From positions 496,001-560,000 of the forward strand of contig JAITUA010000020.1 of assembly GCA_031286615.1 (NCBI GenBank): a stretch of DNA of 64,000 bases, written 5' to 3'. The notes under the pieces were generated by a model. That model was not told where the DNA came from, made no database searches, and was given only the letters and a program-made list of their open reading frames with translations. Below are positions 1-64,000 of the stretch, piece after piece. The position numbers and the translations under genes were made by a program. Origin of the DNA: Chryseobacterium sp. Lineage in GTDB: Bacteria; Bacteroidota; Bacteroidia; Flavobacteriales; Weeksellaceae. The first letter of the stretch is position 1. Each line of letters opens with the position of its first letter.

Positions 1-55
1 ATTCATCACCAAGCCAGTTATTGGCAATACTGATTTTGCAAATTTCCTTTTCCAT
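1..55 (-). CDS. N-terminal fragment of an unidentified protein, cut by the window edge
   Basis: Reading leftward from an ATG at 53-55 gives MEKEICKISIANNWLGDE and runs off the window without a stop. Only 18 residues are visible, so no family can be assigned. It lies downstream of the DUF72 gene on the same strand with about 115 bases between them and may or may not be co-transcribed. It could be a false start, but the open frame and the A-rich stretch before the ATG are compatible with a real gene. Confidence 0.4.
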   Translation of the reverse strand, partial: MEKEICKISIANNWLGDE

Positions 56-170
56 GATTTATGTTTTTAAATTATAATGTATCGTGAAATACATTACACT
101 CTAATTTACGAATTTATTCGTTATGAAAAGGAATTTGTATCAATTTTTTATCCCTGGAAGTTTATATTAT

Positions 171-1061
171 CTAAAATAACGTACCTGTACTTTCTGTGGC
201 CATTTGTGGAATATGAATGTCAGTTTTCCACTCTTCATTCAGCTTCTTGATAAAATAAGCGGATAATAGAGGTGATGCTTTTTCAATATTCTGGTGTACG
301 AAAAAGTAGAGGTTCTGAAGACCTTCTTTCTTCCATTTGGTAAGGTGTTTCAGCCAGTCATCCAATCTTTCATAGTCACTTTCTGCATTGGCTCCTACAT
401 AACGTATAAATGCATTAGGCGTAGTAAGGCGCATATGAAGCATATCTCTTCTTCCGGCAGTATCTACGATGATATTAGTGATGTTATGAGCTTCAAAGAG
501 TTCACAGGTTGTATTAAGGATTTCTTCATCAGTAAACCATTCCGTATTTCTGAGTTCTATGGCTAAAGGCACTTCTTTTGGCCATTCTTTTACAAATTTT
601 TCCAGCCTGTCATAATCTTTAGGCTTAAAATTGTCATGAAGCTGAAGAAAAGCCATTCCCAGTTTTTCATCAAAATTAATCACTGAAGAAGCAAAGTGAG
701 TCACCGGATCAGTCACATCAATCAGTCTTCTGAAATGGGAAACTGTATTGGTGATTTTAGGGAAGAATTTAAAATTATCAGGAGTTTTTTCCTTCCACGT
801 TTTTACCTGATCAGGAGTCGGCATTCCGTAGAAAGTAGCATTCAGTTCAATAGAATTAAACTGAGTTGCATAATAGGTAAGTTCATCTTTAGTTCCTTTA
901 GGATAAAATCCTTTAAGATCCGTTTTATTCCATTTTGCGCATCCGATAGAAATATTTTCCAGTCCTTTTTTATTAAGAGCCAGCATTTCCTTGGTTTTAG
1001 GATGATCTTTTGGTAATGTGAAATCTATTTTTGACGGGTCTTCTACTTGTCCGAATTTCAT
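171..1061 (-). CDS. DUF72 (YecE-like) family protein
   Basis: The 296-residue product has the TIM-barrel DUF72 pattern: an N-terminal IGCAKWN strand, then YYATQFNSIELNATFYGMP, the central FLQLHDNF segment and VPLAIELRNTEWF. The family has a TIM-barrel fold and no firmly established reaction. An upstream in-frame ATG at 1094 would add 11 residues, but a TATATTTG -7 box (minus strand) covers that position, so the ATG at 1061 (MKFGQVEDPSK) is preferred. No signal peptide or membrane segment is seen, so it is probably cytoplasmic. It appears to be a single gene with its own promoter. Confidence 0.85.
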   Translation of the reverse strand: MKFGQVEDPSKIDFTLPKDHPKTKEMLALNKKGLENISIGCAKWNKTDLKGFYPKGTKDELTYYATQFNSIELNATFYGMPTPDQVKTWKEKTPDNFKFFPKITNTVSHFRRLIDVTDPVTHFASSVINFDEKLGMAFLQLHDNFKPKDYDRLEKFVKEWPKEVPLAIELRNTEWFTDEEILNTTCELFEAHNITNIIVDTAGRRDMLHMRLTTPNAFIRYVGANAESDYERLDDWLKHLTKWKKEGLQNLYFFVHQNIEKASPLLSAYFIKKLNEEWKTDIHIPQMATESTGTLF

Positions 1062-1091
1062 ATTTGTAGTTTTGGTATTAAACAATAAACA

Positions 1092-1099
1092 CAAATATA
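1092..1099 (-). promoter_or_regulatory. -7 promoter box of the DUF72 gene
   Basis: On the minus strand this reads TATATTTG, an exact match to the Bacteroidota -7 consensus TAnnTTTG. It lies about 30 bases before the chosen ATG at 1061. No clear TTG-type -33 element was found at the usual spacing, so the call rests on the -7 box alone. Confidence 0.45.
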
Positions 1100-1345
1100 A
1101 ACCAAAAAATTCAGAGCTTCTATGATTTGCATGGAAAGTAATTCAATAGAAAATGATTGTTGATAGTAAAGTTTTAAGAGGTTAAAACCTTTTGAAAGCG
1201 TGAAAATATAGAACGTTTCTACCTTTTCTGTACGATTTTTTTTAAGGAAATATTAAATATTCTGTTACGATACTGAAAATCTCTGCAATTCGTGGGAAAC
1301 TCAATGATCAGTTGGATTCATCAAAAGCCTGTTATATTGAAAATG

Positions 1346-1375
1346 ACAAAAGCACACCTTCCGGTATGCTTTTGT
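1346..1375 (-). terminator. Rho-independent terminator after nrdA
   Basis: Arms ACAAAAGCACACC (1346-1358) and GGTATGCTTTTGT (1363-1375) pair over 13 positions around a TTCC loop. The single imperfect pair is C-A on the plus strand but G-U on the minus strand, which fits use by the minus-strand nrd operon ending at 1402. The T-tract is weak. Confidence 0.65.
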
Positions 1376-1401
1376 AAATATAGCGTGTTTATTACTTGAT
1401 T

Positions 1402-3060
1402 CTATGCCTCACAGCTTGAACATGACACGAAGTTAACCATCATTTCTTTTGAAACAGATGAACTTCTTTGGTAGTAAAGTGTTTTTACTCCTTTTTTCCA
1501 AGCCTCAATATAAAGGTAGTTAACATCTTTTACAGGCATTGTAGAAGGAATCTGAAGATTCAATGACTGTGCCTGGTCAATATATTGCTGTCTTTGTGCA
1601 GCCTGAGAAATAACTTCCATTGGAGAAATTTCTTTAAATGTTTTGAATACGGCCTTTTCTTCAGGAGTAAGCTCATTCAGATGTTGTACCGATCCATGGT
1701 TGAGCATGATTGTTCTCCATGTTTCTTCGTTATCCAATCCTTTTTCTTTCAATAATTTTGCAAGGTATTTGTTCTTACGCATAAAGTTCCCTTTCGCAAG
1801 ACCTGCTTTATAATAGTTGGAAGAGAAAGGCTCAATTCCAGGAGAAGTCTGTCCTAAGATTGCAGAACTTGAAGTGGTAGGAGCAATAGCCATGGTTGTG
1901 GTATTTCTTAAACCGTATCCTTTCAATACTTCCGGTTCTCCATAGATGTTGGCAAGCTCTCTTGAAGCCTGCTCAGCCTGTTCTTTAATATGTCTGAACG
2001 CTCTTGCATTGAACTGAGTCGCTTCAAAGCTTTCAAACGGAATCATATTTTTCTGTAAATAAGAATGGTATCCTAAAACTCCTAATCCAAGAGCTCTGTG
2101 ACGCATTGCAAAAGTTCTTGCTCCCTGCAGGTAATAGTTTCCGTCAGTTTTGTCAATAAACTCAGATAAAACAGCATCCAGGAAGTATACTGCTAATTTT
2201 ACAGCGTCTGTGTCTTTCCATTCGTCATACAGTTCAAGGTTCATAGAAGACAGGCAGCAGATGAAAGACTCTTCCATAGTAGATGGAAGCATGATTTCAG
2301 AGCAAAGGTTACTTGCATTTACCGTCATTCCTAAATCTTTATAAACCTGAGGCTTATTTCTGTTCACGTTGTCTGTGAAGAAAATATAAGGAAGACCTTT
2401 TTGCTGGCGGCTTTCCAATACTCTTGCCCAAACTTTACGTTTTTCCATATCACCATCTATCATATCCTGCATCCAGTAATCTGGTACACATACTCCGGTA
2501 AATAGGTTTTGAATTGGGCTACCGATATCTTTAATGGATAAAAATTCTTCAATATCTCCGTGGTCAATATCTAAGTAAGCAGCAAAAGCACCTCTTCTTA
2601 CACCTCCCTGAGAAACAACATCCATAGCCGTATCAAAAAGCTTCATGAATGAAACTGCTCCTGAAGACTTTCCGTTGTCAGTTACAGCAGTTCCTCTGTT
2701 TCTTAGTTCTCCAAAATATCCTGAAGTACCTCCTCCGATTTTAGTCTGCATGATTACTTCACCCATTTTGTGAGTAATTCCTTCGATGCTGTCCGGAATG
2801 TGGGTGTTGAAACATGAGATAGGAAGACCTCTTTCTGTTCCCATATTCGCCCATACAGGAGAAGAGAAACTGATCCATCCTTTTGTGATCATTTCTTTGA
2901 ACGCTGCTTGAAGTTCTGGCTTGTATAGTCTTTTTGCAGCAGCAGTGGTAATTCTGTCGATCGCTCCGTCTACCGTTTCACCTTTCAACAGATATCCTCT
3001 GTTCAGCATCTGCTCAGACTCTTCATTGAGCCACCATATATTTGAATTTTGCTCTTCCAT
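1402..3060 (-). CDS. nrdA: Ribonucleoside-diphosphate reductase, catalytic alpha subunit (short class Id-like form)
   Basis: Large subunit of aerobic ribonucleotide reductase, which makes deoxynucleotides from NDPs. Catalytic features are in place: the first active-site cysteine in LPISCF (Cys83), the NLCSEI motif with Asn251, Cys253 and Glu255, the radical-transfer pair Tyr529-Tyr530, and the C-terminal thiol pair Cys547/Cys550 (SCSSCEA). At 552 residues it is about 200 shorter than the E. coli protein and lacks the N-terminal ATP-cone, so overall activity control by dATP through a cone is not expected. This matches the minimal class Id catalytic subunits described from Flavobacterium johnsoniae. 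It is the last gene of the nrdB-orf-nrdA unit and is followed by a terminator at 1346-1375. Confidence 0.95.
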   Translation of the reverse strand: MEEQNSNIWWLNEESEQMLNRGYLLKGETVDGAIDRITTAAAKRLYKPELQAAFKEMITKGWISFSSPVWANMGTERGLPISCFNTHIPDSIEGITHKMGEVIMQTKIGGGTSGYFGELRNRGTAVTDNGKSSGAVSFMKLFDTAMDVVSQGGVRRGAFAAYLDIDHGDIEEFLSIKDIGSPIQNLFTGVCVPDYWMQDMIDGDMEKRKVWARVLESRQQKGLPYIFFTDNVNRNKPQVYKDLGMTVNASNLCSEIMLPSTMEESFICCLSSMNLELYDEWKDTDAVKLAVYFLDAVLSEFIDKTDGNYYLQGARTFAMRHRALGLGVLGYHSYLQKNMIPFESFEATQFNARAFRHIKEQAEQASRELANIYGEPEVLKGYGLRNTTTMAIAPTTSSSAILGQTSPGIEPFSSNYYKAGLAKGNFMRKNKYLAKLLKEKGLDNEETWRTIMLNHGSVQHLNELTPEEKAVFKTFKEISPMEVISQAAQRQQYIDQAQSLNLQIPSTMPVKDVNYLYIEAWKKGVKTLYYQRSSSVSKEMMVNFVSCSSCEA

Positions 3061-3076
3061 AGATGTTATATTTTCG

Positions 3077-3107
3077 AATTCCGGAATGAGAGAATCACTC
3101 CGGAATT
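3077..3107. other. Hairpin between the small orf and nrdA
   Basis: A perfect 9-bp inverted repeat, AATTCCGGA (3077-3085) and TCCGGAATT (3099-3107), lies between the stop of the small orf (3116) and the nrdA start (3060). A T-rich run follows on the plus strand only, so it is poorly placed as a terminator for the minus-strand operon. An mRNA processing or stability element in the nrdA leader is an alternative. Confidence 0.4.
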
Positions 3108-3115
3108 TTGTTTTT

Positions 3116-3406
3116 TTATATTATTGATTGTAAAATTTCTACTTTGTGGGAACCGTTCAGTCCGCTTTCGTCTCTTAATCTCTGAAATTCTTTAAAAGAC
3201 GGAACATTCAAAACTTCATGCTGAACTTCTTCATTGATGTAGTTTGAATAATGTACAAAAGTAACACCGTCTTCCTTTACAAAAACTTTATACTCAAAAG
3301 TGGAAGGATTTAAACTCTTGAAATCTTCCAGAAACTTTTGGATATTGGTTTTATTGTTTGGAACAAATTCGGGATTTACCGTATAGCTTACTATTACATT
3401 GATCAT
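3116..3406 (-). CDS. Small protein of the nrd operon, possibly a dimeric alpha-beta barrel
   Basis: A 96-residue protein starting MINVIVSYTVNPEFV. The order of a beta strand, a helix (NIQKFLEDFKSL), further strands (FEYKVFVKEDGVTFVHYS) and a final helix (SFKEFQRLRDES) resembles the ferredoxin-like antibiotic biosynthesis monooxygenase (ABM) fold, but no catalytic residues can be pointed to. It has no signal peptide. It lies between nrdB (112 bases upstream) and nrdA (55 bases downstream) on the same strand, so it is probably co-transcribed with the reductase genes. Its function is unknown. Confidence 0.75.
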   Translation of the reverse strand: MINVIVSYTVNPEFVPNNKTNIQKFLEDFKSLNPSTFEYKVFVKEDGVTFVHYSNYINEEVQHEVLNVPSFKEFQRLRDESGLNGSHKVEILQSII

Positions 3407-3493
3407 CTCTTCTGTATTTGTGCTTTATTTATGAACTAAATTCCGTTAACTTATCAGAAAAAGGAATGCACATCCTGATACTGACTGCTTTGA

Positions 3494-3510
3494 CGCTCGC
3501 TTCGCTCGCG
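3494..3510. repeat. GC-rich direct repeat CGCTCGC-TT-CGCTCGC
   Basis: Two copies of CGCTCGC (3494-3500 and 3503-3509) separated by TT and followed by G and a CCCC run. This short patch is strikingly GC-rich for its surroundings. It sits directly downstream of the nrdB stop codon in the nrdB-orf gap. It is not an obvious hairpin. Confidence 0.6.
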
Positions 3511-3518
3511 CCCCAATA

Positions 3519-4493
3519 TTAAAACAAATCGTTTGCTGTAATACTCTTATCGTGCTTCGTATAGTCTACAGGTCTTTTTGCAAAGAAATCATCTAATGAA
3601 TTGGCAAAAACTTCCTCTTCAAACCATACCATTGGTTTGTATTGTTCCGGAGTGATGTTGTATCTTGTTTTCATGTTGATTTTCTTCAAGCTGTCATCCA
3701 CACGGTATTTCATGAAGTTTAACAGGTCTTCCTTAGAAACATTGTCGATTTCTCCCAATTCAAAGATCCAGCTAAGGATATCACCTTCTCTTGCGATAGA
3801 CTCGTCAACTAAAGTGTAGATATCTTCAATATCGCTGTCTGTTAATAAATCAGGTTGTTCCTCACGGATTTTGTTGATCAGATAGATTCCTGCATTAGCG
3901 TGAATTTGTTCATCTACTGAAGTCCATGCGATGATATTGGAAACATTTTTCATGAATCCTTTAAATCTTGTGAAAGAAAGGATGATGGCAAACTGTGAGA
4001 AAAGAGAAACGTTTTCTACCAAAATACTGAATAACAATAAAGCGGAAACATATTCTTTCGGAGTAGCAGAATTAGCATGCTTCAAAGCATTTCCTAAAAA
4101 CTCGATTCTTCCTTTTACAGCAGGAATTTCAATAACGTTAAGGAATTCATCATTATATCCTAATACCTCTAATAAACGGGAATATGCTTCAGAATGACGA
4201 AACTCGCATTCTGCAAAAGTAGATCCTAATCCATTGAATTCCGGCTTTGGAAGGTGGTTGTATAAATTTCCCCAGAATGTCTTTACAGACACCTCGATCT
4301 GTGCAATGGCTAACAGCGCATTTTTCACAGCGTGCTTTTCATGTGGTTCCAACTGCGAATGAAAATCCTGAACATCTGCAGTAAAGTCCACTTCCGAATG
4401 CACCCAGAACGATTTGTTGATTGCCTCTACAAATTGAAGAACCTCCGGGTATTCAAATGGCTTATAGCTTACTCTTTTATCAAAAATTCCCAT
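3519..4493 (-). CDS. nrdB: Ribonucleoside-diphosphate reductase, metal-containing beta subunit (class Id-like)
   Basis: Radical-generating small subunit of ribonucleotide reductase. With the start at 4493 (MGIFDKRVSY) it has 324 residues and shows two ExxH metal motifs, Glu97-Phe-Arg-His100 and Glu195-Gln-Ile-His198, plus Glu67 and Glu160. Tyr104 keeps the E. coli Tyr122 spacing. There is no N-terminal ATP-cone and no nrdI gene nearby, which fits the class Id (dimanganese) type known in Flavobacteriia. Class Ia or Ib cannot be excluded from sequence alone. The open frame extends 47 codons further upstream, but that extension is not conserved-looking and contains a DnaA-box-like site. It is the first gene of the operon nrdB-orf-nrdA. 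Confidence 0.93.
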   Translation of the reverse strand: MGIFDKRVSYKPFEYPEVLQFVEAINKSFWVHSEVDFTADVQDFHSQLEPHEKHAVKNALLAIAQIEVSVKTFWGNLYNHLPKPEFNGLGSTFAECEFRHSEAYSRLLEVLGYNDEFLNVIEIPAVKGRIEFLGNALKHANSATPKEYVSALLLFSILVENVSLFSQFAIILSFTRFKGFMKNVSNIIAWTSVDEQIHANAGIYLINKIREEQPDLLTDSDIEDIYTLVDESIAREGDILSWIFELGEIDNVSKEDLLNFMKYRVDDSLKKINMKTRYNITPEQYKPMVWFEEEVFANSLDDFFAKRPVDYTKHDKSITANDLF

Positions 4494-4528
4494 ATTAAAT
4501 ATCTTTATAATTAAATAATTTAGATCCT

Positions 4529-4537
4529 TGTGGATAA
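4529..4537 (-). promoter_or_regulatory. DnaA-box-like site in the nrdB leader
   Basis: The minus strand reads TTATCCACA, identical to the classical high-affinity DnaA box, about 36 bases before the nrdB ATG. A second match to the looser consensus TTWTNCACA lies at 4701-4709. DnaA control of nrd genes is established in E. coli; for this organism it is inference. Confidence 0.4.
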
Positions 4538-4692
4538 CGTTCCGGAAATACTTAACTTTTTGTCTTTCTGCGTGTTGTGAAATAAAGTTATTCACTTTCG
4601 CAAAATCATATTTCTTGTAAAGAACTAATAGCAAAGTTCGAAAAAAAGAACTGATTTTGAAAGGGGTAAATACTAATCGGCTGACTTTTAGC

Positions 4693-4707
4693 TGGAAAAG
4701 TTTTCCA
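4693..4707. promoter_or_regulatory. Palindrome upstream of nrdB, possible operator
   Basis: TGGAAAA-G-TTTTCCA is a perfect 7-bp inverted repeat around one central base. It overlaps the DnaA-like TTTTCCACA at 4701-4709 and lies about 55 bases upstream of the weak nrdB -7 box. It could bind a dimeric regulator. Confidence 0.35.
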
Positions 4708-4917
4708 CATTTACATGAAACTGGCTAGAATAATAGGCTAGACCACTATATTGAGGATAAATACATGGAAATATAGAGTTACAGTTAAACAAAGATATGT
4801 AAAGCATTATTAATAAAGGTTTAAATAGTTAAACAAAAAAATATTTGAATAAATTTTTATTCTTGTAACAATTTGAAAATATCATCTACTTATTGGGTAT
4901 AAAACATACATCACTTA

Positions 4918-5607
4918 ATGTTAGTAATTCAGGATTTAAATAAGTCATACGATACAGGGAAAAGCAAACTTCATGTTCTCAAAGGAATTAATCTGAATAT
5001 TTCTGAGGGCGAGTTTGTTTCTATTATGGGAAGTTCCGGTTCCGGGAAATCTACGCTTCTTAATATTATTGGGATTCTGGATGAAAAAGATTCAGGAACC
5101 TATGAATTGGATGGAGTTCCTATCGAACATTTATCAGAAGTAAAAGCTGCAGAATACAGAAGTAAGTTTTTGGGATTTATTTTTCAGTCTTTTAATCTTA
5201 TTAATTATAAAACAGCTTTGGAAAACGTAGCACTTCCTCTGTACTATCAGAATGTACCAAGAAAAGAACGAAATCAGAAAGCGATGGAATATCTGGAAAA
5301 AGTAGGACTGGCACAATGGGCAAACCACCTTCCGAGTGAACTTTCCGGAGGACAGAAACAGAGAGTGGCTATCGCAAGAGCCTTAATTACGGATCCAAAA
5401 GTGGTACTGGCAGATGAGCCTACCGGAGCATTGGACTCTAAAACGACACATGATATTATGAAACTTCTTCAGGATATCAACAATGAAGGAAAAACGATCA
5501 TCGTTGTAACCCACGAACCGGACGTAGCTGCACAAACCAAAAGAAACGTAGTGCTGAAGGATGGGATTATTGAAAGTGATGAATTTATTAAGCAGATTGT
5601 GCTATAA
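4918..5607 (+). CDS. ABC transporter ATP-binding protein, MacB/LolD-like
   Basis: A 229-residue ATPase with Walker A GSSGSGKST (about residues 39-47), the Q-loop in FIFQSFNL, the signature LSGGQKQRVAIARAL, Walker B VVLADEP and the switch histidine in VVTHEP. The short length and sequence style match the MacB/LolD/FtsE subfamily, which drives mechanotransmission-type exporters rather than classical substrate channels. Two FtsX-type permeases and a HlyD-like adaptor follow on the same strand, so together they form a tripartite efflux or export system. A 580-base stretch with a broken gene and repeats separates it from the permeases, which is unusual for such operons. Confidence 0.9.
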   Translation: MLVIQDLNKSYDTGKSKLHVLKGINLNISEGEFVSIMGSSGSGKSTLLNIIGILDEKDSGTYELDGVPIEHLSEVKAAEYRSKFLGFIFQSFNLINYKTALENVALPLYYQNVPRKERNQKAMEYLEKVGLAQWANHLPSELSGGQKQRVAIARALITDPKVVLADEPTGALDSKTTHDIMKLLQDINNEGKTIIVVTHEPDVAAQTKRNVVLKDGIIESDEFIKQIVL

Positions 5608-5621
5608 GTGAATAGTGAATG

Positions 5622-5646
5622 GTCAATTTTGCTTCGCAACTGAATT
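5622..5646. repeat. Inverted copy of an AATTGAC / GCGAAGC repeat element
   Basis: The minus strand carries AATTCAG, GCGAAGC and AATTGAC within 25 bases, resembling the units of the 16-bp periodic array at 6107-6170 but in the opposite orientation. The two elements flank the broken four-helix-bundle gene. Confidence 0.35.
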
Positions 5647-5704
5647 TTATAATGAGGAGAATAAATAATTTATAACACACAAATGAATATGAAAAAAAAT
5701 AAAA

Positions 5705-6060
5705 ATGTTTTTAAATCTGAACCATTATAAACTTGACGTTTATCAGTCAGCCAGAGAATTAAGAATAGAATGTTATAAAGTTTTATCTAAATTCCTGTTC
5801 ATGAAAAGTTTAATATAATTGACCAGATACGAAGAGCTTCTACTTCAGTGGTATTAAATATTACTGAAGGATGTTCAAGAAAATCTGAACTGGAAAGGAA
5901 AAGATATTTTGAAATTGCCAGAGGTTCAGTTATTGAGTTGGATTCTTGTTTTGATATCGTTATAGAATGTAATTATATTAAAATAGAAGAATTAACAAAA
6001 ATTGGAAATTTAATAAAAACAACATTTATCTTGTTAAGTAAAATGTTGAAAAAAGATTAG
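5705..6060 (+). pseudogene. Four-helix-bundle protein (S23/IVP family), disrupted by a single-base frameshift
   Basis: The first frame from the ATG at 5705 reads MFLNLNHYKLDVYQSARELR and on to KVLSKF, then stops at 5816-5818. The family pattern resumes one frame over: PVHEKFNIIDQIRRASTS, then VVLNITEGCSRKSE, then RYFEIARGSVIELDSCFDI, ending at 6060. The shift lies at about 5792-5795, where one base appears to be missing. Intact, the protein would have about 119 residues, normal for the four-helix-bundle family first seen as 23S rRNA intervening-sequence proteins, whose role is unknown. It is inserted between the ABC ATPase gene and its permease genes. A sequencing error is an alternative explanation. 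Confidence 0.75.
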
Positions 6061-6106
6061 AAATGTGAAAAGTAATTAGGTCGTAATTAAAGTCTGGTGA
6101 AGAATA

Positions 6107-6170
6107 AATTGACAACAAAGTTAATTGACTTCGAAGAAAATTGAGAGCGCAGCTAATTGACTTTTTTACA
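6107..6170 (+). repeat. Four tandem degenerate 16-bp units beginning AATTGA
   Basis: AATTGAC or AATTGAG begins at 6107, 6123, 6139 and 6155, exactly 16 bases apart. The unit remainders are AACAAAGTT, TTCGAAGAA, AGCGCAGCT and TTTTTTACA, so only the first half of the unit is well kept. It lies directly upstream of the permease start at 6190. Confidence 0.6.
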
Positions 6171-6189
6171 AAGTAAAAAAATAAAAACT

Positions 6190-7419
6190 ATGTTTGACCT
6201 AGATCGTTGGCAGGAAATATTCAGTTCTATCCGGAGTAATGTACTTCGGACGGTGCTTTCAGGGTTTACAGTAGCTTTGGGACTATTTATTTTTATTGTA
6301 CTTTTTGGAATTGGAACAGGGCTTCAGAATGCTTTTTCTGAAGGATTCTCGGGTGATGCTAAAAACCTGATTACCATTACTACAGGAAAAACGACATTAG
6401 CCTATAAGGGATTGCAGTCAGACCGTACGGTTACATTGAATAACAATGATTATGATTTCCTTATTAATGCTGAGAAAAAAAATGTAGGAGCTTCCAGCCC
6501 AAGATATACTGCCAGTTTAATGGTGAAATATGGAAAGGAGAGTGGAATGTATCAGATACACGGAGCAGAGCCCGGTGAACAGATTATTGAGAACCGAAAA
6601 ATTATCGATGGCCGATATATTACCCCAAGAGATCTGGAAGGAAAACAAAATGTCGCAGTTATTGGAAGGATGGTACAGAGAGATTTGATTAAAAACGGAA
6701 GCCCTGTAGGTAAAGAGCTGGACATCAATGGAACAATGTTTAAGGTTGTGGGAGTATTTTCAGATGATGGAGGAGACTGGGACGAAAGACATATCACAGT
6801 ACCTATTACCACCTTGCAACAGATGAAAAAAGGGTCTGATACAGTAAATATTGCTTACATTTCATATAGTGATAAGCTGACTCCTGATCAGGCTATCAAG
6901 TACGGGGATGAGCTGAAAGATAAATTGAAATCGAGAAAAAACGTTTCTCCTGATGACGAAAACGGCGTTCGTGTCTGGAATAATGCTAAAAATATGAACG
7001 ACACATTCATGTTTATGGCGGTGCTTACGGCTATTGTAGGATTTATCGGATTAGGAACACTGCTTGCGGGAATCATTGGGATCAGCAACATTATGGTGTA
7101 TATCGTAAAAGAAAGAACCAAAGAAATCGGAGTACGAAAAGCCATTGGTGCAAAGCCAAGCGGAATTGTAGGCCTGATTGTTCAGGAAAGTGTTGTGATT
7201 ACAGTGGTTTCAGGACTTATTGGGGTAGGAGTAGGCGTTTTGACTTTAAGTCTTATCGGAAACAGCCTTGAAGAGTTCTTTATTAAAAGCCCAAGTGTAG
7301 GATGGGGATCCATCATCATGGCATTTATCGCTTTAATTTTCTCCGGATTGATCGCAGGATTTGTGCCTGCATACAGAGCTTCAAGAATTAAACCGATCGA
7401 AGCTTTGAGAACAGAATAA
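6190..7419 (+). CDS. ABC transporter permease, MacB/FtsX type (first of two)
   Basis: A 409-residue permease with the MacB topology. An N-terminal membrane helix (about residues 20-45, FTVALGLFIFIVLFGIGTG) is followed by a long periplasmic domain (about 50-270). Three C-terminal helices make up the FtsX domain, with the motif VKERTKEIGVRKAIGAKPS between helices 2 and 3 and a terminal RIKPIEALRTE. The start at 6190 (MFDLDRWQEIF) matches its paralogue downstream; the open frame extends 11 codons upstream into the repeat array. It is probably a subunit of the exporter energised by the ATPase at 4918, perhaps as a heterodimer with the next gene. Confidence 0.9.
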   Translation: MFDLDRWQEIFSSIRSNVLRTVLSGFTVALGLFIFIVLFGIGTGLQNAFSEGFSGDAKNLITITTGKTTLAYKGLQSDRTVTLNNNDYDFLINAEKKNVGASSPRYTASLMVKYGKESGMYQIHGAEPGEQIIENRKIIDGRYITPRDLEGKQNVAVIGRMVQRDLIKNGSPVGKELDINGTMFKVVGVFSDDGGDWDERHITVPITTLQQMKKGSDTVNIAYISYSDKLTPDQAIKYGDELKDKLKSRKNVSPDDENGVRVWNNAKNMNDTFMFMAVLTAIVGFIGLGTLLAGIIGISNIMVYIVKERTKEIGVRKAIGAKPSGIVGLIVQESVVITVVSGLIGVGVGVLTLSLIGNSLEEFFIKSPSVGWGSIIMAFIALIFSGLIAGFVPAYRASRIKPIEALRTE

Positions 7420-7453
7420 TTTGCGGAAAAAGATAAACGGATTAATGAAATTC

Positions 7454-7480
7454 ATAACTCATAATTTATAACTTATAATT
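7454..7480 (+). repeat. Two near-identical 13-bp direct repeats before the second permease
   Basis: ATAACTCATAATT (7454-7466) and ATAACTTATAATT (7468-7480) differ at one position and are 14 bases apart. They end seven bases before the GTG start of the second permease gene, so copy-number change would alter the spacing between the two genes. Confidence 0.6.
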
Positions 7481-7487
7481 CAACAAG

Positions 7488-8759
7488 GTGAATATCATAT
7501 TTAAAAAAGATACTTGGCAGGAGATTTATTACTCATTGAGGAATAACAAACTCCGAACATTCCTTACCATGATCGGCGTAGGATGGGGGATGTTTTTGTA
7601 TGTGAGCCTTCTTGGAGCAGCAAAAGGAATGGAGAATGGTTTTGATAAATTATTTTCCGGTTTTGCCACCAATTCAATCTTCCTGTGGGCACAGAAAACC
7701 TCTATTCCCTATGAAGGATTTCCTAAAGGAAGAGAAGTTCATCTGAACTTAAATGATATGGAAATGCTGAAAAGAAAAGTAACTGCCATTGATTATATCT
7801 CGCCGCAAAATGCAAGAGGAAGCTTTACCGGAACACCTGGAGAAGCCATGTCAAGAAACGGAAAAAACGGAACCTATTCGCTTACGGGAGATTACTCTGT
7901 AGGAAACAAAATTTCAGAAAAGAAGCTGATCTTCGGACGCTACATTAATGATGCGGATGTTTCAGGAAATAAAAACGTAGTGGTTATTGGAGAAGAGATT
8001 TATAAAAACTTCTTTGATGCCAAGAAAAAAGAAAACCCAATAGGAAAATCGATCAATATTAAAGGATTGTTCTTTAATGTAATTGGTGTTTTCCGGGTAA
8101 AAAAAGGCGGTGGATTTGAAAATGACCAAACGGCTTTCATACCGCTTTCTACATACACGAAAATGTATAATGCAGGAGATCAGATAGACATGTTTGCGAT
8201 TGTAAGTAAACCTAATGCCAATGTGAATTCTGTAGAAGAAGATGTAAAGCAGGTTTTAAAGACAAAAAATAAAGTTTCACCTGAAGATACCAATGCTTTC
8301 GGAAGTTTCAATCTTGGAAAAGAATTTAAAAAACTGACAGGTTTTCTTACAGGAATGCAGTTGCTGACTATCATTGTAGGCACACTGACAATCCTTGCCG
8401 GAGTTATTGCAATCTCGAATATCCTTTTGATTACAGTAAAAGAAAGAACCAAAGAAATCGGGATCAGAAGAGCATTGGGTGCAAAACCCGCAGAAGTAAG
8501 AAATCAGATTTTGCTGGAAAGTGTGGTGATTACACTCTCCTCGGGATTATTAGGTTTTATGTTTGGAATTTTTGTGTTGATGATTCTGAATGCCGTTACC
8601 CAGGGTCAGGATTCATTTCCTTTCTATAATCCAACGGTCAACTACGGAAACGTATTTGCTGCTATGGCTGTCATGGTAATTTTAGGATTAATAATCGGAA
8701 TGATTCCGGCACAAAGAGCAGTAAAGATCAGGCCTATTGAAGCCTTAAGAACAGAGTAA
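7488..8759 (+). CDS. ABC transporter permease, MacB/FtsX type (second of two)
   Basis: A 423-residue paralogue of the preceding gene with the same layout: an N-terminal helix (TMIGVGWGMFLYVSLLGAA), a large periplasmic domain, three C-terminal helices, VKERTKEIGIRRALGAKPA and a final KIRPIEALRTE. The start is a GTG at 7488 (MNIIFKKDTWQEIYYSL); its alignment with the DRWQEIF start of the first permease supports this. The gap to the previous gene is 68 bases. Two different permeases with one ATPase suggest a heteromeric complex. The substrate (peptide, lipid or antibiotic) cannot be read from the sequence. Confidence 0.9.
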   Translation: MNIIFKKDTWQEIYYSLRNNKLRTFLTMIGVGWGMFLYVSLLGAAKGMENGFDKLFSGFATNSIFLWAQKTSIPYEGFPKGREVHLNLNDMEMLKRKVTAIDYISPQNARGSFTGTPGEAMSRNGKNGTYSLTGDYSVGNKISEKKLIFGRYINDADVSGNKNVVVIGEEIYKNFFDAKKKENPIGKSINIKGLFFNVIGVFRVKKGGGFENDQTAFIPLSTYTKMYNAGDQIDMFAIVSKPNANVNSVEEDVKQVLKTKNKVSPEDTNAFGSFNLGKEFKKLTGFLTGMQLLTIIVGTLTILAGVIAISNILLITVKERTKEIGIRRALGAKPAEVRNQILLESVVITLSSGLLGFMFGIFVLMILNAVTQGQDSFPFYNPTVNYGNVFAAMAVMVILGLIIGMIPAQRAVKIRPIEALRTE

Positions 8760-8868
8760 TTAATTTGAAAATGAACAATTTTAAGATTTAAAAGCAAAAA
8801 ATAATATAGAGAATCAATCTTTGAATTTTAAATCTTTCAATCTATTTAATAAAAAATAAACTATACAT

Positions 8869-10080
8869 ATGAAAAAGAAATTCACTTGGAAAAAAGCCAT
8901 TTATATAGTGTTGGGGCTTTTATTTGCAGTGGCATTGTTCTCAGGGATTGGCTATCTTATCAAATCTAATTCTCAGGAAGGAGAAGCTTTTCTTACCCGT
9001 AAGCCTACAATCCAGAATATGGATGATAAGGTAATGGCTACAGGAAAAATTGTTCCAAAAGAAGAAATTGAAATTAAACCCAATATTGCGGGAATCATAG
9101 ATAAAATCTTAGTAAAAGAAGGAGATAAGGTAGAAGTAGGACAGCTGATTGCTACCGTGAAGATTGTTCCTAGTATCTCTGAAGTAAACGCTGCTCAGCA
9201 GGAAGTTCAGAATGCACAAATTCAGATCAGCAATGCTCAGATGAATGTAGGAAATATGCAGAAGCAATTTGAAATGCAGGATAAACTGTACAAGCAGGGA
9301 GTAGCTTCTAAACAGGAGTTTCTTAATTCTCAGCAGCAATTGTACTCTCAGCAGCAGACGTTGAAAAATGCTCAACAGCAGTTGAATACCGCTCAAAAAA
9401 GACTGCAGATTGCTAAGACAGGAGCAACTCCTGAATTGAAAGGGCAAGGTTTAGCTACTACGGAAATCCGTTCAAAAGCTTCAGGAACCGTACTTGAGGT
9501 GCCTGTAAAAGCAGGAAGCCAGGTAATTGAAGCCAATAACTTTAACGCTGGAACTACAATCTGTTCAGTGGCAGATTTGAATGTCCTGATCTTTAAAGGT
9601 GAAATTGACGAAGCTCAAGCTGGAAAACTAAGCGAGGGTATGGATATGAACATCGTAATCGGTGCACTACAAAACAAAACTTTCCCAGGAAAACTAACGA
9701 TGATCGCGCCTAAAGGAAAAGATAATGCAGGAACTATTAAATTTCCGGTAGAAGGTAACGTAAGTAATCCTAATAATGAGTATATTAGAGCAGGTTTTTC
9801 TGCAAACGGTGAAATTGTTTTAAGTTCTCAGAAAAATGCATTGCTATTGGATGAGTCTTTAGTTCAGTATGAAAAGAAACAAGGAAAAGACGTTCCTTTC
9901 GTAGAAGTGAAACAAAAAGACGGGAAATTCAAAAAAGTATATTTGAAACTGGGAGCTAGTGACGGTATCAACGTTCAGGTTCTTCCGGGATCAGATATTA
10001 CAAAAGATACTGAGATTAAAGTTTGGAATCCGTCTGATAAAGACAAAGAAGAACTGAAAGAAAAGTCTAAGAAGAAATAA
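8869..10080 (+). CDS. Periplasmic adaptor protein of an efflux system (HlyD/MacA type)
   Basis: A 403-residue membrane-fusion protein. It has a single N-terminal membrane anchor (about residues 11-32), split lipoyl-like beta regions (around GIIDKILVKEGDKVEVGQ and SGTVLEVPVKAGSQ), a Gln/Asn-rich alpha-helical hairpin (about 100-180) that would form the periplasmic coiled coil, then beta-barrel domains and a Lys-rich tail. It would link the inner-membrane ABC complex to an outer-membrane channel. No TolC-like gene is present in the window, so the channel must be encoded elsewhere. It is last in the transporter operon and is followed by a terminator. Confidence 0.9.
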   Translation: MKKKFTWKKAIYIVLGLLFAVALFSGIGYLIKSNSQEGEAFLTRKPTIQNMDDKVMATGKIVPKEEIEIKPNIAGIIDKILVKEGDKVEVGQLIATVKIVPSISEVNAAQQEVQNAQIQISNAQMNVGNMQKQFEMQDKLYKQGVASKQEFLNSQQQLYSQQQTLKNAQQQLNTAQKRLQIAKTGATPELKGQGLATTEIRSKASGTVLEVPVKAGSQVIEANNFNAGTTICSVADLNVLIFKGEIDEAQAGKLSEGMDMNIVIGALQNKTFPGKLTMIAPKGKDNAGTIKFPVEGNVSNPNNEYIRAGFSANGEIVLSSQKNALLLDESLVQYEKKQGKDVPFVEVKQKDGKFKKVYLKLGASDGINVQVLPGSDITKDTEIKVWNPSDKDKEELKEKSKKK

Positions 10081-10108
10081 TAAACTACACTATACACTTT
10101 TAAACTGT

Positions 10109-10144
10109 AATCCTGGAGGAATTCTTTTTCTCCGGGATTTTTTT
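10109..10144 (+). terminator. Terminator after the transporter operon
   Basis: Arms AATCCTGGAG (10109-10118) and CTCCGGGATT (10130-10139) pair over ten positions with one G-U pair, followed by a T-run to 10144. It closes the ABC transporter/adaptor operon. Confidence 0.8.
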
Positions 10145-10228
10145 ATTGAATTATGGTAATTATTAAAGACAAGTTGTAACAAATAATGAATTCAAAATGT
10201 CTTACCTTTAAATTCCAAACTATATCCC

Positions 10229-11755
10229 ATGAAAAAAGACTATTGGATTCTGCTTCTTTTTGTCATTGCAAAGTTTGCCCTTCAATACTCGCTGATAAGT
10301 CCTGAGTATGAACTCCACAGAGATGAATATCTGCATCTCGATCAGGCCAATCATCTTGCGTGGGGATATCTTTCTGTTCCTCCTGTCAATTCATGGCTAG
10401 CATGGATGATTAAAATATTAGGAAATTCCATATTTTGGGTTAAATTTTTCCCCGCTTTGTTTGGAGCACTAACGATAGTACTGGTATGGAAAATTGTTGA
10501 AGAACTTAACGGAAGCCTCTTTGCCAAAATACTTGCTTCTTTAGGCATTCTGTTCTCAGTACTCCTTCGGGTAAACATGCTGTTTCAGCCTACCTCTTTA
10601 GAAATTTTTCTGTGGTTGTTCCTTTATTATGCTTTGATTAAATATTTTAATTCAGAAAAAGTAAAATGGATTTACATTGGAGCTGTCATTTTTGGAATAG
10701 GAATATTAAATAAATACAACATTTTTTTTTCATTATTGGGGCTTATTCCTGCATTGTTGTTAACAGAGCAAAGAAGAATTTTTATGCAGTCTCATGTGTA
10801 TTGGGCTGCTCTTTTAGCCTTAATTATTGTTTTTCCCAATCTTCTCTGGCAGTATCAGAATCATTTTCCGGTGATCCATCATATGAAGGAACTTTCTGAA
10901 AAGCAGCTCGTGCATGTAGATAAAATGGGTTTTATGAAATCTCAGATTCTCTTTTTCATAGGAGTTATTTTTGTTATTATAGCAGGCTGGGGAGCATTAC
11001 TGTTGTACAAGCCTTTTGAGAAATTCAGGTTTTTCTTTTGGAGTTATATCATCACAATTACCCTCTTTCTGTTTTTTAAAGCAAAAGATTACTATGCGAT
11101 AGGGCTTTATCCGGTGTATATTGCCTTTGGTTCCGTTTTTCTGGGCCATTTATTTGAAAAAGGATGGATGAGATTTTTGAAACCTGTCAGCATACTTATC
11201 CCTATACTTTTATTTCTTCCCTTATATAATGTCGCTTTTCCGAATAAGAGCCCTGAATATATTGAGTCCCATCAGGATCAGTATAAAAAGTTAGGATTGC
11301 TTCGCTGGGAAGACGGGAAAGATCATCCGTTACCTCAGGATTTTGCCGATATGCAAGGTTGGAAAGAATTGGCTCAAAAAGTAGATAAAGAATATTCCCG
11401 ACTGTCAAAATCCGGAAATACCATGGTATTGTGTGATAATTATGGGCAGACGGGGGCTATTAATTATTATTCAAAAGCTGATGTTGTGGCAATGTCTTTT
11501 CATGCGGATTATATCAATTGGATAGATTTAAGCAAAAAATATAAAAATGTGATCAGAGTCAAAGATGCCCCTGAAGCAGGAAAAGAGCTTAAAGAGTCAG
11601 GTTCTTTTTTTGAAGTGGCAAAATTATATGATTCTATTGCCAACCCGTATGCAAGAGAAAGAGGAACGGCAATTTTCAGTTTACAGGGAGCAAAAATTGA
11701 TATCAATAAAAGAATTCAGGACGAGATTGATGAAACTAAAAATGAATGGAAATGA
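10229..11755 (+). CDS. Glycosyltransferase family 39 (ArnT/PMT-like) membrane protein
   Basis: A 508-residue polytopic protein with about ten hydrophobic segments in the first 330 residues and a soluble C-terminal domain. The first extracytoplasmic loop contains HRDEYLHLDQ, the acidic motif typical of GT39/ArnT-like enzymes that use polyprenyl-phosphate sugars. Such enzymes transfer a sugar to lipid A or protein outside the inner membrane; the acceptor here is unknown. It stands alone between terminators. The sequence TACCTTTA at 10203-10210 is a near match to the -7 consensus and may be its promoter. Confidence 0.85.
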   Translation: MKKDYWILLLFVIAKFALQYSLISPEYELHRDEYLHLDQANHLAWGYLSVPPVNSWLAWMIKILGNSIFWVKFFPALFGALTIVLVWKIVEELNGSLFAKILASLGILFSVLLRVNMLFQPTSLEIFLWLFLYYALIKYFNSEKVKWIYIGAVIFGIGILNKYNIFFSLLGLIPALLLTEQRRIFMQSHVYWAALLALIIVFPNLLWQYQNHFPVIHHMKELSEKQLVHVDKMGFMKSQILFFIGVIFVIIAGWGALLLYKPFEKFRFFFWSYIITITLFLFFKAKDYYAIGLYPVYIAFGSVFLGHLFEKGWMRFLKPVSILIPILLFLPLYNVAFPNKSPEYIESHQDQYKKLGLLRWEDGKDHPLPQDFADMQGWKELAQKVDKEYSRLSKSGNTMVLCDNYGQTGAINYYSKADVVAMSFHADYINWIDLSKKYKNVIRVKDAPEAGKELKESGSFFEVAKLYDSIANPYARERGTAIFSLQGAKIDINKRIQDEIDETKNEWK

Positions 11756-11832
11756 TAGAATAATAGTACGGAAGAAAGGATAATTAGTTTAAGGTATAAA
11801 GATAATAGATAAAAAACATTATTGCAACAATG

Positions 11833-11861
11833 TTTCATTAGTGAAATTTATTCTACCTTTG
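11833..11861 (+). promoter_or_regulatory. Promoter of the thioredoxin-reductase-like gene
   Basis: The -7 box TACCTTTG (11854-11861) is an exact match, with TTTC (11833-11836) in the -33 position after a 17-base spacer. Transcription would begin at about 11865, inside the heptamer repeat that follows. Confidence 0.6.
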
Positions 11862-11862
11862 C

Positions 11863-11893
11863 ACTATCAACTATCAACTATCAACTATCAACT
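11863..11893 (+). repeat. Heptamer tandem repeat ACTATCA, 4.4 copies
   Basis: Four perfect ACTATCA units (11863-11890) plus ACT fill the space between the promoter and the ATG at 11899. The array is therefore the 5' untranslated region of the downstream gene. Confidence 0.9.
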
Positions 11894-11898
11894 GAACT

Positions 11899-12804
11899 AT
11901 GGAAAACAAAAACTTTGATGTCATAATAATAGGAGGAAGCTATTCAGGATTATCTGCTGGTATGTCATTAGGAAGATCTTTAAGAAATGTCCTGATTATC
12001 GACAATGAAAAACCTTGCAACAGACAAACTCCACATTCCCATAATTTTGTTACTCACGATGGCAAAACACCATCAGAAATTGCTCAACTTGCCAAAAAAG
12101 ATGTCGAAAAGTACAATACAGTTCATTTTTATAATGCAACAGTTGTAAAAACAGTAAAAACACCTGAAGGTTTCGGGATTGAAACTTCATCCGGCGAAAA
12201 ATTCCAGACTAAAAAACTCATTTTGGCTTCCGGAGTGAAAGATAAGATGCCGGATATTCCAGGGGTTGCAGAATGCTGGGGGATTTCGGTTATACATTGC
12301 CCATACTGCCATGGCTATGAAGTGAAAAATGAAGTTACTGGGATTCTTTCCAATGGAGATATGGCTTACGAATTTTCAAAACTGATTTTTAATCTGACTA
12401 AAAATCTTACCCTGTTTACCAATGGGAAAGCTGTTTTTACTGATGAGCAGCTCGAAAAGCTGAAGCAGAATAAAATCATTCTTAACGAAGATGAAATTGA
12501 AAGTATAGAGCATACAGACGGCTTCATTCAAAAAATCATTTTCAAAAACAGAAAAGAAGTTCCTTTACAGGCTTTGTATGCTAAAATTCCTTTTGAACAA
12601 AATCTCAATGTGTCCGATGATCTGGAGTGTGAACTGACAGAACATGGATTTATTAAAGTAGATATGATGCAGAAAACAAATGTTCCCGGAGTTTTTGCCT
12701 GTGGAGATAATGTGACTATGATGCGTTCTGTGGCTAATGCTGTTGCACAGGGAAATTTTGCAGGTGCTGTGGTTAATAAAGAACTTGCAGACGAAGAATT
12801 TTAA
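11899..12804 (+). CDS. NAD(P)/FAD-dependent oxidoreductase, thioredoxin-reductase-like
   Basis: A 301-residue flavoprotein with an N-terminal FAD Rossmann motif (VIIIGGSYSGLSAG), a CPYCHGY redox pair (Cys134 and Cys137) in the position of the thioredoxin reductase active site, and the C-terminal FAD motif GVFACGD. The expected second Rossmann glycine motif in the NADPH domain is poorly kept (GILSNGDMAYEFS). This is typical of the divergent bacterial thioredoxin-reductase-like group, whose members include small-molecule disulfide oxidases and ferredoxin-dependent enzymes. The exact partner is unknown. It appears monocistronic, with the promoter and heptamer repeat directly upstream. Confidence 0.85.
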   Translation: MENKNFDVIIIGGSYSGLSAGMSLGRSLRNVLIIDNEKPCNRQTPHSHNFVTHDGKTPSEIAQLAKKDVEKYNTVHFYNATVVKTVKTPEGFGIETSSGEKFQTKKLILASGVKDKMPDIPGVAECWGISVIHCPYCHGYEVKNEVTGILSNGDMAYEFSKLIFNLTKNLTLFTNGKAVFTDEQLEKLKQNKIILNEDEIESIEHTDGFIQKIIFKNRKEVPLQALYAKIPFEQNLNVSDDLECELTEHGFIKVDMMQKTNVPGVFACGDNVTMMRSVANAVAQGNFAGAVVNKELADEEF

Positions 12805-12916
12805 AGAATTTTTGATCAGATTAAAACGATTATAATATTTGATTTATTGATGAGGTTTTTCAATTTTTAGTGTTTAAAATCATTTTTTCAATAGAGAAAT
12901 CTCAATGAAAAATCCG

Positions 12917-12924
12917 TACATTTG
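12917..12924 (+). promoter_or_regulatory. -7 promoter box of glyA
   Basis: TACATTTG matches TAnnTTTG exactly and ends 29 bases before the ATG at 12954. It supports that ATG over the in-frame GTG at 12927, which would lie at the transcription start. No good -33 element was found. Confidence 0.5.
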
Positions 12925-12953
12925 GGGTGGAAATTTCAAAAACTAAAAGTAAA

Positions 12954-14219
12954 ATGGATATTATTTTCGACCTGATTGAAAAGGAAAGACAAAGACAAAC
13001 TCACGGATTAGAGCTTATCGCATCAGAAAATTTTGTTTCTGAAAACGTGATGAAAGCAATGGGAAGTGTACTGACAAATAAATATGCTGAAGGATATCCC
13101 GGAAAAAGATATTACGGAGGATGTGAAGTTGTAGATGAGGTTGAAACATTGGCTATCAACAGAGCAAAAGAGCTTTTCGGAGTAGACTATGTGAATGTTC
13201 AGCCACATTCCGGTTCTCAGGCGAATGCAGCCATTTATCTTGCAGTTTTGAAACCTGGTGATAAAATCATGGGGATGGATCTTTCAATGGGAGGACACCT
13301 TACGCATGGTTCTGCAGTGAACTTTTCTGGTATTCAATATAATGTAGTTTCTTACGGAGTGCAGCAGGAAACAGGTCTTATTGATTATGACCAAATGAGA
13401 GAAGTTGCTTTAAGAGAAAAACCAAAAATGCTTATTGCCGGTTTCTCAGCATATTCAAGAGATTTGGATTATGCTAAATTCAGAGAAGTAGCAGACGAAG
13501 TGGGAGCTACGCTTTGGGCAGACATCGCTCACCCGGCTGGTTTAGTAGCAAAAGGATTATTAAACTCACCATTCGAGCACTGTCACGTAGTAACTACCAC
13601 TACTCACAAAACACTGAGAGGTCCAAGAGGAGGTATGATCATGATGGGGAAAGATTTTGAAAATACATATGGTCACAAAACTCCAAAAGGAGAAATTAAA
13701 ATGATGAGCCAGGTATTGGACGGAGCTGTATTCCCAGGTATTCAGGGAGGGCCGCTAGAGCATGTGATCGCTGGTAAAGCAGTAGCTTTCGGTGAAGCTT
13801 TGGACGCCCAGTTCGAAACCTATGCAAAACAAGTTAAATCCAATGCTCAGGCGTTGTCAAAAGCAATGATCGACAGAGGATTTGATATCGTAAGTGGAGG
13901 TACAGACAACCACTTGATGCTGGTAGACCTTAGAAATAAAGGAGTAAACGGTAAAGAAACAGAAAAAGCATTAGTACTTGCTGATATTACCTGCAACAAA
14001 AACATGGTTCCTTTTGATGATAAATCTCCATTCACAACATCTGGTATCAGATTAGGAACGGCAGCAATTACAACAAGAGGGCTGAAAGAAAATGATATGG
14101 ATACAATTGCAGGATTGATTTCTGATGTGGTAGACAATATCAAAAATGAAGAAGTTCTTACATCTGTAAGAAAGAAAGTTAACGAATTAATGGAAGGAAA
14201 AGCTCTGTTCAATTACTAA
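12954..14219 (+). CDS. glyA: Serine hydroxymethyltransferase
   Basis: A PLP enzyme that interconverts serine and glycine while charging tetrahydrofolate with a one-carbon unit. The 421-residue product shows the [14 protein letters not shown]-terminus, the substrate motif [14 protein letters not shown], the PLP aspartate region ADIAHPAGL, and the Schiff-base lysine in [16 protein letters not shown] (Lys219). Length and motifs are normal. It sits as a single gene with its own promoter box and a strong terminator at 14241-14270, so it is not transcribed with recX by default. Confidence 0.97.
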
Positions 14220-14240
14220 CAGACATTCCAATATCATATA

Positions 14241-14270
14241 AAGAATGGGCAAACTGCTCATTCTTTTTTT
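14241..14270 (+). terminator. Terminator after glyA
   Basis: AAGAATGGGCA (14241-14251) pairs with TGCTCATTCTT (14255-14265) with one G-U pair and a three-base loop, followed by a run of T to 14270. It ends five bases before the recX ATG, so recX either relies on read-through or has a promoter hidden in glyA. Confidence 0.85.
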
Positions 14271-14275
14271 ATTCA

Positions 14276-14734
14276 ATGGAAAAGAAATCTTATACTTTCG
14301 AGGAAATCAAGCAGAAGCTGGTTAACTACTGTGTTTACCAGGACCGCTGCCATGCAGAAGTGGAACAGAAGATGAGAGAATTTCTGCTTATAGATGAAGC
14401 TAAAGAAGAAATCATTTTATTTCTCCTGAAAGAAAACTATCTCAACGAAGAAAGATTTACACGAAGCTATATCAGAGGTAAATTTTACATCAAACATTGG
14501 GGAAAGAACAAAATTAAAATGAATCTGAAGCAAAAACAGATTTCAGAAAGATTGATAACTTCATGTTTTGATGAGATAGATGATTCTGATTATGAGAAGA
14601 CTATCAGGAAAATTTTTGAAGGATATTATTCTAAACAATCTGGTTTGAAAGAATATCAAAAAAAAACCAAGACTATAAAATATTTGATGAGTAAAGGTTT
14701 TGAATATGAGAAAATAATTGATATTTTTGAATAA
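14276..14734 (+). CDS. recX: Regulatory protein RecX
   Basis: A 152-residue all-helical protein with the RecX pattern: an N-terminal YTFEEIKQKLVNYCVYQDRC helix, LKENYLNEERFTRSYIRGK, KHWGKNKIKMNLKQKQI and a C-terminal repeat ending with YLMSKGFEYEKI. RecX binds RecA filaments and limits recombinase activity. recA is not in the window. No promoter is visible in the few bases between the glyA terminator and this start, so expression may depend on leak through the terminator. Length is normal for the family. Confidence 0.88.
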   Translation: MEKKSYTFEEIKQKLVNYCVYQDRCHAEVEQKMREFLLIDEAKEEIILFLLKENYLNEERFTRSYIRGKFYIKHWGKNKIKMNLKQKQISERLITSCFDEIDDSDYEKTIRKIFEGYYSKQSGLKEYQKKTKTIKYLMSKGFEYEKIIDIFE

Positions 14735-15010
14735 TATATTAATAAATTACAAAAAACTTGACATATGACTTTTAACAAAAAAACAATCAGTTCAGTGAAA
14801 GAGATTGATACATAAAGATTTATGATTATTTTAAAGATAAAACAGCTGAAATAAAGAATTTCTATAGAGAAATATCACCCTTATGAAACATTCTATGGTA
14901 TGATATTTGTCTGTGAGTTTTAGCTGTATCGTAATGAAATTGCCAGATTTCATAAATATAATATCAAATTTATTTTTGATTTCAACATATTGAAATAAAT
15001 TTATTTTATT

Positions 15011-15039
15011 TTTGCATGATTGTATCGGACTTATCTTTG
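15011..15039 (+). promoter_or_regulatory. Main promoter of the polysaccharide locus
   Basis: TTTG (15011-15014), a 17-base spacer and TATCTTTG (15032-15039) match the Bacteroidota -33/-7 consensus closely. An additional -7-like TATTTTTG overlaps at 15007-15014. Transcription should start at about 15043, 49 bases before the first ATG. Confidence 0.7.
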
Positions 15040-15053
15040 ATCAGATGATCAGA
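15038..15053 (+). repeat. Tandem TGATCAGA palindromic repeat at the transcription start
   Basis: Two perfect copies of TGATCAGA, each containing the palindrome TGATCA, lie back to back over the predicted start site of the polysaccharide operon. The position suits an operator for a dimeric repressor. Confidence 0.55.
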
Positions 15054-15091
15054 TATTACACATTAATTAAATATGAACACCAATATAGACA

Positions 15092-17020
15092 ATGTACGAT
15101 TCTCTTAGAAAAACAATATTTGGAGGGGATAATGTTGTCAATCTCTCAGACGTAAGATACCTTCCTAGATGGATAATTCTTGTAATAGACATTATTATTC
15201 TGGTTATATCTTTATTTCTTTCTACTTACATTATCGAAAGAATTACCAAGCAGGAATTTATATACCATGAAGATAAAAGCTTAATTTTTGCTTTTATTAT
15301 TGTGGCGAATACTGCTTTTATGTATCTCTTCAAGACATATGCCGGAATTATCCGCCATTCAACTTTTATAGATTTATTTAAGCTTCTGATATCTTGCTTT
15401 TGCACGATGCTGACTATCGGAACGATCAATATTCTTTATTTTTGGACTACAGGAGCTAAATTTATACTTACTCCCTATCTTATCCTTTATTTTGTCATTT
15501 CATTTATGGGATTATTCCTTTTCAGATTATATGTGAAAGAATTTTTCCATATTGTGAGGGAGTACAGAAGAAGTGCGCTGAAAAAAAGAATTTTAGTGTT
15601 AGGAATTGATGAACAGTCAATTGCAATTGCACGTGCTATTCTTGATAATCCGAGCCTGCCTTATCAGGTAGTAGGTTTTTTAACTCAAAGAACAGATTCT
15701 AAAAGGGCATCTCTACTTGGAAAGCCGATTTACGGAAAGCAAAAAATAGAAGAAAACACGAAAGAAGATCTTATTATTGATGGGATTCTCATTGTTAAAG
15801 AAATGATGGCCAGAGATGAGATGAACGCGTGGGTGAATTTATTTTTAGAGAAGGATCTTAATGTCTTTAAAGCACCGTCAGTACAAAAGCTAAGAGACAG
15901 CGATTTGGGGGGATCTATCAGAAATCTTCAAATTGAAGACTTATTAAATAGAAAACCTATCAAAATTCAGAACGAAAAAGTAAAGAGCAGACATTTTGAT
16001 AAAACAGTATTAGTGACTGGTGGAGCAGGATCCATAGGAAGTGAAATTGTAAGACAGGTTGCTAACTTTAATCCTTCTTTAATTGTAATACTGGATCAGG
16101 CGGAAACTCCTCTTTATGAAATTGAACTCGAAATGAGGGATAAGTTTCCTCATATTGCTTTCAAATTTGTTTTAGGAGATGTTTCAAATCATCACAGAAT
16201 GGAATCCTTATTCCAGACCTATAAATTCTCGATGGTATACCATGCTGCTGCTTATAAGCATGTACCATTAGTAGAAGAAAATCCACATGAAGCAATTTTT
16301 GTTAATATATTAGGTTCAAAGATTGTTGCAAAATTATCCAGCAAGTATAAAGTAAACAGGTTTGTAATGGTATCTACAGATAAAGCTGTAAATCCCACCA
16401 ACGTAATGGGAGCTTCAAAACGAGCTGCAGAACTTTTTGTACAGTCGCTTCAAAATGTAGAGGGTAATGTTACCAAATTTATTACAACAAGATTTGGAAA
16501 TGTATTAGGTTCCAACGGTTCCGTAATTCCCCATTTTAAAAAACAGATTGAAGCTGGAGGTCCGGTAACCATCACTCACCCGGAAATTGTAAGATATTTT
16601 ATGACTATTCCGGAAGCATGTGAGCTTGTACTTCAAGCAGGAACAATGGGTGAAGGAGGTGAGATTTTTGTCTTTGATATGGGCGAACCTGTTAAAATTC
16701 TTGATCTTGCGAAAAGAATGATCAAATTATCAGGATTCGAACCTAATATTGACATTAAGATCATTTATACGGGACTAAGACCTGGAGAAAAGCTTTATGA
16801 AGAACTTTTAAGTGATGATGCGAAAACTCTTCCTACTCATAATGATAAAATTATGATTTCTAAAGACCCTTCTATGGGATTTGAAGAAATAGATACGCTT
16901 AGCACACAAATTACTAAAGCTTCTCTTAGAAGAGATAAAGTAGAAGTAGTAAGGATTCTTAAAACAATAGTGCCGGAATTTCGAAGCAATAATTCAATCT
17001 ATGAGGCGTTAGATAAATAG
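15092..17020 (+). CDS. UDP-N-acetylglucosamine 4,6-dehydratase, membrane form (PglF/WbpM/CapD-like)
   Basis: A 642-residue protein with four or five N-terminal membrane helices (about residues 25-150), a first nucleotide-binding domain (about 165-290) and a C-terminal short-chain dehydrogenase domain starting at VTGGAGSIGSEIVRQ. The catalytic block STDKAVNPTNVMGASKR has Met in place of the usual Tyr of YxxxK, as in the large membrane 4,6-dehydratases (PglF, WbpM). It would convert UDP-GlcNAc to the 4-keto-6-deoxy sugar. With the aminotransferase, acetyltransferase and sugar transferase at 36967-39328 it fits the di-N-acetylbacillosamine route; QuiNAc or FucNAc products are alternatives. It is the first gene of the locus. 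Confidence 0.9.
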   Translation: MYDSLRKTIFGGDNVVNLSDVRYLPRWIILVIDIIILVISLFLSTYIIERITKQEFIYHEDKSLIFAFIIVANTAFMYLFKTYAGIIRHSTFIDLFKLLISCFCTMLTIGTINILYFWTTGAKFILTPYLILYFVISFMGLFLFRLYVKEFFHIVREYRRSALKKRILVLGIDEQSIAIARAILDNPSLPYQVVGFLTQRTDSKRASLLGKPIYGKQKIEENTKEDLIIDGILIVKEMMARDEMNAWVNLFLEKDLNVFKAPSVQKLRDSDLGGSIRNLQIEDLLNRKPIKIQNEKVKSRHFDKTVLVTGGAGSIGSEIVRQVANFNPSLIVILDQAETPLYEIELEMRDKFPHIAFKFVLGDVSNHHRMESLFQTYKFSMVYHAAAYKHVPLVEENPHEAIFVNILGSKIVAKLSSKYKVNRFVMVSTDKAVNPTNVMGASKRAAELFVQSLQNVEGNVTKFITTRFGNVLGSNGSVIPHFKKQIEAGGPVTITHPEIVRYFMTIPEACELVLQAGTMGEGGEIFVFDMGEPVKILDLAKRMIKLSGFEPNIDIKIIYTGLRPGEKLYEELLSDDAKTLPTHNDKIMISKDPSMGFEEIDTLSTQITKASLRRDKVEVVRILKTIVPEFRSNNSIYEALDK

Positions 17021-17035
17021 AAAAAAATATAAATG

Positions 17036-17043
17036 TATATTTG
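17036..17043 (+). promoter_or_regulatory. Possible internal promoter box before the Wza-like gene
   Basis: TATATTTG matches the -7 consensus, 17 bases before the ATG at 17061. It may provide extra transcription of the export genes. No clear -33 element was found. Confidence 0.4.
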
Positions 17044-17060
17044 TACAATTTAACAATATA

Positions 17061-17885
17061 ATGAAAGGAAAAATATTAGCAGTAATTTTGATGTCTTCTT
17101 TAGTGATTTCCTGTAAAGTAAATCCCAATGCTAAGAATGATTTAAATTATATGCAGAATATAGAACAGGTTGCAATCAATGCCTCTGCTAAAAATTCAGC
17201 AAATACAATCCAAACAGGAGATCAGCTTATTATTCTGATCACAGCAAAAGATATGGATGTTGTAAAGCCTTTTAATCAGAATTATTCTTCATCCGAACTT
17301 ATCCAAACAAATGCCATAGCAGGAGGAAACACTCCTAATCAAGGAGCAACAATACTGTCAGGACCAACATATATTGTTGATGCCAATGGAGATATTGACT
17401 TCCCAATATTGGGAAAATTGAATACGTCAGATAAAAGTTTGACAGCCTTTAAAGATGAATTAAGGGAAAAGATGACGAAATATGTTATCAATCCAACAAT
17501 TAATGTGAGGCTTTCGAATTTTAAAATTACAATGCTGGGTGAGGTAAACAGACAAGGAGACTATACCATAGCCAATGGACAAGCAACTATTTTGAATGCA
17601 TTAGGGATGGCTGGTGATTTGACTCAGTATGGAAAAAGAGAGGATATATTGGTGGTAAGAACGGAGAATGGCGTTGTTTCTCATGGCCGTGTTAACCTTC
17701 ATGATGCTAATTTGATTAACTCTCCATATTATAATCTGAAGCAAGGGGATGCTATTATTGTTTCTTCAAACAATACAAAAGATGTTTTAGCAAAACAAAA
17801 TCCCAACACTGGACTTTATCTGACCGCTATTTCTATTGCGGTTACAGCAGTTGCCGTAGTAGTAAGTTTATTTAATAAGAAATAA
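17061..17885 (+). CDS. Polysaccharide export lipoprotein, Wza-like
   Basis: A 274-residue outer-membrane export component. A lipoprotein signal with lipobox VISC ends at about residue 18. The polysaccharide export domain (about 50-145, with [20 protein letters not shown]) and a SLBB-type domain ([18 protein letters not shown]) follow. A hydrophobic C-terminal segment ([16 protein letters not shown]) ends in Asn-Lys-Lys. It is shorter than E. coli Wza but typical of Bacteroidota homologues. It would form the channel through which the Wzc partner, encoded four bases downstream, exports the polymer. Confidence 0.9.
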
Positions 17886-17889
17886 AAAA

Positions 17890-20280
17890 TTGATGGATAA
17901 CCAGCAATCTTCAGAATTTTCGGAAGAAGAAAAAAATTCAAGCAAAATTAATTTTAATGAAATAATCAAACCTTATTTAAGGAGATGGCCATGGTTTATT
18001 TTTTGTGCCATGATAGCAGTAATTATAGGTTATTTTGCAATAAAATTTATGACTCCGGTCTATTATGTAGAAACTACATTACTTATAAAAGATTCTAAAA
18101 ATTCTTCTTCAAATAATGATTTAGGGGTACTTTCTGATTTATCAGGATTGGGAGGAATGAAAACTAATAGTATTTCTAATGAGATTGAAGTCCTGAAATC
18201 AAAAAAACTGATGAGGGATGTTGTTATCAATAAAAATCTTCAGACCAATATCATTGTTAAAGGAAAAGTAAGTCGTGCTGAGCTTTATAAAGAATCTTCT
18301 CCTATTGAAGTAAAAGTTGTAAATGAAAAAGTATCTAAAAGCGCCAATAATCTCATTAATGTAGAATTAAAAGGAGAAGAAATTTTAATACATTATGAAG
18401 GGCTGAAAAAAGATATTGTTTCTGGCTATGGAAGAATGATAAGCCTTCCTTTTGCTAATATTATCATTACTAAAAATACAGGGTATAATCCTAAAGCATC
18501 ACCAACTGTTGATAAAAAGAATTTAGAATTAATCATATCAACAATTGAAGCAAAGGTTAATTCGTTAAGAGGAGTTCTTAGTGTAAATTTGGCAAACAAA
18601 GAAGCTACTGTCCTTAAGCTTTCAATAAATTACCCGGTAATTTCAAAAGCAGAAGACATTCTTAATTCATTAGTTGTCGCTTATAATAATGATGCTATTC
18701 TGGATAAAAACCAAGAGTCTAAAAAGACATTGGATTTTATTGAAGACAGAGTAAGAAAACTTTCAGTAGAACTAGGACAGGTTGAGAATGAAAAAGAAAG
18801 TTTTAAATCAAAAAATAACCTTACCGATCTTGAAACGGAAGCTAAAATAGATCTTGAAAGTTCTGCAACAGCTCGTGGTAAGCAGCTGGAGCTTGATGCT
18901 CAAATAGAACTGACAAATTCTTTGCTTTCTTTCATGTCTAAACAAGGACAATATCAGGTTTTACCTATAAATATTGGATTAAATAATCCCGAGGCTGTTT
19001 CAGGCATTACAAACTACAACCAATTAATACTGCAAAGAACGAGATTGCTGGAATCTGCAACTCCGGAAAACCCTATAGTTGTTGAAACAAGCAAACAAAT
19101 AAATGCAATGCGTGGTTCAGTAGTTCAAACTCTGCAAAGAAATAAAACAGGATTAGAACTTGCCAGAAATGAATATGTAGGAGAACAAAATAAAGTAACT
19201 GGAAAAATTGCGAGAATTCCTTCTATGGAAAAAATATTTAGAGGAATAGAAAGGCAGCAGCAAATTAAAGAAAACCTATACTTATTATTATTACAGAAAA
19301 GAGAAGAAACAGCTGTTGCACAGTCTATTACTGCACCGAAAGCAAGGGTAATTGATGCAGCTTATGCTTTTGCAAATCCTATTGCACCGAAGACCCAGGC
19401 TATCTTATTTGCTTCACTGTTTTTAGGATTGTTAGTTCCTTTTATTATTATTTATATGTTACAATTGTTTAATAATAAAGTTGTTACAAAACACGATCTT
19501 GAAAAGCTGGTGCATGCACCTATTATTGCAGAATTACCAAGTCTTGAAAAAGGAGATTCTGAAATAGTAAAAATGAATGATATTACTCCTATGGCGGAAG
19601 CATTTAGAATTCTTATTACCAATATGAATTTTATGCTTTCAAAAGAGAAAAAAGGAAAAGTTGTATTTGTCACTTCAACAGTAAAAGGAGAAGGAAAAAC
19701 CTTTACTTCCGTCAATTTAGCTTTAACATTGGCAAATCCTAAGAAAAAAGCAATTATCATAGGATCTGATATCAGAAATCCTCAGCTTCAAAGATACAAC
19801 CCTGCCAGAAAAGGTCTTACGGGGCTTACAGAATATCTTTATAATGACGATACAAAACTTGAAGATATTATTCATGTATCATCTTTTAATCCTTATCTGG
19901 ATGTAATTTATTCAGGAATGATCCCACCGAACCCAACAGAATTATTATCCAACGGTCGCTATGAGAGCCTTTTAAGTGAATTGAAAGATAAATATGAGTA
20001 TATTATCTTAGATACTGCACCATTGCTTCTTGTTACAGATACATTCCTTATTGCTGAACTTTCTGATATTACTATTTATGTATCCAGATCTAAATATACT
20101 GAAAAGTCATTGTTAGAATTTGCAAATAGCAATATAGATCAGAAAAAAATCAAAAATGTTGGATTCGTACTTAATGATGTAAATAGAGAAGATTTAGGAT
20201 ATAGTAACAAATATGGTTATGGATATAACCAACATACTGAGCAATCTTGGTTTCAAAAAATTAAAAATAAACTTAGTTAA
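17890..20280 (+). CDS. Polysaccharide co-polymerase / tyrosine kinase, Wzc-like
   Basis: A 796-residue BY-kinase. An N-terminal Wzz domain with a first membrane helix (about residues 37-55), a long periplasmic coiled-coil section and a second helix (about 500-525) lead to a cytoplasmic kinase domain. The kinase has Walker [17 protein letters not shown] and Walker A' [10 protein letters not shown]. The tail [12 protein letters not shown] is the tyrosine cluster that is autophosphorylated in this family. It controls chain length and, with the Wza-like protein, export. Its stop overlaps the next ATG by one base, so translation is probably coupled. Confidence 0.92.
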
Positions 20281-21575
20281 TGACAACAACATATAAAATA
20301 GCAGTTATAGGGCAGGGTTATGTAGGTCTTCCTTTATCTCTTGAATTTGCAGGTCACTATCCTGTCTTTGGATTTGATATTAATACACAGCGTGTTGAGC
20401 AGCTTAATAATGGAAAAGATATAACGCTTGAAGCAGATGTTGAGAAATTAAATAACGGACTGAAACAATATAATGAATCTAATGGTTCGTTAGGTTACAA
20501 AGCAACAAGTCTGTTGTCTGATATTTCTGAAGCTAATGTATTCATTGTAACAGTTCCTACCCCTATTGATAAATATAATGCTCCGGATCTGAATCCATTG
20601 ATTTCTGCTTCAAAAATGTTGGGTGAAATTATCAAAAAAGGAGATATTATTATTTATGAATCTACAGTTTTTCCAGGATGTACAGAAGAAGAATGCGTTC
20701 CTGTTCTTGAAAAATATTCAGGACTTCAGTTTAACGAAGACTTTTTTGTAGGATACTCTCCGGAAAGAATTAATCCGGGAGATAAAGTAAATACGCTTAC
20801 CAGTGTTAAAAAAGTAACTTCAGGTTCTACGGAAAAGATTGCAGAAGAAGTAGATAATCTATATAAGAAAATCATTACAGCCGGAACTCATAAAGCACCC
20901 AGCATTAAAGTAGCAGAAGCCTCAAAAGCTATTGAAAACGCACAAAGAGACGTTAATATTTCTTTTGTGAACGAGTTAGCTTTAATTTTTGATAGAGTAG
21001 GAATAGATACCAATGATGTATTGGAAGCTGCAGGTACAAAATATAATTTCCTTAAATATAAGCCGGGATTAGTAGGAGGACATTGTATCTCAGTAGATCC
21101 TTATTACCTGGCACACAAAGCAGAACAATTAGGATACCACCCGGATGTTATTCTATCCGGAAGACGTGTAAACGATTCTATTGCAAAGTTTGTTGCAGCT
21201 AAAGTAGTGAAACTTCTTATTGCAAAAGGTGGAATAATCAAAAATTCTAATGCTTTGATTTTAGGAGTTACCTTCAAAGAAAACTGTCCGGATGTCAGAA
21301 ATACTAAAGTTGTTGATATTTACAGAGAACTTGCTGATTATGGAGTAAATGTAGATATTTATGATCCGTGGGCTAGCAAAGAGGAAGTAAAACACGAATA
21401 TGGAATTGATATTCTGGATACTCTGCAGGAAGGGAAAAAGTATGATTCATTAGTTATTGCAGTATCTCATAATGAGTTTTTGGAAATGGATATGGATCAG
21501 CTTAAAAAAGAAAATGCTGTGGTTTTTGATACCAAAGCATGTTTAGACAGAAATCTGGTGGATGCAAGACTGTAA
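20280..21575 (+). CDS. UDP-N-acetylglucosamine 6-dehydrogenase (WbpA/WbpO/TviB family)
   Basis: A 431-residue nucleotide-sugar dehydrogenase. It has an N-terminal Rossmann motif (VIGQGYVGLPLSLEFAG), the central EASKAIENAQRDVNISFVNE helix, and the catalytic cysteine in LVGGHCISVDPYYL (about residue 267). It oxidises C6 of a UDP-N-acetylhexosamine to the uronic acid with two NAD+. Followed by WbpE-, WbpD- and WbpB-like genes, it most likely makes UDP-GlcNAcA, first step of the 2,3-diacetamido-uronate route. Sequence details look closer to the TviB/WbpO branch than to P. aeruginosa WbpA, so the exact hexosamine is not certain. Confidence 0.88.
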   Translation: MTTTYKIAVIGQGYVGLPLSLEFAGHYPVFGFDINTQRVEQLNNGKDITLEADVEKLNNGLKQYNESNGSLGYKATSLLSDISEANVFIVTVPTPIDKYNAPDLNPLISASKMLGEIIKKGDIIIYESTVFPGCTEEECVPVLEKYSGLQFNEDFFVGYSPERINPGDKVNTLTSVKKVTSGSTEKIAEEVDNLYKKIITAGTHKAPSIKVAEASKAIENAQRDVNISFVNELALIFDRVGIDTNDVLEAAGTKYNFLKYKPGLVGGHCISVDPYYLAHKAEQLGYHPDVILSGRRVNDSIAKFVAAKVVKLLIAKGGIIKNSNALILGVTFKENCPDVRNTKVVDIYRELADYGVNVDIYDPWASKEEVKHEYGIDILDTLQEGKKYDSLVIAVSHNEFLEMDMDQLKKENAVVFDTKACLDRNLVDARL

Positions 21576-21581
21576 CTGATA

Positions 21582-22772
21582 ATGAACTATGATATTATAA
21601 TCATTGGTGCAGGCTTGGTAGGCTTGGCTACGGCCTATCAGACTAAGCTGAAAAATCCTGATTCTAAGATTTTAATTTTAGAAAAAGAAAACGATGTTGC
21701 ATTGCACCAATCGGGACACAACAGCGGAGTTATCCATAGTGGAATTTATTATAAACCAGGAAGTCTTAAGGCAAAAAACTGTATCGAAGGATATAATTCA
21801 GTCATTAATTTTGCCGAAAAATATGGAATAAGATACGACCTTTGTGGTAAAATAATCGTAGCTACTTCACAGGAAGAATTACCCCTTTTAGATAATATTT
21901 ATAAAAGAGGTGTTGAAAACGGTCTGCAAAATTTAAAATACCTTTCAAGAGAAGAATTTCGTGAAATTGAACCCCATTGTGAGGGCGTAAAAGCAATCAA
22001 AGTTCCACAGACCGGAATTATCGACTACCCGGGAATAGCAAAAAAAATAAAAGAGCTTTTTGAAGAATTAGGAGGAGAAGTAAGATTTAACAATGAAGTA
22101 AAAAACATCATTGATAAAGGATCTGAAATTATTGTAAACACCAGTATTTCCGAATTTAAAACTAAAAAGCTGATTTCCTGTGCAGGACTCTATTCTGATA
22201 AGATTACCAAAATGACCAACGAAAAAAACGATGTGGTCATTATTCCGTTCAGAGGAGAATATTATAAAATTAAGGATGAAAAAAAATATTTGGTAAAACA
22301 TCTTATTTACCCGGTTCCTGACCCTAGTTTTCCTTTCCTTGGAGTACACTTTACCAGAATGATTGATGGTAATATCGAAGCTGGCCCTAATGCAGTGCTG
22401 GCTTTCAAAAAGGAAGGGTATCATTTTTTCGATTTCAATTTTAACGAAACAATGCAGACCATGCTATGGCCTGGATTTAGAAAAATTGTTGCGAAATACG
22501 GGAAAACAGGAATGGGAGAAATGCATCGTTCACTTTCCAAATCCGCATTTACAAAAGCTTTACAGAAACTTTTACCGGAAATACAGGAAAATGACCTCGT
22601 AGCAGGAGGTTCAGGTGTAAGGGCTCAGGCTTGTGACAGAAATGGAGGATTGATTGATGATTTTGATATCGTGAAAAACGGAAACATCATTCACGTTAGA
22701 AATGCACCCTCTCCGGCAGCCACTTCCTGTCTTTCTATAGGAAATAAGATCAGTGAGCTTATCGTGAATTAA
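21582..22772 (+). CDS. lhgO: L-2-hydroxyglutarate oxidase
   Basis: A 396-residue FAD enzyme of the DAO fold. It has an N-terminal IIGAGLVGLATAYQ dinucleotide motif, HQSGHNSGVIHSGIYYKPGS as in L-2-hydroxyglutarate dehydrogenases, a central YYKIKDEKKYLVKHLIYPVP region and a C-terminal GGSGVRAQACDRNGG flavin loop. Family members oxidise L-2-hydroxyglutarate to 2-oxoglutarate, often passing electrons to the quinone pool. Its place between the 6-dehydrogenase and the WbpE-like aminotransferase, in a six-base gap, is unusual for a metabolite-repair enzyme. It suggests service to the WbpB-like enzyme downstream, which uses 2-oxoglutarate as electron acceptor. Confidence 0.88.
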   Translation: MNYDIIIIGAGLVGLATAYQTKLKNPDSKILILEKENDVALHQSGHNSGVIHSGIYYKPGSLKAKNCIEGYNSVINFAEKYGIRYDLCGKIIVATSQEELPLLDNIYKRGVENGLQNLKYLSREEFREIEPHCEGVKAIKVPQTGIIDYPGIAKKIKELFEELGGEVRFNNEVKNIIDKGSEIIVNTSISEFKTKKLISCAGLYSDKITKMTNEKNDVVIIPFRGEYYKIKDEKKYLVKHLIYPVPDPSFPFLGVHFTRMIDGNIEAGPNAVLAFKKEGYHFFDFNFNETMQTMLWPGFRKIVAKYGKTGMGEMHRSLSKSAFTKALQKLLPEIQENDLVAGGSGVRAQACDRNGGLIDDFDIVKNGNIIHVRNAPSPAATSCLSIGNKISELIVN

Positions 22773-22807
22773 AATGCACCTCTACGTGCACTCAAAAAAC
22801 TAAAGAT

Positions 22808-23932
22808 ATGAAAATTCAAATGGTTGACCTTAAAGGTCAATACCTGAAAATAAAAGAAGACGTAGATGCCGGTATTCAGGAATGTATAGACAATACAGCA
22901 TTTATTAACGGTCCTGCTGTAAAAGAATTTCAACAGGATTTTGAAAAATATTTGGGTGTAAAACATGTTATTCCATGTGCTAACGGAACAGACGCCCTTC
23001 AAATTGCCATGATGGCACTTGATCTGCAGCCCGGTGACGAAATTATCTGCCCTGCTTTCACTTATGTAGCTACAGCTGAAGTTATTGGTCTTTTAGGATT
23101 AAAACCGGTAATGGTAGATGTACACGAAGATACTTTTGATATTGAGCTGGAGGATTTACAAAAATATCTGACATCCAATACCAAAGCAATTGTTCCCGTT
23201 CATTTATATGGCCAAAGTGCCAATATGGAAAAGATTCTTGAATTTGCAGAAAAACACAATCTTTTTGTTATAGAAGATAATGCTCAGGCAATTGGTTGTG
23301 ATTACACTTTCTCTGATGGAACTGTCAAAAAAACAGGAACTATAGGCCATATCGGATGTACCTCATTTTTTCCGTCAAAAAACCTTGGCTGCTATGGTGA
23401 TGGAGGTGCGTTAATGACGAATGATGATGACCTGGCTTTAAAAATCAGAATGATTGCCAATCATGGTCAGGAAAAGAAATACTATCATAAAGTTTTGGGC
23501 TGTAATTCCAGATTGGATACAATTCAGGCAGCCGTTTTAAAAATTAAGCTAAAACACCTGGACGAATACTCTGCTGCCAGAAATAGAATGGCTGATTATT
23601 ATGATAAAAATCTTGCAGATATTGCCGAAATTCAAACTCCTAAAAGAGCTGAAAACTCTACCCATGTATTCCATCAGTATACCCTTAGAGTAAAAAATGG
23701 GAAAAGAGATGAACTACAGAAATACTTGGCAGAAAAAAATATTCCAAGTATGATATATTACCCTTTGCCCCTTTATAAACAAGAGGCTTTTCTTCAATAT
23801 GTAGAAGCAGGCTTTAGTCTTCCTGTTACGGAGCAGCTTTGCGCTGAAGTGATTTCCATTCCCGTACATACAGAATTTAATCAGGAAGTATTGGATGTTA
23901 TTGTTACAGAAATTAAGAATTATTTTAATTAA
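22808..23932 (+). CDS. UDP-3-keto-GlcNAcA aminotransferase, WbpE/WlbC-like (DegT family)
   Basis: A 374-residue PLP aminotransferase of the DegT/DnrJ/EryC1 family. Visible motifs are IPCANGTDALQIAMMAL, DEIICPAFTYVATAE, VIEDNAQAIG and the PLP lysine in FFPSKNLGCYGDGGA. WbpE-type enzymes transfer the amino group of glutamate to C3 of the 3-keto uronate sugar, releasing 2-oxoglutarate. The next two genes are WbpD- and WbpB-like, which supports this substrate rather than a 4-keto sugar. Normal length; in operon. Confidence 0.87.
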   Translation: MKIQMVDLKGQYLKIKEDVDAGIQECIDNTAFINGPAVKEFQQDFEKYLGVKHVIPCANGTDALQIAMMALDLQPGDEIICPAFTYVATAEVIGLLGLKPVMVDVHEDTFDIELEDLQKYLTSNTKAIVPVHLYGQSANMEKILEFAEKHNLFVIEDNAQAIGCDYTFSDGTVKKTGTIGHIGCTSFFPSKNLGCYGDGGALMTNDDDLALKIRMIANHGQEKKYYHKVLGCNSRLDTIQAAVLKIKLKHLDEYSAARNRMADYYDKNLADIAEIQTPKRAENSTHVFHQYTLRVKNGKRDELQKYLAEKNIPSMIYYPLPLYKQEAFLQYVEAGFSLPVTEQLCAEVISIPVHTEFNQEVLDVIVTEIKNYFN

Positions 23933-23944
23933 TATAAAGCAGAT

Positions 23945-24517
23945 ATGTCAGATTTTTTTGCACACGAAACAGCTGTTATTGATGAAGGTTGCCAGATAGG
24001 GACCGGAACGAAAGTTTGGCATTTTTCACACCTTATGACCGGCTGTGTTTTGGGAGAAAAATGTAATATAGGACAAAACGTTGTTATTTCTCCAAAAGTA
24101 GTGTTAGGAAAGAATGTAAAAGTTCAGAATAATGTTTCTATCTATGAAGGTGTAACATGTGACGATGATGTTTTTTTAGGCCCTTCAATGGTTTTTACCA
24201 ACGTAATAAATCCTAGAAGTGCTGTAAACAGAAAGAATGAATATCTTAAAACACACGTTGGAAAAGGTGCATCTATAGGAGCTAATGCAACCATTGTCTG
24301 TGGACATAATATAGGTCAGTATGCATTTATCGGAGCAGGAGCTGTAGTCACAAAAGAAGTGCCGGATTATGCATTGGTGGTAGGAAACCCTGCCAGACAA
24401 ATGGGGTGGATGAGTGAATTTGGACAAAGACTTCATTTTGATGCAGAAAATATTGCCGTTTGTGAAGAAAGTGGAGAAAAATACAAATTAGAAAATAATA
24501 AAGTTTCTAAAATTTAA
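23945..24517 (+). CDS. UDP-2-acetamido-3-amino-glucuronate N-acetyltransferase, WbpD/WlbB-like
   Basis: A 190-residue left-handed beta-helix protein made of hexapeptide repeats. It starts with the diagnostic GTGTKVWHFSHLMTG and includes PSMVFTNVINPRSAVNR and ASIGANATIVCGHNIG, closely following the WbpD/WlbB pattern. These enzymes acetylate the 3-amino group to give UDP-2,3-diacetamido-2,3-dideoxy-glucuronic acid. It lies 12 bases after the aminotransferase. Among the genes of this block, its family assignment is the clearest and anchors the pathway call. Confidence 0.9.
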   Translation: MSDFFAHETAVIDEGCQIGTGTKVWHFSHLMTGCVLGEKCNIGQNVVISPKVVLGKNVKVQNNVSIYEGVTCDDDVFLGPSMVFTNVINPRSAVNRKNEYLKTHVGKGASIGANATIVCGHNIGQYAFIGAGAVVTKEVPDYALVVGNPARQMGWMSEFGQRLHFDAENIAVCEESGEKYKLENNKVSKI

Positions 24518-24527
24518 AAACAAACAA

Positions 24528-25538
24528 ATGAGTGAAAAAATAAAATTTGCAGTAGTTGGCTGCGGGCATATCGGAAAAAGACATGCCGAAATGATCTCAA
24601 GAAATGAAGAATGTGAATTGGTTGGATTAATCGATGTTAAAGATAAATCTGTCTTGGGCATTGAAAATTATGAAGTTCCCTTTTTTGCTTCACTGGATGA
24701 GTTTCTGGCTTCCGGTATTGAAGTGGATGTTATTAATATTGCATCTCCAAACGGATTCCATTTTGAACAATCTTATAAAGTGATAGATGCAGGAAAGCAC
24801 GTTGTGGTAGAAAAACCAATGGCTTTGAAAAAACAGCATGCCGAAAAACTTATTTTTCAGGCGTTGCACAAGCATAAGCAGGTGTTTGCAGTAATGCAAA
24901 ACAGATACTCTCCACCTTCTGCATGGGTAAAAGAAATGGTAGAGAGCGGAAAATTGGGGAAAATATATATGGTTCAGCTTAATTGCTACTGGAACCGTGA
25001 TGACCGATACTATAAACCGGAATCATGGCATGGAAAGAAAGAGCTGGATGGAGGAACTTTATTTACACAGTTCTCTCACTTTATAGATATTATGTACTGG
25101 TTATTCGGTGATATTACTAATATTCAGGCGAAATTTGCAGATTTTAATCATGAGAGACTTACTGATTTTGAAGATTCAGGTTTCGTTAGTTTTGATTTTG
25201 TAGACGGAGGAATGGGGTCTTTAAATTATTCTACTTCAGTTTGGAATCAGAATCTTGAAAGTTCAATGACAATTATCGCGGAGAATGGCTCTGTGAAGAT
25301 TGGAGGACAATATATGGACAAAGTAGAAGTTTGCAATATAAAAGACTATGTAATGCCGGAATTAGCTCCAACGAATCCTGGAAATGATTATGGCGCTTAT
25401 AAAGGGTCTGCAGCCAATCACCACTTTATCATTGAAAATGTTGTAGATGTATTAAAAGGAAGAAATACTATTACTACGAATGCTTTGGAAGGATTGAAAG
25501 TGGTAGATATTATAGAAAGGATTTATAATCTTAAGTAA
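24528..25538 (+). CDS. UDP-GlcNAcA 3-dehydrogenase, WbpB/WlbA-like (Gfo/Idh/MocA family)
   Basis: A 336-residue NAD-dependent oxidoreductase with an N-terminal VVGCGHIGKRHAEMI Rossmann motif, the EKPM motif (VVVEKPMALK) and a C-terminal sheet domain including CYWNRDDRYYKPESWHG and GGTLFTQFSHFIDIMYWL. WbpB-type enzymes oxidise C3 of UDP-GlcNAcA and regenerate NAD+ by reducing 2-oxoglutarate to 2-hydroxyglutarate. It lies 10 bases after the WbpD-like gene. Gfo/Idh proteins are diverse, so the call depends partly on neighbours. Confidence 0.85.
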   Translation: MSEKIKFAVVGCGHIGKRHAEMISRNEECELVGLIDVKDKSVLGIENYEVPFFASLDEFLASGIEVDVINIASPNGFHFEQSYKVIDAGKHVVVEKPMALKKQHAEKLIFQALHKHKQVFAVMQNRYSPPSAWVKEMVESGKLGKIYMVQLNCYWNRDDRYYKPESWHGKKELDGGTLFTQFSHFIDIMYWLFGDITNIQAKFADFNHERLTDFEDSGFVSFDFVDGGMGSLNYSTSVWNQNLESSMTIIAENGSVKIGGQYMDKVEVCNIKDYVMPELAPTNPGNDYGAYKGSAANHHFIIENVVDVLKGRNTITTNALEGLKVVDIIERIYNLK

Positions 25539-25619
25539 TTATTATTTAGTGGCTGTCTTGACACATTTCTAAAAACGGATAATTAGTTAAGGAAAATTTC
25601 CACATTTTAAACTGATATT

Positions 25620-26891
25620 TTGCAAGAGAAACTTTTACGTATATTCAAAGATAATTTTTTTAGGGGAGTCACAACACTGGCTTCAGGGACTATAATTGGA
25701 CAAATTTTAGTTATTATTGCCTCTCCGTTCTTATCTAGAATTTATCCGGTAGAATCTTTTGGAAATCTGGCAATATTTACAAGCGTTACTGCTTTCTTAG
25801 CTGTTGTTTCTACAGGAAGATATGAGTTAGCTGTTGGGTTACCAGAATCAAAAGAAGATTCGTACAAGATTATTAAATTGATTGTAATTATTGGATTTGC
25901 GGTTTCTTTTATATATCTGTTGCTGATAGTAATTCTGAAATATTTATTAAAAGTTTTAGATAAAGAGCTGTTTTTATCTCAGAATATCTATTATCTGGCC
26001 CCTTTTTATATTTTTTCTGTTGCAGTGTTTTCAGCATTAAATTATTGGAAACAAAGACAGAAAGCATATAAAACCATTACAATAGCTACAACTTTACAGA
26101 TCATAAGTACAACATTGGCAAGTCTGATGTTAGGTTTTTTCAATGTGAAATCTGGACTTATACTATCTCTGATGATTGGTATTTTGGTTGGAATACTCTA
26201 TCATGTATTGACTGAACGTACAATTATGAAAAATGTTATCAAACAAAATGAAGTGAAGAGTGTAGCATTGCAATATTCTTCTTTTCCAAAATATATGACA
26301 TTTTCAGACTTGTCTTTAGTAGCAAGCCAACAGTTTATACCGATTATATTTTCCTTATTATACAGTACCACCGTAGTAGGTTTTTTTTCTATGGCAAATA
26401 GAATCATAAGGATTCCCAATATTGTTATTACCAGTGCAATCAGTAATGTTTTCAGAAATGAAGCAATAGATGCAATCAGGATAAACGGAAACTGTAAAGG
26501 CTTATACTTTTCTACAATGAAGAAATTAATATTTCTTTCATTACCAGCATATTTATTCCTATTTTTAACGAGTAAATTTTTATTTAGCTGGATTTTTGGC
26601 AAACAGTGGTATGTGGCTGGTGAATATTCACAAGTTATTTCAGTTTTTTTATTTTTTGAATTTATCGCTACACCCCTTAGTTCAGTATATTATATAAGAG
26701 GCAAGCAAAAGTTGCTAATGAAACTTCAATTACTGAATGCAGTCTTGGGTTTCATAATGATTTTGGTAGGTTATTTAATTTTTTCAGATGCATATATGTC
26801 ATTGGTATTTTTTGCTATTTCTGCTTCTGTTTTTAATATAATACTAATTTTTAACTCATACAAAATTTCAAAAACTAATAATGCTATATAG
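25620..26891 (+). CDS. Oligosaccharide flippase, Wzx-like
   Basis: A 423-residue membrane protein with about 12 hydrophobic segments and the N-terminal FFRGVTTLASGTIIGQILVI typical of the polysaccharide biosynthesis (Wzx/RfbX) family. It moves lipid-linked repeat units across the inner membrane. The start is a TTG at 25620 (MQEKLLRIF); no ATG suits better. The gene is visibly richer in A and T than its enzyme neighbours, as is common for serotype-specific genes acquired by transfer. The 81-base gap before it is larger than in the preceding block. Confidence 0.87.
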   Translation: MQEKLLRIFKDNFFRGVTTLASGTIIGQILVIIASPFLSRIYPVESFGNLAIFTSVTAFLAVVSTGRYELAVGLPESKEDSYKIIKLIVIIGFAVSFIYLLLIVILKYLLKVLDKELFLSQNIYYLAPFYIFSVAVFSALNYWKQRQKAYKTITIATTLQIISTTLASLMLGFFNVKSGLILSLMIGILVGILYHVLTERTIMKNVIKQNEVKSVALQYSSFPKYMTFSDLSLVASQQFIPIIFSLLYSTTVVGFFSMANRIIRIPNIVITSAISNVFRNEAIDAIRINGNCKGLYFSTMKKLIFLSLPAYLFLFLTSKFLFSWIFGKQWYVAGEYSQVISVFLFFEFIATPLSSVYYIRGKQKLLMKLQLLNAVLGFIMILVGYLIFSDAYMSLVFFAISASVFNIILIFNSYKISKTNNAI

Positions 26892-26939
26892 ACTAGAAAC
26901 AAAATTAATTTTATTAAAAAACAAATATCATTAAGAAAG

Positions 26940-28115
26940 ATGTCATTATTTACCGACAAGTTTACATTTTTTAAAGTATTCATTTATTTTATTTTTGTTT
27001 TTTCGGGATCTCTAAAGTGGTTACCTATTCCAATCGACTTAACCCTGTTGTCTCTTTTATTTTGTGCTGTGGTAATGATTGTTGAATTGCGTACAATAAT
27101 TCCAATAAAAGTAAAAGATCGCCTTATTGTTATTTTGATTCTGATATTGAGCCTTATTTTTCTTATTTCTAACTTTTATTCAATATCTAGTATTTATGCC
27201 CAATCTAAAACTCTTGCTATTATTTTAAATATTTTTACCGTAATATATCCCATTATTGTATTTAAAAAATCTATTTTTTCTGAATTGAAATTATTGATGT
27301 ATCTTATTGGAGGATTAATGGTTATAGGATTATTCTATATGTATTTTAATAATATGTTTATCATATTCCATGATTCTGAATTATTGGTAGATAAAGTTCC
27401 TACCTATTTAGTGATTGGAATTATGTTATGTGCCTGTTTTATTTTTTCTTTGGAAAGTAAATTAACATGGTATGTAGCGGTTTACAGATTGTCAATACTA
27501 TTTTTATTATTTCAGCTTGGAGGAAGAGGGCCTATTATCAATGTGGTATTATCCTTAATCGTTTTCTTTACTTTGAATCTTAAAAATTATAAAATAGATT
27601 ATAAAACAGGGTTTGCAATAGGAGCATTATTTTTTACCATTCTTATTTTTGGAGAGAATATTTATACTTTTGCATTTCAAAATGTAGATTTTGAACGATT
27701 TAATATATTTAAAGCTTATAATGATGATGCAAGTTTATCTGTGAGGGGAAATTTTCTTGAAATTGGAATAGAATCAATACTAGATCATCCTTTTTTTGGA
27801 TTAGGAATTGGAAGTTCAGGATTCATTTTGGATGGTACTGATGTGAGTAACTATCCGCACAATTTGTTTGTTGAATCAATGATGGAATTAGGAATATTCG
27901 GAGGGTTATTATACCTGTCAACATATATATTATTTTTTTTAAGAAACTATTCCATTTCCAGAAACAATAAGGATATGCTGATTTTATTTATTGTTGTGTT
28001 ATTATTTTATCTGGAAGACAATAAAAGTAACTCTTTTGATTCTTGGAGATGTAGTATTATATGGATTATGTTTTTTATATCTGAGAAGAGATATAAAGTT
28101 GGAATAACTAATTAA
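26940..28115 (+). CDS. O-antigen polymerase/ligase-like membrane protein (Wzy candidate 1)
   Basis: A 391-residue protein with about ten membrane segments and one large loop (about residues 235-300). It carries the Wzy_C-type features RGNFLEIGIESILDHPFFGLGIG and YPHNLFVESMMELGIFGG. Such proteins polymerise undecaprenyl-linked repeats or ligate glycan to an acceptor. It is very AT-rich. A second protein of this class is encoded at 35740, so which one is the polymerase is open. Confidence 0.82.
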   Translation: MSLFTDKFTFFKVFIYFIFVFSGSLKWLPIPIDLTLLSLLFCAVVMIVELRTIIPIKVKDRLIVILILILSLIFLISNFYSISSIYAQSKTLAIILNIFTVIYPIIVFKKSIFSELKLLMYLIGGLMVIGLFYMYFNNMFIIFHDSELLVDKVPTYLVIGIMLCACFIFSLESKLTWYVAVYRLSILFLLFQLGGRGPIINVVLSLIVFFTLNLKNYKIDYKTGFAIGALFFTILIFGENIYTFAFQNVDFERFNIFKAYNDDASLSVRGNFLEIGIESILDHPFFGLGIGSSGFILDGTDVSNYPHNLFVESMMELGIFGGLLYLSTYILFFLRNYSISRNNKDMLILFIVVLLFYLEDNKSNSFDSWRCSIIWIMFFISEKRYKVGITN

Positions 28116-28236
28116 AATTCACGTGAAATACCTTAAATAATGTATAATATTAATTTTTATAAAACTAGGTTTATACTTATATAAGTTTCCCATAAATATT
28201 ATTTATAAAGGTTTAATTAAAAAAAGAAAAAAACAA

Positions 28237-30069
28237 ATGTGTGGAATTTTTGGTGTCGTATCGAACACCAGTATTAATAAACAAAAGTTTCAAACTCTTG
28301 TAAAGCACTCCGAACAAAGAGGAGTAGACTCTAGTGGTTTGATTTATTATCAAAATAACCAATATAAAGTAAATAGAGCTGATTACAGCATTGAAAAACT
28401 ACTGAATAAGGTTAAACCATATAATAACAATATTGTCTTAGGACATAGTAGGTTGATTACTAATGGGCTGGGAGATAATCAGCCAGTGGTCAGAGGAAAT
28501 ATCTGTGCAATACACAATGGAATTATTGTAAACGAGGAAGAAGTCTGGAGCAAATTATCAGTAAGCAGGCAATTAAAAATTGATTCTGAGGCTATTGTAG
28601 CTATAGCAGAAGAGTTTCTTAGTAACAATAATAGTAAAATTGAAGACCTTCCTAAAGAAATACTTTCTTTGTGTGATGGAGTCGTTGCTTGTGCCCTTGT
28701 ACTGCCAGAAAAAGGAAAACTCCTTCTTTTTTCTAATAATGGTAGCTTATATGTAGGATACAATGAGGACAAAACTTATTTTGCTTCAGAAAGCTATGGG
28801 CTAAGACTTATAGGATGTGAAAATGTTACTCAGATAAAAGAACAGTCTTTGATTCTTGATATTCCTGTTTCAAAAGAAAACCTTACAGTTACAGATGAAA
28901 AAAGCAGAGTAGAAGACCTAATCCCCGAGTTTAAATTTAATACTATTGAAGAAGGTCTGCTTGAATATAAAAAGCTTAATATCAAAAGATGTACTAAATG
29001 TATCCTCCCGGATACAATGCCTTTTATAAAATTTGACGAAGCAGGAGTATGTAATTATTGTAAAAGCTACAAACCAAGAAATAATCCTAAACCGAAAGAA
29101 GAACTATTCAAACTAGTTGAACCTTATAGAAGAAAAGGGAAGGAGCTGGATTGTATCGTTCCTTTTTCAGGAGGCAGAGATAGCTGTTATGGATTACATC
29201 TTATTATAAAAGAACTTGAAATGAAACCTGTTACTTATACCTATGATTGGGGAATGGTAACAGACCTTGGCCGAAGAAATATCAGCCGTATGTGTGCAGA
29301 TCTCGGAGTAGAAAACATTATTGTGGCTGCGGATATTTCATTGAAAAGAAAGAATATCAGAATGAACCTTGAAGCTTGGCTGAAATCACCGCATTTGGGA
29401 ATGATGGCAATGCTTACAGCAGGCGATAAACACTTCTTCAGATATGTTGAGGATATCAAAAAACAGACGGGAATTAATCTAAACCTTTGGGGAGTAAATC
29501 CATTAGAAGTCACTCACTTTAAAACAGGTTTCTTAGATATTGAACCAGATTTTGAAGAAAAGAGGGTATACAGTCATGGTGCGATGAAACAGATGAGATA
29601 TCACTCTAAAAGATTCAGAGCTATGATGCAGAGTCCTGGATATTTCAATAGTTCACTTTGGGATACATTATCTGGGGAATATTATCGCAGTTTTACAGAA
29701 AAACAGGATTATTACCATATTTTTGATTACTGGAGATGGGACGAAGAGCAGGTTGATAATACCCTTTTAAATGATTATAATTGGGAAAAAGCAATAGATA
29801 CTACTACTACCTGGAGAATTGGTGATGGTACAGCTGCTTTTTATAATTATGTATATTATACCGTAGCCGGTTTTACGGAACATGACACGTTCAGAAGTAA
29901 TCAGATTAGAGAGGGGCAAATAACAAGAGAAAAAGCTTTGGAACTTGTTGAATTAGAAAATACTCCGCGCTATCAGAATATCAGATGGTATCTGGATACT
30001 TTAGGACTCGATTTTGAAAGAGTAATAAAAATTGTGAATAAAATTCCGAAATTGTATACTGAAAAATAA
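28237..30069 (+). CDS. Fused class II glutaminase and WbpG-like N-acetyl sugar amidotransferase
   Basis: A 610-residue two-domain protein. Residues 1-220 are a class II glutamine amidotransferase domain: Cys2 nucleophile (MCGIFGVVSN), GHSRLITNG and AIHNGIIVNEE. Residues 250-610 match the WbpG/PseA N-acetyl sugar amidotransferase family: paired cysteines 252/255 and 272/275 (likely zinc), the PP-loop PFSGGRDSCYG (311-316) and a long helical C-terminus. WbpG adds an amidine to an acetamido group using ammonia from a separate HisH-type glutaminase; here the ammonia source is built in. With the upstream wbp-like genes the likely product is an acetamidino uronate. A legionaminate-type substrate is less likely because no nonulosonate genes are seen. 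Confidence 0.85.
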   Translation: MCGIFGVVSNTSINKQKFQTLVKHSEQRGVDSSGLIYYQNNQYKVNRADYSIEKLLNKVKPYNNNIVLGHSRLITNGLGDNQPVVRGNICAIHNGIIVNEEEVWSKLSVSRQLKIDSEAIVAIAEEFLSNNNSKIEDLPKEILSLCDGVVACALVLPEKGKLLLFSNNGSLYVGYNEDKTYFASESYGLRLIGCENVTQIKEQSLILDIPVSKENLTVTDEKSRVEDLIPEFKFNTIEEGLLEYKKLNIKRCTKCILPDTMPFIKFDEAGVCNYCKSYKPRNNPKPKEELFKLVEPYRRKGKELDCIVPFSGGRDSCYGLHLIIKELEMKPVTYTYDWGMVTDLGRRNISRMCADLGVENIIVAADISLKRKNIRMNLEAWLKSPHLGMMAMLTAGDKHFFRYVEDIKKQTGINLNLWGVNPLEVTHFKTGFLDIEPDFEEKRVYSHGAMKQMRYHSKRFRAMMQSPGYFNSSLWDTLSGEYYRSFTEKQDYYHIFDYWRWDEEQVDNTLLNDYNWEKAIDTTTTWRIGDGTAAFYNYVYYTVAGFTEHDTFRSNQIREGQITREKALELVELENTPRYQNIRWYLDTLGLDFERVIKIVNKIPKLYTEK

Positions 30070-30088
30070 TTTAAATTTTTGTTCGGAA

Positions 30089-31357
30089 ATGAAAAGTCCT
30101 ACAGTGGTTTTTAAAATTACATTACTATTTACCTATTTGTTTTATAGTAGTTCTTTTTGTTTGGCTGTGCCCATGTTTAAGAGTACACTGCCAACACAAA
30201 ATAAAACAGTATTTACATCAGATGATCACATATTTACGGACAAAAACTTAAGTGTCAGGGAAATTTCTAAACTTCTGGATTTTTATACTGATGTGTTTAG
30301 TTCAGAGACTCAGTTGGCCAAGTGGTACAGCTCTGTCTATGATAGTTCTGCACTGTTGTATATTCCTATACAATATGCTTATGATACCCAAAATCAGGAA
30401 TTAATAAATAAACTGCGAAAACTGTTTACTTATAATACCTTACTTATTGTAAAAAAGAATACTCAGGCAGATGATTTGGCAAAAAGAACCTTTTACTTTA
30501 CTGCTTCAGAATATTTAAGAAGAAATGGAATAAAAAACAATGCCCAAAACACAAAAATGTATAATTTTATAAAAAGTGAAGTATTATATTATTGGAACAA
30601 TAATCCAGCTAATATTTGGGATGCAGAGTCAAAGAAATTTTATGGTGCAAAACAAAGGATAGATTATATCTTAAGTGGGAATTTTAATGGTAATTTAAGT
30701 TACTATAGAGCAATTACTGATTTTGAGTTCTACGTTATGGGAACAGGTGTAAGCCTTTTACTTATTGAGAAAGATGCACAGCGAACCATAACATCTGATT
30801 TAGTCTCTATTAAAGACAGATTCTACCAGGTATTGAAGAAAGAAGTAAGTATTAAAGATAATAAAGCGTGGTATCTACAGCCAAATATATGGCGTGATCA
30901 TCCGGATTTTAAAGATGTAGCTTTGGAAAAAAGTCAAAGTGTCAATTGGGATGCTTCTCATTTTTCAAGAATGTCTGCTTACCTGCATCTGTTGAAACTT
31001 AATTTTCAAGATGATAAATCAAAATACAACTATTTGGAAAAACTTACCACATTACTTTCAAATCAGCTGATAACTAATATTGCAGTCTATGATTCCAGAA
31101 ATAATATTTACACTTTTAATAATTATATAGATGGTAATAACAGTAATTTTCGGAGTGATATTAAAGATGGAAAAAAAGGCATACAGCCATCTCAGAACTT
31201 TGAACATATTTTTATTGGATGGTGGAAAATGCTAAATACCAATGAAGTAAATACAATGTATGGAAGGATAGCAAAAAAAATTCCTTATTATTCTGAACAG
31301 AGTGCTTATCTCACTCACGATAAAGGATTCTTTCAAGAAATTGTAGATTTAAAATGA
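30089..31357 (+). CDS. Exported protein of unknown function in the polysaccharide locus
   Basis: A 422-residue protein with a signal peptide (KITLLFTYLFYSSSFCLA) and no further membrane segment, so probably periplasmic or secreted. The rest is rich in aromatic residues and predicted helices (for example RDHPDFKDVALEKSQSVNWD and ASHFSRMSAYLHLLKLNF), reminiscent of all-helical toroid enzymes such as polysaccharide lyases, but no catalytic motif could be identified. It lies 19 bases after the amidotransferase gene and is likely co-transcribed. A role in trimming, modifying or releasing the glycan is inference. Confidence 0.75.
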   Translation: MKSPTVVFKITLLFTYLFYSSSFCLAVPMFKSTLPTQNKTVFTSDDHIFTDKNLSVREISKLLDFYTDVFSSETQLAKWYSSVYDSSALLYIPIQYAYDTQNQELINKLRKLFTYNTLLIVKKNTQADDLAKRTFYFTASEYLRRNGIKNNAQNTKMYNFIKSEVLYYWNNNPANIWDAESKKFYGAKQRIDYILSGNFNGNLSYYRAITDFEFYVMGTGVSLLLIEKDAQRTITSDLVSIKDRFYQVLKKEVSIKDNKAWYLQPNIWRDHPDFKDVALEKSQSVNWDASHFSRMSAYLHLLKLNFQDDKSKYNYLEKLTTLLSNQLITNIAVYDSRNNIYTFNNYIDGNNSNFRSDIKDGKKGIQPSQNFEHIFIGWWKMLNTNEVNTMYGRIAKKIPYYSEQSAYLTHDKGFFQEIVDLK

Positions 31358-31481
31358 TTTGATGTAGCATTGTTGAATTTCAAGTTGTGTACAAGGCACT
31401 TCAGTAGGATAGATAAAAGAATAAAAAGTAAAACATAACAATGTTTAACAGGAAAATTCAAAACTTTCCAAAAACCAATTA

Positions 31482-32609
31482 ATGAATAAAAAATATAGAT
31501 TTCACATATGCCATCTTACGAGCGTTCATCCAAGAAATGATTCCAGGATATTTCATAAGATGTGTAAAAGTCTGGCATCCAAAGATGTTAAGGTAACCTT
31601 AGTTGTTGCTGATGGTAAAGGGAATGAGGTGATAGACAATGTGGAAATTATAGATATAGGAGCCCCATCAGGTAGAATAAAAAGAATTACACAAACGACA
31701 GCTAAAATTTTTAATAAAGCTAAGGAACTAAATGCAGATGTATTTCATCTGCATGACCCCGAATTGCTTTTAATAGCGAAGAAACTAAAAAAGCTAAATA
31801 AAAAGGTAATCTTTGATTCTCACGAAGATACGGTAAACACTATTTTAGTTTCCCCCTATTTAAAATCCCCTGTTTCAAATATTATCTCCATATTATATGG
31901 AAATTTTGAACGCTATACCTGTAAAAAAATAGATGGAGTAATTGGTGCTACCCCTCATATTGAAAATTATTTTAAAAAGTTTGCAAAACAAACTGAAAAT
32001 ATCAATAACTATCCTATCTTGCCTGATAAGAAACTGGAGCAGATTTCCTGGGATCAAAAACAGAATGAAGTATGCTATGTGGGCTCTATTGACGATACAA
32101 GAGGGATTAAAGATCTGATGAATTCATTGGCGCTTACAAAATCACAGATCAGACTGAATCTGGCAGGTATGTATTCTTCTGCGGCTTTGGAAGAAGAAAT
32201 AAAGCAGCATCCGGAGTATCACCTTGTCAATGATTTCGGATATGTAAACTCTGAAGATGTGGAAAATATTTATAATCGTTCCTTAGCAGGTGTGGTTACT
32301 TTGCATCCTATTCCAACATTTTTAGTAAGTCTGCCTATAAAAATGTTTGAATACATGGTTGCAGGAATCCCTTTTATTGCTTCAGATTTCCCATACTGGA
32401 GGAATTTATTGAAAGGGAGTGAATGTTGTATTTTTGTAGACCCTCAAAAACCTAAGGAAATTGCTGATGCTATTGATTACTTTATTCTTAACAGAGAAAA
32501 AGCAAAACAAATGGGTGAAGTGGGAAGAAAATTAGTCTTTGAAAATTTTTCATGGGAAAGTCAGTCCGAAAAATTATTAACATTTTATCAAAAAGTTTTA
32601 TCAAACTAA
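31482..32609 (+). CDS. Glycosyltransferase family 4
   Basis: A 375-residue GT-B enzyme. The N-terminal domain begins HICHLTSVHPRNDSRIFHKM and contains HLHDPELLLIAKKLKK and FDSHEDT. The C-terminal domain has VCYVGSIDDTRGIKDLMNS and the sugar-nucleotide loop around PTFLVSLPIKMFEYMVAGIP. It would add one sugar of the repeat unit on the cytoplasmic side using a UDP-sugar. The donor cannot be read from sequence. One base separates it from the downstream amidotransferase, so the two are translationally close. Confidence 0.87.
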   Translation: MNKKYRFHICHLTSVHPRNDSRIFHKMCKSLASKDVKVTLVVADGKGNEVIDNVEIIDIGAPSGRIKRITQTTAKIFNKAKELNADVFHLHDPELLLIAKKLKKLNKKVIFDSHEDTVNTILVSPYLKSPVSNIISILYGNFERYTCKKIDGVIGATPHIENYFKKFAKQTENINNYPILPDKKLEQISWDQKQNEVCYVGSIDDTRGIKDLMNSLALTKSQIRLNLAGMYSSAALEEEIKQHPEYHLVNDFGYVNSEDVENIYNRSLAGVVTLHPIPTFLVSLPIKMFEYMVAGIPFIASDFPYWRNLLKGSECCIFVDPQKPKEIADAIDYFILNREKAKQMGEVGRKLVFENFSWESQSEKLLTFYQKVLSN

Positions 32610-32610
32610 T

Positions 32611-34461
32611 ATGTGCGGAATAACTGGAGCAATAGAATTTAAAAGATCACAAAATCTTGATTTTAAAGAAGGAAGTGATTTACATAATTATATACGAAGA
32701 AGAGGACCGGATTACTATGGGGTTGAAAAAACAGAGTATGCTGACTGGTCAGTAACTTTGGCTCACTCAAGGCTGGCGATCATAGACCTGTCAGTAGCAT
32801 CTAATCAACCCATGATTTCTGATGATGAAAGATATAGTCTTACTTATAATGGGGAAATATATAACTATCAGGAAATCAGAGAAGAATTAATCTCTAACGG
32901 TTTTTCTTTCAGAACAAAAGGAGATACAGAAGTTCTTTTAAAAGCCTGGGAGTGCTGGGGAGAAGCTTGCTTGAATAAGCTGAACGGAATGTTCGTTTTC
33001 GGTTTATTTGATAAGATAAAAGGAGAATTCTATCTGGTAAGGGACAGATTTGGAGTTAAGCCGTTAATCTATACTTTTTTCGAGGGACAACTATTATTCT
33101 CCTCTTCTATAGCGTCTGTAGCAAAACAAATAAATCAGGATATAGATTTGGAGTATTGTTCCAGTGGAATAAGATTTGGTTTTTTTGAAGGATATGAAGA
33201 CAGAACTCCTTTCAAAAATGTAAAATATCTTTTACCGGGATCATTGATGAAATGTACGCTGGAGGGAGAGCTTAAAATAGAGACAAAAACTTGGTATTCT
33301 CTGGAAGAGCAGGTTGCAAAAAAAAGAAAGGAACTGGAGTCATTAAGCCCAAGTGAACTCATTCTGCAAGGGAAAGCACTGCTGGAAAATTCAACAAAAA
33401 TACGCCTGAGAAGTGATGTTCCTCTGGCTATTTCTTTAAGCGGAGGAGTAGATTCCTCCTCTATAGCAGCAATTACTTCAAAAGAAGTAGATCATCTAAT
33501 GGCTTTCAGTTATGGAGCTCCAGATCACCCAAAATCAGAAGGCCCCATTATTAATAAGTTTGCAAAAGATAAAAATATTAATGTTGAATATATCCACCAT
33601 TCTTACACAGCACATGAGATGGGGAATATCTATGACCAGACAATGCAGGCACAGGAATCTCCATTTCTTGGCTTGAGTATTATAGCACAGCATGAAGTTT
33701 ACAAGCAGGTAAAAGAAAGGAACATTAAAGTATTATTAGGCGGTCAGGGAGGTGATGAAATTTTTGCCGGATATAGGAAGTTTTTCGTAGTAGCATTGCG
33801 AAAAGCAATAGAAAAGAAAGAAATTCTACCTGGCTTACAATATTTTCACTCATTAGCTCTTATGTTGGTATTTGAAGCAAAACAAATAAAAACATATTGG
33901 AATGAAAAGAACAGATATCTGAAGTCAACAGGAAAAGATACATCGTTCCTGGATTGCTTACCGGAAATCACTTTAAATCTCTTTGAAAATTCATCATTGT
34001 CAAACAGACAGATTTCAGATATACAGAAATATAGTATCCCCTCTCTTTTAAGATATGAAGATAGAAACTCAATGTATTTTTCTATTGAGAGCAGACTGCC
34101 ATTTATGGACTACAGGCTGGTAGAGTTTGCTTTAGCATTACCTGATTTGCTTAAAATTAAAAATGGTTATGGAAAATGGATATTACGTGAAATGATGAAG
34201 AAAGATGTGCCGGGATATATCCTCAAAAACCGTCTGAAAAGAGGATTTGATGTTACACAGAATTGGGTGAATGATGGTGTAGGAGAAAGAATAAAATCAA
34301 ATATTTTAGAAAATAAATCCAAAGCAAAGGATTTTGTATCAGACTTCAGCCGGCTTGAAAATAACCTCACAATTGAAAACCTTAATAACAGTAATGTACT
34401 GAATGAAGCCATCATGCTTGATTTCCTAATTGATCCAATTAAAAAACCAACCCTGCACTAA
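32611..34461 (+). CDS. AsnB-like glutamine-hydrolysing amidotransferase
   Basis: A 616-residue protein with both domains of glutamine-dependent asparagine synthetase. The glutaminase domain has Cys2 (MCGITGA), RGPDYYG and YNGEIYNYQ; the synthetase domain has the PP-loop SLSGGVDSSS (277-282) and GGQGGDEIFAGYRKF. It overlaps the next glycosyltransferase gene by one base and follows another by one base, so it clearly belongs to the glycan operon. AsnB homologues in O-antigen loci (for example WbpS) convert a uronic acid carboxyl group to an amide. Plain asparagine synthesis is unlikely in this setting but cannot be excluded. Confidence 0.87.
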   Translation: MCGITGAIEFKRSQNLDFKEGSDLHNYIRRRGPDYYGVEKTEYADWSVTLAHSRLAIIDLSVASNQPMISDDERYSLTYNGEIYNYQEIREELISNGFSFRTKGDTEVLLKAWECWGEACLNKLNGMFVFGLFDKIKGEFYLVRDRFGVKPLIYTFFEGQLLFSSSIASVAKQINQDIDLEYCSSGIRFGFFEGYEDRTPFKNVKYLLPGSLMKCTLEGELKIETKTWYSLEEQVAKKRKELESLSPSELILQGKALLENSTKIRLRSDVPLAISLSGGVDSSSIAAITSKEVDHLMAFSYGAPDHPKSEGPIINKFAKDKNINVEYIHHSYTAHEMGNIYDQTMQAQESPFLGLSIIAQHEVYKQVKERNIKVLLGGQGGDEIFAGYRKFFVVALRKAIEKKEILPGLQYFHSLALMLVFEAKQIKTYWNEKNRYLKSTGKDTSFLDCLPEITLNLFENSSLSNRQISDIQKYSIPSLLRYEDRNSMYFSIESRLPFMDYRLVEFALALPDLLKIKNGYGKWILREMMKKDVPGYILKNRLKRGFDVTQNWVNDGVGERIKSNILENKSKAKDFVSDFSRLENNLTIENLNNSNVLNEAIMLDFLIDPIKKPTLH

Positions 34462-35705
34462 TGAAAATGAAAAAAAATATCTGGTTAATTTCCAAATATG
34501 CTTCACCACCACAATATGCAAAAGCTCCATCGCGCTTATTTTATCTGGCGAGAGAGTTTAAAAAAATGGGAAATGAAGCTTTATTAATAACATCAGATGC
34601 CAATCATTTTACGAATTGTCCTGAAACCGATAAAATATATAATGACGAAGAACAGGATGGTGTTGCTATAAGATGGATTAAAACAAAAAAATATGCTAAA
34701 ACAGCATCTATAGATAGAATTTTATCTTGGTTTGATTTTGAGAGAAAACTATTTTCTATGAAACTTTCCAAAATGGAAAAACCAGACGCAGTTATTGTTT
34801 CGTCACTTTCTATTTTTACGATCATATATGGTTATTATCTGAAAAAGAAGTTTGGTAGTTTTTTAGTTTTTGAAATTCGTGATATCTGGCCTTTAACGAT
34901 GACAGAAGAAGCTGGTTTTTCCAAATGGCATCCTCTTGTTTTACTGATAGGATTTATAGAAAAGTTTGGATACAAAAAAGCTGATCTGGTTGCCGGTACA
35001 ATGCCAAGACTAGATGTACACGTCGAACAAATATTGGGATACCCAAAACCTTTTCATTGCTCTCCACTAGGATTTGATCCTGAAAATTATTCTGAAGACT
35101 TTTTAAAAGAAAAAAATCCGTTTTCTGAGATCGTACCATCAGGTAAAGTAATTGTCGGCTATGCTGGCAGTATGGGGGTTACCAACGCATTGGAACCTTT
35201 TATTGAAACAATACAAATGATGAAGAACGACAGTAATACCCATTTTGTACTCGTTGGAAGCGGAGATCTTAGAGCATCATATGAAGAACAGCTGAAAGAT
35301 TGTTCAAATGTTACATTTCTGCAGAGAATCCAGCAGAATGATGTTAAATATTTCCTTCAGGTTTGTGATATTCTATACTTATCCACAAAAGATTCAAAAG
35401 TATGGGACTATGGACAATCTATGAATAAAGTGGTAGAGTATATGCTGGCCGCAAAACCTATTATTGCTTCTTATACCGGATATCCTTCTATGATTAATGA
35501 AGCAGATTGTGGTAGATTTATCAACAGTACATCTGCGGAAGATATTAAAAATGCAATTTTATACTATGCAGATATGAGCTCAGAAGAAAGAGCTGCAATA
35601 GGTGATAAAGGCAGAAAATGGATATTTGAAAACAGAACCTATCCGGTATTGGGGAAAAAATATTTGGATGCTATTTTATTTCATTCCCTAAAGCAAAAGA
35701 AGTAG
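34461..35705 (+). CDS. Glycosyltransferase family 4, WbuB-like
   Basis: A 414-residue GT-B enzyme. The N-terminus WLISKYASPPQYAKAPSRLF and the VFEIRDIWPLTMTE segment are characteristic of the WbuB-like group of amino-sugar transferases; VIVGYAGSMGVTNALEPFIE begins the C-terminal domain. It would extend the lipid-linked repeat unit. The ATG at 34461 overlaps the upstream stop codon by one base; a second ATG two codons on (34467) is an alternative start. Donor and linkage are unknown. Only two GT4 enzymes are encoded in the locus. Confidence 0.86.
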   Translation: MKMKKNIWLISKYASPPQYAKAPSRLFYLAREFKKMGNEALLITSDANHFTNCPETDKIYNDEEQDGVAIRWIKTKKYAKTASIDRILSWFDFERKLFSMKLSKMEKPDAVIVSSLSIFTIIYGYYLKKKFGSFLVFEIRDIWPLTMTEEAGFSKWHPLVLLIGFIEKFGYKKADLVAGTMPRLDVHVEQILGYPKPFHCSPLGFDPENYSEDFLKEKNPFSEIVPSGKVIVGYAGSMGVTNALEPFIETIQMMKNDSNTHFVLVGSGDLRASYEEQLKDCSNVTFLQRIQQNDVKYFLQVCDILYLSTKDSKVWDYGQSMNKVVEYMLAAKPIIASYTGYPSMINEADCGRFINSTSAEDIKNAILYYADMSSEERAAIGDKGRKWIFENRTYPVLGKKYLDAILFHSLKQKK

Positions 35706-35739
35706 CTTTGCACTGGTTGAAATAAAAAGATAGGCTATT

Positions 35740-36918
35740 TTGAAAATTACTATTAATAATAATTTCATTTATAAACTATTCCTGTTGTCTGTTATGGTGG
35801 GGAATACTATTGCTATTTCTTTTGCAAAACCCCTGGACATGAACCCCAGGAATTTTTCTATCCCTTATAGAATATTAATCATTCTACTTTCTTTATTGGT
35901 AATATATAGAGAAAGAAGAAACATTAATCTTAAAAATATTTCAATAATAAGTCTTGTCGTATTTTGGATTTTTTACATCATCAAGCTTATCTATTCATTT
36001 AATAATTATTCTTTTAATCAGGAAGTTCTATTATCAAAGAATGAAGATATTTTCAGGATCTTATTTATGATACTTTTACCCAGTATTGCATTATTATGTA
36101 TTAACTATAATAAAATAGATTTTAAAAATATAATAAAATATTGTGTTACTATTTTATGTTGCCTTCTTGTTATCAACTATATATATGGTTATATAAAATT
36201 AGACCATATTTTTAGTACTTACTATATAATGTATGGTCATATAGGAGCTTCATTGTTTATCATGTCATTATTTTTGCTGCTGTTTTGCAGAGAAGATTAT
36301 AAATCTTATTTTCTGTTTTTTTGCCTTTTTTTAGGTCTTTTTAATGTTTTGCAGTCTATGGCAAGAAGCCCCTTATTAGCTGTTTTTGTATGTTCTTTTT
36401 ATATGGTTATTTTAAAAGGAAATAAAAAATATCTGTTATATATAATTACATTGATTCTGTTATTTATTGGATTGGTTATTTTACATGAACATTATGGAAA
36501 TGGACAAATAACAAGCTTTAACCGAATATACAAATGGGTTGCATATGGAGATACCTCCGGAAGACAACCATTATATAATAAAGCTATCGAAATATTTAAT
36601 TCAAATCGTTTACTGGGAGGAAGGATTCTGTTTGAGGATGGGGTTCATCCACATAATATTTTTTTAGAACTTTTAATGGGTACTGGTATTTTAGGACTAA
36701 TTATTTATTTCTTAAAATTTTGGCCTGTTGTAAAAAATGCTTCTTTATTTTGGAAAATTCAAAAGGGAAATATATACTATAAACTGATTTTTGCTTTATT
36801 TTTGCAATACTTTACTTTAGTACAGACTTCCTGTAATCTTTTCAATATACCGGAATTTTTGTACTTTAGCTCAATGATTATAGGTATTGGTTATACAGCA
36901 AAAACACAAGGAATTTAA
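35740..36918 (+). CDS. O-antigen polymerase/ligase-like membrane protein (Wzy candidate 2)
   Basis: A 392-residue, AT-rich membrane protein with about ten hydrophobic segments. It has a C-terminal loop RLLGGRILFEDGVHPHNIFL followed by ELLMGTGILGLIIYF, typical of the Wzy/WaaL superfamily. The start is a TTG at 35740 (MKITINNNFIYK), because no suitable ATG precedes the first membrane helix. It belongs to the same superfamily as the protein encoded at 26940 but is clearly not a close copy. One may polymerise and the other ligate the glycan, or one may polymerise an independent chain. Confidence 0.8.
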   Translation: MKITINNNFIYKLFLLSVMVGNTIAISFAKPLDMNPRNFSIPYRILIILLSLLVIYRERRNINLKNISIISLVVFWIFYIIKLIYSFNNYSFNQEVLLSKNEDIFRILFMILLPSIALLCINYNKIDFKNIIKYCVTILCCLLVINYIYGYIKLDHIFSTYYIMYGHIGASLFIMSLFLLLFCREDYKSYFLFFCLFLGLFNVLQSMARSPLLAVFVCSFYMVILKGNKKYLLYIITLILLFIGLVILHEHYGNGQITSFNRIYKWVAYGDTSGRQPLYNKAIEIFNSNRLLGGRILFEDGVHPHNIFLELLMGTGILGLIIYFLKFWPVVKNASLFWKIQKGNIYYKLIFALFLQYFTLVQTSCNLFNIPEFLYFSSMIIGIGYTAKTQGI

Positions 36919-36966
36919 AAAATATTAAAAAGAGCATATGATGATTGATACACTTAATTTCTAAAA

Positions 36967-37569
36967 ATGTACAAAAATTATTTAAAGAGGATTTTCGACT
37001 TTGTAGTTTCTCTCATAGGAATTACCCTTCTGCTTCCAATTTTTCTTATCGTGATGATTGGATTGTTTATTTCCAATAATGGGAAACCTTTTTTCTTTCA
37101 ACAGAGACCTGGTAAAAACGGGAAGGTATTTAAAATTATAAAGTTTAAAACAATGAACGATAAAAAGGATTCCAACGGAAACCTTTTATCAGATGCAGAA
37201 AGATTAACAGCTCTGGGAGCATTTGTCCGTAAAACATCTCTGGACGAAATTCCACAATTACTTAACGTTCTTAAAGGGGATATGTCCCTTATTGGACCAA
37301 GACCTCTTTTGGTTCAGTACTTACCTTTATATAATGAACACCAGTCCAGAAGACATGAGGTGAGACCTGGAATTACAGGTTGGGCGCAGGTAAATGGTAG
37401 AAATGCAATATCTTGGAATCAAAAATTTGATTACGATGTATGGTATGTAGAAAATATATCATTCATGTTAGACGTGAAAATATTCTTTTTAACAGCTAAA
37501 AAAGTTTTTATAAGAGAAGGAGTTTCTGCTGATGGACATGTAACTATAGAACCTTTTCAGGGAAATTAA
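36967..37569 (+). CDS. Phosphoglycosyl transferase, PglC-like (initiating sugar transferase)
   Basis: A 200-residue monotopic sugar transferase. One hydrophobic segment near the N-terminus (about residues 12-35) precedes FKTMND, the catalytic Asp-Glu pair in [33 protein letters not shown] and [14 protein letters not shown]. It transfers a phospho-sugar from a UDP-sugar to undecaprenyl phosphate and so starts the repeat unit. Length equals Campylobacter PglC, and acetyltransferase and aminotransferase genes of the bacillosamine type follow directly. Di-N-acetylbacillosamine phosphate is therefore the likely first sugar. Confidence 0.9.
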
Positions 37570-37578
37570 TTTATCGTT

Positions 37579-38172
37579 ATGTATTTATTTGGAGCAAGTG
37601 GACACGGAAAAGTAATTGCAGATATTGCAACGGCTAATGACATAAAGATTAAGGCATTCATAGATCAGGATATCACTAAAAATGAATGTTATGGTTTTCC
37701 TGTATTAAATAATTTACCTGAAGATGAGGAAAAACTGATTATTTCAATCGGAAATAATTTTACTCGCAAAAAAATATCGGAAAAAATTAAAAATGAGATA
37801 GGTATCTTAATACATCCAAAATCTATAATTTCGGGCTCTGTAAAGATTGAGCCTGGGACAGTCGTAATGGGTGGAGTAGTCATCAATTCTGATACGGTTG
37901 TTGGTAAGCACTGTATCATCAATACCAATGCATCTGTAGATCATGATTGTGTGATTGAAGACTTTGTTCATATTTCACCCAATTCAGCACTTGCAGGAGG
38001 AGTGGAAATTGGAGAAGGTTCTCAGATTGGAATCGGTGCTTCCGTAATACAAGGGATTAAAGTAGGAAAATGGTGTATAATAGGGGCCGGAGCGGTAATT
38101 ATTAATGACATTCCTGATTATTCAGTTGTAGTAGGGAATCCCGGTAGAATTATTAAGAAAAATATTATATAA
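37579..38172 (+). CDS. Sugar O/N-acetyltransferase, PglD/NeuD-like
   Basis: A 197-residue protein. The N-terminal Rossmann-like part (MYLFGASGHGKVIADIATAN) would bind the UDP-sugar, and the C-terminal left-handed beta-helix includes CIINTNASVDHDCVIEDFVH and GAGAVIINDIPDYSVVVGNP. The histidine in VDHDC matches the catalytic base of PglD. It would acetylate the 4-amino group of the UDP-amino sugar made by the next gene. It lies 9 bases after the PglC-like gene. Confidence 0.88.
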   Translation: MYLFGASGHGKVIADIATANDIKIKAFIDQDITKNECYGFPVLNNLPEDEEKLIISIGNNFTRKKISEKIKNEIGILIHPKSIISGSVKIEPGTVVMGGVVINSDTVVGKHCIINTNASVDHDCVIEDFVHISPNSALAGGVEIGEGSQIGIGASVIQGIKVGKWCIIGAGAVIINDIPDYSVVVGNPGRIIKKNII

Positions 38173-38191
38173 ACAAATTACTATCAAAAAT

Positions 38192-39328
38192 ATGAATACT
38201 AAGATCTGGTTGTCCTCACCACATATGGGAGGTAACGAACAAAAATATATCAACGAAGCATTTGATGAAAACTGGGTAGCACCATTGGGACCTAATGTTG
38301 ACGGATTTGAAAAAGACCTGGAGCTGTTTTTGGGTGAAAATGCAAAAGTTGCCGTTCTTTCTGCTGGTACTGCAGCATTGCATCTTGCACTTATTGAATG
38401 TGGAGTGCAGCATGGGGATGAGGTGATCTGCCAGTCAATGACTTTCTCAGCATCAGCCAATCCTATTGCTTACTGTGGTGGAACTCCTGTTTTTGTAGAC
38501 AGTGAGCCGGATACCTGGAATATGTGTCCTAAAGCTTTAAAAGAAGCCATTGAAGACAGAATTCAAAAAGGAACAAAACCCAAAGCTATTATTGTAGTTC
38601 ATTTGTATGGTATGCCTGCAAAAATGGACGAAATTACAGCTATTGCTCAGGAATTCCAGATTCCTGTTATAGAAGATGCTGCAGAAGCGCTTGGTTCTAC
38701 TTACAAAGGAAAGGCTTGTGGAACATTCGGACGTTTTGGAGTATTAAGTTTTAACGGGAACAAAATTATTACCACATCAGGAGGAGGAGCTTTGGTTTGC
38801 CATACTCAGGAAGATAAAGATAAAACGGTTTTCCTGTCTACTCAGGCAAGAGATAATGCACCGCACTACCAGCATTCACATATTGGTTTCAACTACAGAA
38901 TGAGCAATATTGTTGCGGGAATAGGAAGAGGGCAGATGGAAGTACTTAAAGATAGAGTGCAGGCACGTAGAGCAATGCATGATTTCTATTTTGATATCTT
39001 CAAAAATATTGAAGGAGTTACTGTATTCTCTGAGCCTGGAAATGATTTTTATTCAAATCACTGGTTATCTGCCATTATTGTTGATCCACAGGTTACAGGA
39101 AAAAACAGAGAAGGCTTAAGACTTGCATTTTTAGAAGATAATATAGAATCTAGACCACTTTGGAAGCCGATGCATCTACAGCCTGTTTTTGAATCTTCTC
39201 CTTATTACGGAGGAAAAATTTCCGAAAATCTGTTTGATAACGGACTGTGTCTGCCGTCAGGATCTAACTTGTCAGATAATGACAGAGAAAGAATAGCAAA
39301 CGTTATTCGTAATTATTTTGAAATTTAA
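38192..39328 (+). CDS. UDP-4-keto-sugar aminotransferase, PglE-like (DegT family)
   Basis: A 378-residue PLP aminotransferase with LSSPHMGGNEQKYINEAF at the start, as in PglE, then VLSAGTAALHLALIECGV, VIEDAAEALGSTYKGK, and the PLP lysine in FGVLSFNGNKIITTSGGGA (residue Lys in GNKI). It would place an amino group at C4 of the 4-keto-6-deoxy sugar from the dehydratase at 15092. With the flanking PglC- and PglD-like genes it completes a bacillosamine set. Normal length. Confidence 0.9.
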   Translation: MNTKIWLSSPHMGGNEQKYINEAFDENWVAPLGPNVDGFEKDLELFLGENAKVAVLSAGTAALHLALIECGVQHGDEVICQSMTFSASANPIAYCGGTPVFVDSEPDTWNMCPKALKEAIEDRIQKGTKPKAIIVVHLYGMPAKMDEITAIAQEFQIPVIEDAAEALGSTYKGKACGTFGRFGVLSFNGNKIITTSGGGALVCHTQEDKDKTVFLSTQARDNAPHYQHSHIGFNYRMSNIVAGIGRGQMEVLKDRVQARRAMHDFYFDIFKNIEGVTVFSEPGNDFYSNHWLSAIIVDPQVTGKNREGLRLAFLEDNIESRPLWKPMHLQPVFESSPYYGGKISENLFDNGLCLPSGSNLSDNDRERIANVIRNYFEI

Positions 39329-39342
39329 TATCATTAAATTTA

Positions 39343-39912
39343 ATGAATCAGTATAAATATTGGAAAGTAGTTTTTGACTTTATCTTTGCGGTAATATTGA
39401 CCCTCTTTCTTATGCCGGTACTGATTATTTTATTTGTGATTGCAAGTCTCGATACATCGTCAAATGGAATTTTTTTTCAGACCCGGATAGGGCAATATGG
39501 AAAACCGTTTACCATATTTAAATTTAAAACAATTCATGACAACAAGAGAGTGTGTTCCAGAATTGGGCGGACGCTCAGGAAATTTAAATTTGATGAATTT
39601 CCCCAATTGTTTAATATTTTAAAGGGTGATATGAGTTTTGTTGGCCCCAGACCTGATATTGAAGGATATTACGATAAACTTACCGGAGCAGATAGAAAAG
39701 TTCTGGAATTAAAACCGGGACTAACCTGTGAAGCAAGTATTAAATACAGAGACGAAGAAAATCTTCTGAACAGTCAGAAGAATCCTTTGGCCTATAATGA
39801 TGAAATATTATTTCCGAACAAAGTGAAAATGAATCTTAACTATTTTGAAAATATGTCTTTCAAAAATGATACAAAGATTTTATTTAGAACAATAATAACC
39901 ATATTGAAATAG
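39343..39912 (+). CDS. Second small phosphoglycosyl transferase, divergent
   Basis: A 189-residue sugar transferase with one N-terminal hydrophobic segment (about residues 10-35), FKFKTIHD, the Asp-Glu pair in KFDEFPQLFNILKGDMS and FVGPRPDIEGYYDKL. The core is intact, but the segment after it (LKPGLTCEASIKYRDEENLL) replaces the usual [14 protein letters not shown] of PglC-like enzymes, so substrate choice probably differs. It lies 14 bases after the aminotransferase gene. It could start a second glycan or use a different UDP-sugar. Confidence 0.83.
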   Translation: MNQYKYWKVVFDFIFAVILTLFLMPVLIILFVIASLDTSSNGIFFQTRIGQYGKPFTIFKFKTIHDNKRVCSRIGRTLRKFKFDEFPQLFNILKGDMSFVGPRPDIEGYYDKLTGADRKVLELKPGLTCEASIKYRDEENLLNSQKNPLAYNDEILFPNKVKMNLNYFENMSFKNDTKILFRTIITILK

Positions 39913-39927
39913 AGTTTTTTTACTATT

Positions 39928-40473
39928 ATGAAAATTAAAGAAACCCCGCTTAAAGATTGCTATATCATAGAGCCTACCATATTTGAAGATGAAAGAGGCT
40001 ATTTCTTTGAAAAATTCAACGAAAAAAAATTCGAGGAATTGACAGGGATGAACGGCCACTTTGTACAGGATAATATTTCCAGATCATCTTATGGAGTGCT
40101 AAGAGGACTGCATCTTCAGAAAGGTGAACATGCACAGGCAAAACTGGTATCATGCCTGGAAGGCAGTGTATGGGATGTTGCCGTAGATCTTAGAGAGGAT
40201 TCTCCTACATTTGGGAAATGGTTCGGAATAGAGCTTACTGCAGAAAACAAATTACAGCTTTATGTGCCGAGAGGTTTTGGACATGGATTTGCTGTATTAA
40301 GTACCCATGCTGTATTTTCCTATAAATGTGATAACTTTTATAACAAAGAATCAGAAGGCAGCGTAAAGTTCAATGATCCGGATCTTGATATTGATTGGAA
40401 AGTTGATGAAAAAGATGCCATACTTTCGGAAAAAGACCAGAACGCTCCCGGATTTAAAGACAAAAACTTTTAA
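39928..40473 (+). CDS. rfbC: dTDP-4-dehydrorhamnose 3,5-epimerase family protein
   Basis: A 181-residue cupin of the RmlC family. It has FEDERGYFFEKFNEKKF at the N-terminus, the catalytic histidine in SYGVLRGLHLQ (His62), a VWDVAVDLREDSPTFGKW strand pair and the YVPRGFGHGFAVLS loop. RmlC catalyses the third step of dTDP-L-rhamnose synthesis. No rfbA, rfbB or rfbD is in the window, so the partners must lie elsewhere or this protein acts on another keto sugar. It is the last gene of the polysaccharide locus and is followed by a strong terminator. Confidence 0.9.
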   Translation: MKIKETPLKDCYIIEPTIFEDERGYFFEKFNEKKFEELTGMNGHFVQDNISRSSYGVLRGLHLQKGEHAQAKLVSCLEGSVWDVAVDLREDSPTFGKWFGIELTAENKLQLYVPRGFGHGFAVLSTHAVFSYKCDNFYNKESEGSVKFNDPDLDIDWKVDEKDAILSEKDQNAPGFKDKNF

Positions 40474-40485
40474 AATATATCCCTG

Positions 40486-40518
40486 AAAACCACTTTTATA
40501 AAGTGGTTTTTATTTTTT
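40486..40518 (+). terminator. Terminator at the end of the polysaccharide locus
   Basis: AAAACCACTTT (40486-40496) pairs perfectly with AAAGTGGTTTT (40500-40510) around a three-base loop, followed by a T-rich tract. It marks the right end of the 25 kb operon-like block. Confidence 0.9.
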
Positions 40519-40542
40519 AATTCTTAACTCTTCAATATTTTG

Positions 40543-40550
40543 TATCTTTG
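40543..40550 (+). promoter_or_regulatory. -7 promoter box of rimO
   Basis: TATCTTTG, an exact match to the consensus, ends 19 bases before the ATG at 40570. The box overlaps the upstream in-frame start at 40540, which argues for the 40570 ATG. Confidence 0.55.
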
Positions 40551-40569
40551 CAGACTCAAAATCAAAACG

Positions 40570-41871
40570 ATGCGTACAAAATCTGTAGGGAAGAAGAAAA
40601 TCAATGTAGTCACTCTTGGGTGTTCCAAGAATGTATATGATTCTGAAGTATTAATGAGCCAGCTGAAAGCTAATGGCAAAGAAGTGGTTCATGAAGACCG
40701 TGGTGACATTGTTGTAATCAATACCTGCGGATTTATTGATAATGCTAAAGAAGAATCTATTAATACCATCCTTGATTATGTGGAGGCTAAAAATAGAGGA
40801 GAGGTTGAAAAAGTATTCGTTACAGGATGTTTATCAGAAAGATACAAGCCGGATTTGGTAAAAGAAATCCCGGATGTGGACCAGTATTTCGGAACAAGAG
40901 ACCTTCCGATGCTTCTGAAACATCTTGGAGCAGATTATAAACACGAACTGGTAGGAGAGAGGCTTACAACGACTCCAAAACATTATGCCTACCTTAAAAT
41001 TTCAGAAGGTTGTGACAGACCATGTTCTTTCTGTGCTATCCCATTGATGAGAGGAGGGCACCTGTCAACCCCTATTGAGAAACTCGTTTTAGAAGCTCAG
41101 AAACTGGCAAAAAAAGGAACAAAAGAATTAATTCTTATTGCACAGGATCTTACTTACTATGGTCTTGATCTTTATAAGAAAAGAGCATTAGGAGATCTTT
41201 TAAAAGAATTGGTGAAAGTAGAAGGAGTAGAATGGATTCGTCTTCATTATGCTTTCCCAAGTGGTTTCCCGGAAGATGTTCTCGATATTATCCGTGAAGA
41301 ACCTAAAGTTTGTAACTATATAGATATTCCTCTTCAGCATATCAATTCTGATTTGTTGAAATCAATGAAGAGAGGAACTACTCATGAGAAAACAGATGCT
41401 CTTTTAGGAAAGTTCAGAGAAAAAGTTCCGGACATGGCGATCAGAACAACCCTTATCGTTGGATATCCGGGTGAAACAGAAGAAAGATTCCAGGAACTTA
41501 AAGACTGGGTAAGAGAACAGAAATTTGACAGATTGGGATGCTTTACTTATTCTCATGAAGAGAATACTACAGCTTATGTTCTGGAGGATGATATTCCACA
41601 GGAAGTAAAAGAGGCAAGAGTAGAAGAAATCATGGAATTGCAGTCTCAGATTTCGTGGGAGAAAAACCAGGAAAAAGTAGGTAAAATATTCAGATGTATT
41701 TTTGACCGTAAAGAAGGGAACTATTTTATCGGAAGAACAGAGTATGATTCACCAGATGTGGACAATACAGTTTTAGTTTCTGCTGAAGATACTTATATCT
41801 CTATAGGTGAATTTGCAGAGGTTAAAATTACTTCAGCCGAAGAGTTTGACTTATACGGAGAATTAGTCTAG
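40570..41871 (+). CDS. rimO: Ribosomal protein S12 methylthiotransferase
   Basis: A 433-residue radical SAM enzyme. It has an N-terminal UPF0004 domain with Cys18, Cys53 and Cys87 binding the auxiliary 4Fe-4S cluster, a radical SAM domain with CDRPCSFC (Cys148, Cys152, Cys155), and a C-terminal TRAM domain. It adds a methylthio group to a conserved aspartate of ribosomal protein S12. The LGCSKNVYDSE and RPCSFCAIPLMRGGH segments separate RimO from the tRNA-modifying MiaB. The start at 40570 (MRTKSVGKKK) follows the promoter box. Single gene. Confidence 0.95.
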   Translation: MRTKSVGKKKINVVTLGCSKNVYDSEVLMSQLKANGKEVVHEDRGDIVVINTCGFIDNAKEESINTILDYVEAKNRGEVEKVFVTGCLSERYKPDLVKEIPDVDQYFGTRDLPMLLKHLGADYKHELVGERLTTTPKHYAYLKISEGCDRPCSFCAIPLMRGGHLSTPIEKLVLEAQKLAKKGTKELILIAQDLTYYGLDLYKKRALGDLLKELVKVEGVEWIRLHYAFPSGFPEDVLDIIREEPKVCNYIDIPLQHINSDLLKSMKRGTTHEKTDALLGKFREKVPDMAIRTTLIVGYPGETEERFQELKDWVREQKFDRLGCFTYSHEENTTAYVLEDDIPQEVKEARVEEIMELQSQISWEKNQEKVGKIFRCIFDRKEGNYFIGRTEYDSPDVDNTVLVSAEDTYISIGEFAEVKITSAEEFDLYGELV

Positions 41872-42062
41872 TTAAATGCTTACTAATCAGTTTAAAATAA
41901 GATTTATAAAATTAAGTTATTAACGAAAATTAACATAGAATTTTCTCGGTAACTTATTTTTATTATATTGATAATCAGTTTGTTAATATTTTGCATAATT
42001 AAGATTTTTCAATTTTCTATCTTAAAGTATATAAATTTGAAAATTATGTCTTAAATTTGCGC

Positions 42063-42154
42063 AATAAGCAATGTTTTTAAATAATATGCTTTCAATTAGT
42101 TAAATATTATAATGGCACTAAATTAACTAGAATAGTATTTTAGTGCAATTTTTT
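42063..42154 (+). ncRNA. Candidate small RNA or attenuated leader
   Basis: An exact -7 box TAAATTTG (42052-42059) is followed about 55 bases later by GCACTAAA (42115-42122) and TTTAGTGC (42139-42146), an 8-bp stem with a T-run to 42154. A transcript of about 90 bases would start near 42063 and end there. It could be an independent sRNA or an attenuator for the secreted-protein genes downstream. There is no known family match. Confidence 0.35.
42115..42154 (+). terminator. Hairpin with T-run upstream of the secreted-protein genes
   Basis: The perfect 8-bp stem GCACTAAA / TTTAGTGC, with a 16-base loop, is followed by AATTTTTT. It lies 244 bases after rimO and 82 bases before the next ATG. Confidence 0.6.
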
Positions 42155-42235
42155 CACCGTAATATTCACAAGTTGGGATGTGTATTTTTTGGAAATATTG
42201 ATGAAAAAAATGTAATTAAAAATCTTTAAAAACTT

Positions 42236-42868
42236 ATGAAAAAAATTTTATTAACAGCAGTTATGCTTGTTGGCCTTTCGGCCCTTTCTAAGGCTCAGCA
42301 GGGGCGAGTGGGGATTAACACAACCACACCTGCCGCAACGCTAGATGTAGTAGCAAATACTACGGACAACGCTAGACCTGACGCCTTATTAGTCCCTCGT
42401 ATGACAAGAGCTCAATTATTAGCTAAAGATGCTGCTTATACTGCAGCTCAAAATGGAGCGCTTGCTTTCGTTACGACGATTGACGGTACAGCAACTCCTA
42501 AAACAACAAACGTTACAGCAGTAGGTTTTTACTACTATGATGGTCAGACTACCAATACCTGGATTACTGTAGGTGGTGGCGGTGTTGTTACACCTGCTCT
42601 TCCTTCTGTAAGAACTTCAGCTACAGGAGTTGATTTATCTGCAGCTGATTTGGATGGTTATGTATTTCTTACAACCAATGCCGACTTATCTACAATACCA
42701 GTAAGTGCAGCAACAAAAGGAAGAAGTATTACTCTTGTTAAAGTAGGTGGAGGTACACTTACTGTAAATGGAGCAAGTGCAGCTTCTGTTAATTCAATGA
42801 CTCTTAATGGTAGAGGTCTTGGATTTATCTATGATGGTACTGCTTGGCAATCTTATTCAGCTCAATAA
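42236..42868 (+). CDS. Secreted low-complexity protein 1
   Basis: A 210-residue protein with a clear signal peptide (MKKILLTAVMLVGLSALSKA, cleavage before QQ). The mature part starts GRVGINTTTPAATLDVVANT, a motif common at the N-terminus of Flavobacteriia surface or tail-fibre-like proteins, and continues with Ala-, Thr- and Gly-rich beta-type sequence. No enzyme motif is seen. Base composition is less AT-rich than the surrounding DNA. It is followed after 25 bases by a similar secreted protein gene; they may be partners on the cell surface. Function unknown. Confidence 0.8.
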   Translation: MKKILLTAVMLVGLSALSKAQQGRVGINTTTPAATLDVVANTTDNARPDALLVPRMTRAQLLAKDAAYTAAQNGALAFVTTIDGTATPKTTNVTAVGFYYYDGQTTNTWITVGGGGVVTPALPSVRTSATGVDLSAADLDGYVFLTTNADLSTIPVSAATKGRSITLVKVGGGTLTVNGASAASVNSMTLNGRGLGFIYDGTAWQSYSAQ

Positions 42869-42893
42869 TTATTAATTTTACACAGATTTAGTC

Positions 42894-43628
42894 ATGAATA
42901 AAAAAATATTATTAGTTCTTGCCTCTTCTTTGGCAATGTTTCAATATACAAATGCGCAGGTTAGAACAAATGGTTTCGCCAGCGGAAATATAAATGGACA
43001 AGGAGCCTTCTTAGACGCATCAGGAAGTACGGGAGGTTTTACAGATAGTGCTAACGACGGAAAAGGAATTGTTTTCCCTAGAACAGACTTAACTGCCTTT
43101 ACATTCGCAACTCCTGTTACTGATGAAGATAACTTCCCAACAGCTTATGACGGGATGATCGTTTATAACACCGCGACAGGAACAACAGTTTCTGGTGTTG
43201 CTACTGGTGTTACTCCTGGATACTACTATTTCTCGAATCCTACGGGAGGAACTGGAAATGGTTTTGCAACTTCTACCGGTAGATGGGTTTCGCTTTCAAC
43301 TTCACCTAAAGTAACTGTTGGAACAGCAGAAACAACTACAAATACTATTATAAATGTAAGCCCGGGAGTAGATAAGCAGCTTTATGTTATCAAAGGAACT
43401 TTCACTGCAAGTGGTACTTCTACAGCAGTTAATATCCCAGCTCCTGCAGGAATGACTACTATGTATGGTATTACAATCTATAAAGCGGGTACAAACACTG
43501 TTTACGATAGAAGTTTATATTCTTTTAATCCGGTTACAACTCCAGGAAACGCAATTACAGGCTCTCCTAGTATGTCTGTAGTGTATCCTAACGGTACATA
43601 CGATTATGTATTAGAATATTTAAAATAA
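42894..43628 (+). CDS. Secreted low-complexity protein 2
   Basis: A 244-residue protein with a signal peptide (MNKKILLVLASSLAMFQYTNA). The mature chain is rich in Gly, Thr, Ser and Asn with regular beta-strand spacing (for example GKGIVFPRTDLTAFTFATP and YDGMIVYNTATGTTV). It ends in SMSVVYPNGTYDYVLEYLK. It shares layout and composition with the preceding protein but is not a simple duplicate. No T9SS sorting domain of the usual type is visible. Function unknown; surface location is likely. Confidence 0.8.
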   Translation: MNKKILLVLASSLAMFQYTNAQVRTNGFASGNINGQGAFLDASGSTGGFTDSANDGKGIVFPRTDLTAFTFATPVTDEDNFPTAYDGMIVYNTATGTTVSGVATGVTPGYYYFSNPTGGTGNGFATSTGRWVSLSTSPKVTVGTAETTTNTIINVSPGVDKQLYVIKGTFTASGTSTAVNIPAPAGMTTMYGITIYKAGTNTVYDRSLYSFNPVTTPGNAITGSPSMSVVYPNGTYDYVLEYLK

Positions 43629-43650
43629 GACTTAATTTAATTACATATAA

Positions 43651-43678
43651 AAACCAATGAGAAATCATTGGTTTTTTT
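43651..43678 (+). terminator. Terminator after the secreted-protein genes
   Basis: AAACCAATGA (43651-43660) pairs perfectly with TCATTGGTTT (43665-43674) around a GAAA loop, followed by T residues. Confidence 0.9.
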
Positions 43679-44193
43679 ACTTTTAAGAGATTTCCGTTCA
43701 TTTATTTTTTCGGGTTATAAATCATCACTTATCCTTTTTTTTGAATAGCAAAAGTGGAAATTGGGTTAATAACGGATCAGTCTACAAATTTTAACAAAAT
43801 AGAAAGGTGTTAAAAAATAAATCTGATGTCTCATTTTATAAGAGCAGATGTCTTCTGTCAGAAAGGTTTCTCGGAATACGGTTCTTAAGACTTTAAATTT
43901 TTTAAGATTGATTTTCTGATTTTATTTTAACTTTATCGATTTTGTAATTTATTGATTATCAATGGATTTTAAAAGTGTGGAATTTAAATTATGCACAAAT
44001 TAGTTAATTATCTTAACTTTTTAAGCTTTTTTTTAACACTTTTTAACACTGTAGTCTAAAACCCCTGTTCATAGGGGGTTACAGCGATGTTTAACATTTG
44101 TTTAATGTTTCGTTAACGGTTTTTAACATATTGAATAGGGTTTTCTAAAGATTCCTGATACTTTTGCTCCGTCAAAACCAATAAAAGTTCAAA
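43679..44193. other. Long repeat-containing upstream region of the RlpA-like gene
   Basis: There are 515 bases without a recognisable gene. It holds a perfect tandem decamer TTTTAACACT (44031-44040 and 44041-44050), further TTTAAC motifs up to about 44128, the inverted repeat AACATT / AATGTT (44093-44109), and the hairpin AACCCC / GGGGTT (44060-44080). It ends with the -7 box at 44159-44166. The first 300 bases are AT-rich with nothing distinctive. Confidence 0.5.
44159..44166 (+). promoter_or_regulatory. -7 promoter box of the RlpA-like gene
   Basis: TACTTTTG matches TAnnTTTG exactly and lies 27 bases before the ATG at 44194. The TTTTAACACT repeats lie about 110 bases further upstream. Confidence 0.5.
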
Positions 44194-44565
44194 ATGATGA
44201 AAAGATTCATTCTCGTAATCATAATGATGATTTCAACCTTAGGTGTTTATTCTTTTACGAGTAATGCCTTAGATGCGAAAAAAACAAGTTATGCATCGTA
44301 CTACCACGATAAATTTAACGGTAGAAAAACTGCTAGCGGAGAAATCTTTGATAACTCAAAGTTTACTGCAGCAAACAGAACGCTTCCATTTGGAACAAAC
44401 GTTAAGGTTACTAACCTTAAAAATGGTAAAGAGGTAATAGTGAGAATTAATGATAGAGGACCTTACCATTCATCAAGATCTTTAGACATGTCTAAAGCTG
44501 CGTTCGATGAGATTGGAGATATCAGTCATGGTACAATTCCGGTCGAATATGAAATTGTCGATTAA
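44194..44565 (+). CDS. RlpA-like septal/cell-wall protein (double-psi beta-barrel)
   Basis: A 123-residue protein with an N-terminal hydrophobic signal (ILVIIMMISTLGVYSFTSNA) followed directly by a double-psi beta-barrel: ASYYHDKFNGRKTASGEIFD, FGTNVKVTNLKNGKEVIVRI and NDRGPYHSSRSLDMSKAAF. The core matches RlpA, whose members are lytic transglycosylases on denuded peptidoglycan or lytically inactive. There is no SPOR domain, so recruitment to septa by that route is not expected. Two adjacent ATGs (44194 and 44197) are possible starts. Monocistronic. Confidence 0.88.
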   Translation: MMKRFILVIIMMISTLGVYSFTSNALDAKKTSYASYYHDKFNGRKTASGEIFDNSKFTAANRTLPFGTNVKVTNLKNGKEVIVRINDRGPYHSSRSLDMSKAAFDEIGDISHGTIPVEYEIVD

Positions 44566-44584
44566 TTTTATGATTTAAATTAAA

Positions 44585-44613
44585 AAAAAGCCAGCTGATG
44601 CAGCTGGCTTTTT
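44585..44613. terminator. Bidirectional terminator between the RlpA-like gene and xth
   Basis: AAAAAGCCAGCTG (44585-44597) and CAGCTGGCTTTTT (44601-44613) form a perfect 13-bp stem with an ATG loop and A/T runs on both sides, serving the convergent genes. Confidence 0.92.
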
Positions 44614-44634
44614 GTATGCGGTAATGTCCGGTGA

Positions 44635-45399
44635 TTATACATCCAATTCCAATAAAGCAGGACAATGATCAGAATGTACAGCTTCTTTTAAAATAACAGC
44701 TCTGGAGAGCTTATCCTTTAAACTGTAGGAGGTAAAGTTATAATCCAGTCTCCATCCTTTGTTTCTGGCCCTGGAATTTTGTCTGTAGCTCCACCATGTA
44801 TAATTGTCAGGATCATTATTAAAAAACCTGAAACTATCTATCAGTTCACATTCATTAATGAAATTGGTCATCCACTCTCTTTCCATAGGAAGAAACCCTG
44901 AAACATTTTTTAACCCAATTGGATTGTGAATATCAATCGCTTCATGACAAATATTAAAATCACCCGATATAATAAGGTTGGGGATTTCTTTCTTTAAATC
45001 TTTGATATACTCAAGGAAGTCATGGCAGAACTGCATTTTAAAATCCAGTCTCTCAATATTTGATGCAGAAGGAACATACACGGAAATAGCTGAAAAACCA
45101 TCAAAATCTGCGCGGATGATTCTCCCTTCATTATCATAGCTTTCGATACCGCAGCCATACTCTACATAATTGGGTTTTATTTTTGAGGCAATTCCGACCC
45201 CGCTGTAGCCTTTTCTTACGGCTGAGTGCCAATAACTGTGATAACCTAGTTTTTCAAGACTTTCGATGTCTATCTGATCGTTTCCGGCCTTACTCTCCTG
45301 AATACAGATAATATCCGGATCAGCAGTCTTTAGCCAGCCCAGGAAATCTTTCGTAAAAGCGGCTCTGATTCCATTGACGTTGTATGTAATTAATCTCAT
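44635..45399 (-). CDS. xth: Exodeoxyribonuclease III
   Basis: A 254-residue endonuclease/exonuclease/phosphatase-fold enzyme that cuts at abasic sites and degrades 3' ends. Visible motifs are ITYNVNGIRAAFTKDFLGWL, the metal glutamate in CIQESKA, SGDFNICHEAIDIHNP, and the C-terminal YNFTSYSLKD and HSDHCPALLELDV with the catalytic Asp-His pair. Length is standard. Its ATG overlaps the stop of the upstream YciI-like gene by one base, so the two are co-translated. Confidence 0.95.
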   Translation of the reverse strand: MRLITYNVNGIRAAFTKDFLGWLKTADPDIICIQESKAGNDQIDIESLEKLGYHSYWHSAVRKGYSGVGIASKIKPNYVEYGCGIESYDNEGRIIRADFDGFSAISVYVPSASNIERLDFKMQFCHDFLEYIKDLKKEIPNLIISGDFNICHEAIDIHNPIGLKNVSGFLPMEREWMTNFINECELIDSFRFFNNDPDNYTWWSYRQNSRARNKGWRLDYNFTSYSLKDKLSRAVILKEAVHSDHCPALLELDV

Positions 45400-45689
45400 T
45401 AGTCTTCTATAAAAAGTTTAAAATTTTCATTGTATTTCGAAGGGATAAATTCAGTGATATCATAATCCGCTACCTGATGAATATAAAAAGGATCTTCAGC
45501 AATGATCTGTTCAATTTCATTTTTAGATTCCGCATTAGCTATGATAATACCTCCCGTTCTGGGTTCTTTTCTTCCCGAAGCAATAAATTGTCCGGATTCA
45601 TAATGCTTATTAAGGAAAATATTGTGTTGGGGAATAAGACGTTCTACATTTTCAATAGAACTCTTGTAGGTAAGCGAAATAATAAACAT
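45399..45689 (-). CDS. YciI-like family protein
   Basis: A 96-residue protein with the YciI ferredoxin-like fold pattern: MFIISLTYKSSIENVERLIP at the start, then HNIFLNKHYESGQFIASGRK, a glycine-rich TGGIIIANAES strand and the DPFYIHQVADYDITEF ending. The family's conserved His-Asp residues are present in HNIFLNKHY and DPF. No reaction is established for most members. It is the first gene of the two-gene unit with xth. Confidence 0.85.
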   Translation of the reverse strand: MFIISLTYKSSIENVERLIPQHNIFLNKHYESGQFIASGRKEPRTGGIIIANAESKNEIEQIIAEDPFYIHQVADYDITEFIPSKYNENFKLFIED

Positions 45690-45725
45690 GATTTATTTTT
45701 TACGAAGATATGAACTATAAAAAAG

Positions 45726-45757
45726 AAGCGGAAAAAATCATTCGATTTTTTCCGCTT
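45726..45757 (-). terminator. Terminator after porX
   Basis: AAGCGGAAAAAATC (45726-45739) and GATTTTTTCCGCTT (45744-45757) form a perfect 14-bp stem with an ATTC loop. It lies between the porX stop and the YciI gene on the minus strand. Confidence 0.85.
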
Positions 45758-45789
45758 TAGACCCAAAATTAAATAAACTATGAAAAAAA

Positions 45790-47334
45790 CTACTTGGGTT
45801 CTAAAATGCTGATAGGAATAATACACTCTTCCAGTGAAATTCCTCCATGCTGGTAGGTTTCTTTATAGTAATTAACAAAATGATTGTAATTTTTTGGATA
45901 AGCCAGGAATATATTGTTTTTAGCAAAAATATATTTCGAGCTTAAGTTTCCTTTTGGAAGGAAAAGTTTTTCAGGATTGGTAATTGCCCATACGTCACTG
46001 TCATCATATGTTAAACTTTTACCTGTTTTATATCTGATATTCGTAGAAGTTTCTCTGTCTCCCACCACTTTACTTGGCTTTTTAACATATACCGTTCCGT
46101 GGTCTGTAGTGATGACCAGTTTATAGCCATTTTCTGCCGCTGTTTTTATAATCTTCAGTAAAGAAGAGTTTTCAAACCAGTTGAAGGTAAGAGAACGGAA
46201 GGTTTTATCATCACGGATCAGCTGATCTACGATATGGTTGTCTGTTTTAGCATGGGAAAGAATATCAATAAAGTTATATACGATGACCAACAGATCATTG
46301 TTTTTATGCTGGTTGAAATCATCATAGATTTTTCTTTCAAAATCGGCATTCAGTACCTTCAGATACTTCATGGATTTTGAACCCAAACCTATTCTCTTCA
46401 TTTGATCTTCGAGGAAGTCACGCTCAAATTCATTTTTATTTCCCTCTTCATTATCATTAAACCATTTATCAGGGAAGCGTTTTTCAATTTCAGAAGGCAT
46501 TAATCCTGCAAAGAAAGAGTTTCTCGCATACTGTGTAGCGGTAGGAAGGATACTGTAGTAATAATCTTCCGAAATTTTATTGTAATATTTTGTAAACAAA
46601 GGTTCAATCACTTTCCACTGGTCATAACGAAGGTTGTCCACCATCAGCAAAAGAACTTTTTCTTTTTCAACTTCAGGTTTTACTTTCTCCTTGAAAAGGG
46701 TGTGGCTCATGAGAGGTTTGTCTGAATCAACAAGCCAGTCTGTATAGTTTTTTTCAATAAACTTGGCAAACTGAATATTGGCTTCTTCTTTCTGAGACTG
46801 CAGAAGGTCTGCAAATTCATTATCCGCTACCTTGTCAAATTTAATCTCCCAGCTAAGGATCTTTTTATAATATTCTGCCCATTCCTGATAGGTTCTCAGG
46901 TATGAAAGTTCCATAGAAAGGTTTCTGAATTCCTGCTGATACTGCAAAATTGTTTTTTGCTCAACAAGATTATCCTCCTGAAGGTTTTTCTTTAGGGAAA
47001 GTAATATCTGGTTAGGATTTACAGGCTTCAATATATAATCGGCAATCTGAGATCCGATAGCCTCTTCCATAATGTGTTCTTCTTCGCTTTTGGTAACCAT
47101 CACAATTTTTAAGGAGTTATCTTTTTCCTTAATCATAGGAATAGCTTCAAGTCCGGAGATACCCGGCATATTTTCATCAATTAATGTTAAAGCAAATTTC
47201 TCTGAATCCATAAGTTCCAAAGCCTCATTCACATTATTAACGGGGGTTACCTGGTAGCCCTTCTTTTCTAAAAATACAATATGAGGTTTAAGTAAATCTA
47301 TTTCATCATCGATCCATAATATCTTTTCTGACAT
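45790..47334 (-). CDS. porX: Type IX secretion regulator: response regulator with PglZ domain
   Basis: A 514-residue two-domain protein. Residues 1-120 are a receiver domain (ILWIDDEIDLLKPH, phospho-acceptor Asp53 in LIDENMPG, and the conserved Lys in YILKPVNP). The C-terminal 300 residues are a PglZ/alkaline-phosphatase-fold domain, with VLLLMVDNLRYDQW, GLMPSEIEKRFPD and VITTDHGTVYV carrying metal ligands. This layout is that of PorX, which with the PorY kinase controls T9SS genes in Bacteroidota and has phosphodiesterase activity on oligonucleotides. No porY or T9SS core gene is nearby. Single gene with its own terminator. Confidence 0.93.
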   Translation of the reverse strand: MSEKILWIDDEIDLLKPHIVFLEKKGYQVTPVNNVNEALELMDSEKFALTLIDENMPGISGLEAIPMIKEKDNSLKIVMVTKSEEEHIMEEAIGSQIADYILKPVNPNQILLSLKKNLQEDNLVEQKTILQYQQEFRNLSMELSYLRTYQEWAEYYKKILSWEIKFDKVADNEFADLLQSQKEEANIQFAKFIEKNYTDWLVDSDKPLMSHTLFKEKVKPEVEKEKVLLLMVDNLRYDQWKVIEPLFTKYYNKISEDYYYSILPTATQYARNSFFAGLMPSEIEKRFPDKWFNDNEEGNKNEFERDFLEDQMKRIGLGSKSMKYLKVLNADFERKIYDDFNQHKNNDLLVIVYNFIDILSHAKTDNHIVDQLIRDDKTFRSLTFNWFENSSLLKIIKTAAENGYKLVITTDHGTVYVKKPSKVVGDRETSTNIRYKTGKSLTYDDSDVWAITNPEKLFLPKGNLSSKYIFAKNNIFLAYPKNYNHFVNYYKETYQHGGISLEECIIPISILEPK

Positions 47335-47465
47335 AATTTATTTTTTACATGGTTATTCTATCAAAATGTTGACCAAATCCTTTTAAAATCTCACAAAATA
47401 GAAATATTAAAAGTTAAATATTAGTTAAATGAAAATACTGTTTGATATTTCACTTTTTTGTTTCG

Positions 47466-49106
47466 TTAATCATTGGTTTTTATATATTCCAAAGCCCTTT
47501 CTAAGACTTCATCTTTCCCGTTTTTAAGCCCTTCTACAGTCGGTTTTACAAGAATATCGGGAGTGATTCCTATTCTCTGCGTTTCCCTTCCGTCAGGATA
47601 ATAAGCCCCAAGTCCTGTAAACCGGGTATCAAGATCGGCAATTTTAAACATAATCACATCTCCGTTGGCTCCTGAAGTATTGCTTCCGATAATTTTAGCG
47701 TTCGGATGTTGCTTGAACATCATTGTTGTGGTCTCTGCCTGACTTTGCGTATTCTCATCTACTAAAACGATTACATTCCCTTTATAGTATTCAGGGTTTT
47801 TCCTGCCGGTAACATTTTTTCTGCTGTAAAATTTACCGGGATAATCAGGATCAGGAAAAGTAAACTGATAATATACGGACGGCACAGGAAGCAAAAGATA
47901 GCTTAAAGGGATAATCGTTTGCTTTGGATAATTTCTAAGATCAAAGATAATAGATTTTGAAGATTTTAAGCTGTTGTACATTTCATCCAGATCTTCCTTT
48001 TCTATAATCTCCATATTAACATAGCCTATTTTCTTTTCCTTATCTATGAACTTCCATTTTCGGGGAGCTTTATTTTTTTCATGAAGAATATCTTTGGCAA
48101 AATACGTTTTGGTTTTGATTTCCAGGTTTTGCCCTTCTCTCTCAATTTTTACAGAAATAGAATCACTGTTACTGAAGAGAAGTTTGCTTTTTGCTTTGTT
48201 GAATTTTCCCCAGGAATTGGAGGCGGGAATATATTTTCCAAGACTGTTGACGATTTGCGGAATCGTTTTACCTTCAATATCATAAATAACATCTCCTACA
48301 TGAAGCGGGCTTTTATCCCTGAATTTTGTTGCATTGATTTTTGTAATCACAAGTTTTCCTTCGGCATAAGAATAATCTACAGGCACACTTCGGCTTCCGT
48401 ATTGATGAAGCTGAATTTCCTTTGACGAAAGATAGGCATGGGAGTCATCTGTTTTGGTAACCAGTTCCGCCAATGTTAAATGATAACTTTCATCAGTATC
48501 AATCATAAGAAATTTGGGAATCATTTCTGTAAGGACATCATTCCAGTTCTGATCAGTTTCATACTTATAAGGAAAAAAATACTCTACATAATTCCAGTAT
48601 CTGAATAGCTCCAGTAAGCTGATCTTTTCTGAAGTGAATTTTGAACCGTAAGATTTTTCATTTCTGAAATATATTTTTCTTCCGCCTTTCCCGAAATAAT
48701 GATTATCTCCTAGATTCCGGTTGTTTTCAATGTAACGAAGCTTTTGAGACAGATCTCTGGAGAAAATTTGACGGTTATCTATCCAGCTCAGATCAAAATT
48801 TTTAAGAAAATACACTTTATCATCCTTTATTGGGCATTCTTTGCAAGTGGGAACTTCTCCGAGACTTTTGATCCAGTCAACGTAAAAATTATTCAACACC
48901 TCTTTGTCGTTAATAGATTCAAGTTCGTCAATCTTCTGAAAAAGCTGTTTATCCCAGTTCAGATTTCCTTTTGCTACATGAGGATGGTAATATTTTAAAA
49001 ATCCCCATATTCTGCAAAGGGATTCTAATTTTTGTGTTTCAGTTATAATTTGTGCGGAAAAATTTAAACTTAAAAATAATAAAAGGAAAAGAGAATACTT
49101 TCTCAT
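47466..49106 (-). CDS. S41 family (C-terminal processing) peptidase, exported
   Basis: A 546-residue protein with a signal peptide (SLFLLLFLSLNFSAQ). It has a helical N-terminal region (KLESLCRIWGFLKYYHPHVA), a PDZ-like part (HVGDVIYDIEGKTIPQIVNS) and the S41 protease core ending with VDENTQSQAETTTMMFKQHP (likely catalytic Ser in TQSQAE) and IGSNTSGANGDV. It is probably periplasmic or outer-membrane-facing. Substrate unknown. It has its own promoter with a flanking inverted repeat and is transcribed away from the HD-domain gene. Confidence 0.88.
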   Translation of the reverse strand: MRKYSLFLLLFLSLNFSAQIITETQKLESLCRIWGFLKYYHPHVAKGNLNWDKQLFQKIDELESINDKEVLNNFYVDWIKSLGEVPTCKECPIKDDKVYFLKNFDLSWIDNRQIFSRDLSQKLRYIENNRNLGDNHYFGKGGRKIYFRNEKSYGSKFTSEKISLLELFRYWNYVEYFFPYKYETDQNWNDVLTEMIPKFLMIDTDESYHLTLAELVTKTDDSHAYLSSKEIQLHQYGSRSVPVDYSYAEGKLVITKINATKFRDKSPLHVGDVIYDIEGKTIPQIVNSLGKYIPASNSWGKFNKAKSKLLFSNSDSISVKIEREGQNLEIKTKTYFAKDILHEKNKAPRKWKFIDKEKKIGYVNMEIIEKEDLDEMYNSLKSSKSIIFDLRNYPKQTIIPLSYLLLPVPSVYYQFTFPDPDYPGKFYSRKNVTGRKNPEYYKGNVIVLVDENTQSQAETTTMMFKQHPNAKIIGSNTSGANGDVIMFKIADLDTRFTGLGAYYPDGRETQRIGITPDILVKPTVEGLKNGKDEVLERALEYIKTND

Positions 49107-49110
49107 TAAG

Positions 49111-49150
49111 GGTTATCGTGTTTTCTCTCAAAGGTAGTCCTTTGCGATAA
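49111..49150. promoter_or_regulatory. Inverted repeat around the S41 peptidase promoter
   Basis: GTTATCG (49111-49117) and CGATAAC (49144-49150) are perfect inverted copies that bracket the -7 box and the predicted start. They could bind a regulator as two half-sites or form a DNA loop. Confidence 0.4.
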
Positions 49151-49159
49151 CAACTGCAA
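49128..49159 (-). promoter_or_regulatory. Promoter of the S41 peptidase gene
   Basis: On the minus strand TTTG (49156-49159), a 20-base spacer and TACCTTTG (49128-49135) form a good -33/-7 pair. The start site would be near 49124, within a short leader before the ATG at 49106. Confidence 0.65.
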
Positions 49160-49317
49160 AAGGTTTTCAAAAAAAATATTGAATTAAAAATAAAAATGAG
49201 TCGGAGAGATTTTCAATGAGATAAAGAAGGTATTATTTGTAAAAAATATGAATGATATCAGTTTTTAAACTCTATCTTTTAATAGTAATTTAATAAAAGC
49301 CTAAACTTTAAAATGCC

Positions 49318-49325
49318 TAACTTTG
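49318..49325 (+). promoter_or_regulatory. -7 promoter box of the HD phosphohydrolase gene
   Basis: TAACTTTG matches the consensus and ends 21 bases before the ATG at 49347. It overlaps the upstream in-frame start at 49323, supporting the later ATG. Confidence 0.5.
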
Positions 49326-49346
49326 TTTACTAATATTGACGTTTCA

Positions 49347-50573
49347 ATGCAGAATAAGCTAAAAATCATCAACGATCCTGTTCATGGATTTATCAAAATT
49401 CCTCACGAAATTTTATTTGATATCATAGAGCATCCTTACTTTCAGAGGTTAAGAAGAATCGGGCAGACCGGGCTTTTAAACCTGATATTTCCGGGAGCTA
49501 CTCATACAAGATTTCACCATGCCCTGGGAGCAATGCACCTGATGTTTACTGCATTGGAAACATTAAAGCAGAAAGGGGTTAAGATTTCTGAGGAAGAGGA
49601 AAAAGGAGCGATGCTGGCCATTCTTATGCATGATATTGGTCATGGTCCGTTTTCTCATGCGTTGGAAAGTATGCTCATGGATGACTGGCATCATGAAAAC
49701 TTGTCTTTACTCCTGATGAACAAGCTGAATGAGGAATTTGACGGTCAGTTATCAATGGCTATCGAAATGTTTCAGGGGAAATATCATAGAAAATTTTTCA
49801 ACCAACTGATTTCTTCCCAGCTGGATGTAGACCGTTTGGATTATCTGAAAAGAGACAGTTTTTTTACCGGCGTATCGGAAGGAAATATTAATACCCAGAG
49901 AATTATTTCCATGATGAATGTCTGTGAGGAAGGTGAACTGGTAATTGATGCGAAAGGAATTTATTCCATTGAAAATTTTCTTACAGCCAGAATGTTTATG
50001 TACTGGCAGGTGTATTATCATAAAACGTCAGCTTTAGCAGAATTTCTTTTGGTTAAGATCCTTGAAAGAGCAAAATATCTTATTTCTCAGGGAACAGAGC
50101 TTCCTGCAACGGATAACCTGAAGTATTTTTTATACCGCGAAAAGAGTGGTGCAACGGATGAAGATATAGAGCGGTTTACCAGTCTTGATGATAATGATGT
50201 GATCCAGGCGATGAAAGAATGGCAGAATGCGGATGATTTTGTGTTGTCCTATTGGTGTAAATGTGTAATTCAGAGAAATTTACCTAAAACAATTATTTCA
50301 TCACATCCATTTGGCAAGGAAATAATTGATGAAAAAGTAAAAAATACCAATGTATTTTTCAAAATTGATAATGGAAAAGAATTGGTTCATGAAATAAAAA
50401 GAAAACTTTTGCCCTATCATGCGGAGAAGCAGCCCATCTATTTACTACATAAAAATGGTAAGAGAACAAGGCTTCATGAGTCAGAAGATCAGCTTTTATC
50501 AGGGTTAATTGTAAATAAGACGACCCGCTATATCCTTATGTTTCCAAGAGATATCTCAAGGGTAGACTCTTAA
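49347..50573 (+). CDS. HD-domain phosphohydrolase (dNTPase-like)
   Basis: A 408-residue HD-superfamily protein. It has NDPVHGFIKIPHEILFDII, then HPYFQRLRRIGQTGLLNLIF, the first metal histidine in RFHHALG (His57/58), the HD pair in LMHDIGHGPFSHALE (His95-Asp96) and the later aspartate in LDVDRLDYLKRDSF. This is the pattern of the YdhJ/SAMHD1-like group, which hydrolyses dNTPs or related nucleotides; the substrate here is unproven. It lies just upstream of lpxD but has its own promoter box, and lpxD has one too. Confidence 0.88.
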   Translation: MQNKLKIINDPVHGFIKIPHEILFDIIEHPYFQRLRRIGQTGLLNLIFPGATHTRFHHALGAMHLMFTALETLKQKGVKISEEEEKGAMLAILMHDIGHGPFSHALESMLMDDWHHENLSLLLMNKLNEEFDGQLSMAIEMFQGKYHRKFFNQLISSQLDVDRLDYLKRDSFFTGVSEGNINTQRIISMMNVCEEGELVIDAKGIYSIENFLTARMFMYWQVYYHKTSALAEFLLVKILERAKYLISQGTELPATDNLKYFLYREKSGATDEDIERFTSLDDNDVIQAMKEWQNADDFVLSYWCKCVIQRNLPKTIISSHPFGKEIIDEKVKNTNVFFKIDNGKELVHEIKRKLLPYHAEKQPIYLLHKNGKRTRLHESEDQLLSGLIVNKTTRYILMFPRDISRVDS

Positions 50574-50609
50574 ATAATATTAAAATTTACGATCTGAAAC
50601 CAAAAAATG

Positions 50610-50638
50610 TTTGCAAATTCTAGAATTTCTTATCTTTG
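50610..50638 (+). promoter_or_regulatory. Promoter of lpxD
   Basis: TTTG (50610-50613), a 17-base spacer and TATCTTTG (50631-50638) fit the consensus perfectly. The ATG at 50645 follows after only six bases, so the transcript would have almost no leader. Confidence 0.7.
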
Positions 50639-50644
50639 CAGAAT

Positions 50645-51676
50645 ATGGAATTTACAGCTTCGCAAATTGCAAGTTTTATTGACGGAAAAATAATAGGTGA
50701 CGAGAATGCACTTATTACAGGGGTTTCACCAATTGAAAATGGGGAATCAGGACATCTTTCTTTTATAGCACAAGATAGATTTTCTCATTTCTTGGATACC
50801 TCACGATGCTCTGTTATCATCATTTCGGAAAAACTTCTCGAGAAAAATAGTTATAACCCTACCTTAATCGTTGTAAAAGATGCTTATCTTTCTTTTCAGA
50901 TCCTGATGAATTTATATCAGGAAATGCAGGGAAGAAAAGAAGGTATTGAAAATGGTTCTTCCATTCACGATACGGCTGTCATAGGAGATAAAGCCTATAT
51001 CGGAGCATTTACGTATGTTTCCGAAAAAGCTAAAATTGGGGAAGGGGCGCAGATCTATCCACATGTATATATAGGAAAAGGAGTGAAAATTGGTAAAAAC
51101 TGCAAAATAGACAGTGGTGCCAGAATCTATGACTATTGTATTATTGGGGATAACTGTGTAATTCATTCCAATACGGTAATTGGAGGTGACGGTTTTGGTT
51201 TCCAGCCAACTGCCGAAGGTTTCAAAAAAATACCACAGCTTGGAAATGTAATTATTGAAGACGATGTTGAGATCGGTTCCAACTGTAGTATAGACAGAGC
51301 GACAATAGGTTCTACTGTTATAGGAAAAGGAACTAAAATTGATAACCTGATTCAGATTGCCCACAATGTGAAAATAGGTCAGAACAATGTAATTGCAGCA
51401 CAGGCAGGAATTGCAGGTTCCACTACAATTGGTGACTGGAACCAGATTGGGGGACAGGTAGGTGTTGTAGGACATATCAAAATAGGAAATCAGGTGAAAA
51501 TTCAGGCTCAGAGTGGTGTGAATTCCAGCGTTAATGATAGAGAAACACTGTATGGCTCACCAGCCATCAGTTATAATGACTATTTGAGGAGTTATGTTCA
51601 TTTCAGGAATCTTCCTGGAATAGTAAATAGAATAAATAATCTTGAGAATAACTCAAAAGATAATACTAATGAGTGA
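50645..51676 (+). CDS. lpxD: UDP-3-O-acylglucosamine N-acyltransferase
   Basis: A 343-residue trimeric left-handed beta-helix enzyme that adds the second 3-hydroxyacyl chain in lipid A synthesis. An N-terminal uridine-binding domain (to about residue 100) is followed by hexapeptide repeats. Motifs are [38 protein letters not shown] and the catalytic histidine in QIAHNVKIG. The ATG at 50645 ([15 protein letters not shown]) is preferred over a TTG three codons earlier because it matches the usual LpxD N-terminus and the TTG lies in the -7 box. Its end overlaps lpxC-fabZ by 8 bases. First gene of the lipid A operon. Confidence 0.93.
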
Positions 51677-53066
51677 TATGCAAAAAACACTTCAGCAAGA
51701 GGTAACTCTTTCTGGAATTGGCCTTCATACGGGTAGAGAAGTAAAACTTACCATTAAACCTGCTAAAGAAAATACAGGTTTTGTATTTGTAAGAACCGAC
51801 TTAGAGGGACATCCTCAGGTAGAAGCAGATGTAAATTATGTTGTAGCAACAGAAAGAGGAACTACATTAGAAAAATTAGGGGTAAAAATTACCACATGCG
51901 AGCACCTTTTGGCAGCTCTTGTAGGTTGTGATATTGATAACGCAATCTTAGAAATGGATGCCTCTGAACCACCTATTCTTGATGGATCTTCAAAATACTT
52001 TGTTGAAGCTATTGAAAGTGTTGGTGTTGCAGAACAGGGGATAGCAAGAGAATATCTGGTTGTAAAAGAAGTTCTTACCTACAGTGACCCGGCTACCGGT
52101 TCGGAAATCACAATCATTCCTTCAGATACTTACGAAGTAACGACAATGGTAGATTTTGGGACTAAAGTATTAGGTACTCAGAACGCCACTCTTAAAAATA
52201 TTTCAGAATTTAAAGACGAAATCTCATCTGCAAGAACATTCAGCTTCCTGCATGAATTGGAAATGCTTTTAGATCACGGTTTGATCAAAGGTGGAGATAT
52301 TTCCAATGCCATTGTATATGTAGATAAAGATCTTACACCTGAAACTACAGAAAAACTAAAGAAAGCCTTTGGAAAAGATAATGTATCGATCAGACCAAAC
52401 GGTATTCTTGACAATCTTAATTTAAACTATCCTAACGAGGCAGCGAGACACAAATTATTAGATGTAATTGGTGATCTTGCTTTGGCAGGGGTGAAAATAA
52501 AAGGTAAAGTTATTGCCAACAAACCGGGACACTATGTGAATACCCAGTTTGCTAAAAAACTGAACCGCCAGTGGAAATTGCAGAAAAAGAAAAATGTTCC
52601 GGATTTTGACCTGACAAAAGAACCGGTATTCGATATCAACGGAATTATGAAGCTTATGCCTCACAGACCTCCGTTCTTATTGATCGACAAAGTTCTTGAA
52701 CTTTCAGACTCTCACGTTGTTGGTTTGAAAAACGTGACAATGAACGAACCATTCTTCGTGGGGCACTTCCCTAAAGAACCTGTAATGCCTGGAGTACTTC
52801 AGGTAGAAGCATTGGCACAGACAGGAGGAATCCTGGTACTGGCCAGCGTTCCGGATCCTGAGAACTATTCTACTTATTTCATCAAAATTGATAAGGTGAA
52901 ATTCAAAAGAAAAGTAATTCCCGGAGATACGCTTATATTCAAAATTGAATTGATAGAGCCTATCAGAAGAGGAATTGTTCATATGCAGGGGTATGGATAT
53001 GTAGGAGATACAGTAGCAGTAGAAGCAGAGCTTATGGCTCAAGTTGCAAAAAATAAAGTTGATTAA
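51669..53066 (+). CDS. lpxC-fabZ: Bifunctional LpxC deacetylase / FabZ dehydratase
   Basis: A 465-residue fusion found in Bacteroidota. Residues 1-305 are LpxC, the zinc-dependent UDP-3-O-acyl-GlcNAc deacetylase ([13 protein letters not shown], zinc histidine in [26 protein letters not shown]). Residues 320-465 are FabZ, the 3-hydroxyacyl-ACP dehydratase of fatty acid synthesis ([34 protein letters not shown]). The fusion ties lipid A commitment to fatty acid supply. Two starts are possible (51669 and 51678); the first overlaps lpxD. lpxA follows with no gap. Confidence 0.95.
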
Positions 53067-53861
53067 ATGATTCATCAATTAGCAGCCGTAGATAAACGTG
53101 CGAAAATCAGCAAAAATGTAATCGTAGAACCATTTACTACAATTGCAGGGGACGTGGAAATTGGAGAAGGAACATGGATTGGTCCTAACGTTACCATCAT
53201 GGAAGGTGCAAGAATCGGAAAAGACTGTAAAATCTTTCCCGGAACTGTAATCTCTGCAATCCCTCAGGACTTGAAGTTCGATGGTGAAGACACACAAACA
53301 ATTATTGGAGATAATACTACCTTAAGAGAATGTGTAACCATCAATAGAGGAACCAAAGCATTAGGATATACAAAAGTAGGAAGTCACTGCCTGATTATGG
53401 CAACCTCACACGTTGCGCATGACTGTATCATAGGTGATAATGTGATTATTGCAAATGGCTGCGGTATTGCAGGACATGTTGAAATTGGTGACTTTACCGT
53501 AATGGGAGGTTTATCAGCAGTTCAGCAGTTTGGCAAAATCGGGAAACATACGATGATTTCAGGAGGATCTTTAATTAGAAAAGATATTCCACCTTACGTA
53601 AAAGTTGCAAGAGATCCAATTTCTTATGCGGGGATCAACTCTGTTGGGTTAAGAAGAAGAGGGTTTTCTAATGAGAAAATCTTTGAAATTCAAAAAATCT
53701 ACAGAGCTATTTTCCAGATGAAGATGAATGTTTCTCAAGCGTTAGCATATATTGAAAAAGAAATGCTTCCAACGGCTGAAAGAGATGAAATTCTACAGTT
53801 TATTCAAAACTCGCCTAGAGGTATCGTAAAAGGATATGGTACCGGAAAGGATAGAGATTAA
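53067..53861 (+). CDS. lpxA: Acyl-ACP--UDP-N-acetylglucosamine O-acyltransferase
   Basis: A 264-residue left-handed beta-helix acyltransferase for the first step of lipid A synthesis. It shows hexapeptide repeats from residue 10, the LpxA segment FPGTVISAIPQDLKF, LRECVTINRGTKALGYTKVG, the catalytic histidine in MATSHVAHDC, and a helical C-terminus beginning with GINSVGLRRRGFS. Its ATG follows the lpxC-fabZ stop directly. Normal length. Confidence 0.95.
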   Translation: MIHQLAAVDKRAKISKNVIVEPFTTIAGDVEIGEGTWIGPNVTIMEGARIGKDCKIFPGTVISAIPQDLKFDGEDTQTIIGDNTTLRECVTINRGTKALGYTKVGSHCLIMATSHVAHDCIIGDNVIIANGCGIAGHVEIGDFTVMGGLSAVQQFGKIGKHTMISGGSLIRKDIPPYVKVARDPISYAGINSVGLRRRGFSNEKIFEIQKIYRAIFQMKMNVSQALAYIEKEMLPTAERDEILQFIQNSPRGIVKGYGTGKDRD

Positions 53862-53885
53862 TTTAATTATAAATACTATCAGACA

Positions 53886-54221
53886 ATGAAAAGTTTAATC
53901 GTACTTATTGCGCTTTCTGCAACTTCTTTTTTGTTTGGTCAGCAAACAGAAAAGACTGCAACTGGTAAAAAAGAAAAACCTTTTACTATAGAAAGAAAAC
54001 TTTCCGAAGAGTCTAATGATAGTATTGCCAAGAATAACTTAAATGGTATTCTGAAACAGAAAAATATCGGGAGCTCAATATTAGGAACAGCTGACCAATA
54101 TAAAACTGATATTCAGATGAATGTAAACAGATTGAATAACAATGTGAATACATTCAATAATAATACATTTAACAGAATGATGCCTCAAGGACAAGGTATC
54201 GAAATTAAAAAAAGAAAATAA
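53886..54221 (+). CDS. Small exported protein in the lipid A operon
   Basis: A 111-residue protein with a signal peptide (SLIVLIALSATSFLFGQQ) and a hydrophilic Asn-, Lys- and Gln-rich mature part (for example KTDIQMNVNRLNNNVNTFNN). No domain is recognised. It lies 24 bases after lpxA and 15 bases before efp, so it is probably co-transcribed. The asparagine-rich tail suggests an extended or disordered chain. Function unknown. Confidence 0.75.
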   Translation: MKSLIVLIALSATSFLFGQQTEKTATGKKEKPFTIERKLSEESNDSIAKNNLNGILKQKNIGSSILGTADQYKTDIQMNVNRLNNNVNTFNNNTFNRMMPQGQGIEIKKRK

Positions 54222-54236
54222 ATATTTATATAATTA

Positions 54237-54800
54237 ATGGCAACAAGTAACGATATCAGAAAAGGTCTTTGCATCGAATTTAGCAACGATATTTTTAAAG
54301 TAATCGAGTTTCTTCACGTAAAACCAGGGAAAGGTCCTGCTTTCGTAAGAACAAAACTAAAATCTGTGACAAACGGAAAAGTATTAGATAATACTTTCTC
54401 TGCAGGCCACAAAATTGATGAAGTAAAAGTAATCACCAGAAAGTTCCAATATCTTTACGATGACGAGAACGGTTTTCACTTCATGAATAACGATGATTTT
54501 TCTCAGTTATATTTAAATAAAGAAATGATTGAAAACTCAAACCTGATGAAAGCAGGTGAAGAAGTAACAATCATTTTGAAAGAAGCTGATGAAACTCCAC
54601 TTTCTGCTGAACTTCCACAGTCAGTATATCTGGATGTGATTGAAGCTGATCCGGGTGTAAAAGGAAACACTGCAACTAACGCTCTTAAAAACGCAATCGT
54701 TGAAACAGGAGCAAGAGTAATGGTTCCTTTGTTCATTGAGCCGGGAGACAAAATTAAAGTAAGCACTGAAGACGGTAGCTACTTAGAAAGAGTGAAATAA
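54237..54800 (+). CDS. efp: Elongation factor P
   Basis: A 187-residue three-domain translation factor that relieves ribosome stalling at proline runs. The N-terminal KOW-like domain carries the loop HVKPGKGPAFVRTK with Lys32 at the tip, the position modified in many bacteria. LPQSVYLDVIEADPGVKGNT marks the second OB domain, and the GDKIKVSTEDGSYLERVK end is typical. Normal length. A terminator at 54817-54850 follows. Confidence 0.95.
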   Translation: MATSNDIRKGLCIEFSNDIFKVIEFLHVKPGKGPAFVRTKLKSVTNGKVLDNTFSAGHKIDEVKVITRKFQYLYDDENGFHFMNNDDFSQLYLNKEMIENSNLMKAGEEVTIILKEADETPLSAELPQSVYLDVIEADPGVKGNTATNALKNAIVETGARVMVPLFIEPGDKIKVSTEDGSYLERVK

Positions 54801-54816
54801 TAAATAAAATTTACAT

Positions 54817-54850
54817 AAATTCGGTTTGCACTAGCACTCCGAATTTTGTT
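54817..54850 (+). terminator. Terminator after efp
   Basis: AAATTCGG (54817-54824) pairs with CCGAATTT (54839-54846), followed by TTGTTTT. It ends the lipid A / efp operon. Confidence 0.75.
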
Positions 54851-54870
54851 TTATAAGAAAATCTATTGTT

Positions 54871-55773
54871 ATGAGATTCCATTCTCCGCAAAAGCTTAAA
54901 ACGATTGCAGATTTAATAGGCTCAGCATTTGTTGGGCCGGAAGACTTTGAAGTATTGGGAACCAACGAAATTCACATGGTAAAACCAGGCGATATCGTTT
55001 TTGTAAACCACCCCAAATATTATGACAAAGCTTTAAACTCTGCAGCGACTATTATTTTAATTGATAAAGAAGTAGAGTGCCCGGAAGGCAAAGCACTTTT
55101 GGTTTCTGATGATCCTTTCAGAGACTTCAATAAAATCAATACTCATTTTACCAGAATATATAATTTCACAGAAGAGCTTCACGATGTGGAAATAGGAGAG
55201 GGAACGAAAATTCACTCTTCCGCAGTGATCGGGAACAATGTGAAAATCGGAAAAAACACCCTTATTTTTCCAAATGTAGTGATTGGTGACCGTACCGAAA
55301 TCGGAGATAACGTGATTATTCAGTCCAACACAGTTTTAGGAGGTGATGCATTTTATTACAGAAAATTAAACGGAAACTTTGACCGCCTGATTTCTGTTGG
55401 AAATGTTATTATTGAAAACAACGTAGAGATCGGAAACGGCTGTACCATTGACAGAGGTGTTACGGATTCTACCATTATTGGAGAAGGTTCTGTTTTAGAT
55501 AATCAGATTCAGATAGGACATGATACCGTAATCGGGAAAAAATGTCTCATTGCCTCTCAGGTAGGAATTGCAGGATGCTGCATCATCGGAGATGAGGTAA
55601 CATTATGGGGACAGGTAGGAATTGCTTCCGGTAATAAAATTGAGGCAGGATCTGTGCTTTTAGGGAAAACAGGAGTCAACAGAGATCTTGAAAAAGGTAC
55701 CTATATCGGGATGTTTGCAGAAGATTTCAAGACTTATCTGAAAAAAGAAGTAAAGCTGAGAAATCTCAAATAA
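54871..55773 (+). CDS. Second LpxD-like acyltransferase
   Basis: A 300-residue protein with the LpxD layout: an N-terminal domain ([38 protein letters not shown]) and hexapeptide repeats including [20 protein letters not shown] and [18 protein letters not shown]. The expected catalytic-histidine position is kept in [10 protein letters not shown], although the following residue differs from the HNV of the lpxD product above. It is about 45 residues shorter than that LpxD, lacking the C-terminal helical tail. It may acylate a different substrate. It has no tight operon link to its neighbours. Confidence 0.85.
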
Positions 55774-55813
55774 ACTATTCCAAAGGTTTTATCCAAAATC
55801 AAAGAAATTTAAG

Positions 55814-55821
55814 TAAATTTG
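55814..55821 (+). promoter_or_regulatory. -7 promoter box of sucD
   Basis: TAAATTTG matches the consensus and lies 42 bases before the sucD ATG. No strong -33 element is seen. Confidence 0.45.
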
Positions 55822-55863
55822 TGAGCATTAATAAAATAATAAATAAATTAAAACAACAATAAA

Positions 55864-56736
55864 ATGTCAATTTTAGTAAACAAAGATTCTAAAGTAATTG
55901 TACAAGGATTTACAGGGAACGAAGGAACTTTCCACGCTGGTCAGATGATTGAATACGGAACAAATGTAGTAGGTGGTGTTACTCCAGGAAAAGGAGGTAG
56001 CGAGCACTTAGGAAAACCGGTATTTAATACAGTGGCTGATGCTGTTGAAAAAGCAGGGGCAAACGTAAGTATCATTTTCGTACCACCGGCATTTGCAGCA
56101 GATGCTATCATGGAAGCTGCTGAAGCAGGTATTAAAGTAATTGTATGTATTACTGAAGGTATTCCTGTAGCTGATATGGTAAAAGTAAAATCTTATATTG
56201 CTGACAGAGACTGCAGATTAATCGGACCAAACTGCCCTGGAATCATTACTTCTGAAGAAGCTAAAATTGGTATTATGCCAGGTTTCGTTTTCAAAAAAGG
56301 TAAAGTAGGTATCGTTTCAAAATCAGGTACACTTACTTACGAAGCTGCTGACCAGGTTGTAAGAGCGGGTTACGGTATTTCTACTGCTATCGGTATCGGT
56401 GGTGACCCAATCATTGGAACAACTACAAGAGAAGCATTAGAATTATTCATCAATGACCCTGAAACTGAAGCTGTTGTAATGATCGGTGAAATCGGTGGAG
56501 GTCTTGAAGCTGAAGCTGCAAGATGGTACAAAGCGAGTGGTTCTAATAAACCGGTTGTAGGATTCATCGCTGGACAAACTGCTCCAAAAGGAAGAACAAT
56601 GGGTCACGCAGGTGCTATCGTAGGTGGTGCTGAAGATACAGCTCAGGCAAAAATGGAAATCATGAGAGAAAACGGTATCAACGTTGTAGACTCTCCTGCT
56701 GACATTGGTGCTACTGTAGCAAAAATTCTAGGATAA
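55864..56736 (+). CDS. sucD: Succinyl-CoA synthetase (ligase), alpha subunit
   Basis: A 290-residue subunit of the TCA-cycle enzyme that makes ATP or GTP from succinyl-CoA. It has [20 protein letters not shown] (CoA-binding domain), [33 protein letters not shown] and the phosphorylated histidine in [10 protein letters not shown] (His248). The beta subunit gene sucC is not in the window, which is common in Bacteroidota, where the two genes are separate. Normal length. Confidence 0.96.
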
Positions 56737-56752
56737 TATAAAACCACAGCAT

Positions 56753-57424
56753 ATGAAAAAACTTTTATTAGCCTCAGCTTTGACGCTTTCCGCATTATCT
56801 TTTGCACAGGTGCAATGGAATAATACAAGATTCGGTCTTACAGCAGGTTTAAACTACTCTAGAGTAGCAAATGCCCACAATCCCTCTGGCCCAAGATATA
56901 CCTTTCAAGGTGGAGCTTTGGCTTTGATCCCCATAGGGAAGGCAAACCAATTCTTTATACAACCCGAAGTTCTGTACTATGGTGCAGGAGAAACCGGGAA
57001 AGATAAAGATGCTAAAGGTAAAGATGGTTACGATGCAGTATATGCAAATAACTATCTGAGTGTGCCACTTTATTTCAAAGGATACTTTTCAGAAGCTGAA
57101 TCAGAATTCTTTGGAATGATTGGACCTAGATTTAACTTTTTAGTAAGTCAGGACGTAAAGAATCCTCCTGTAGGAAGACCTTACTATGATCCTGATGTTA
57201 CTGATCCTACACAGCCGGCAGGAGTAAACGGAAAAGCAAAAAGCTTTAACTGGGGACTTGGACTAGGTGTAGGATATAGCTATAAGAGACAACTCGAAGT
57301 AGCTTTAAAATATGATTTAGGACTTTCTGATACCTATCCTGGTCTTGTAAAAGAAAAAGGAGGTACTGATAAGAAAAAATCAGAACAGGTTATTGCACTT
57401 ACCTTAAGTTATATATTCAACTAG
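56753..57424 (+). CDS. Outer-membrane beta-barrel (porin-like) protein
   Basis: A 223-residue protein with a signal peptide (MKKLLLASALTLSALSFAQ). The mature part alternates hydrophobic and polar residues in strands such as FGLTAGLNYSRVAN, FFIQPEVLYYGAG and NWGLGLGVGYSYKRQLEVAL, ending with SEQVIALTLSYIFN, the terminal aromatic typical of Bam-inserted barrels. It belongs to the small outer-membrane beta-barrel group common in Bacteroidota. It lies 16 bases after sucD. The role is unknown; a general transport or structural protein is likely. Confidence 0.82.
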   Translation: MKKLLLASALTLSALSFAQVQWNNTRFGLTAGLNYSRVANAHNPSGPRYTFQGGALALIPIGKANQFFIQPEVLYYGAGETGKDKDAKGKDGYDAVYANNYLSVPLYFKGYFSEAESEFFGMIGPRFNFLVSQDVKNPPVGRPYYDPDVTDPTQPAGVNGKAKSFNWGLGLGVGYSYKRQLEVALKYDLGLSDTYPGLVKEKGGTDKKKSEQVIALTLSYIFN

Positions 57425-57439
57425 AATATTTCAAAATAA

Positions 57440-57472
57440 AAAATCCCGGAAACTAAGTTTCCGGGATTTTTT
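57440..57472. terminator. Bidirectional terminator between the porin-like gene and the ABC-2 permease
   Basis: AAAATCCCGGAAAC (57440-57453) and GTTTCCGGGATTTT (57457-57470) form a perfect 14-bp stem with A and T runs outside, serving convergent genes. Confidence 0.92.
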
Positions 57473-57494
57473 GTTTATATGTTTTTATATTAAA

Positions 57495-58805
57495 TTATCC
57501 TTTAATCCACTTCCAAAGCTCTTTTAAAGTAGCTTTATTACCGTACATCAAAATACCTACACGATAGATTTTTCCGGCCAGGAAGATCATAAAAACAGTT
57601 GTTACCAGCAATAGTCCAATGGACAATGCAATCTGCCATGCAGGAACTCCAAATGGGATTCTGGCAATCATAGCCACAGGTGAAGTAAACGGAATGATTG
57701 ATAACCAAAAGCCTAATGGCCCGTCAGGATTATTCATCAGGGTAAAACTTCCATACATTCCCAATGTTAATGGTAAAATTGCAAACAAAGTAAATTGCTG
57801 TGTCTCTGTTTCGTTATCTACTGCAGAACCAATTGCTGCGTAAATAGAACTGTAAAAAATATACCCTAAAAGGAAGAAAACAATGAAAACAAAAATGATT
57901 AGTGGAAAATTCAGTTCCAGCAGACTGTGAGAAATTTGGGTAGCAAGCTGCCCCACATCCAGTTTACTGGCAATCTCATTATCTCCCCCCGGAATATTTT
58001 TCTGAAGAGGTGAGAAACCTGTATTCAGAACTAATGCTCCGATGACGGACATCGTGATCCAGATCAGAAACTGTGTCAGCGCAACCATGGTTACTCCGAG
58101 AATCTTCCCCATCATCAGTTCAAAAGGTTTTACGGAAGAAATAATAATCTCCACAACACGGTTGTTCTTTTCCTCAAGTACACTTCGCATTACCCTTACC
58201 CCATAAATAATGATAAACATAAAAGTAACATACATAAGGATCATACTCAGCCCGGATTTAACCCCAAAAGCAAGATCAGAATCTTCTTTATTGTTATCAC
58301 TAACATTAATGGTCTTTAAGGTAAAGCTTTTATCAAGATCAATTAACTGAGCCTCCTGAATGCCCAGCTGTTTGATTTTTTCTTTTTTAACAACATTGCT
58401 GATGTCAGAGATAATCTGCTGTTTTGTGTCGAATCCTATTTTACTGTTGATTACCAGCCTTGCTTCCTTTTCAAGTGCATCGAAGTTTTGATTTTTCAGT
58501 TCCGGAAGTATTAAAATACCATCCAGGGATTCATTCCCTTTTAAATTGTTGATCTTTGATTTTTCATCTGCGGCAGAAACAAAAACATAATTTAATTTAT
58601 CATTAGATTTCAGCTGATTCATAAACAATCCGCTTTTATCAACCACCTCTATTATGCTATGTGATTCATTCGCCTTAAACATTAATCCTACCACAGCTCC
58701 AAAAGCAATGATCATAATAGGTGCCAGCAGTGTTAGTATAATGAAGGATTTTTTCTTAACCTGTGTAAGAAATTCTCTCTTGGTAATTAAAAAAATATTA
58801 TTCAT
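57495..58805 (-). CDS. ABC-2 type transporter permease (NatB-like)
   Basis: A 436-residue permease. The first membrane helix (about residues 20-42) follows REFLTQVKKKSFIILTLLAP; a large extracytoplasmic domain (about 45-190) precedes five C-terminal helices containing RSVLEEKNNRVVEIIISSVK and PFELMMGKILGV. It matches the NatB/YhaP-type export permeases linked to sodium, drug or lantibiotic resistance. The ATPase gene is three bases upstream on the same strand. Substrate unknown. Confidence 0.88.
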   Translation of the reverse strand: MNNIFLITKREFLTQVKKKSFIILTLLAPIMIIAFGAVVGLMFKANESHSIIEVVDKSGLFMNQLKSNDKLNYVFVSAADEKSKINNLKGNESLDGILILPELKNQNFDALEKEARLVINSKIGFDTKQQIISDISNVVKKEKIKQLGIQEAQLIDLDKSFTLKTINVSDNNKEDSDLAFGVKSGLSMILMYVTFMFIIIYGVRVMRSVLEEKNNRVVEIIISSVKPFELMMGKILGVTMVALTQFLIWITMSVIGALVLNTGFSPLQKNIPGGDNEIASKLDVGQLATQISHSLLELNFPLIIFVFIVFFLLGYIFYSSIYAAIGSAVDNETETQQFTLFAILPLTLGMYGSFTLMNNPDGPLGFWLSIIPFTSPVAMIARIPFGVPAWQIALSIGLLLVTTVFMIFLAGKIYRVGILMYGNKATLKELWKWIKG

Positions 58806-58808
58806 AAA

Positions 58809-59720
58809 TTAAGGATGGTTACTTACAGCATTAATAAAAACTTCATTCATGCTGGGAATTCTTTCATCAAATGATCTCACTTTGCCCACTTGTACAAGAT
58901 CAAGAAGAACATTATTCTGACTCTCTTCATTTTTCAGGTCAAAAGAAACAAGATTATTTTCATTCGATAAATTGAAAATGTCATATTTATTCTTGAAATG
59001 GTCAAAATGATCACTGTTAACTTCAGAAAGAGTAACTCCAAAAATATTTTTCTTGAATTTTTCCCTTACATCAAAAACCCTTCCGTCAATGATTTTTTTA
59101 GAATTGTTGATCAAAGCAACATAATCACACATTTCTTCCACACTTTCCATTCTGTGAGTAGAAAGAATGATAGTTGTTCCGTTATTTTTAAGATCAATAA
59201 TCTGATCTTTGATTAAGTTGGCGTTTACAGGATCAAAACCTGAAAAAGGTTCATCAAGGATTAAAAGATGTGGCCTGTGAAGAACGGTTACCACAAACTG
59301 GATTTTTTGTGCCATTCCTTTAGAAAGTTCAGACAGCTTTTTCTTCCACCATTGGTCGATGTTCAGTTTCTCAAACCATTTTTTTGCTTCATTCAGAGCA
59401 TCGCTTTTACTCATTCCCTTCAGTTCCCCGAAATATAAGATCTGATCGCCAACACTCATGTTTTTGTACAGTCCTCTTTCTTCAGGCATATAGCCAATGT
59501 CTTTGATATGATCGGGGTTCAGTTTTTGTCCGTTGATGAAGATATCTCCGGAGTCTGCCTGAGTAATTTGATTAATGATACGGATAAAAGAAGTTTTTCC
59601 GGCTCCGTTGGGTCCTAAAAGGCCATAAATACTACCTTTTGGAACATGGATGCTGAAATCATCCAGGGCGACCTTTTTTCCGGCATTATAGGTCTTTTTA
59701 ATATGTTCAGCTTTTAGCAT
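58809..59720 (-). CDS. ABC-2 transporter ATP-binding protein (NatA-like)
   Basis: A 303-residue ATPase with Walker A GPNGAGKTS, the Q-loop region IGYMPEERGLYKNM, signature ELSKGMAQKIQ, Walker B LLILDEP and the switch histidine in LSTHRME. The ELSKG signature in place of LSGGQ and the EERGLY motif are usual for the NatA/CcmA-like exporter subfamily. A C-terminal extension of about 80 residues follows the nucleotide-binding domain. It forms a two-gene unit with the permease at 57495-58805. Confidence 0.9.
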   Translation of the reverse strand: MLKAEHIKKTYNAGKKVALDDFSIHVPKGSIYGLLGPNGAGKTSFIRIINQITQADSGDIFINGQKLNPDHIKDIGYMPEERGLYKNMSVGDQILYFGELKGMSKSDALNEAKKWFEKLNIDQWWKKKLSELSKGMAQKIQFVVTVLHRPHLLILDEPFSGFDPVNANLIKDQIIDLKNNGTTIILSTHRMESVEEMCDYVALINNSKKIIDGRVFDVREKFKKNIFGVTLSEVNSDHFDHFKNKYDIFNLSNENNLVSFDLKNEESQNNVLLDLVQVGKVRSFDERIPSMNEVFINAVSNHP

Positions 59721-59793
59721 TAAAATTATTCTTTTTACAATTAGTATAAAAAGGTCCCGAAAGTTACGGAAATATTAAAACAGAATTAATGTA

Positions 59794-59823
59794 AAAGAAA
59801 AAATCCTGATGATTATCAGGATT
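59794..59823 (-). terminator. Terminator after the T9SS sorting-domain gene
   Basis: AATCCTGAT (59802-59810) and ATCAGGATT (59815-59823) form a perfect 9-bp stem; on the minus strand it is followed by a T-run (59794-59803). It ends the gene at 59829. Confidence 0.8.
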
Positions 59824-59828
59824 GTAAT

Positions 59829-60179
59829 TTATTGTTTCACGATTTGAGTAACTTTCTGCGTATTGTCACTTAAAATATAACGGATCATATATTTTCCGGG
59901 TTTCAATTTTTCAATATTAATCTCACCGGAATTCATATTCACTGTATAATTAGCGACCTGCATACCCAAAATAGAATAAAAAGTCACACTTTTGATTCTT
60001 AAAGAAGAATCTTTTGCCTTAATGATAAGGAAATCCTTTGCAGGATTTGGATAAGCAAGCAACACCCCATCATCTGCTTTCTGAGTGATGGAACCCGGCT
60101 CTCGAAGCTGAGCTTTTAAATTGTTGGAAAATCCAACAAAAGTGCCTACAAATAGAAATAAAAGTAAAAGTTTTTTCAT
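59829..60179 (-). CDS. Small secreted protein consisting mainly of a T9SS type A sorting domain
   Basis: A 116-residue protein with a signal peptide (KKLLLLFLFVGTFVGFSNNL). Almost all of the rest is a type A sorting domain: LAYPNPAKDFLIIKAKDS, VTFYSILGMQVANYTV and INIEKLKPGKYMIRYIL, ending VTQIVKQ. Such domains direct cargo through the type IX system, but here there is no room for cargo beyond about ten residues. The ATG at 60179 is chosen because the promoter box lies at 60209-60216, inside the longer open frame. Role unknown. Confidence 0.85.
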   Translation of the reverse strand: MKKLLLLFLFVGTFVGFSNNLKAQLREPGSITQKADDGVLLAYPNPAKDFLIIKAKDSSLRIKSVTFYSILGMQVANYTVNMNSGEINIEKLKPGKYMIRYILSDNTQKVTQIVKQ

Positions 60180-60208
60180 CAAATTTATAATTTCTCGAAT
60201 ATATGTAA

Positions 60209-60239
60209 CAAATGTAATAAATTCTACAATTTCATACAA
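60209..60239 (-). promoter_or_regulatory. Promoter of the T9SS sorting-domain gene
   Basis: On the minus strand TTG (60237-60239), a 20-base spacer and TACATTTG (60209-60216) match the -33/-7 consensus. One inverted TTCTACAA box (60222-60229) lies between the two elements. Confidence 0.6.
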
Positions 60240-60274
60240 TAGTTTTTTGTAGAACTTATATTAAATTTGTAGAA
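60222..60274. promoter_or_regulatory. Three TTGTAGAA boxes in the divergent hemB region
   Basis: TTCTACAA (60222-60229) is the inverse of TTGTAGAA, which occurs at 60247-60254 and 60267-60274, exactly 20 bases apart. The boxes lie in the divergent promoter region between the T9SS sorting-domain gene and hemB and overlap the hemB -7 box. Confidence 0.45.
60262..60269 (+). promoter_or_regulatory. -7 promoter box of hemB
   Basis: TAAATTTG matches the consensus, 28 bases before the ATG at 60298. A TTTG lies upstream at 60246-60249 but the 12-base spacer is short. Confidence 0.5.
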
Positions 60275-60297
60275 ACTTATTCAAAAAGTATTCCAAA

Positions 60298-61287
60298 ATG
60301 ATACATTCAAGAAATAGAAGACTTAGAGTTAATGAATCTATCAGAAGTTTGGTAAGAGAAAATGTGCTTACAACTGATGATTTTGTAATGCCGATCTTCG
60401 TAATGGAGGGCGAAAACAAGCAGGAGGCAATCCCGTCTATGCCGGGAATTTTTAGGCGGAGTATAGATTTAACGGTTAAGGAATGTAAGGAATTATTTTC
60501 TTTAGGAGTAAAAGCTGTCAATTTGTACATGAAAGTGTCAGAACATCTGAAAGACAATACAGGAAAAGAAGCCTGGAACAAAGACGGACTGATGCAGCGT
60601 ACGATCAAAGCAATCAAAGATGCCGTTCCGGGAATGATCGTTATGCCTGATGTAGCCTTAGATCCTTATTCAATCTACGGACACGACGGAATCATTGAAA
60701 ACGGAAAAGTTATAAATGATGCTACCAACGATGCACTTGCAAGAATGTCAGTATCTCATGCTGAAGCAGGTGCAGATCTTGTGGCACCTAGCGATATGAT
60801 GGATGGCAGAGTACAGGTTATCCGTGAAGCGTTGGAAGAAAGCGGTTTTACAGACGTAGGAATTGTAAGCTATGCTGCCAAATATGCAAGTTCTTTCTAT
60901 GGACCATTCAGAAGTGCTTTAGACAGTGCTCCAAAAGATGACATGGAAATTCCGAAAGATAAAAAAACATATCAAATGGATTTCCACAACACCCGTGAAG
61001 CATTGAATGAAGTATTTAAAGATATTGACGAAGGAGCCGATGTTATCATGATCAAACCGGGACTTCCTTATCTGGATATTGTTTCCAAAGTACGTGAAGC
61101 TATTGATCTTCCGATTGCGGTATACAATGTAAGTGGAGAATATGCGATGGTAAAAGCGGCTGCTCAGAACGGCTGGCTGGATAATGACAAAACGATCATT
61201 GAAAGTTTGACTTGTTTCAAAAGAGCAGGAGCAGACATGATCTTTACTTATTTTGCAAAAGAAGCTGCGATCCTTTTGAATAAATAA
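60298..61287 (+). CDS. hemB: Delta-aminolevulinic acid dehydratase (porphobilinogen synthase)
   Basis: A 329-residue TIM-barrel enzyme that condenses two aminolevulinate molecules in haem synthesis. The Schiff-base lysines are Lys195 (SYAAKYASSFYGPFR) and Lys253 (MIKPGLPYLD). The metal site reads PDVALDPYSIYGHDG (residues 117-131), with Ala and Asp in place of the zinc cysteines of the E. coli enzyme, which indicates the magnesium-type rather than zinc-type enzyme. Length is normal. Own promoter region, shared divergently with the T9SS sorting-domain gene. Confidence 0.96.
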   Translation: MIHSRNRRLRVNESIRSLVRENVLTTDDFVMPIFVMEGENKQEAIPSMPGIFRRSIDLTVKECKELFSLGVKAVNLYMKVSEHLKDNTGKEAWNKDGLMQRTIKAIKDAVPGMIVMPDVALDPYSIYGHDGIIENGKVINDATNDALARMSVSHAEAGADLVAPSDMMDGRVQVIREALEESGFTDVGIVSYAAKYASSFYGPFRSALDSAPKDDMEIPKDKKTYQMDFHNTREALNEVFKDIDEGADVIMIKPGLPYLDIVSKVREAIDLPIAVYNVSGEYAMVKAAAQNGWLDNDKTIIESLTCFKRAGADMIFTYFAKEAAILLNK

Positions 61288-61303
61288 CGGTTAGAAAATC
61301 ATG

Positions 61304-61343
61304 ATCCGGACATCAACGTTAATGTTAAGTTAATGGTCCGGAT
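61304..61343. other. Hairpin downstream of hemB
   Basis: A perfect 8-bp inverted repeat, ATCCGGAC (61304-61311) and GTCCGGAT (61336-61343), has a 24-base AT-rich loop. It may end hemB transcription, but no T-run follows. Confidence 0.4.
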
Positions 61344-61370
61344 TGAAGACTTTCGAGTAAATAAAAAATA

Positions 61371-61378
61371 TACTTTTG
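61371..61378 (+). promoter_or_regulatory. -7 promoter box of the GG-leader peptide gene
   Basis: TACTTTTG matches the consensus, with TTTC at 61351-61354 as a weak -33 element. It covers the TTG at 61376 that would otherwise be a possible start, so the ATG at 61433 is favoured, giving a leader of about 50 bases. Confidence 0.5.
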
Positions 61379-61432
61379 AGTAAAGCTGATTTCGAGAAAC
61401 GAAAATTATTAAAACATCAAAAGAATTTATTT

Positions 61433-61579
61433 ATGAGAAATCTTAAAAAGATCGAAAGAAATCAATTGAAAGAAATCAAAGGAGGAGAAGTGATTATTGA
61501 TGATCCAAATTGTGGAACATGGTGTAAAGGAATCTGGCATCCATGTACAATTAATCATTTAGCTTGCCCGCCGGATTAA
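61433..61579 (+). CDS. Small double-glycine-leader peptide with four cysteines (bacteriocin-like)
   Basis: A 48-residue peptide. Residues 1-18, MRNLKKIERNQLKEIKGG, match the double-glycine leader that directs export by peptidase-containing ABC transporters (conserved Leu/Ile spacing before Gly17-Gly18). The predicted mature part is 30 residues with Cys27, Cys31, Cys38 and Cys45 and no Lys/Arg except Lys32, so it is acidic and could form two disulfides or be modified. Similar small proteins are often labelled bacteriocin-like in Chryseobacterium. It has its own promoter box and terminator. Killing, signalling and other roles are all possible; no immunity or modification gene is adjacent. Confidence 0.7.
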   Translation: MRNLKKIERNQLKEIKGGEVIIDDPNCGTWCKGIWHPCTINHLACPPD

Positions 61580-61597
61580 TCATTTCGATATAAAAAT

Positions 61598-61636
61598 AAA
61601 CAGGCTGTTCAGAAAAGAACAGCCTGTTTTTATTTT
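61598..61636. terminator. Bidirectional terminator after the GG-leader peptide gene
   Basis: AAACAGGCTGTTC (61598-61610) and GAACAGCCTGTTT (61617-61629) form a perfect 13-bp stem with an AGAAAA loop and a T-rich tail. It also faces the TM2 gene on the other strand. Confidence 0.9.
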
Positions 61637-61660
61637 AAAAAAAGAGGAGTGGTTTATTAT

Positions 61661-61953
61661 TTACAACCAACCTTTTTTTCCGTAGACGTAAGTATCATCA
61701 AACTGCTTGTCACTCATAAAAAGATATAAAATACCTTCAATAAAAGGGATAATAGAAGCCGCTCCTAAAGTAACAATATTAAGAACCAGTTGGATAACAC
61801 CTTCTTTTGTATACCCCAGATAAAACTTATTTAAAGCCAGCCAGCCCACAAGAATTCCCAATAAAGCCGCAGGGATTTTCTTTTCTGAACGTAAGGAACA
61901 TTGCTTTGCTGGTTTTGTACATTTTCTGTTTTTGTGTAACCGTAATTTTCCAT
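61661..61953 (-). pseudogene. TM2-domain membrane protein disrupted by a single-base frameshift
   Basis: From the ATG at 61953 the frame reads MENYGYTKTENVQNQQSNVP and then YVQKRK. The family pattern then continues one frame over: IPAALLGILVGWLALNKFYL followed by GYTKEGVIQLVLNIV, to the stop at 61661. Restoring one A in the short A-run at about 61876-61881 would join the two into a normal TM2 protein of about 97 residues with two membrane helices. Either the gene is recently broken, the A-run is variable between cells, or the base was lost in sequencing. TM2 proteins are small membrane proteins of unclear function. Confidence 0.7.
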
Positions 61954-62094
61954 TTCTTAATGATTATAATTGATTGTGATGTTTTACGATAAGTAGTTGA
62001 AAATGATAAAAAGTTACAATGATTTGGAAGTGAATAAGTTTATATTTAAATCAACAAGTTGCTATTAACATATAAGTGAAGTTTATATTTTTGA

Positions 62095-62102
62095 TATATT
62101 TG
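62095..62102 (+). promoter_or_regulatory. -7 promoter box of lptB
   Basis: TATATTTG matches the consensus and ends four bases before the ATG at 62107, so the message would begin at or next to the start codon. No -33 element at a standard distance was identified. Confidence 0.5.
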
Positions 62103-62106
62103 CCCT

Positions 62107-63168
62107 ATGATTTTACGAGGAGAAAACTTAATCAAGGAATACGGTCCTAAAAAAGTTGTAAAAGGCGTTTCTGTACAGGTTCAACAGGGAGAAATTGTTG
62201 GTTTGCTAGGTCCGAACGGAGCAGGAAAAACCACATCGTTTTATATGATCGTAGGGTTGGTTAAGCCCACTTCAGGAAAAATTTTCCTGGATAAACAGGA
62301 GATTACTACCGATGCAATGTACCGAAGAGCCCAAAAGGGAATCGGATATCTGGCTCAGGAAGCTTCCGTTTTCAGAAAACTTTCCGTGGAAGAAAACATT
62401 ATGGGAGTATTGCAGCTGACCAATCTTTCAAAACGTGAACAGCAGATCAAATGTGATGAACTGATTGAAGAATTTTCTTTACAGCATGTTCGTAAAAACA
62501 GAGGAGACCTTCTTTCCGGAGGAGAGAGACGTAGAACCGAAATCGCACGTTGTCTGGCTACCAGCCCGAATTTTATTCTTTTGGATGAACCTTTCGCTGG
62601 GGTAGACCCAATTGCTGTTGAAGATATCCAGAAAATCGTAAGGAGTCTTGTCGATAAAAATATCGGAATTCTGATAACCGACCACAACGTACAGCAGACG
62701 TTGGCAATTACCAACAAAACCTATATTATGTTTGAAGGAAAGATCCTGAAAGAAGGACTTCCGGAAGACCTTGCCAATGACCCGCAGGTAAGAGAAGCAT
62801 ATCTTGGTGAAAATTTTGTGTATCAGAGTATTTTGGATAAACCTAAAAAGAAAAAATACGCTTACAACATCTGGGCAGGGAACTTTGATTCAAAGGCACA
62901 GTTACAGGGATTTGTAGATGAGAATTTCAAACAGTTTGATGATCTGAGATTAATGTACGATTTTAAGGATATCAGCTTTGCTTCATTAGCCAATTCTGAA
63001 ATTAAACATATCTTTGATGATGTTATAGATAAAAATGTCAACAATTCATTTGTTTTCCAGAAAAAAGAAATCAATTCTCAATACTCTTTAGAACAGGCAG
63101 AAGCAGAATCTAAAGAAGCCGGCAGAAAAGAACTGCATTACCTTACCACTTATCTGTTTGAAGGATAA
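62107..63168 (+). CDS. lptB: LPS export ABC transporter ATP-binding protein with C-terminal extension
   Basis: A 353-residue ATPase that powers lipopolysaccharide transport with LptFG. The first 237 residues follow LptB: VVKGVSVQVQQGEIVGLLGP, Walker A GPNGAGKTT, IGYLAQEASVFRKLSVEENI, signature LLSGGERRRTEIARCLA, Walker B FILLDEPFAGVDPI and the switch histidine in LITDHNVQQTL. About 115 further residues follow (from YQSILDKPKKKKYAYNIWAG on) that LptB of E. coli lacks; they are hydrophilic, helical and acidic. The next gene starts directly after the stop. The start is clear from the MILRGENLIKEYGPKK alignment. Confidence 0.92.
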   Translation: MILRGENLIKEYGPKKVVKGVSVQVQQGEIVGLLGPNGAGKTTSFYMIVGLVKPTSGKIFLDKQEITTDAMYRRAQKGIGYLAQEASVFRKLSVEENIMGVLQLTNLSKREQQIKCDELIEEFSLQHVRKNRGDLLSGGERRRTEIARCLATSPNFILLDEPFAGVDPIAVEDIQKIVRSLVDKNIGILITDHNVQQTLAITNKTYIMFEGKILKEGLPEDLANDPQVREAYLGENFVYQSILDKPKKKKYAYNIWAGNFDSKAQLQGFVDENFKQFDDLRLMYDFKDISFASLANSEIKHIFDDVIDKNVNNSFVFQKKEINSQYSLEQAEAESKEAGRKELHYLTTYLFEG

Positions 63169-63420
63169 ATGGACGATCTTTATAGATATGAAGATTTTCA
63201 AGCAGGAACCAAAGTTTTTTTGGATAATGAATACGGTATTATAGTGAATTTAAAGTTTCATAAAAATTCAACTGTAATTCGATGGGATACATCTGTTGAA
63301 AATGATTTTGAAGATTGGTCAGGAATGTGGGGACCTTTTGTACAAATGGGAGGAAAGATTATTGATCCAGGATATCAATTCAAATACATAAATGACGATG
63401 GTACATTGAAAGATTCTTAA
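63169..63420 (+). CDS. Small hypothetical protein after lptB
   Basis: An 83-residue protein (MDDLYRYEDFQAGTKVFLDN at the start) rich in acidic and aromatic residues, with short strand-like segments (YGIIVNLKF, STVIRWDTSVEN). It has no signal peptide or membrane segment. Its ATG directly follows the lptB stop, so it is translated from the same message. No family was recognised; a small soluble beta-sheet protein is plausible. Confidence 0.7.
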   Translation: MDDLYRYEDFQAGTKVFLDNEYGIIVNLKFHKNSTVIRWDTSVENDFEDWSGMWGPFVQMGGKIIDPGYQFKYINDDGTLKDS

Positions 63421-63452
63421 ATAAATCTTAGATGACCAATTTAATAATAATT

Positions 63453-63485
63453 CGTACCTTTTTCTTTTGAAAGCGGTACGTTTTT
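63453..63485 (+). terminator. Terminator after the lptB unit
   Basis: CGTACC (63453-63458) pairs with GGTACG (63475-63480), extendable with the inner TTT/AAA around one bulged base, followed by TTTTT. It separates lptB from the ABC exporter gene. Confidence 0.65.
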
Positions 63486-63493
63486 CATTTAAA

Positions 63494-64000
63494 ATGATTT
63501 CTATGGCTAAACCTTTTAACAGAACCGTCACTTTATTCGGAATCTATAAACAGCTTGTCCCATTCATCAGACCTTACCGACCCATGATTTACGGAACCTT
63601 GTTTCTTACTTTTCTGGGAGCTCTGGCAGCACAGGTAAACCCGATTGTTTTAAAATATACGGTGGATGAAGTTACCAAGCTTACCCATCTTCCACATCCG
63701 ATGTCAGAAGGAATTCATATTCTGATTATCATTTCAATTATTTTGCTGGGAAAAGAACTGCTCAATATTTTTATCAATTTCGGACAGAAATTTTATGGTG
63801 AAAAGATCAGGATCAATGTGAGTTCAGTGTTAGCCCAGTCAGCTATTGATAAAATTTTAACCTATAGAGTTGCCTATTTTAACGATGAAAACCATGAATC
63901 CGGAAAATTACAGATCAGAATAGACCGTGGGATAGAAAGTTTGACAAAACTGGTGCAGAATTTTTTTATTGATATTCTGCCACTTTTTTCCAATGCTATT
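63494..64000 (+). CDS. ABC exporter, transmembrane-ATPase type, N-terminal part
   Basis: A partial gene, open to the window end (169 codons). It begins at the ATG at 63494 or 63503 (MAKPFNRTVTLFGIYKQL). Membrane helices run through FIRPYRPMIYGTLFLTFLGA and ILIIISIILLGKELLNIF, followed by RVAYFNDENHESGKLQIRID, which is the coupling-helix region of type-1 exporters (MsbA/MdlB-like). The ATPase domain lies beyond the window. No N-terminal C39 peptidase domain is present, so it is not an obvious exporter for the GG-leader peptide at 61433. Confidence 0.85.
   Translation, partial: MISMAKPFNRTVTLFGIYKQLVPFIRPYRPMIYGTLFLTFLGALAAQVNPIVLKYTVDEVTKLTHLPHPMSEGIHILIIISIILLGKELLNIFINFGQKFYGEKIRINVSSVLAQSAIDKILTYRVAYFNDENHESGKLQIRIDRGIESLTKLVQNFFIDILPLFSNAI

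Follow-up and report, generated by a model that had tools for sequence, protein, structure and literature searches.

An L-2-hydroxyglutarate oxidase gene conserved in a predicted surface-sugar cassette of Chryseobacterium and related genera: a putative pathway recycler

Introduction

What does an L-2-hydroxyglutarate (L-2-HG) oxidase do among genes for nucleotide-sugar synthesis? The question is raised by a capsule-type locus of Chryseobacterium within the window, the 64,000-nucleotide stretch of contig JAITUA010000020.1 analyzed here, where lhgO is the second gene of the cassette wbpA-lhgO-wbpE-wbpD-wlbA. The initial annotation proposed that LhgO returns a 2-HG by-product of the pathway to 2-oxoglutarate. 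Such a loop is already published in its D form, since WbpB of P. aeruginosa is described as reducing 2-KG to D-2-HG, which is recycled by D2HGDH, and loss of D2HGDH lowers O-antigen (PMC8651671). What stands of the proposed novelty is that the putative recycler encoded here belongs to the L-2-HG family. None of the open-access papers searched linked lhgO with a polysaccharide locus, and a narrower search on LhgO in Chryseobacterium gave no paper.

Organization of the locus

The open reading frames of the window place the cassette at 20280-25538, with all genes on the + strand (Table 1). Six bases separate wbpA from lhgO and 35 separate lhgO from the wbpE-like gene; the gene set, shared strand and spacing given by the initial annotation were reproduced, as were the ends of all five frames. 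The dehydratase-, Wza- and Wzc-like genes also lie upstream of the cassette in relatives. The final base of the Wzc-like autokinase gene (20280) is the first base of the wbpA start. A promoter and terminator scan was uninformative, with 64 promoter-like sites (48.9 expected) and 9 terminator-like sites (5.1 expected).

Table 1. Features of the capsule-type locus, in window positions
Feature	Position	Strand	Supporting match
UDP-GlcNAc 4,6-dehydratase-like, upstream of cassette	15092-17020	+	
Wza-like export protein, upstream of cassette	17061-17885	+	
Wzc-like tyrosine autokinase, upstream of cassette	17890-20280	+	
WbpA/TviB-like nucleotide-sugar 6-dehydrogenase	20280..21575	+	TIGR03026 397 bits (cut-off 189.8); PF03721/PF00984/PF03720
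LhgO, L-2-hydroxyglutarate oxidase family (FAD, DAO)	21582..22772	+	NF008726 541.3 bits (cut-off 299); PF01266
WbpE-like PLP aminotransferase	22808..23932	+	PF01041 380 bits
WbpD/WlbB-like hexapeptide N-acetyltransferase	23945..24517	+	PF00132; 3mqg (LPS acetyltransferase) 226 bits
WlbA-type Gfo/Idh/MocA dehydrogenase, B. pertussis/C. violaceum group	24528..25538	+	
Glutamine amidotransferase fused to WbuX-like sugar amidotransferase	28237..30069	+	GATase_6; TIGR03573 145 bits (below cut-off 203)

A 6-dehydrogenase, a 3-dehydrogenase, an aminotransferase and an acetyltransferase occur together, as in the UDP-GlcNAc(3NAc)A pathway (Wbp/Wlb), and positions 20280-25538 encode no WbpI-type 2-epimerase of the UDP-ManNAc(3NAc)A pathway. 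The product is predicted to be a surface sugar. The 6-dehydrogenase, which likely converts UDP-GlcNAc to UDP-GlcNAcA, scored 521 bits against the TviB model NF011729, under the cut-off of 592, and had no PDB sequence match at 1e-60. The WbpE-like protein matched the P. aeruginosa WbpE structures 3nyu, 3nu7 and 3nys at 320-323 bits, second to 7b0d (344 bits), and likely carries out glutamate-dependent C3 amination with release of 2-oxoglutarate. The WlbA-type protein is likely the UDP-GlcNAcA 3-dehydrogenase. Judged from its domains, the downstream amidotransferase fusion may add an acetamidino modification to the 3-amino sugar. A WbpA/B/E/D pathway, likewise with no WbpI found, is described for A-LPS of P. 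gingivalis, also a member of the Bacteroidota; its Wbp genes are scattered, unlike the Chryseobacterium cassette, and no word that starts with hydroxyglutarate or oxidase occurs in the main text of that paper (PMC4031482).

Identity and constraint of LhgO

The nearest solved structure to the window LhgO is 8w75 (359 bits; PDB name FI05204p), which we take to be the fly L2HGDH considered next. In that enzyme (dmL2HGDH), S88, H92, Y289, H302 and R393 are described as touching 2-oxoglutarate (PMC10726252). The equivalents in the window LhgO (S48, H52, Y243, H256 and R347) are all kept, and these positions are invariant in all 104 aligned LhgO rows (85 distinct; 4 of 108 rows were dropped for stops or length), in cassette and stand-alone proteins alike. 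Family score and substrate contacts both place the protein among L-2-HG oxidases/dehydrogenases. Misannotation of another DAO enzyme was considered and rejected on the NF008726 score, the 8w75 match and the conserved contacts. From its sequence, LhgO is predicted to act on L-2-HG and to pass electrons to a quinone or membrane acceptor. Purifying selection is strong, with a pN/pS of 0.03-0.09 within the genus.

The strict tie of LhgO to the cassette, and the variable genes for acyl transfer that some strains carry close by, would also fit a LhgO-like protein with a changed substrate, oxidizing a sugar-nucleotide or an acyl substituent of the polysaccharide. We regard this as very improbable: the five contacts of the fly enzyme are kept throughout the alignment, the score lies far above the L-2-HG oxidase cut-off, and UDP-GlcNAcA is not an alpha-hydroxy acid.

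Conservation and co-occurrence with WlbA

The association is not a chance one, given that the order wbpA-lhgO-wbpE with downstream wlbA was kept in 30/30 Chryseobacterium loci, among 42 loci fetched by a search favoring near relatives of the window LhgO, and that the full five-gene order recurred in one genome each of six more genera of the family. These observations exclude a merely local curiosity and confirm the expectation that lhgO would be found beside wbp genes in other genomes.

Across the family, LhgO was found in 31 of 197 genomes, and every one of the 31 also encodes a WlbA of at least 76% identity, a line drawn after the data were seen (the next value is 72%). In 30 of these 31, lhgO and wlbA lie 0.7-4.3 kb apart on the same contig. 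Conversely, one of the 32 genomes with a close WlbA lacks LhgO (G103), and none of the 165 genomes without a close WlbA has a counted LhgO. The association at the 76% line (Fisher 2e-35), with WlbA defined at E<=1e-60 (31/87 versus 0/110; Fisher 3e-13) and by genus (9/33; Fisher 3e-8) is in each case uncorrected for descent. G103 also lacks wbpD at E<=1e-50 and the cassette wbpE. Relaxed constraint was sought in its WlbA, which deviates at one of 98 near-invariant columns, not an unusual number. In the three g5 genomes examined, WlbA is 65-72% identical and LhgO is absent; no cassette-type wbpA, wbpE or wbpD appeared in the 19 kb read, and one of the three has relatives of 38% and 45%.

The remaining irregular loci bear on how the gene is held. 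Three genomes (G182, G093 and G030) have lhgO without a whole cassette wbpE and carry a paralogue of 59-62% elsewhere. In G030, lhgO and wbpD-wlbA lie on separate contigs with other genes around each, and both are retained. A 56% complete genome, G031, has a different LhgO lineage directly 3' of its own wbpE-wbpD-wlbA; this LhgO is 42-51% identical to others over 85-110 residues and, by sequence, apparently an independent recruitment. G031 was scored as lacking LhgO, and truncation of lhgO by the contig end is the most likely cause. Another genome has a WbpD-like gene (74-75%) without LhgO and was not counted as a cassette because only a Gfo/Idh match of 28% and an aminotransferase match of 36% adjoin it.

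Beyond the family the picture differs. In a phylum sample, LhgO was present in 151 of 395 Bacteroidota genomes, and 8 of 39 WlbA genomes lacked it. Outside the family and the LhgO-rich family f24, LhgO was present in just 4 of 12 WlbA genomes, with none seen adjoining, and no neighboring lhgO/wlbA pair was seen in the 26 genomes outside the family that have both. Proximity of lhgO to wlbA was seen within the family (30/31 within 4.3 kb) and in none of these 26 genomes outside it.

Co-occurrence could stem from physical linkage alone. LhgO might be a true L-2-HG oxidase for general repair, clearing L-2-HG made by promiscuous malate or lactate dehydrogenase, that arrived in the cassette and stays there as the cassette moves as a block, with no biochemical tie to the sugar pathway. 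Single entry and block transfer fit the LhgO tree, where the cassette proteins form one side of a branch (22 of 59 rows; SH-aLRT 100), and a general role fits both the wide occurrence of LhgO in the phylum, away from cassette genes in the loci read (L042-L044), and the WlbA genomes that lack it. Three observations speak against this account: none of the 165 family genomes without a close WlbA has a counted LhgO; lhgO is retained after separation in G030; and in G031, the uncounted exception, an LhgO of unrelated lineage adjoins its own wbpE-wbpD-wlbA. We consider general repair somewhat unlikely.

The WlbA group and the source of 2-HG

The initial annotation described the 3-dehydrogenase as a WbpB-like user of 2-oxoglutarate. 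It instead groups, by sequence and by fold over its full length, with 3q2k and 3q2i, the WlbA structures from B. pertussis and C. violaceum, which are its nearest solved relatives and about one-third identical to it. Profile scores were 251 and 242 bits for 3q2k and 3q2i, compared with 75 for 3oa2 and 67 for 3o9z, the latter two over only ~200-210 positions; we take 3oa2 and 3o9z to be WbpB of the P. aeruginosa/T. thermophilus group. By sequence, the protein falls outside that group, which uses 2-oxoglutarate in a ping-pong mechanism. The model used for the fold comparison had a pLDDT of 92 (a poor model with a pLDDT of 64 was set aside), and P. aeruginosa/T. thermophilus WbpB was absent among the 50 matches listed, which was not counted as a test. 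According to the abstract of a 2011 paper, WlbA of the B. pertussis/C. violaceum group reportedly needs no 2-oxoglutarate. The mechanism of this group is described as sequential (PMC10622841).

Alternatively, LhgO could be an indirect partner: NADH would leave WlbA in free form, as with the B. pertussis enzyme, and a different dehydrogenase of the cell would use it with the 2-oxoglutarate from WbpE to form L-2-HG, which LhgO would clear. The sequential mechanism favors this arrangement, no alignment position tells LhgO-linked from unlinked WlbA rows, and the lock-step of LhgO with close WlbA is equally expected. Nevertheless, we reason that respiratory NADH dehydrogenases should consume the NADH anyway and that pathway flux is small relative to central 2-oxoglutarate pools, and we judge an indirect partnership improbable.

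Other 2-HG enzymes and the proposed loop

No protein with PF02913, which we take to mark the D-2-HG dehydrogenase type, was found in the genome of the window or in any of 33 family genomes tested (two of these 56% and 80% complete), compared with 11 of 14 control genomes. By this marker, the genome of the window lacks the recycler of the WbpB-D2HGDH loop. In the phylum sample, two WlbA genomes (G212 and G535) lack both LhgO and PF02913. CsiD is also absent from the genome of the window, which rules out L-2-HG derived from glutarate via CsiD. The LhgO of CsiD-LhgO lysine/glutarate catabolism belongs to the same enzyme family, but lhgO is there described with csiD/gabDTP (PMC8206213) or lhgR (PMC6265302), whereas its Chryseobacterium neighbors are polysaccharide genes.

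The lock-step of LhgO with close WlbA, together with the absence of PF02913 and CsiD, supports a pathway-dedicated recycler. Counting against it are the sequential WlbA group, the D rather than L product of known WbpB, the failure of any alignment position to set LhgO-linked WlbA apart, the lack of neighboring pairs in the sample outside the family, the two WlbA genomes with neither recycler type, and the three genomes with lhgO but no whole cassette wbpE. On balance, we put at roughly 45% the probability that lhgO, a conserved part of the cassette in Chryseobacterium and related genera, encodes an enzyme that re-oxidizes L-2-HG from the pathway and delivers the electrons to the respiratory chain. 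WbpE would convert glutamate to 2-oxoglutarate while the 3-keto sugar is aminated; NADH from WlbA would reduce this 2-oxoglutarate to L-2-HG, with WlbA itself as the most likely site; and LhgO would return L-2-HG to 2-oxoglutarate, with electrons passing to quinone. As a net result, respiration would pull the uphill sugar oxidation and the by-product would be cleared.

Our best reading is that the arrangement is a new L-type, cassette-encoded variant of the known loop, with a putative L-2-HG source. As in P. aeruginosa, a 2-HG recycler would serve a surface-polysaccharide pathway with a UDP-GlcNAcA 3-dehydrogenase and regenerate 2-oxoglutarate. The P. aeruginosa loop forms D-2-HG, and its recycler, D2HGDH (PA0317), belongs to another flavoprotein family and also serves SerA (PMC8651671). 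In Chryseobacterium, by contrast, the putative recycler lies in the sugar cassette, PF02913 is absent and the dehydrogenase is of another subgroup. More tentatively, the system may be a mirror image of the Pseudomonas loop, with an L-2-HG-making WlbA and a flavoprotein of the same operon burning L-2-HG on the respiratory chain, in a transferable cassette that brings its own cofactor recycler into a family without the D-2-HG dehydrogenase type.

Implications

The loop makes a clear prediction, namely L-2-HG formation by a WlbA from a group described as sequential, and the system offers a test case for whether a real difference in 2-oxoglutarate use separates the two WlbA groups. If the reading is true, bacterial LhgO would gain a biosynthetic role beside lysine/glutarate catabolism, and surface-polysaccharide synthesis would be directly coupled to respiration in a large environmental genus.

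Conservation of lhgO in the wbp cassette

The window (C5:496001-560000) belongs to a 4.88-Mb genome of 99.9% completeness. The nearest named loci are from Chryseobacterium, and the C. sediminis LhgO is 99% identical to that of the window. Reading the ORFs reproduced exactly the coordinates, strand, and gaps initially annotated for the five cassette genes, which form part of a capsule-type locus. Farther along this locus, a 610-aa fused amidotransferase hints at a possible 3-acetamidino modification.

Features of the window and of related loci
Location	Feature	Position or remark
Window, from 15092	4,6-dehydratase-like, Wza-like, Wzc-like genes	Start of capsule-type locus, ahead of five cassette genes
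Window 20280-25538 (+)	wbpA-lhgO-wbpE-wbpD-wlbA	Cassette
	Flippase-like gene	Behind cassette; weak match
	O-antigen ligase/polymerase-type gene	Behind flippase-like gene
Window 28237-30069	Glutamine amidotransferase domain fused to WbuX-like sugar amidotransferase	Behind ligase/polymerase-type gene
	Glycosyltransferase-like ORFs	Judged by eye
L023 12355-15427	wbpD replacement
L033 12354-15432	wbpD replacement
L264 7744-10819	wbpD replacement
L265 8388-11463	wbpD replacement
L191 7963-9534	PIG-L-type deacetylase, LpxD-like acyltransferase	Immediately behind wlbA; acyltransferase by eye
L193 5707-7281	PIG-L-type deacetylase, LpxD-like acyltransferase	Immediately behind wlbA; acyltransferase by eye, deacetylase with Pfam match
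G000 C19:221986-223086	Second WbpE relative	Outside cassette

All 30 Chryseobacterium loci among the 42 fetched by LhgO similarity share the order wbpA-lhgO-wbpE with wlbA downstream; wbpD is present in 28, and the genes behind differ between loci. A 197-genome family sample is less biased. LhgO occurs in 31 of these genomes and WlbA (E≤1e-60) in 87, 32 of which encode a WlbA at least 76% identical to the window's, a line drawn post hoc with the values known (next value below, 72%). All 31 LhgO genomes fall among these 32, and in 30 of the 31 lhgO and wlbA lie on one contig, 0.7-4.3 kb apart. The remaining 165 genomes have no counted LhgO; G031 (71% WlbA) carries a copy cut by a contig end. 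Fisher tests, which ignore descent while linked genes travel together, gave 2e-35 for LhgO against close WlbA by genome (76% line), 8e-34 with G031 counted against that line, 3e-13 when every one of the 87 genomes with WlbA is included, and 3e-8 at genus level (9 of 33 genera). WbpD (E≤1e-50) is found in 31 family genomes, 29 of them in the LhgO set; G020 and G091 have LhgO but lack WbpD, and G031 and G057 have WbpD with no counted LhgO. For the family as sampled, the link of LhgO to this pathway has good support.

Within the genus, lhgO pN/pS is 0.03-0.09, indicating strong constraint, with dS saturated in several pairs. Cassette LhgO proteins (22 of 59 rows) form one side of a branch with SH-aLRT 100 in a thinned quick tree that omits G031. 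A changed LhgO substrate is very improbable. The related dmL2HGDH is reported to be inactive on D-2-HG, L-malate, and L-lactate (PMC10726252).

Natural variants of the cassette

G103, the sole close-WlbA genome without LhgO, has wbpA adjoining wlbA and neither wbpE nor wbpD at the locus. In G035, G004, and G067 (WlbA 65-72%), LhgO is absent and the 19 kb read contains no cassette wbpA, wbpE, or wbpD; that of G067 holds 38% wbpE and 45% wbpD relatives. The G031 lhgO lies directly behind its own wbpE-wbpD-wlbA and is different, at 42-51% identity to other lineages over 85-110 residues. In G030, lhgO and wbpD-wlbA are intact on separate contigs amid other genes.

G030, G093, and G182 (which keeps a 102-residue remnant) have lhgO without a whole cassette wbpE. 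Some WbpE relative was present in 10 of 10 genomes tested, with one of 58-63% identity away from the cassette in nine. Such a second relative, seen in G000 and eight other genomes, including cassette-free ones, is possibly, at a guess, the PorR-type aminotransferase of T9SS A-LPS; PorR is a described WbpE homologue (PMC4031482).

A fused 2-oxo-acid dehydrogenase E1 and an acyltransferase stand in for wbpD in G020 and G091. At the L023, L033, L264, and L265 loci, the replacement consists of a 643-aa E1 (PF00676 plus transketolase domains) and a 384-aa protein with a hexapeptide acyltransferase end (PF00132) and an N-terminus that is lipoyl-like by eye but not by Pfam. Such a pair might use a 2-oxo acid as acyl donor and acylate the amino sugar directly. 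The deacetylase and LpxD-like acyltransferase at L191 and L193, two loci whose genomes lack a complete cassette wbpE, may represent a different N-acyl route.

Candidate routes of 2-HG recycling

No protein with PF02913, the domain of D-2-HG dehydrogenase, was found in the window's genome or in any of 33 family genomes tested. Such a protein is present in 11 of 14 control genomes and, of the 34 genomes with WlbA from other families, in 25 of the 27 tested. CsiD was likewise not found in the window's genome, which leaves LhgO as the sole 2-HG oxidase that these searches recognise there; NAD-linked enzymes and other types may exist.

In P. aeruginosa, WbpB is described as converting 2-oxoglutarate to D-2-HG, which D2HGDH recycles, and D2HGDH loss as lowering O-antigen (PMC8651671); the general idea of pathway-coupled 2-HG recycling is therefore already published, in D form. 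Here, by contrast, LhgO is the candidate recycler, of L-2-HG, in a genome devoid of PF02913 proteins. lhgO is known from csiD/gab and lhgR contexts (PMC8206213).

A recycling role for LhgO requires the L form, which the missing D-2-HG enzyme type fits. We assign a probability of about 45% to a direct loop in which WlbA makes L-2-HG from 2-oxoglutarate and LhgO re-oxidises it with respiratory electron disposal. That WlbA forms L-2-HG is a prediction at odds with what is known of its closest characterised relatives, from B. pertussis and C. violaceum. These enzymes are reported as sequential, whereas P. aeruginosa WbpB is ping-pong with alpha-ketoglutarate (PMC10622841). An indirect NADH route, in which an enzyme other than WlbA forms L-2-HG, would also give LhgO its substrate and seems unlikely.

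Distribution across the phylum

In a 395-genome sample of the phylum, 151 genomes have LhgO (E≤1e-80), 39 have WlbA (E≤1e-100), and 31 have both (Fisher, 4e-8). Twenty-two of these 31 belong to one family, f24, where LhgO is common anyway. In 13 of 15 f24 genomes (e.g., L215, L217, L222, L228), LhgO lies within ~4 kb of a ~950-aa PF02913 protein, an arrangement suggestive of one locus clearing both L- and D-2-HG. Outside f24 and the window's own family (f1), only 4 of 12 WlbA genomes have LhgO. No neighbouring pair was seen beyond the window's family: in the 26 shared genomes outside it, the listed LhgO and WlbA copies are on different contigs in 21 and at least 150 kb apart in 5, a count in which contig breaks could hide neighbours and which leaves aside second LhgO copies of G221, G233, and G294. 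General L-2-HG repair by an LhgO carried along with the cassette is a less probable reading than the direct loop, though a more probable one than the indirect route.

G212 and G535 encode WlbA but no LhgO and no PF02913 protein. When 17 LhgO-linked WlbA rows were aligned with 17 unlinked ones, not a single column told the two sets apart. Given these phylum-wide results, a 2-HG recycler is not a general need of WlbA, and the tie to LhgO is a feature of the window's family.
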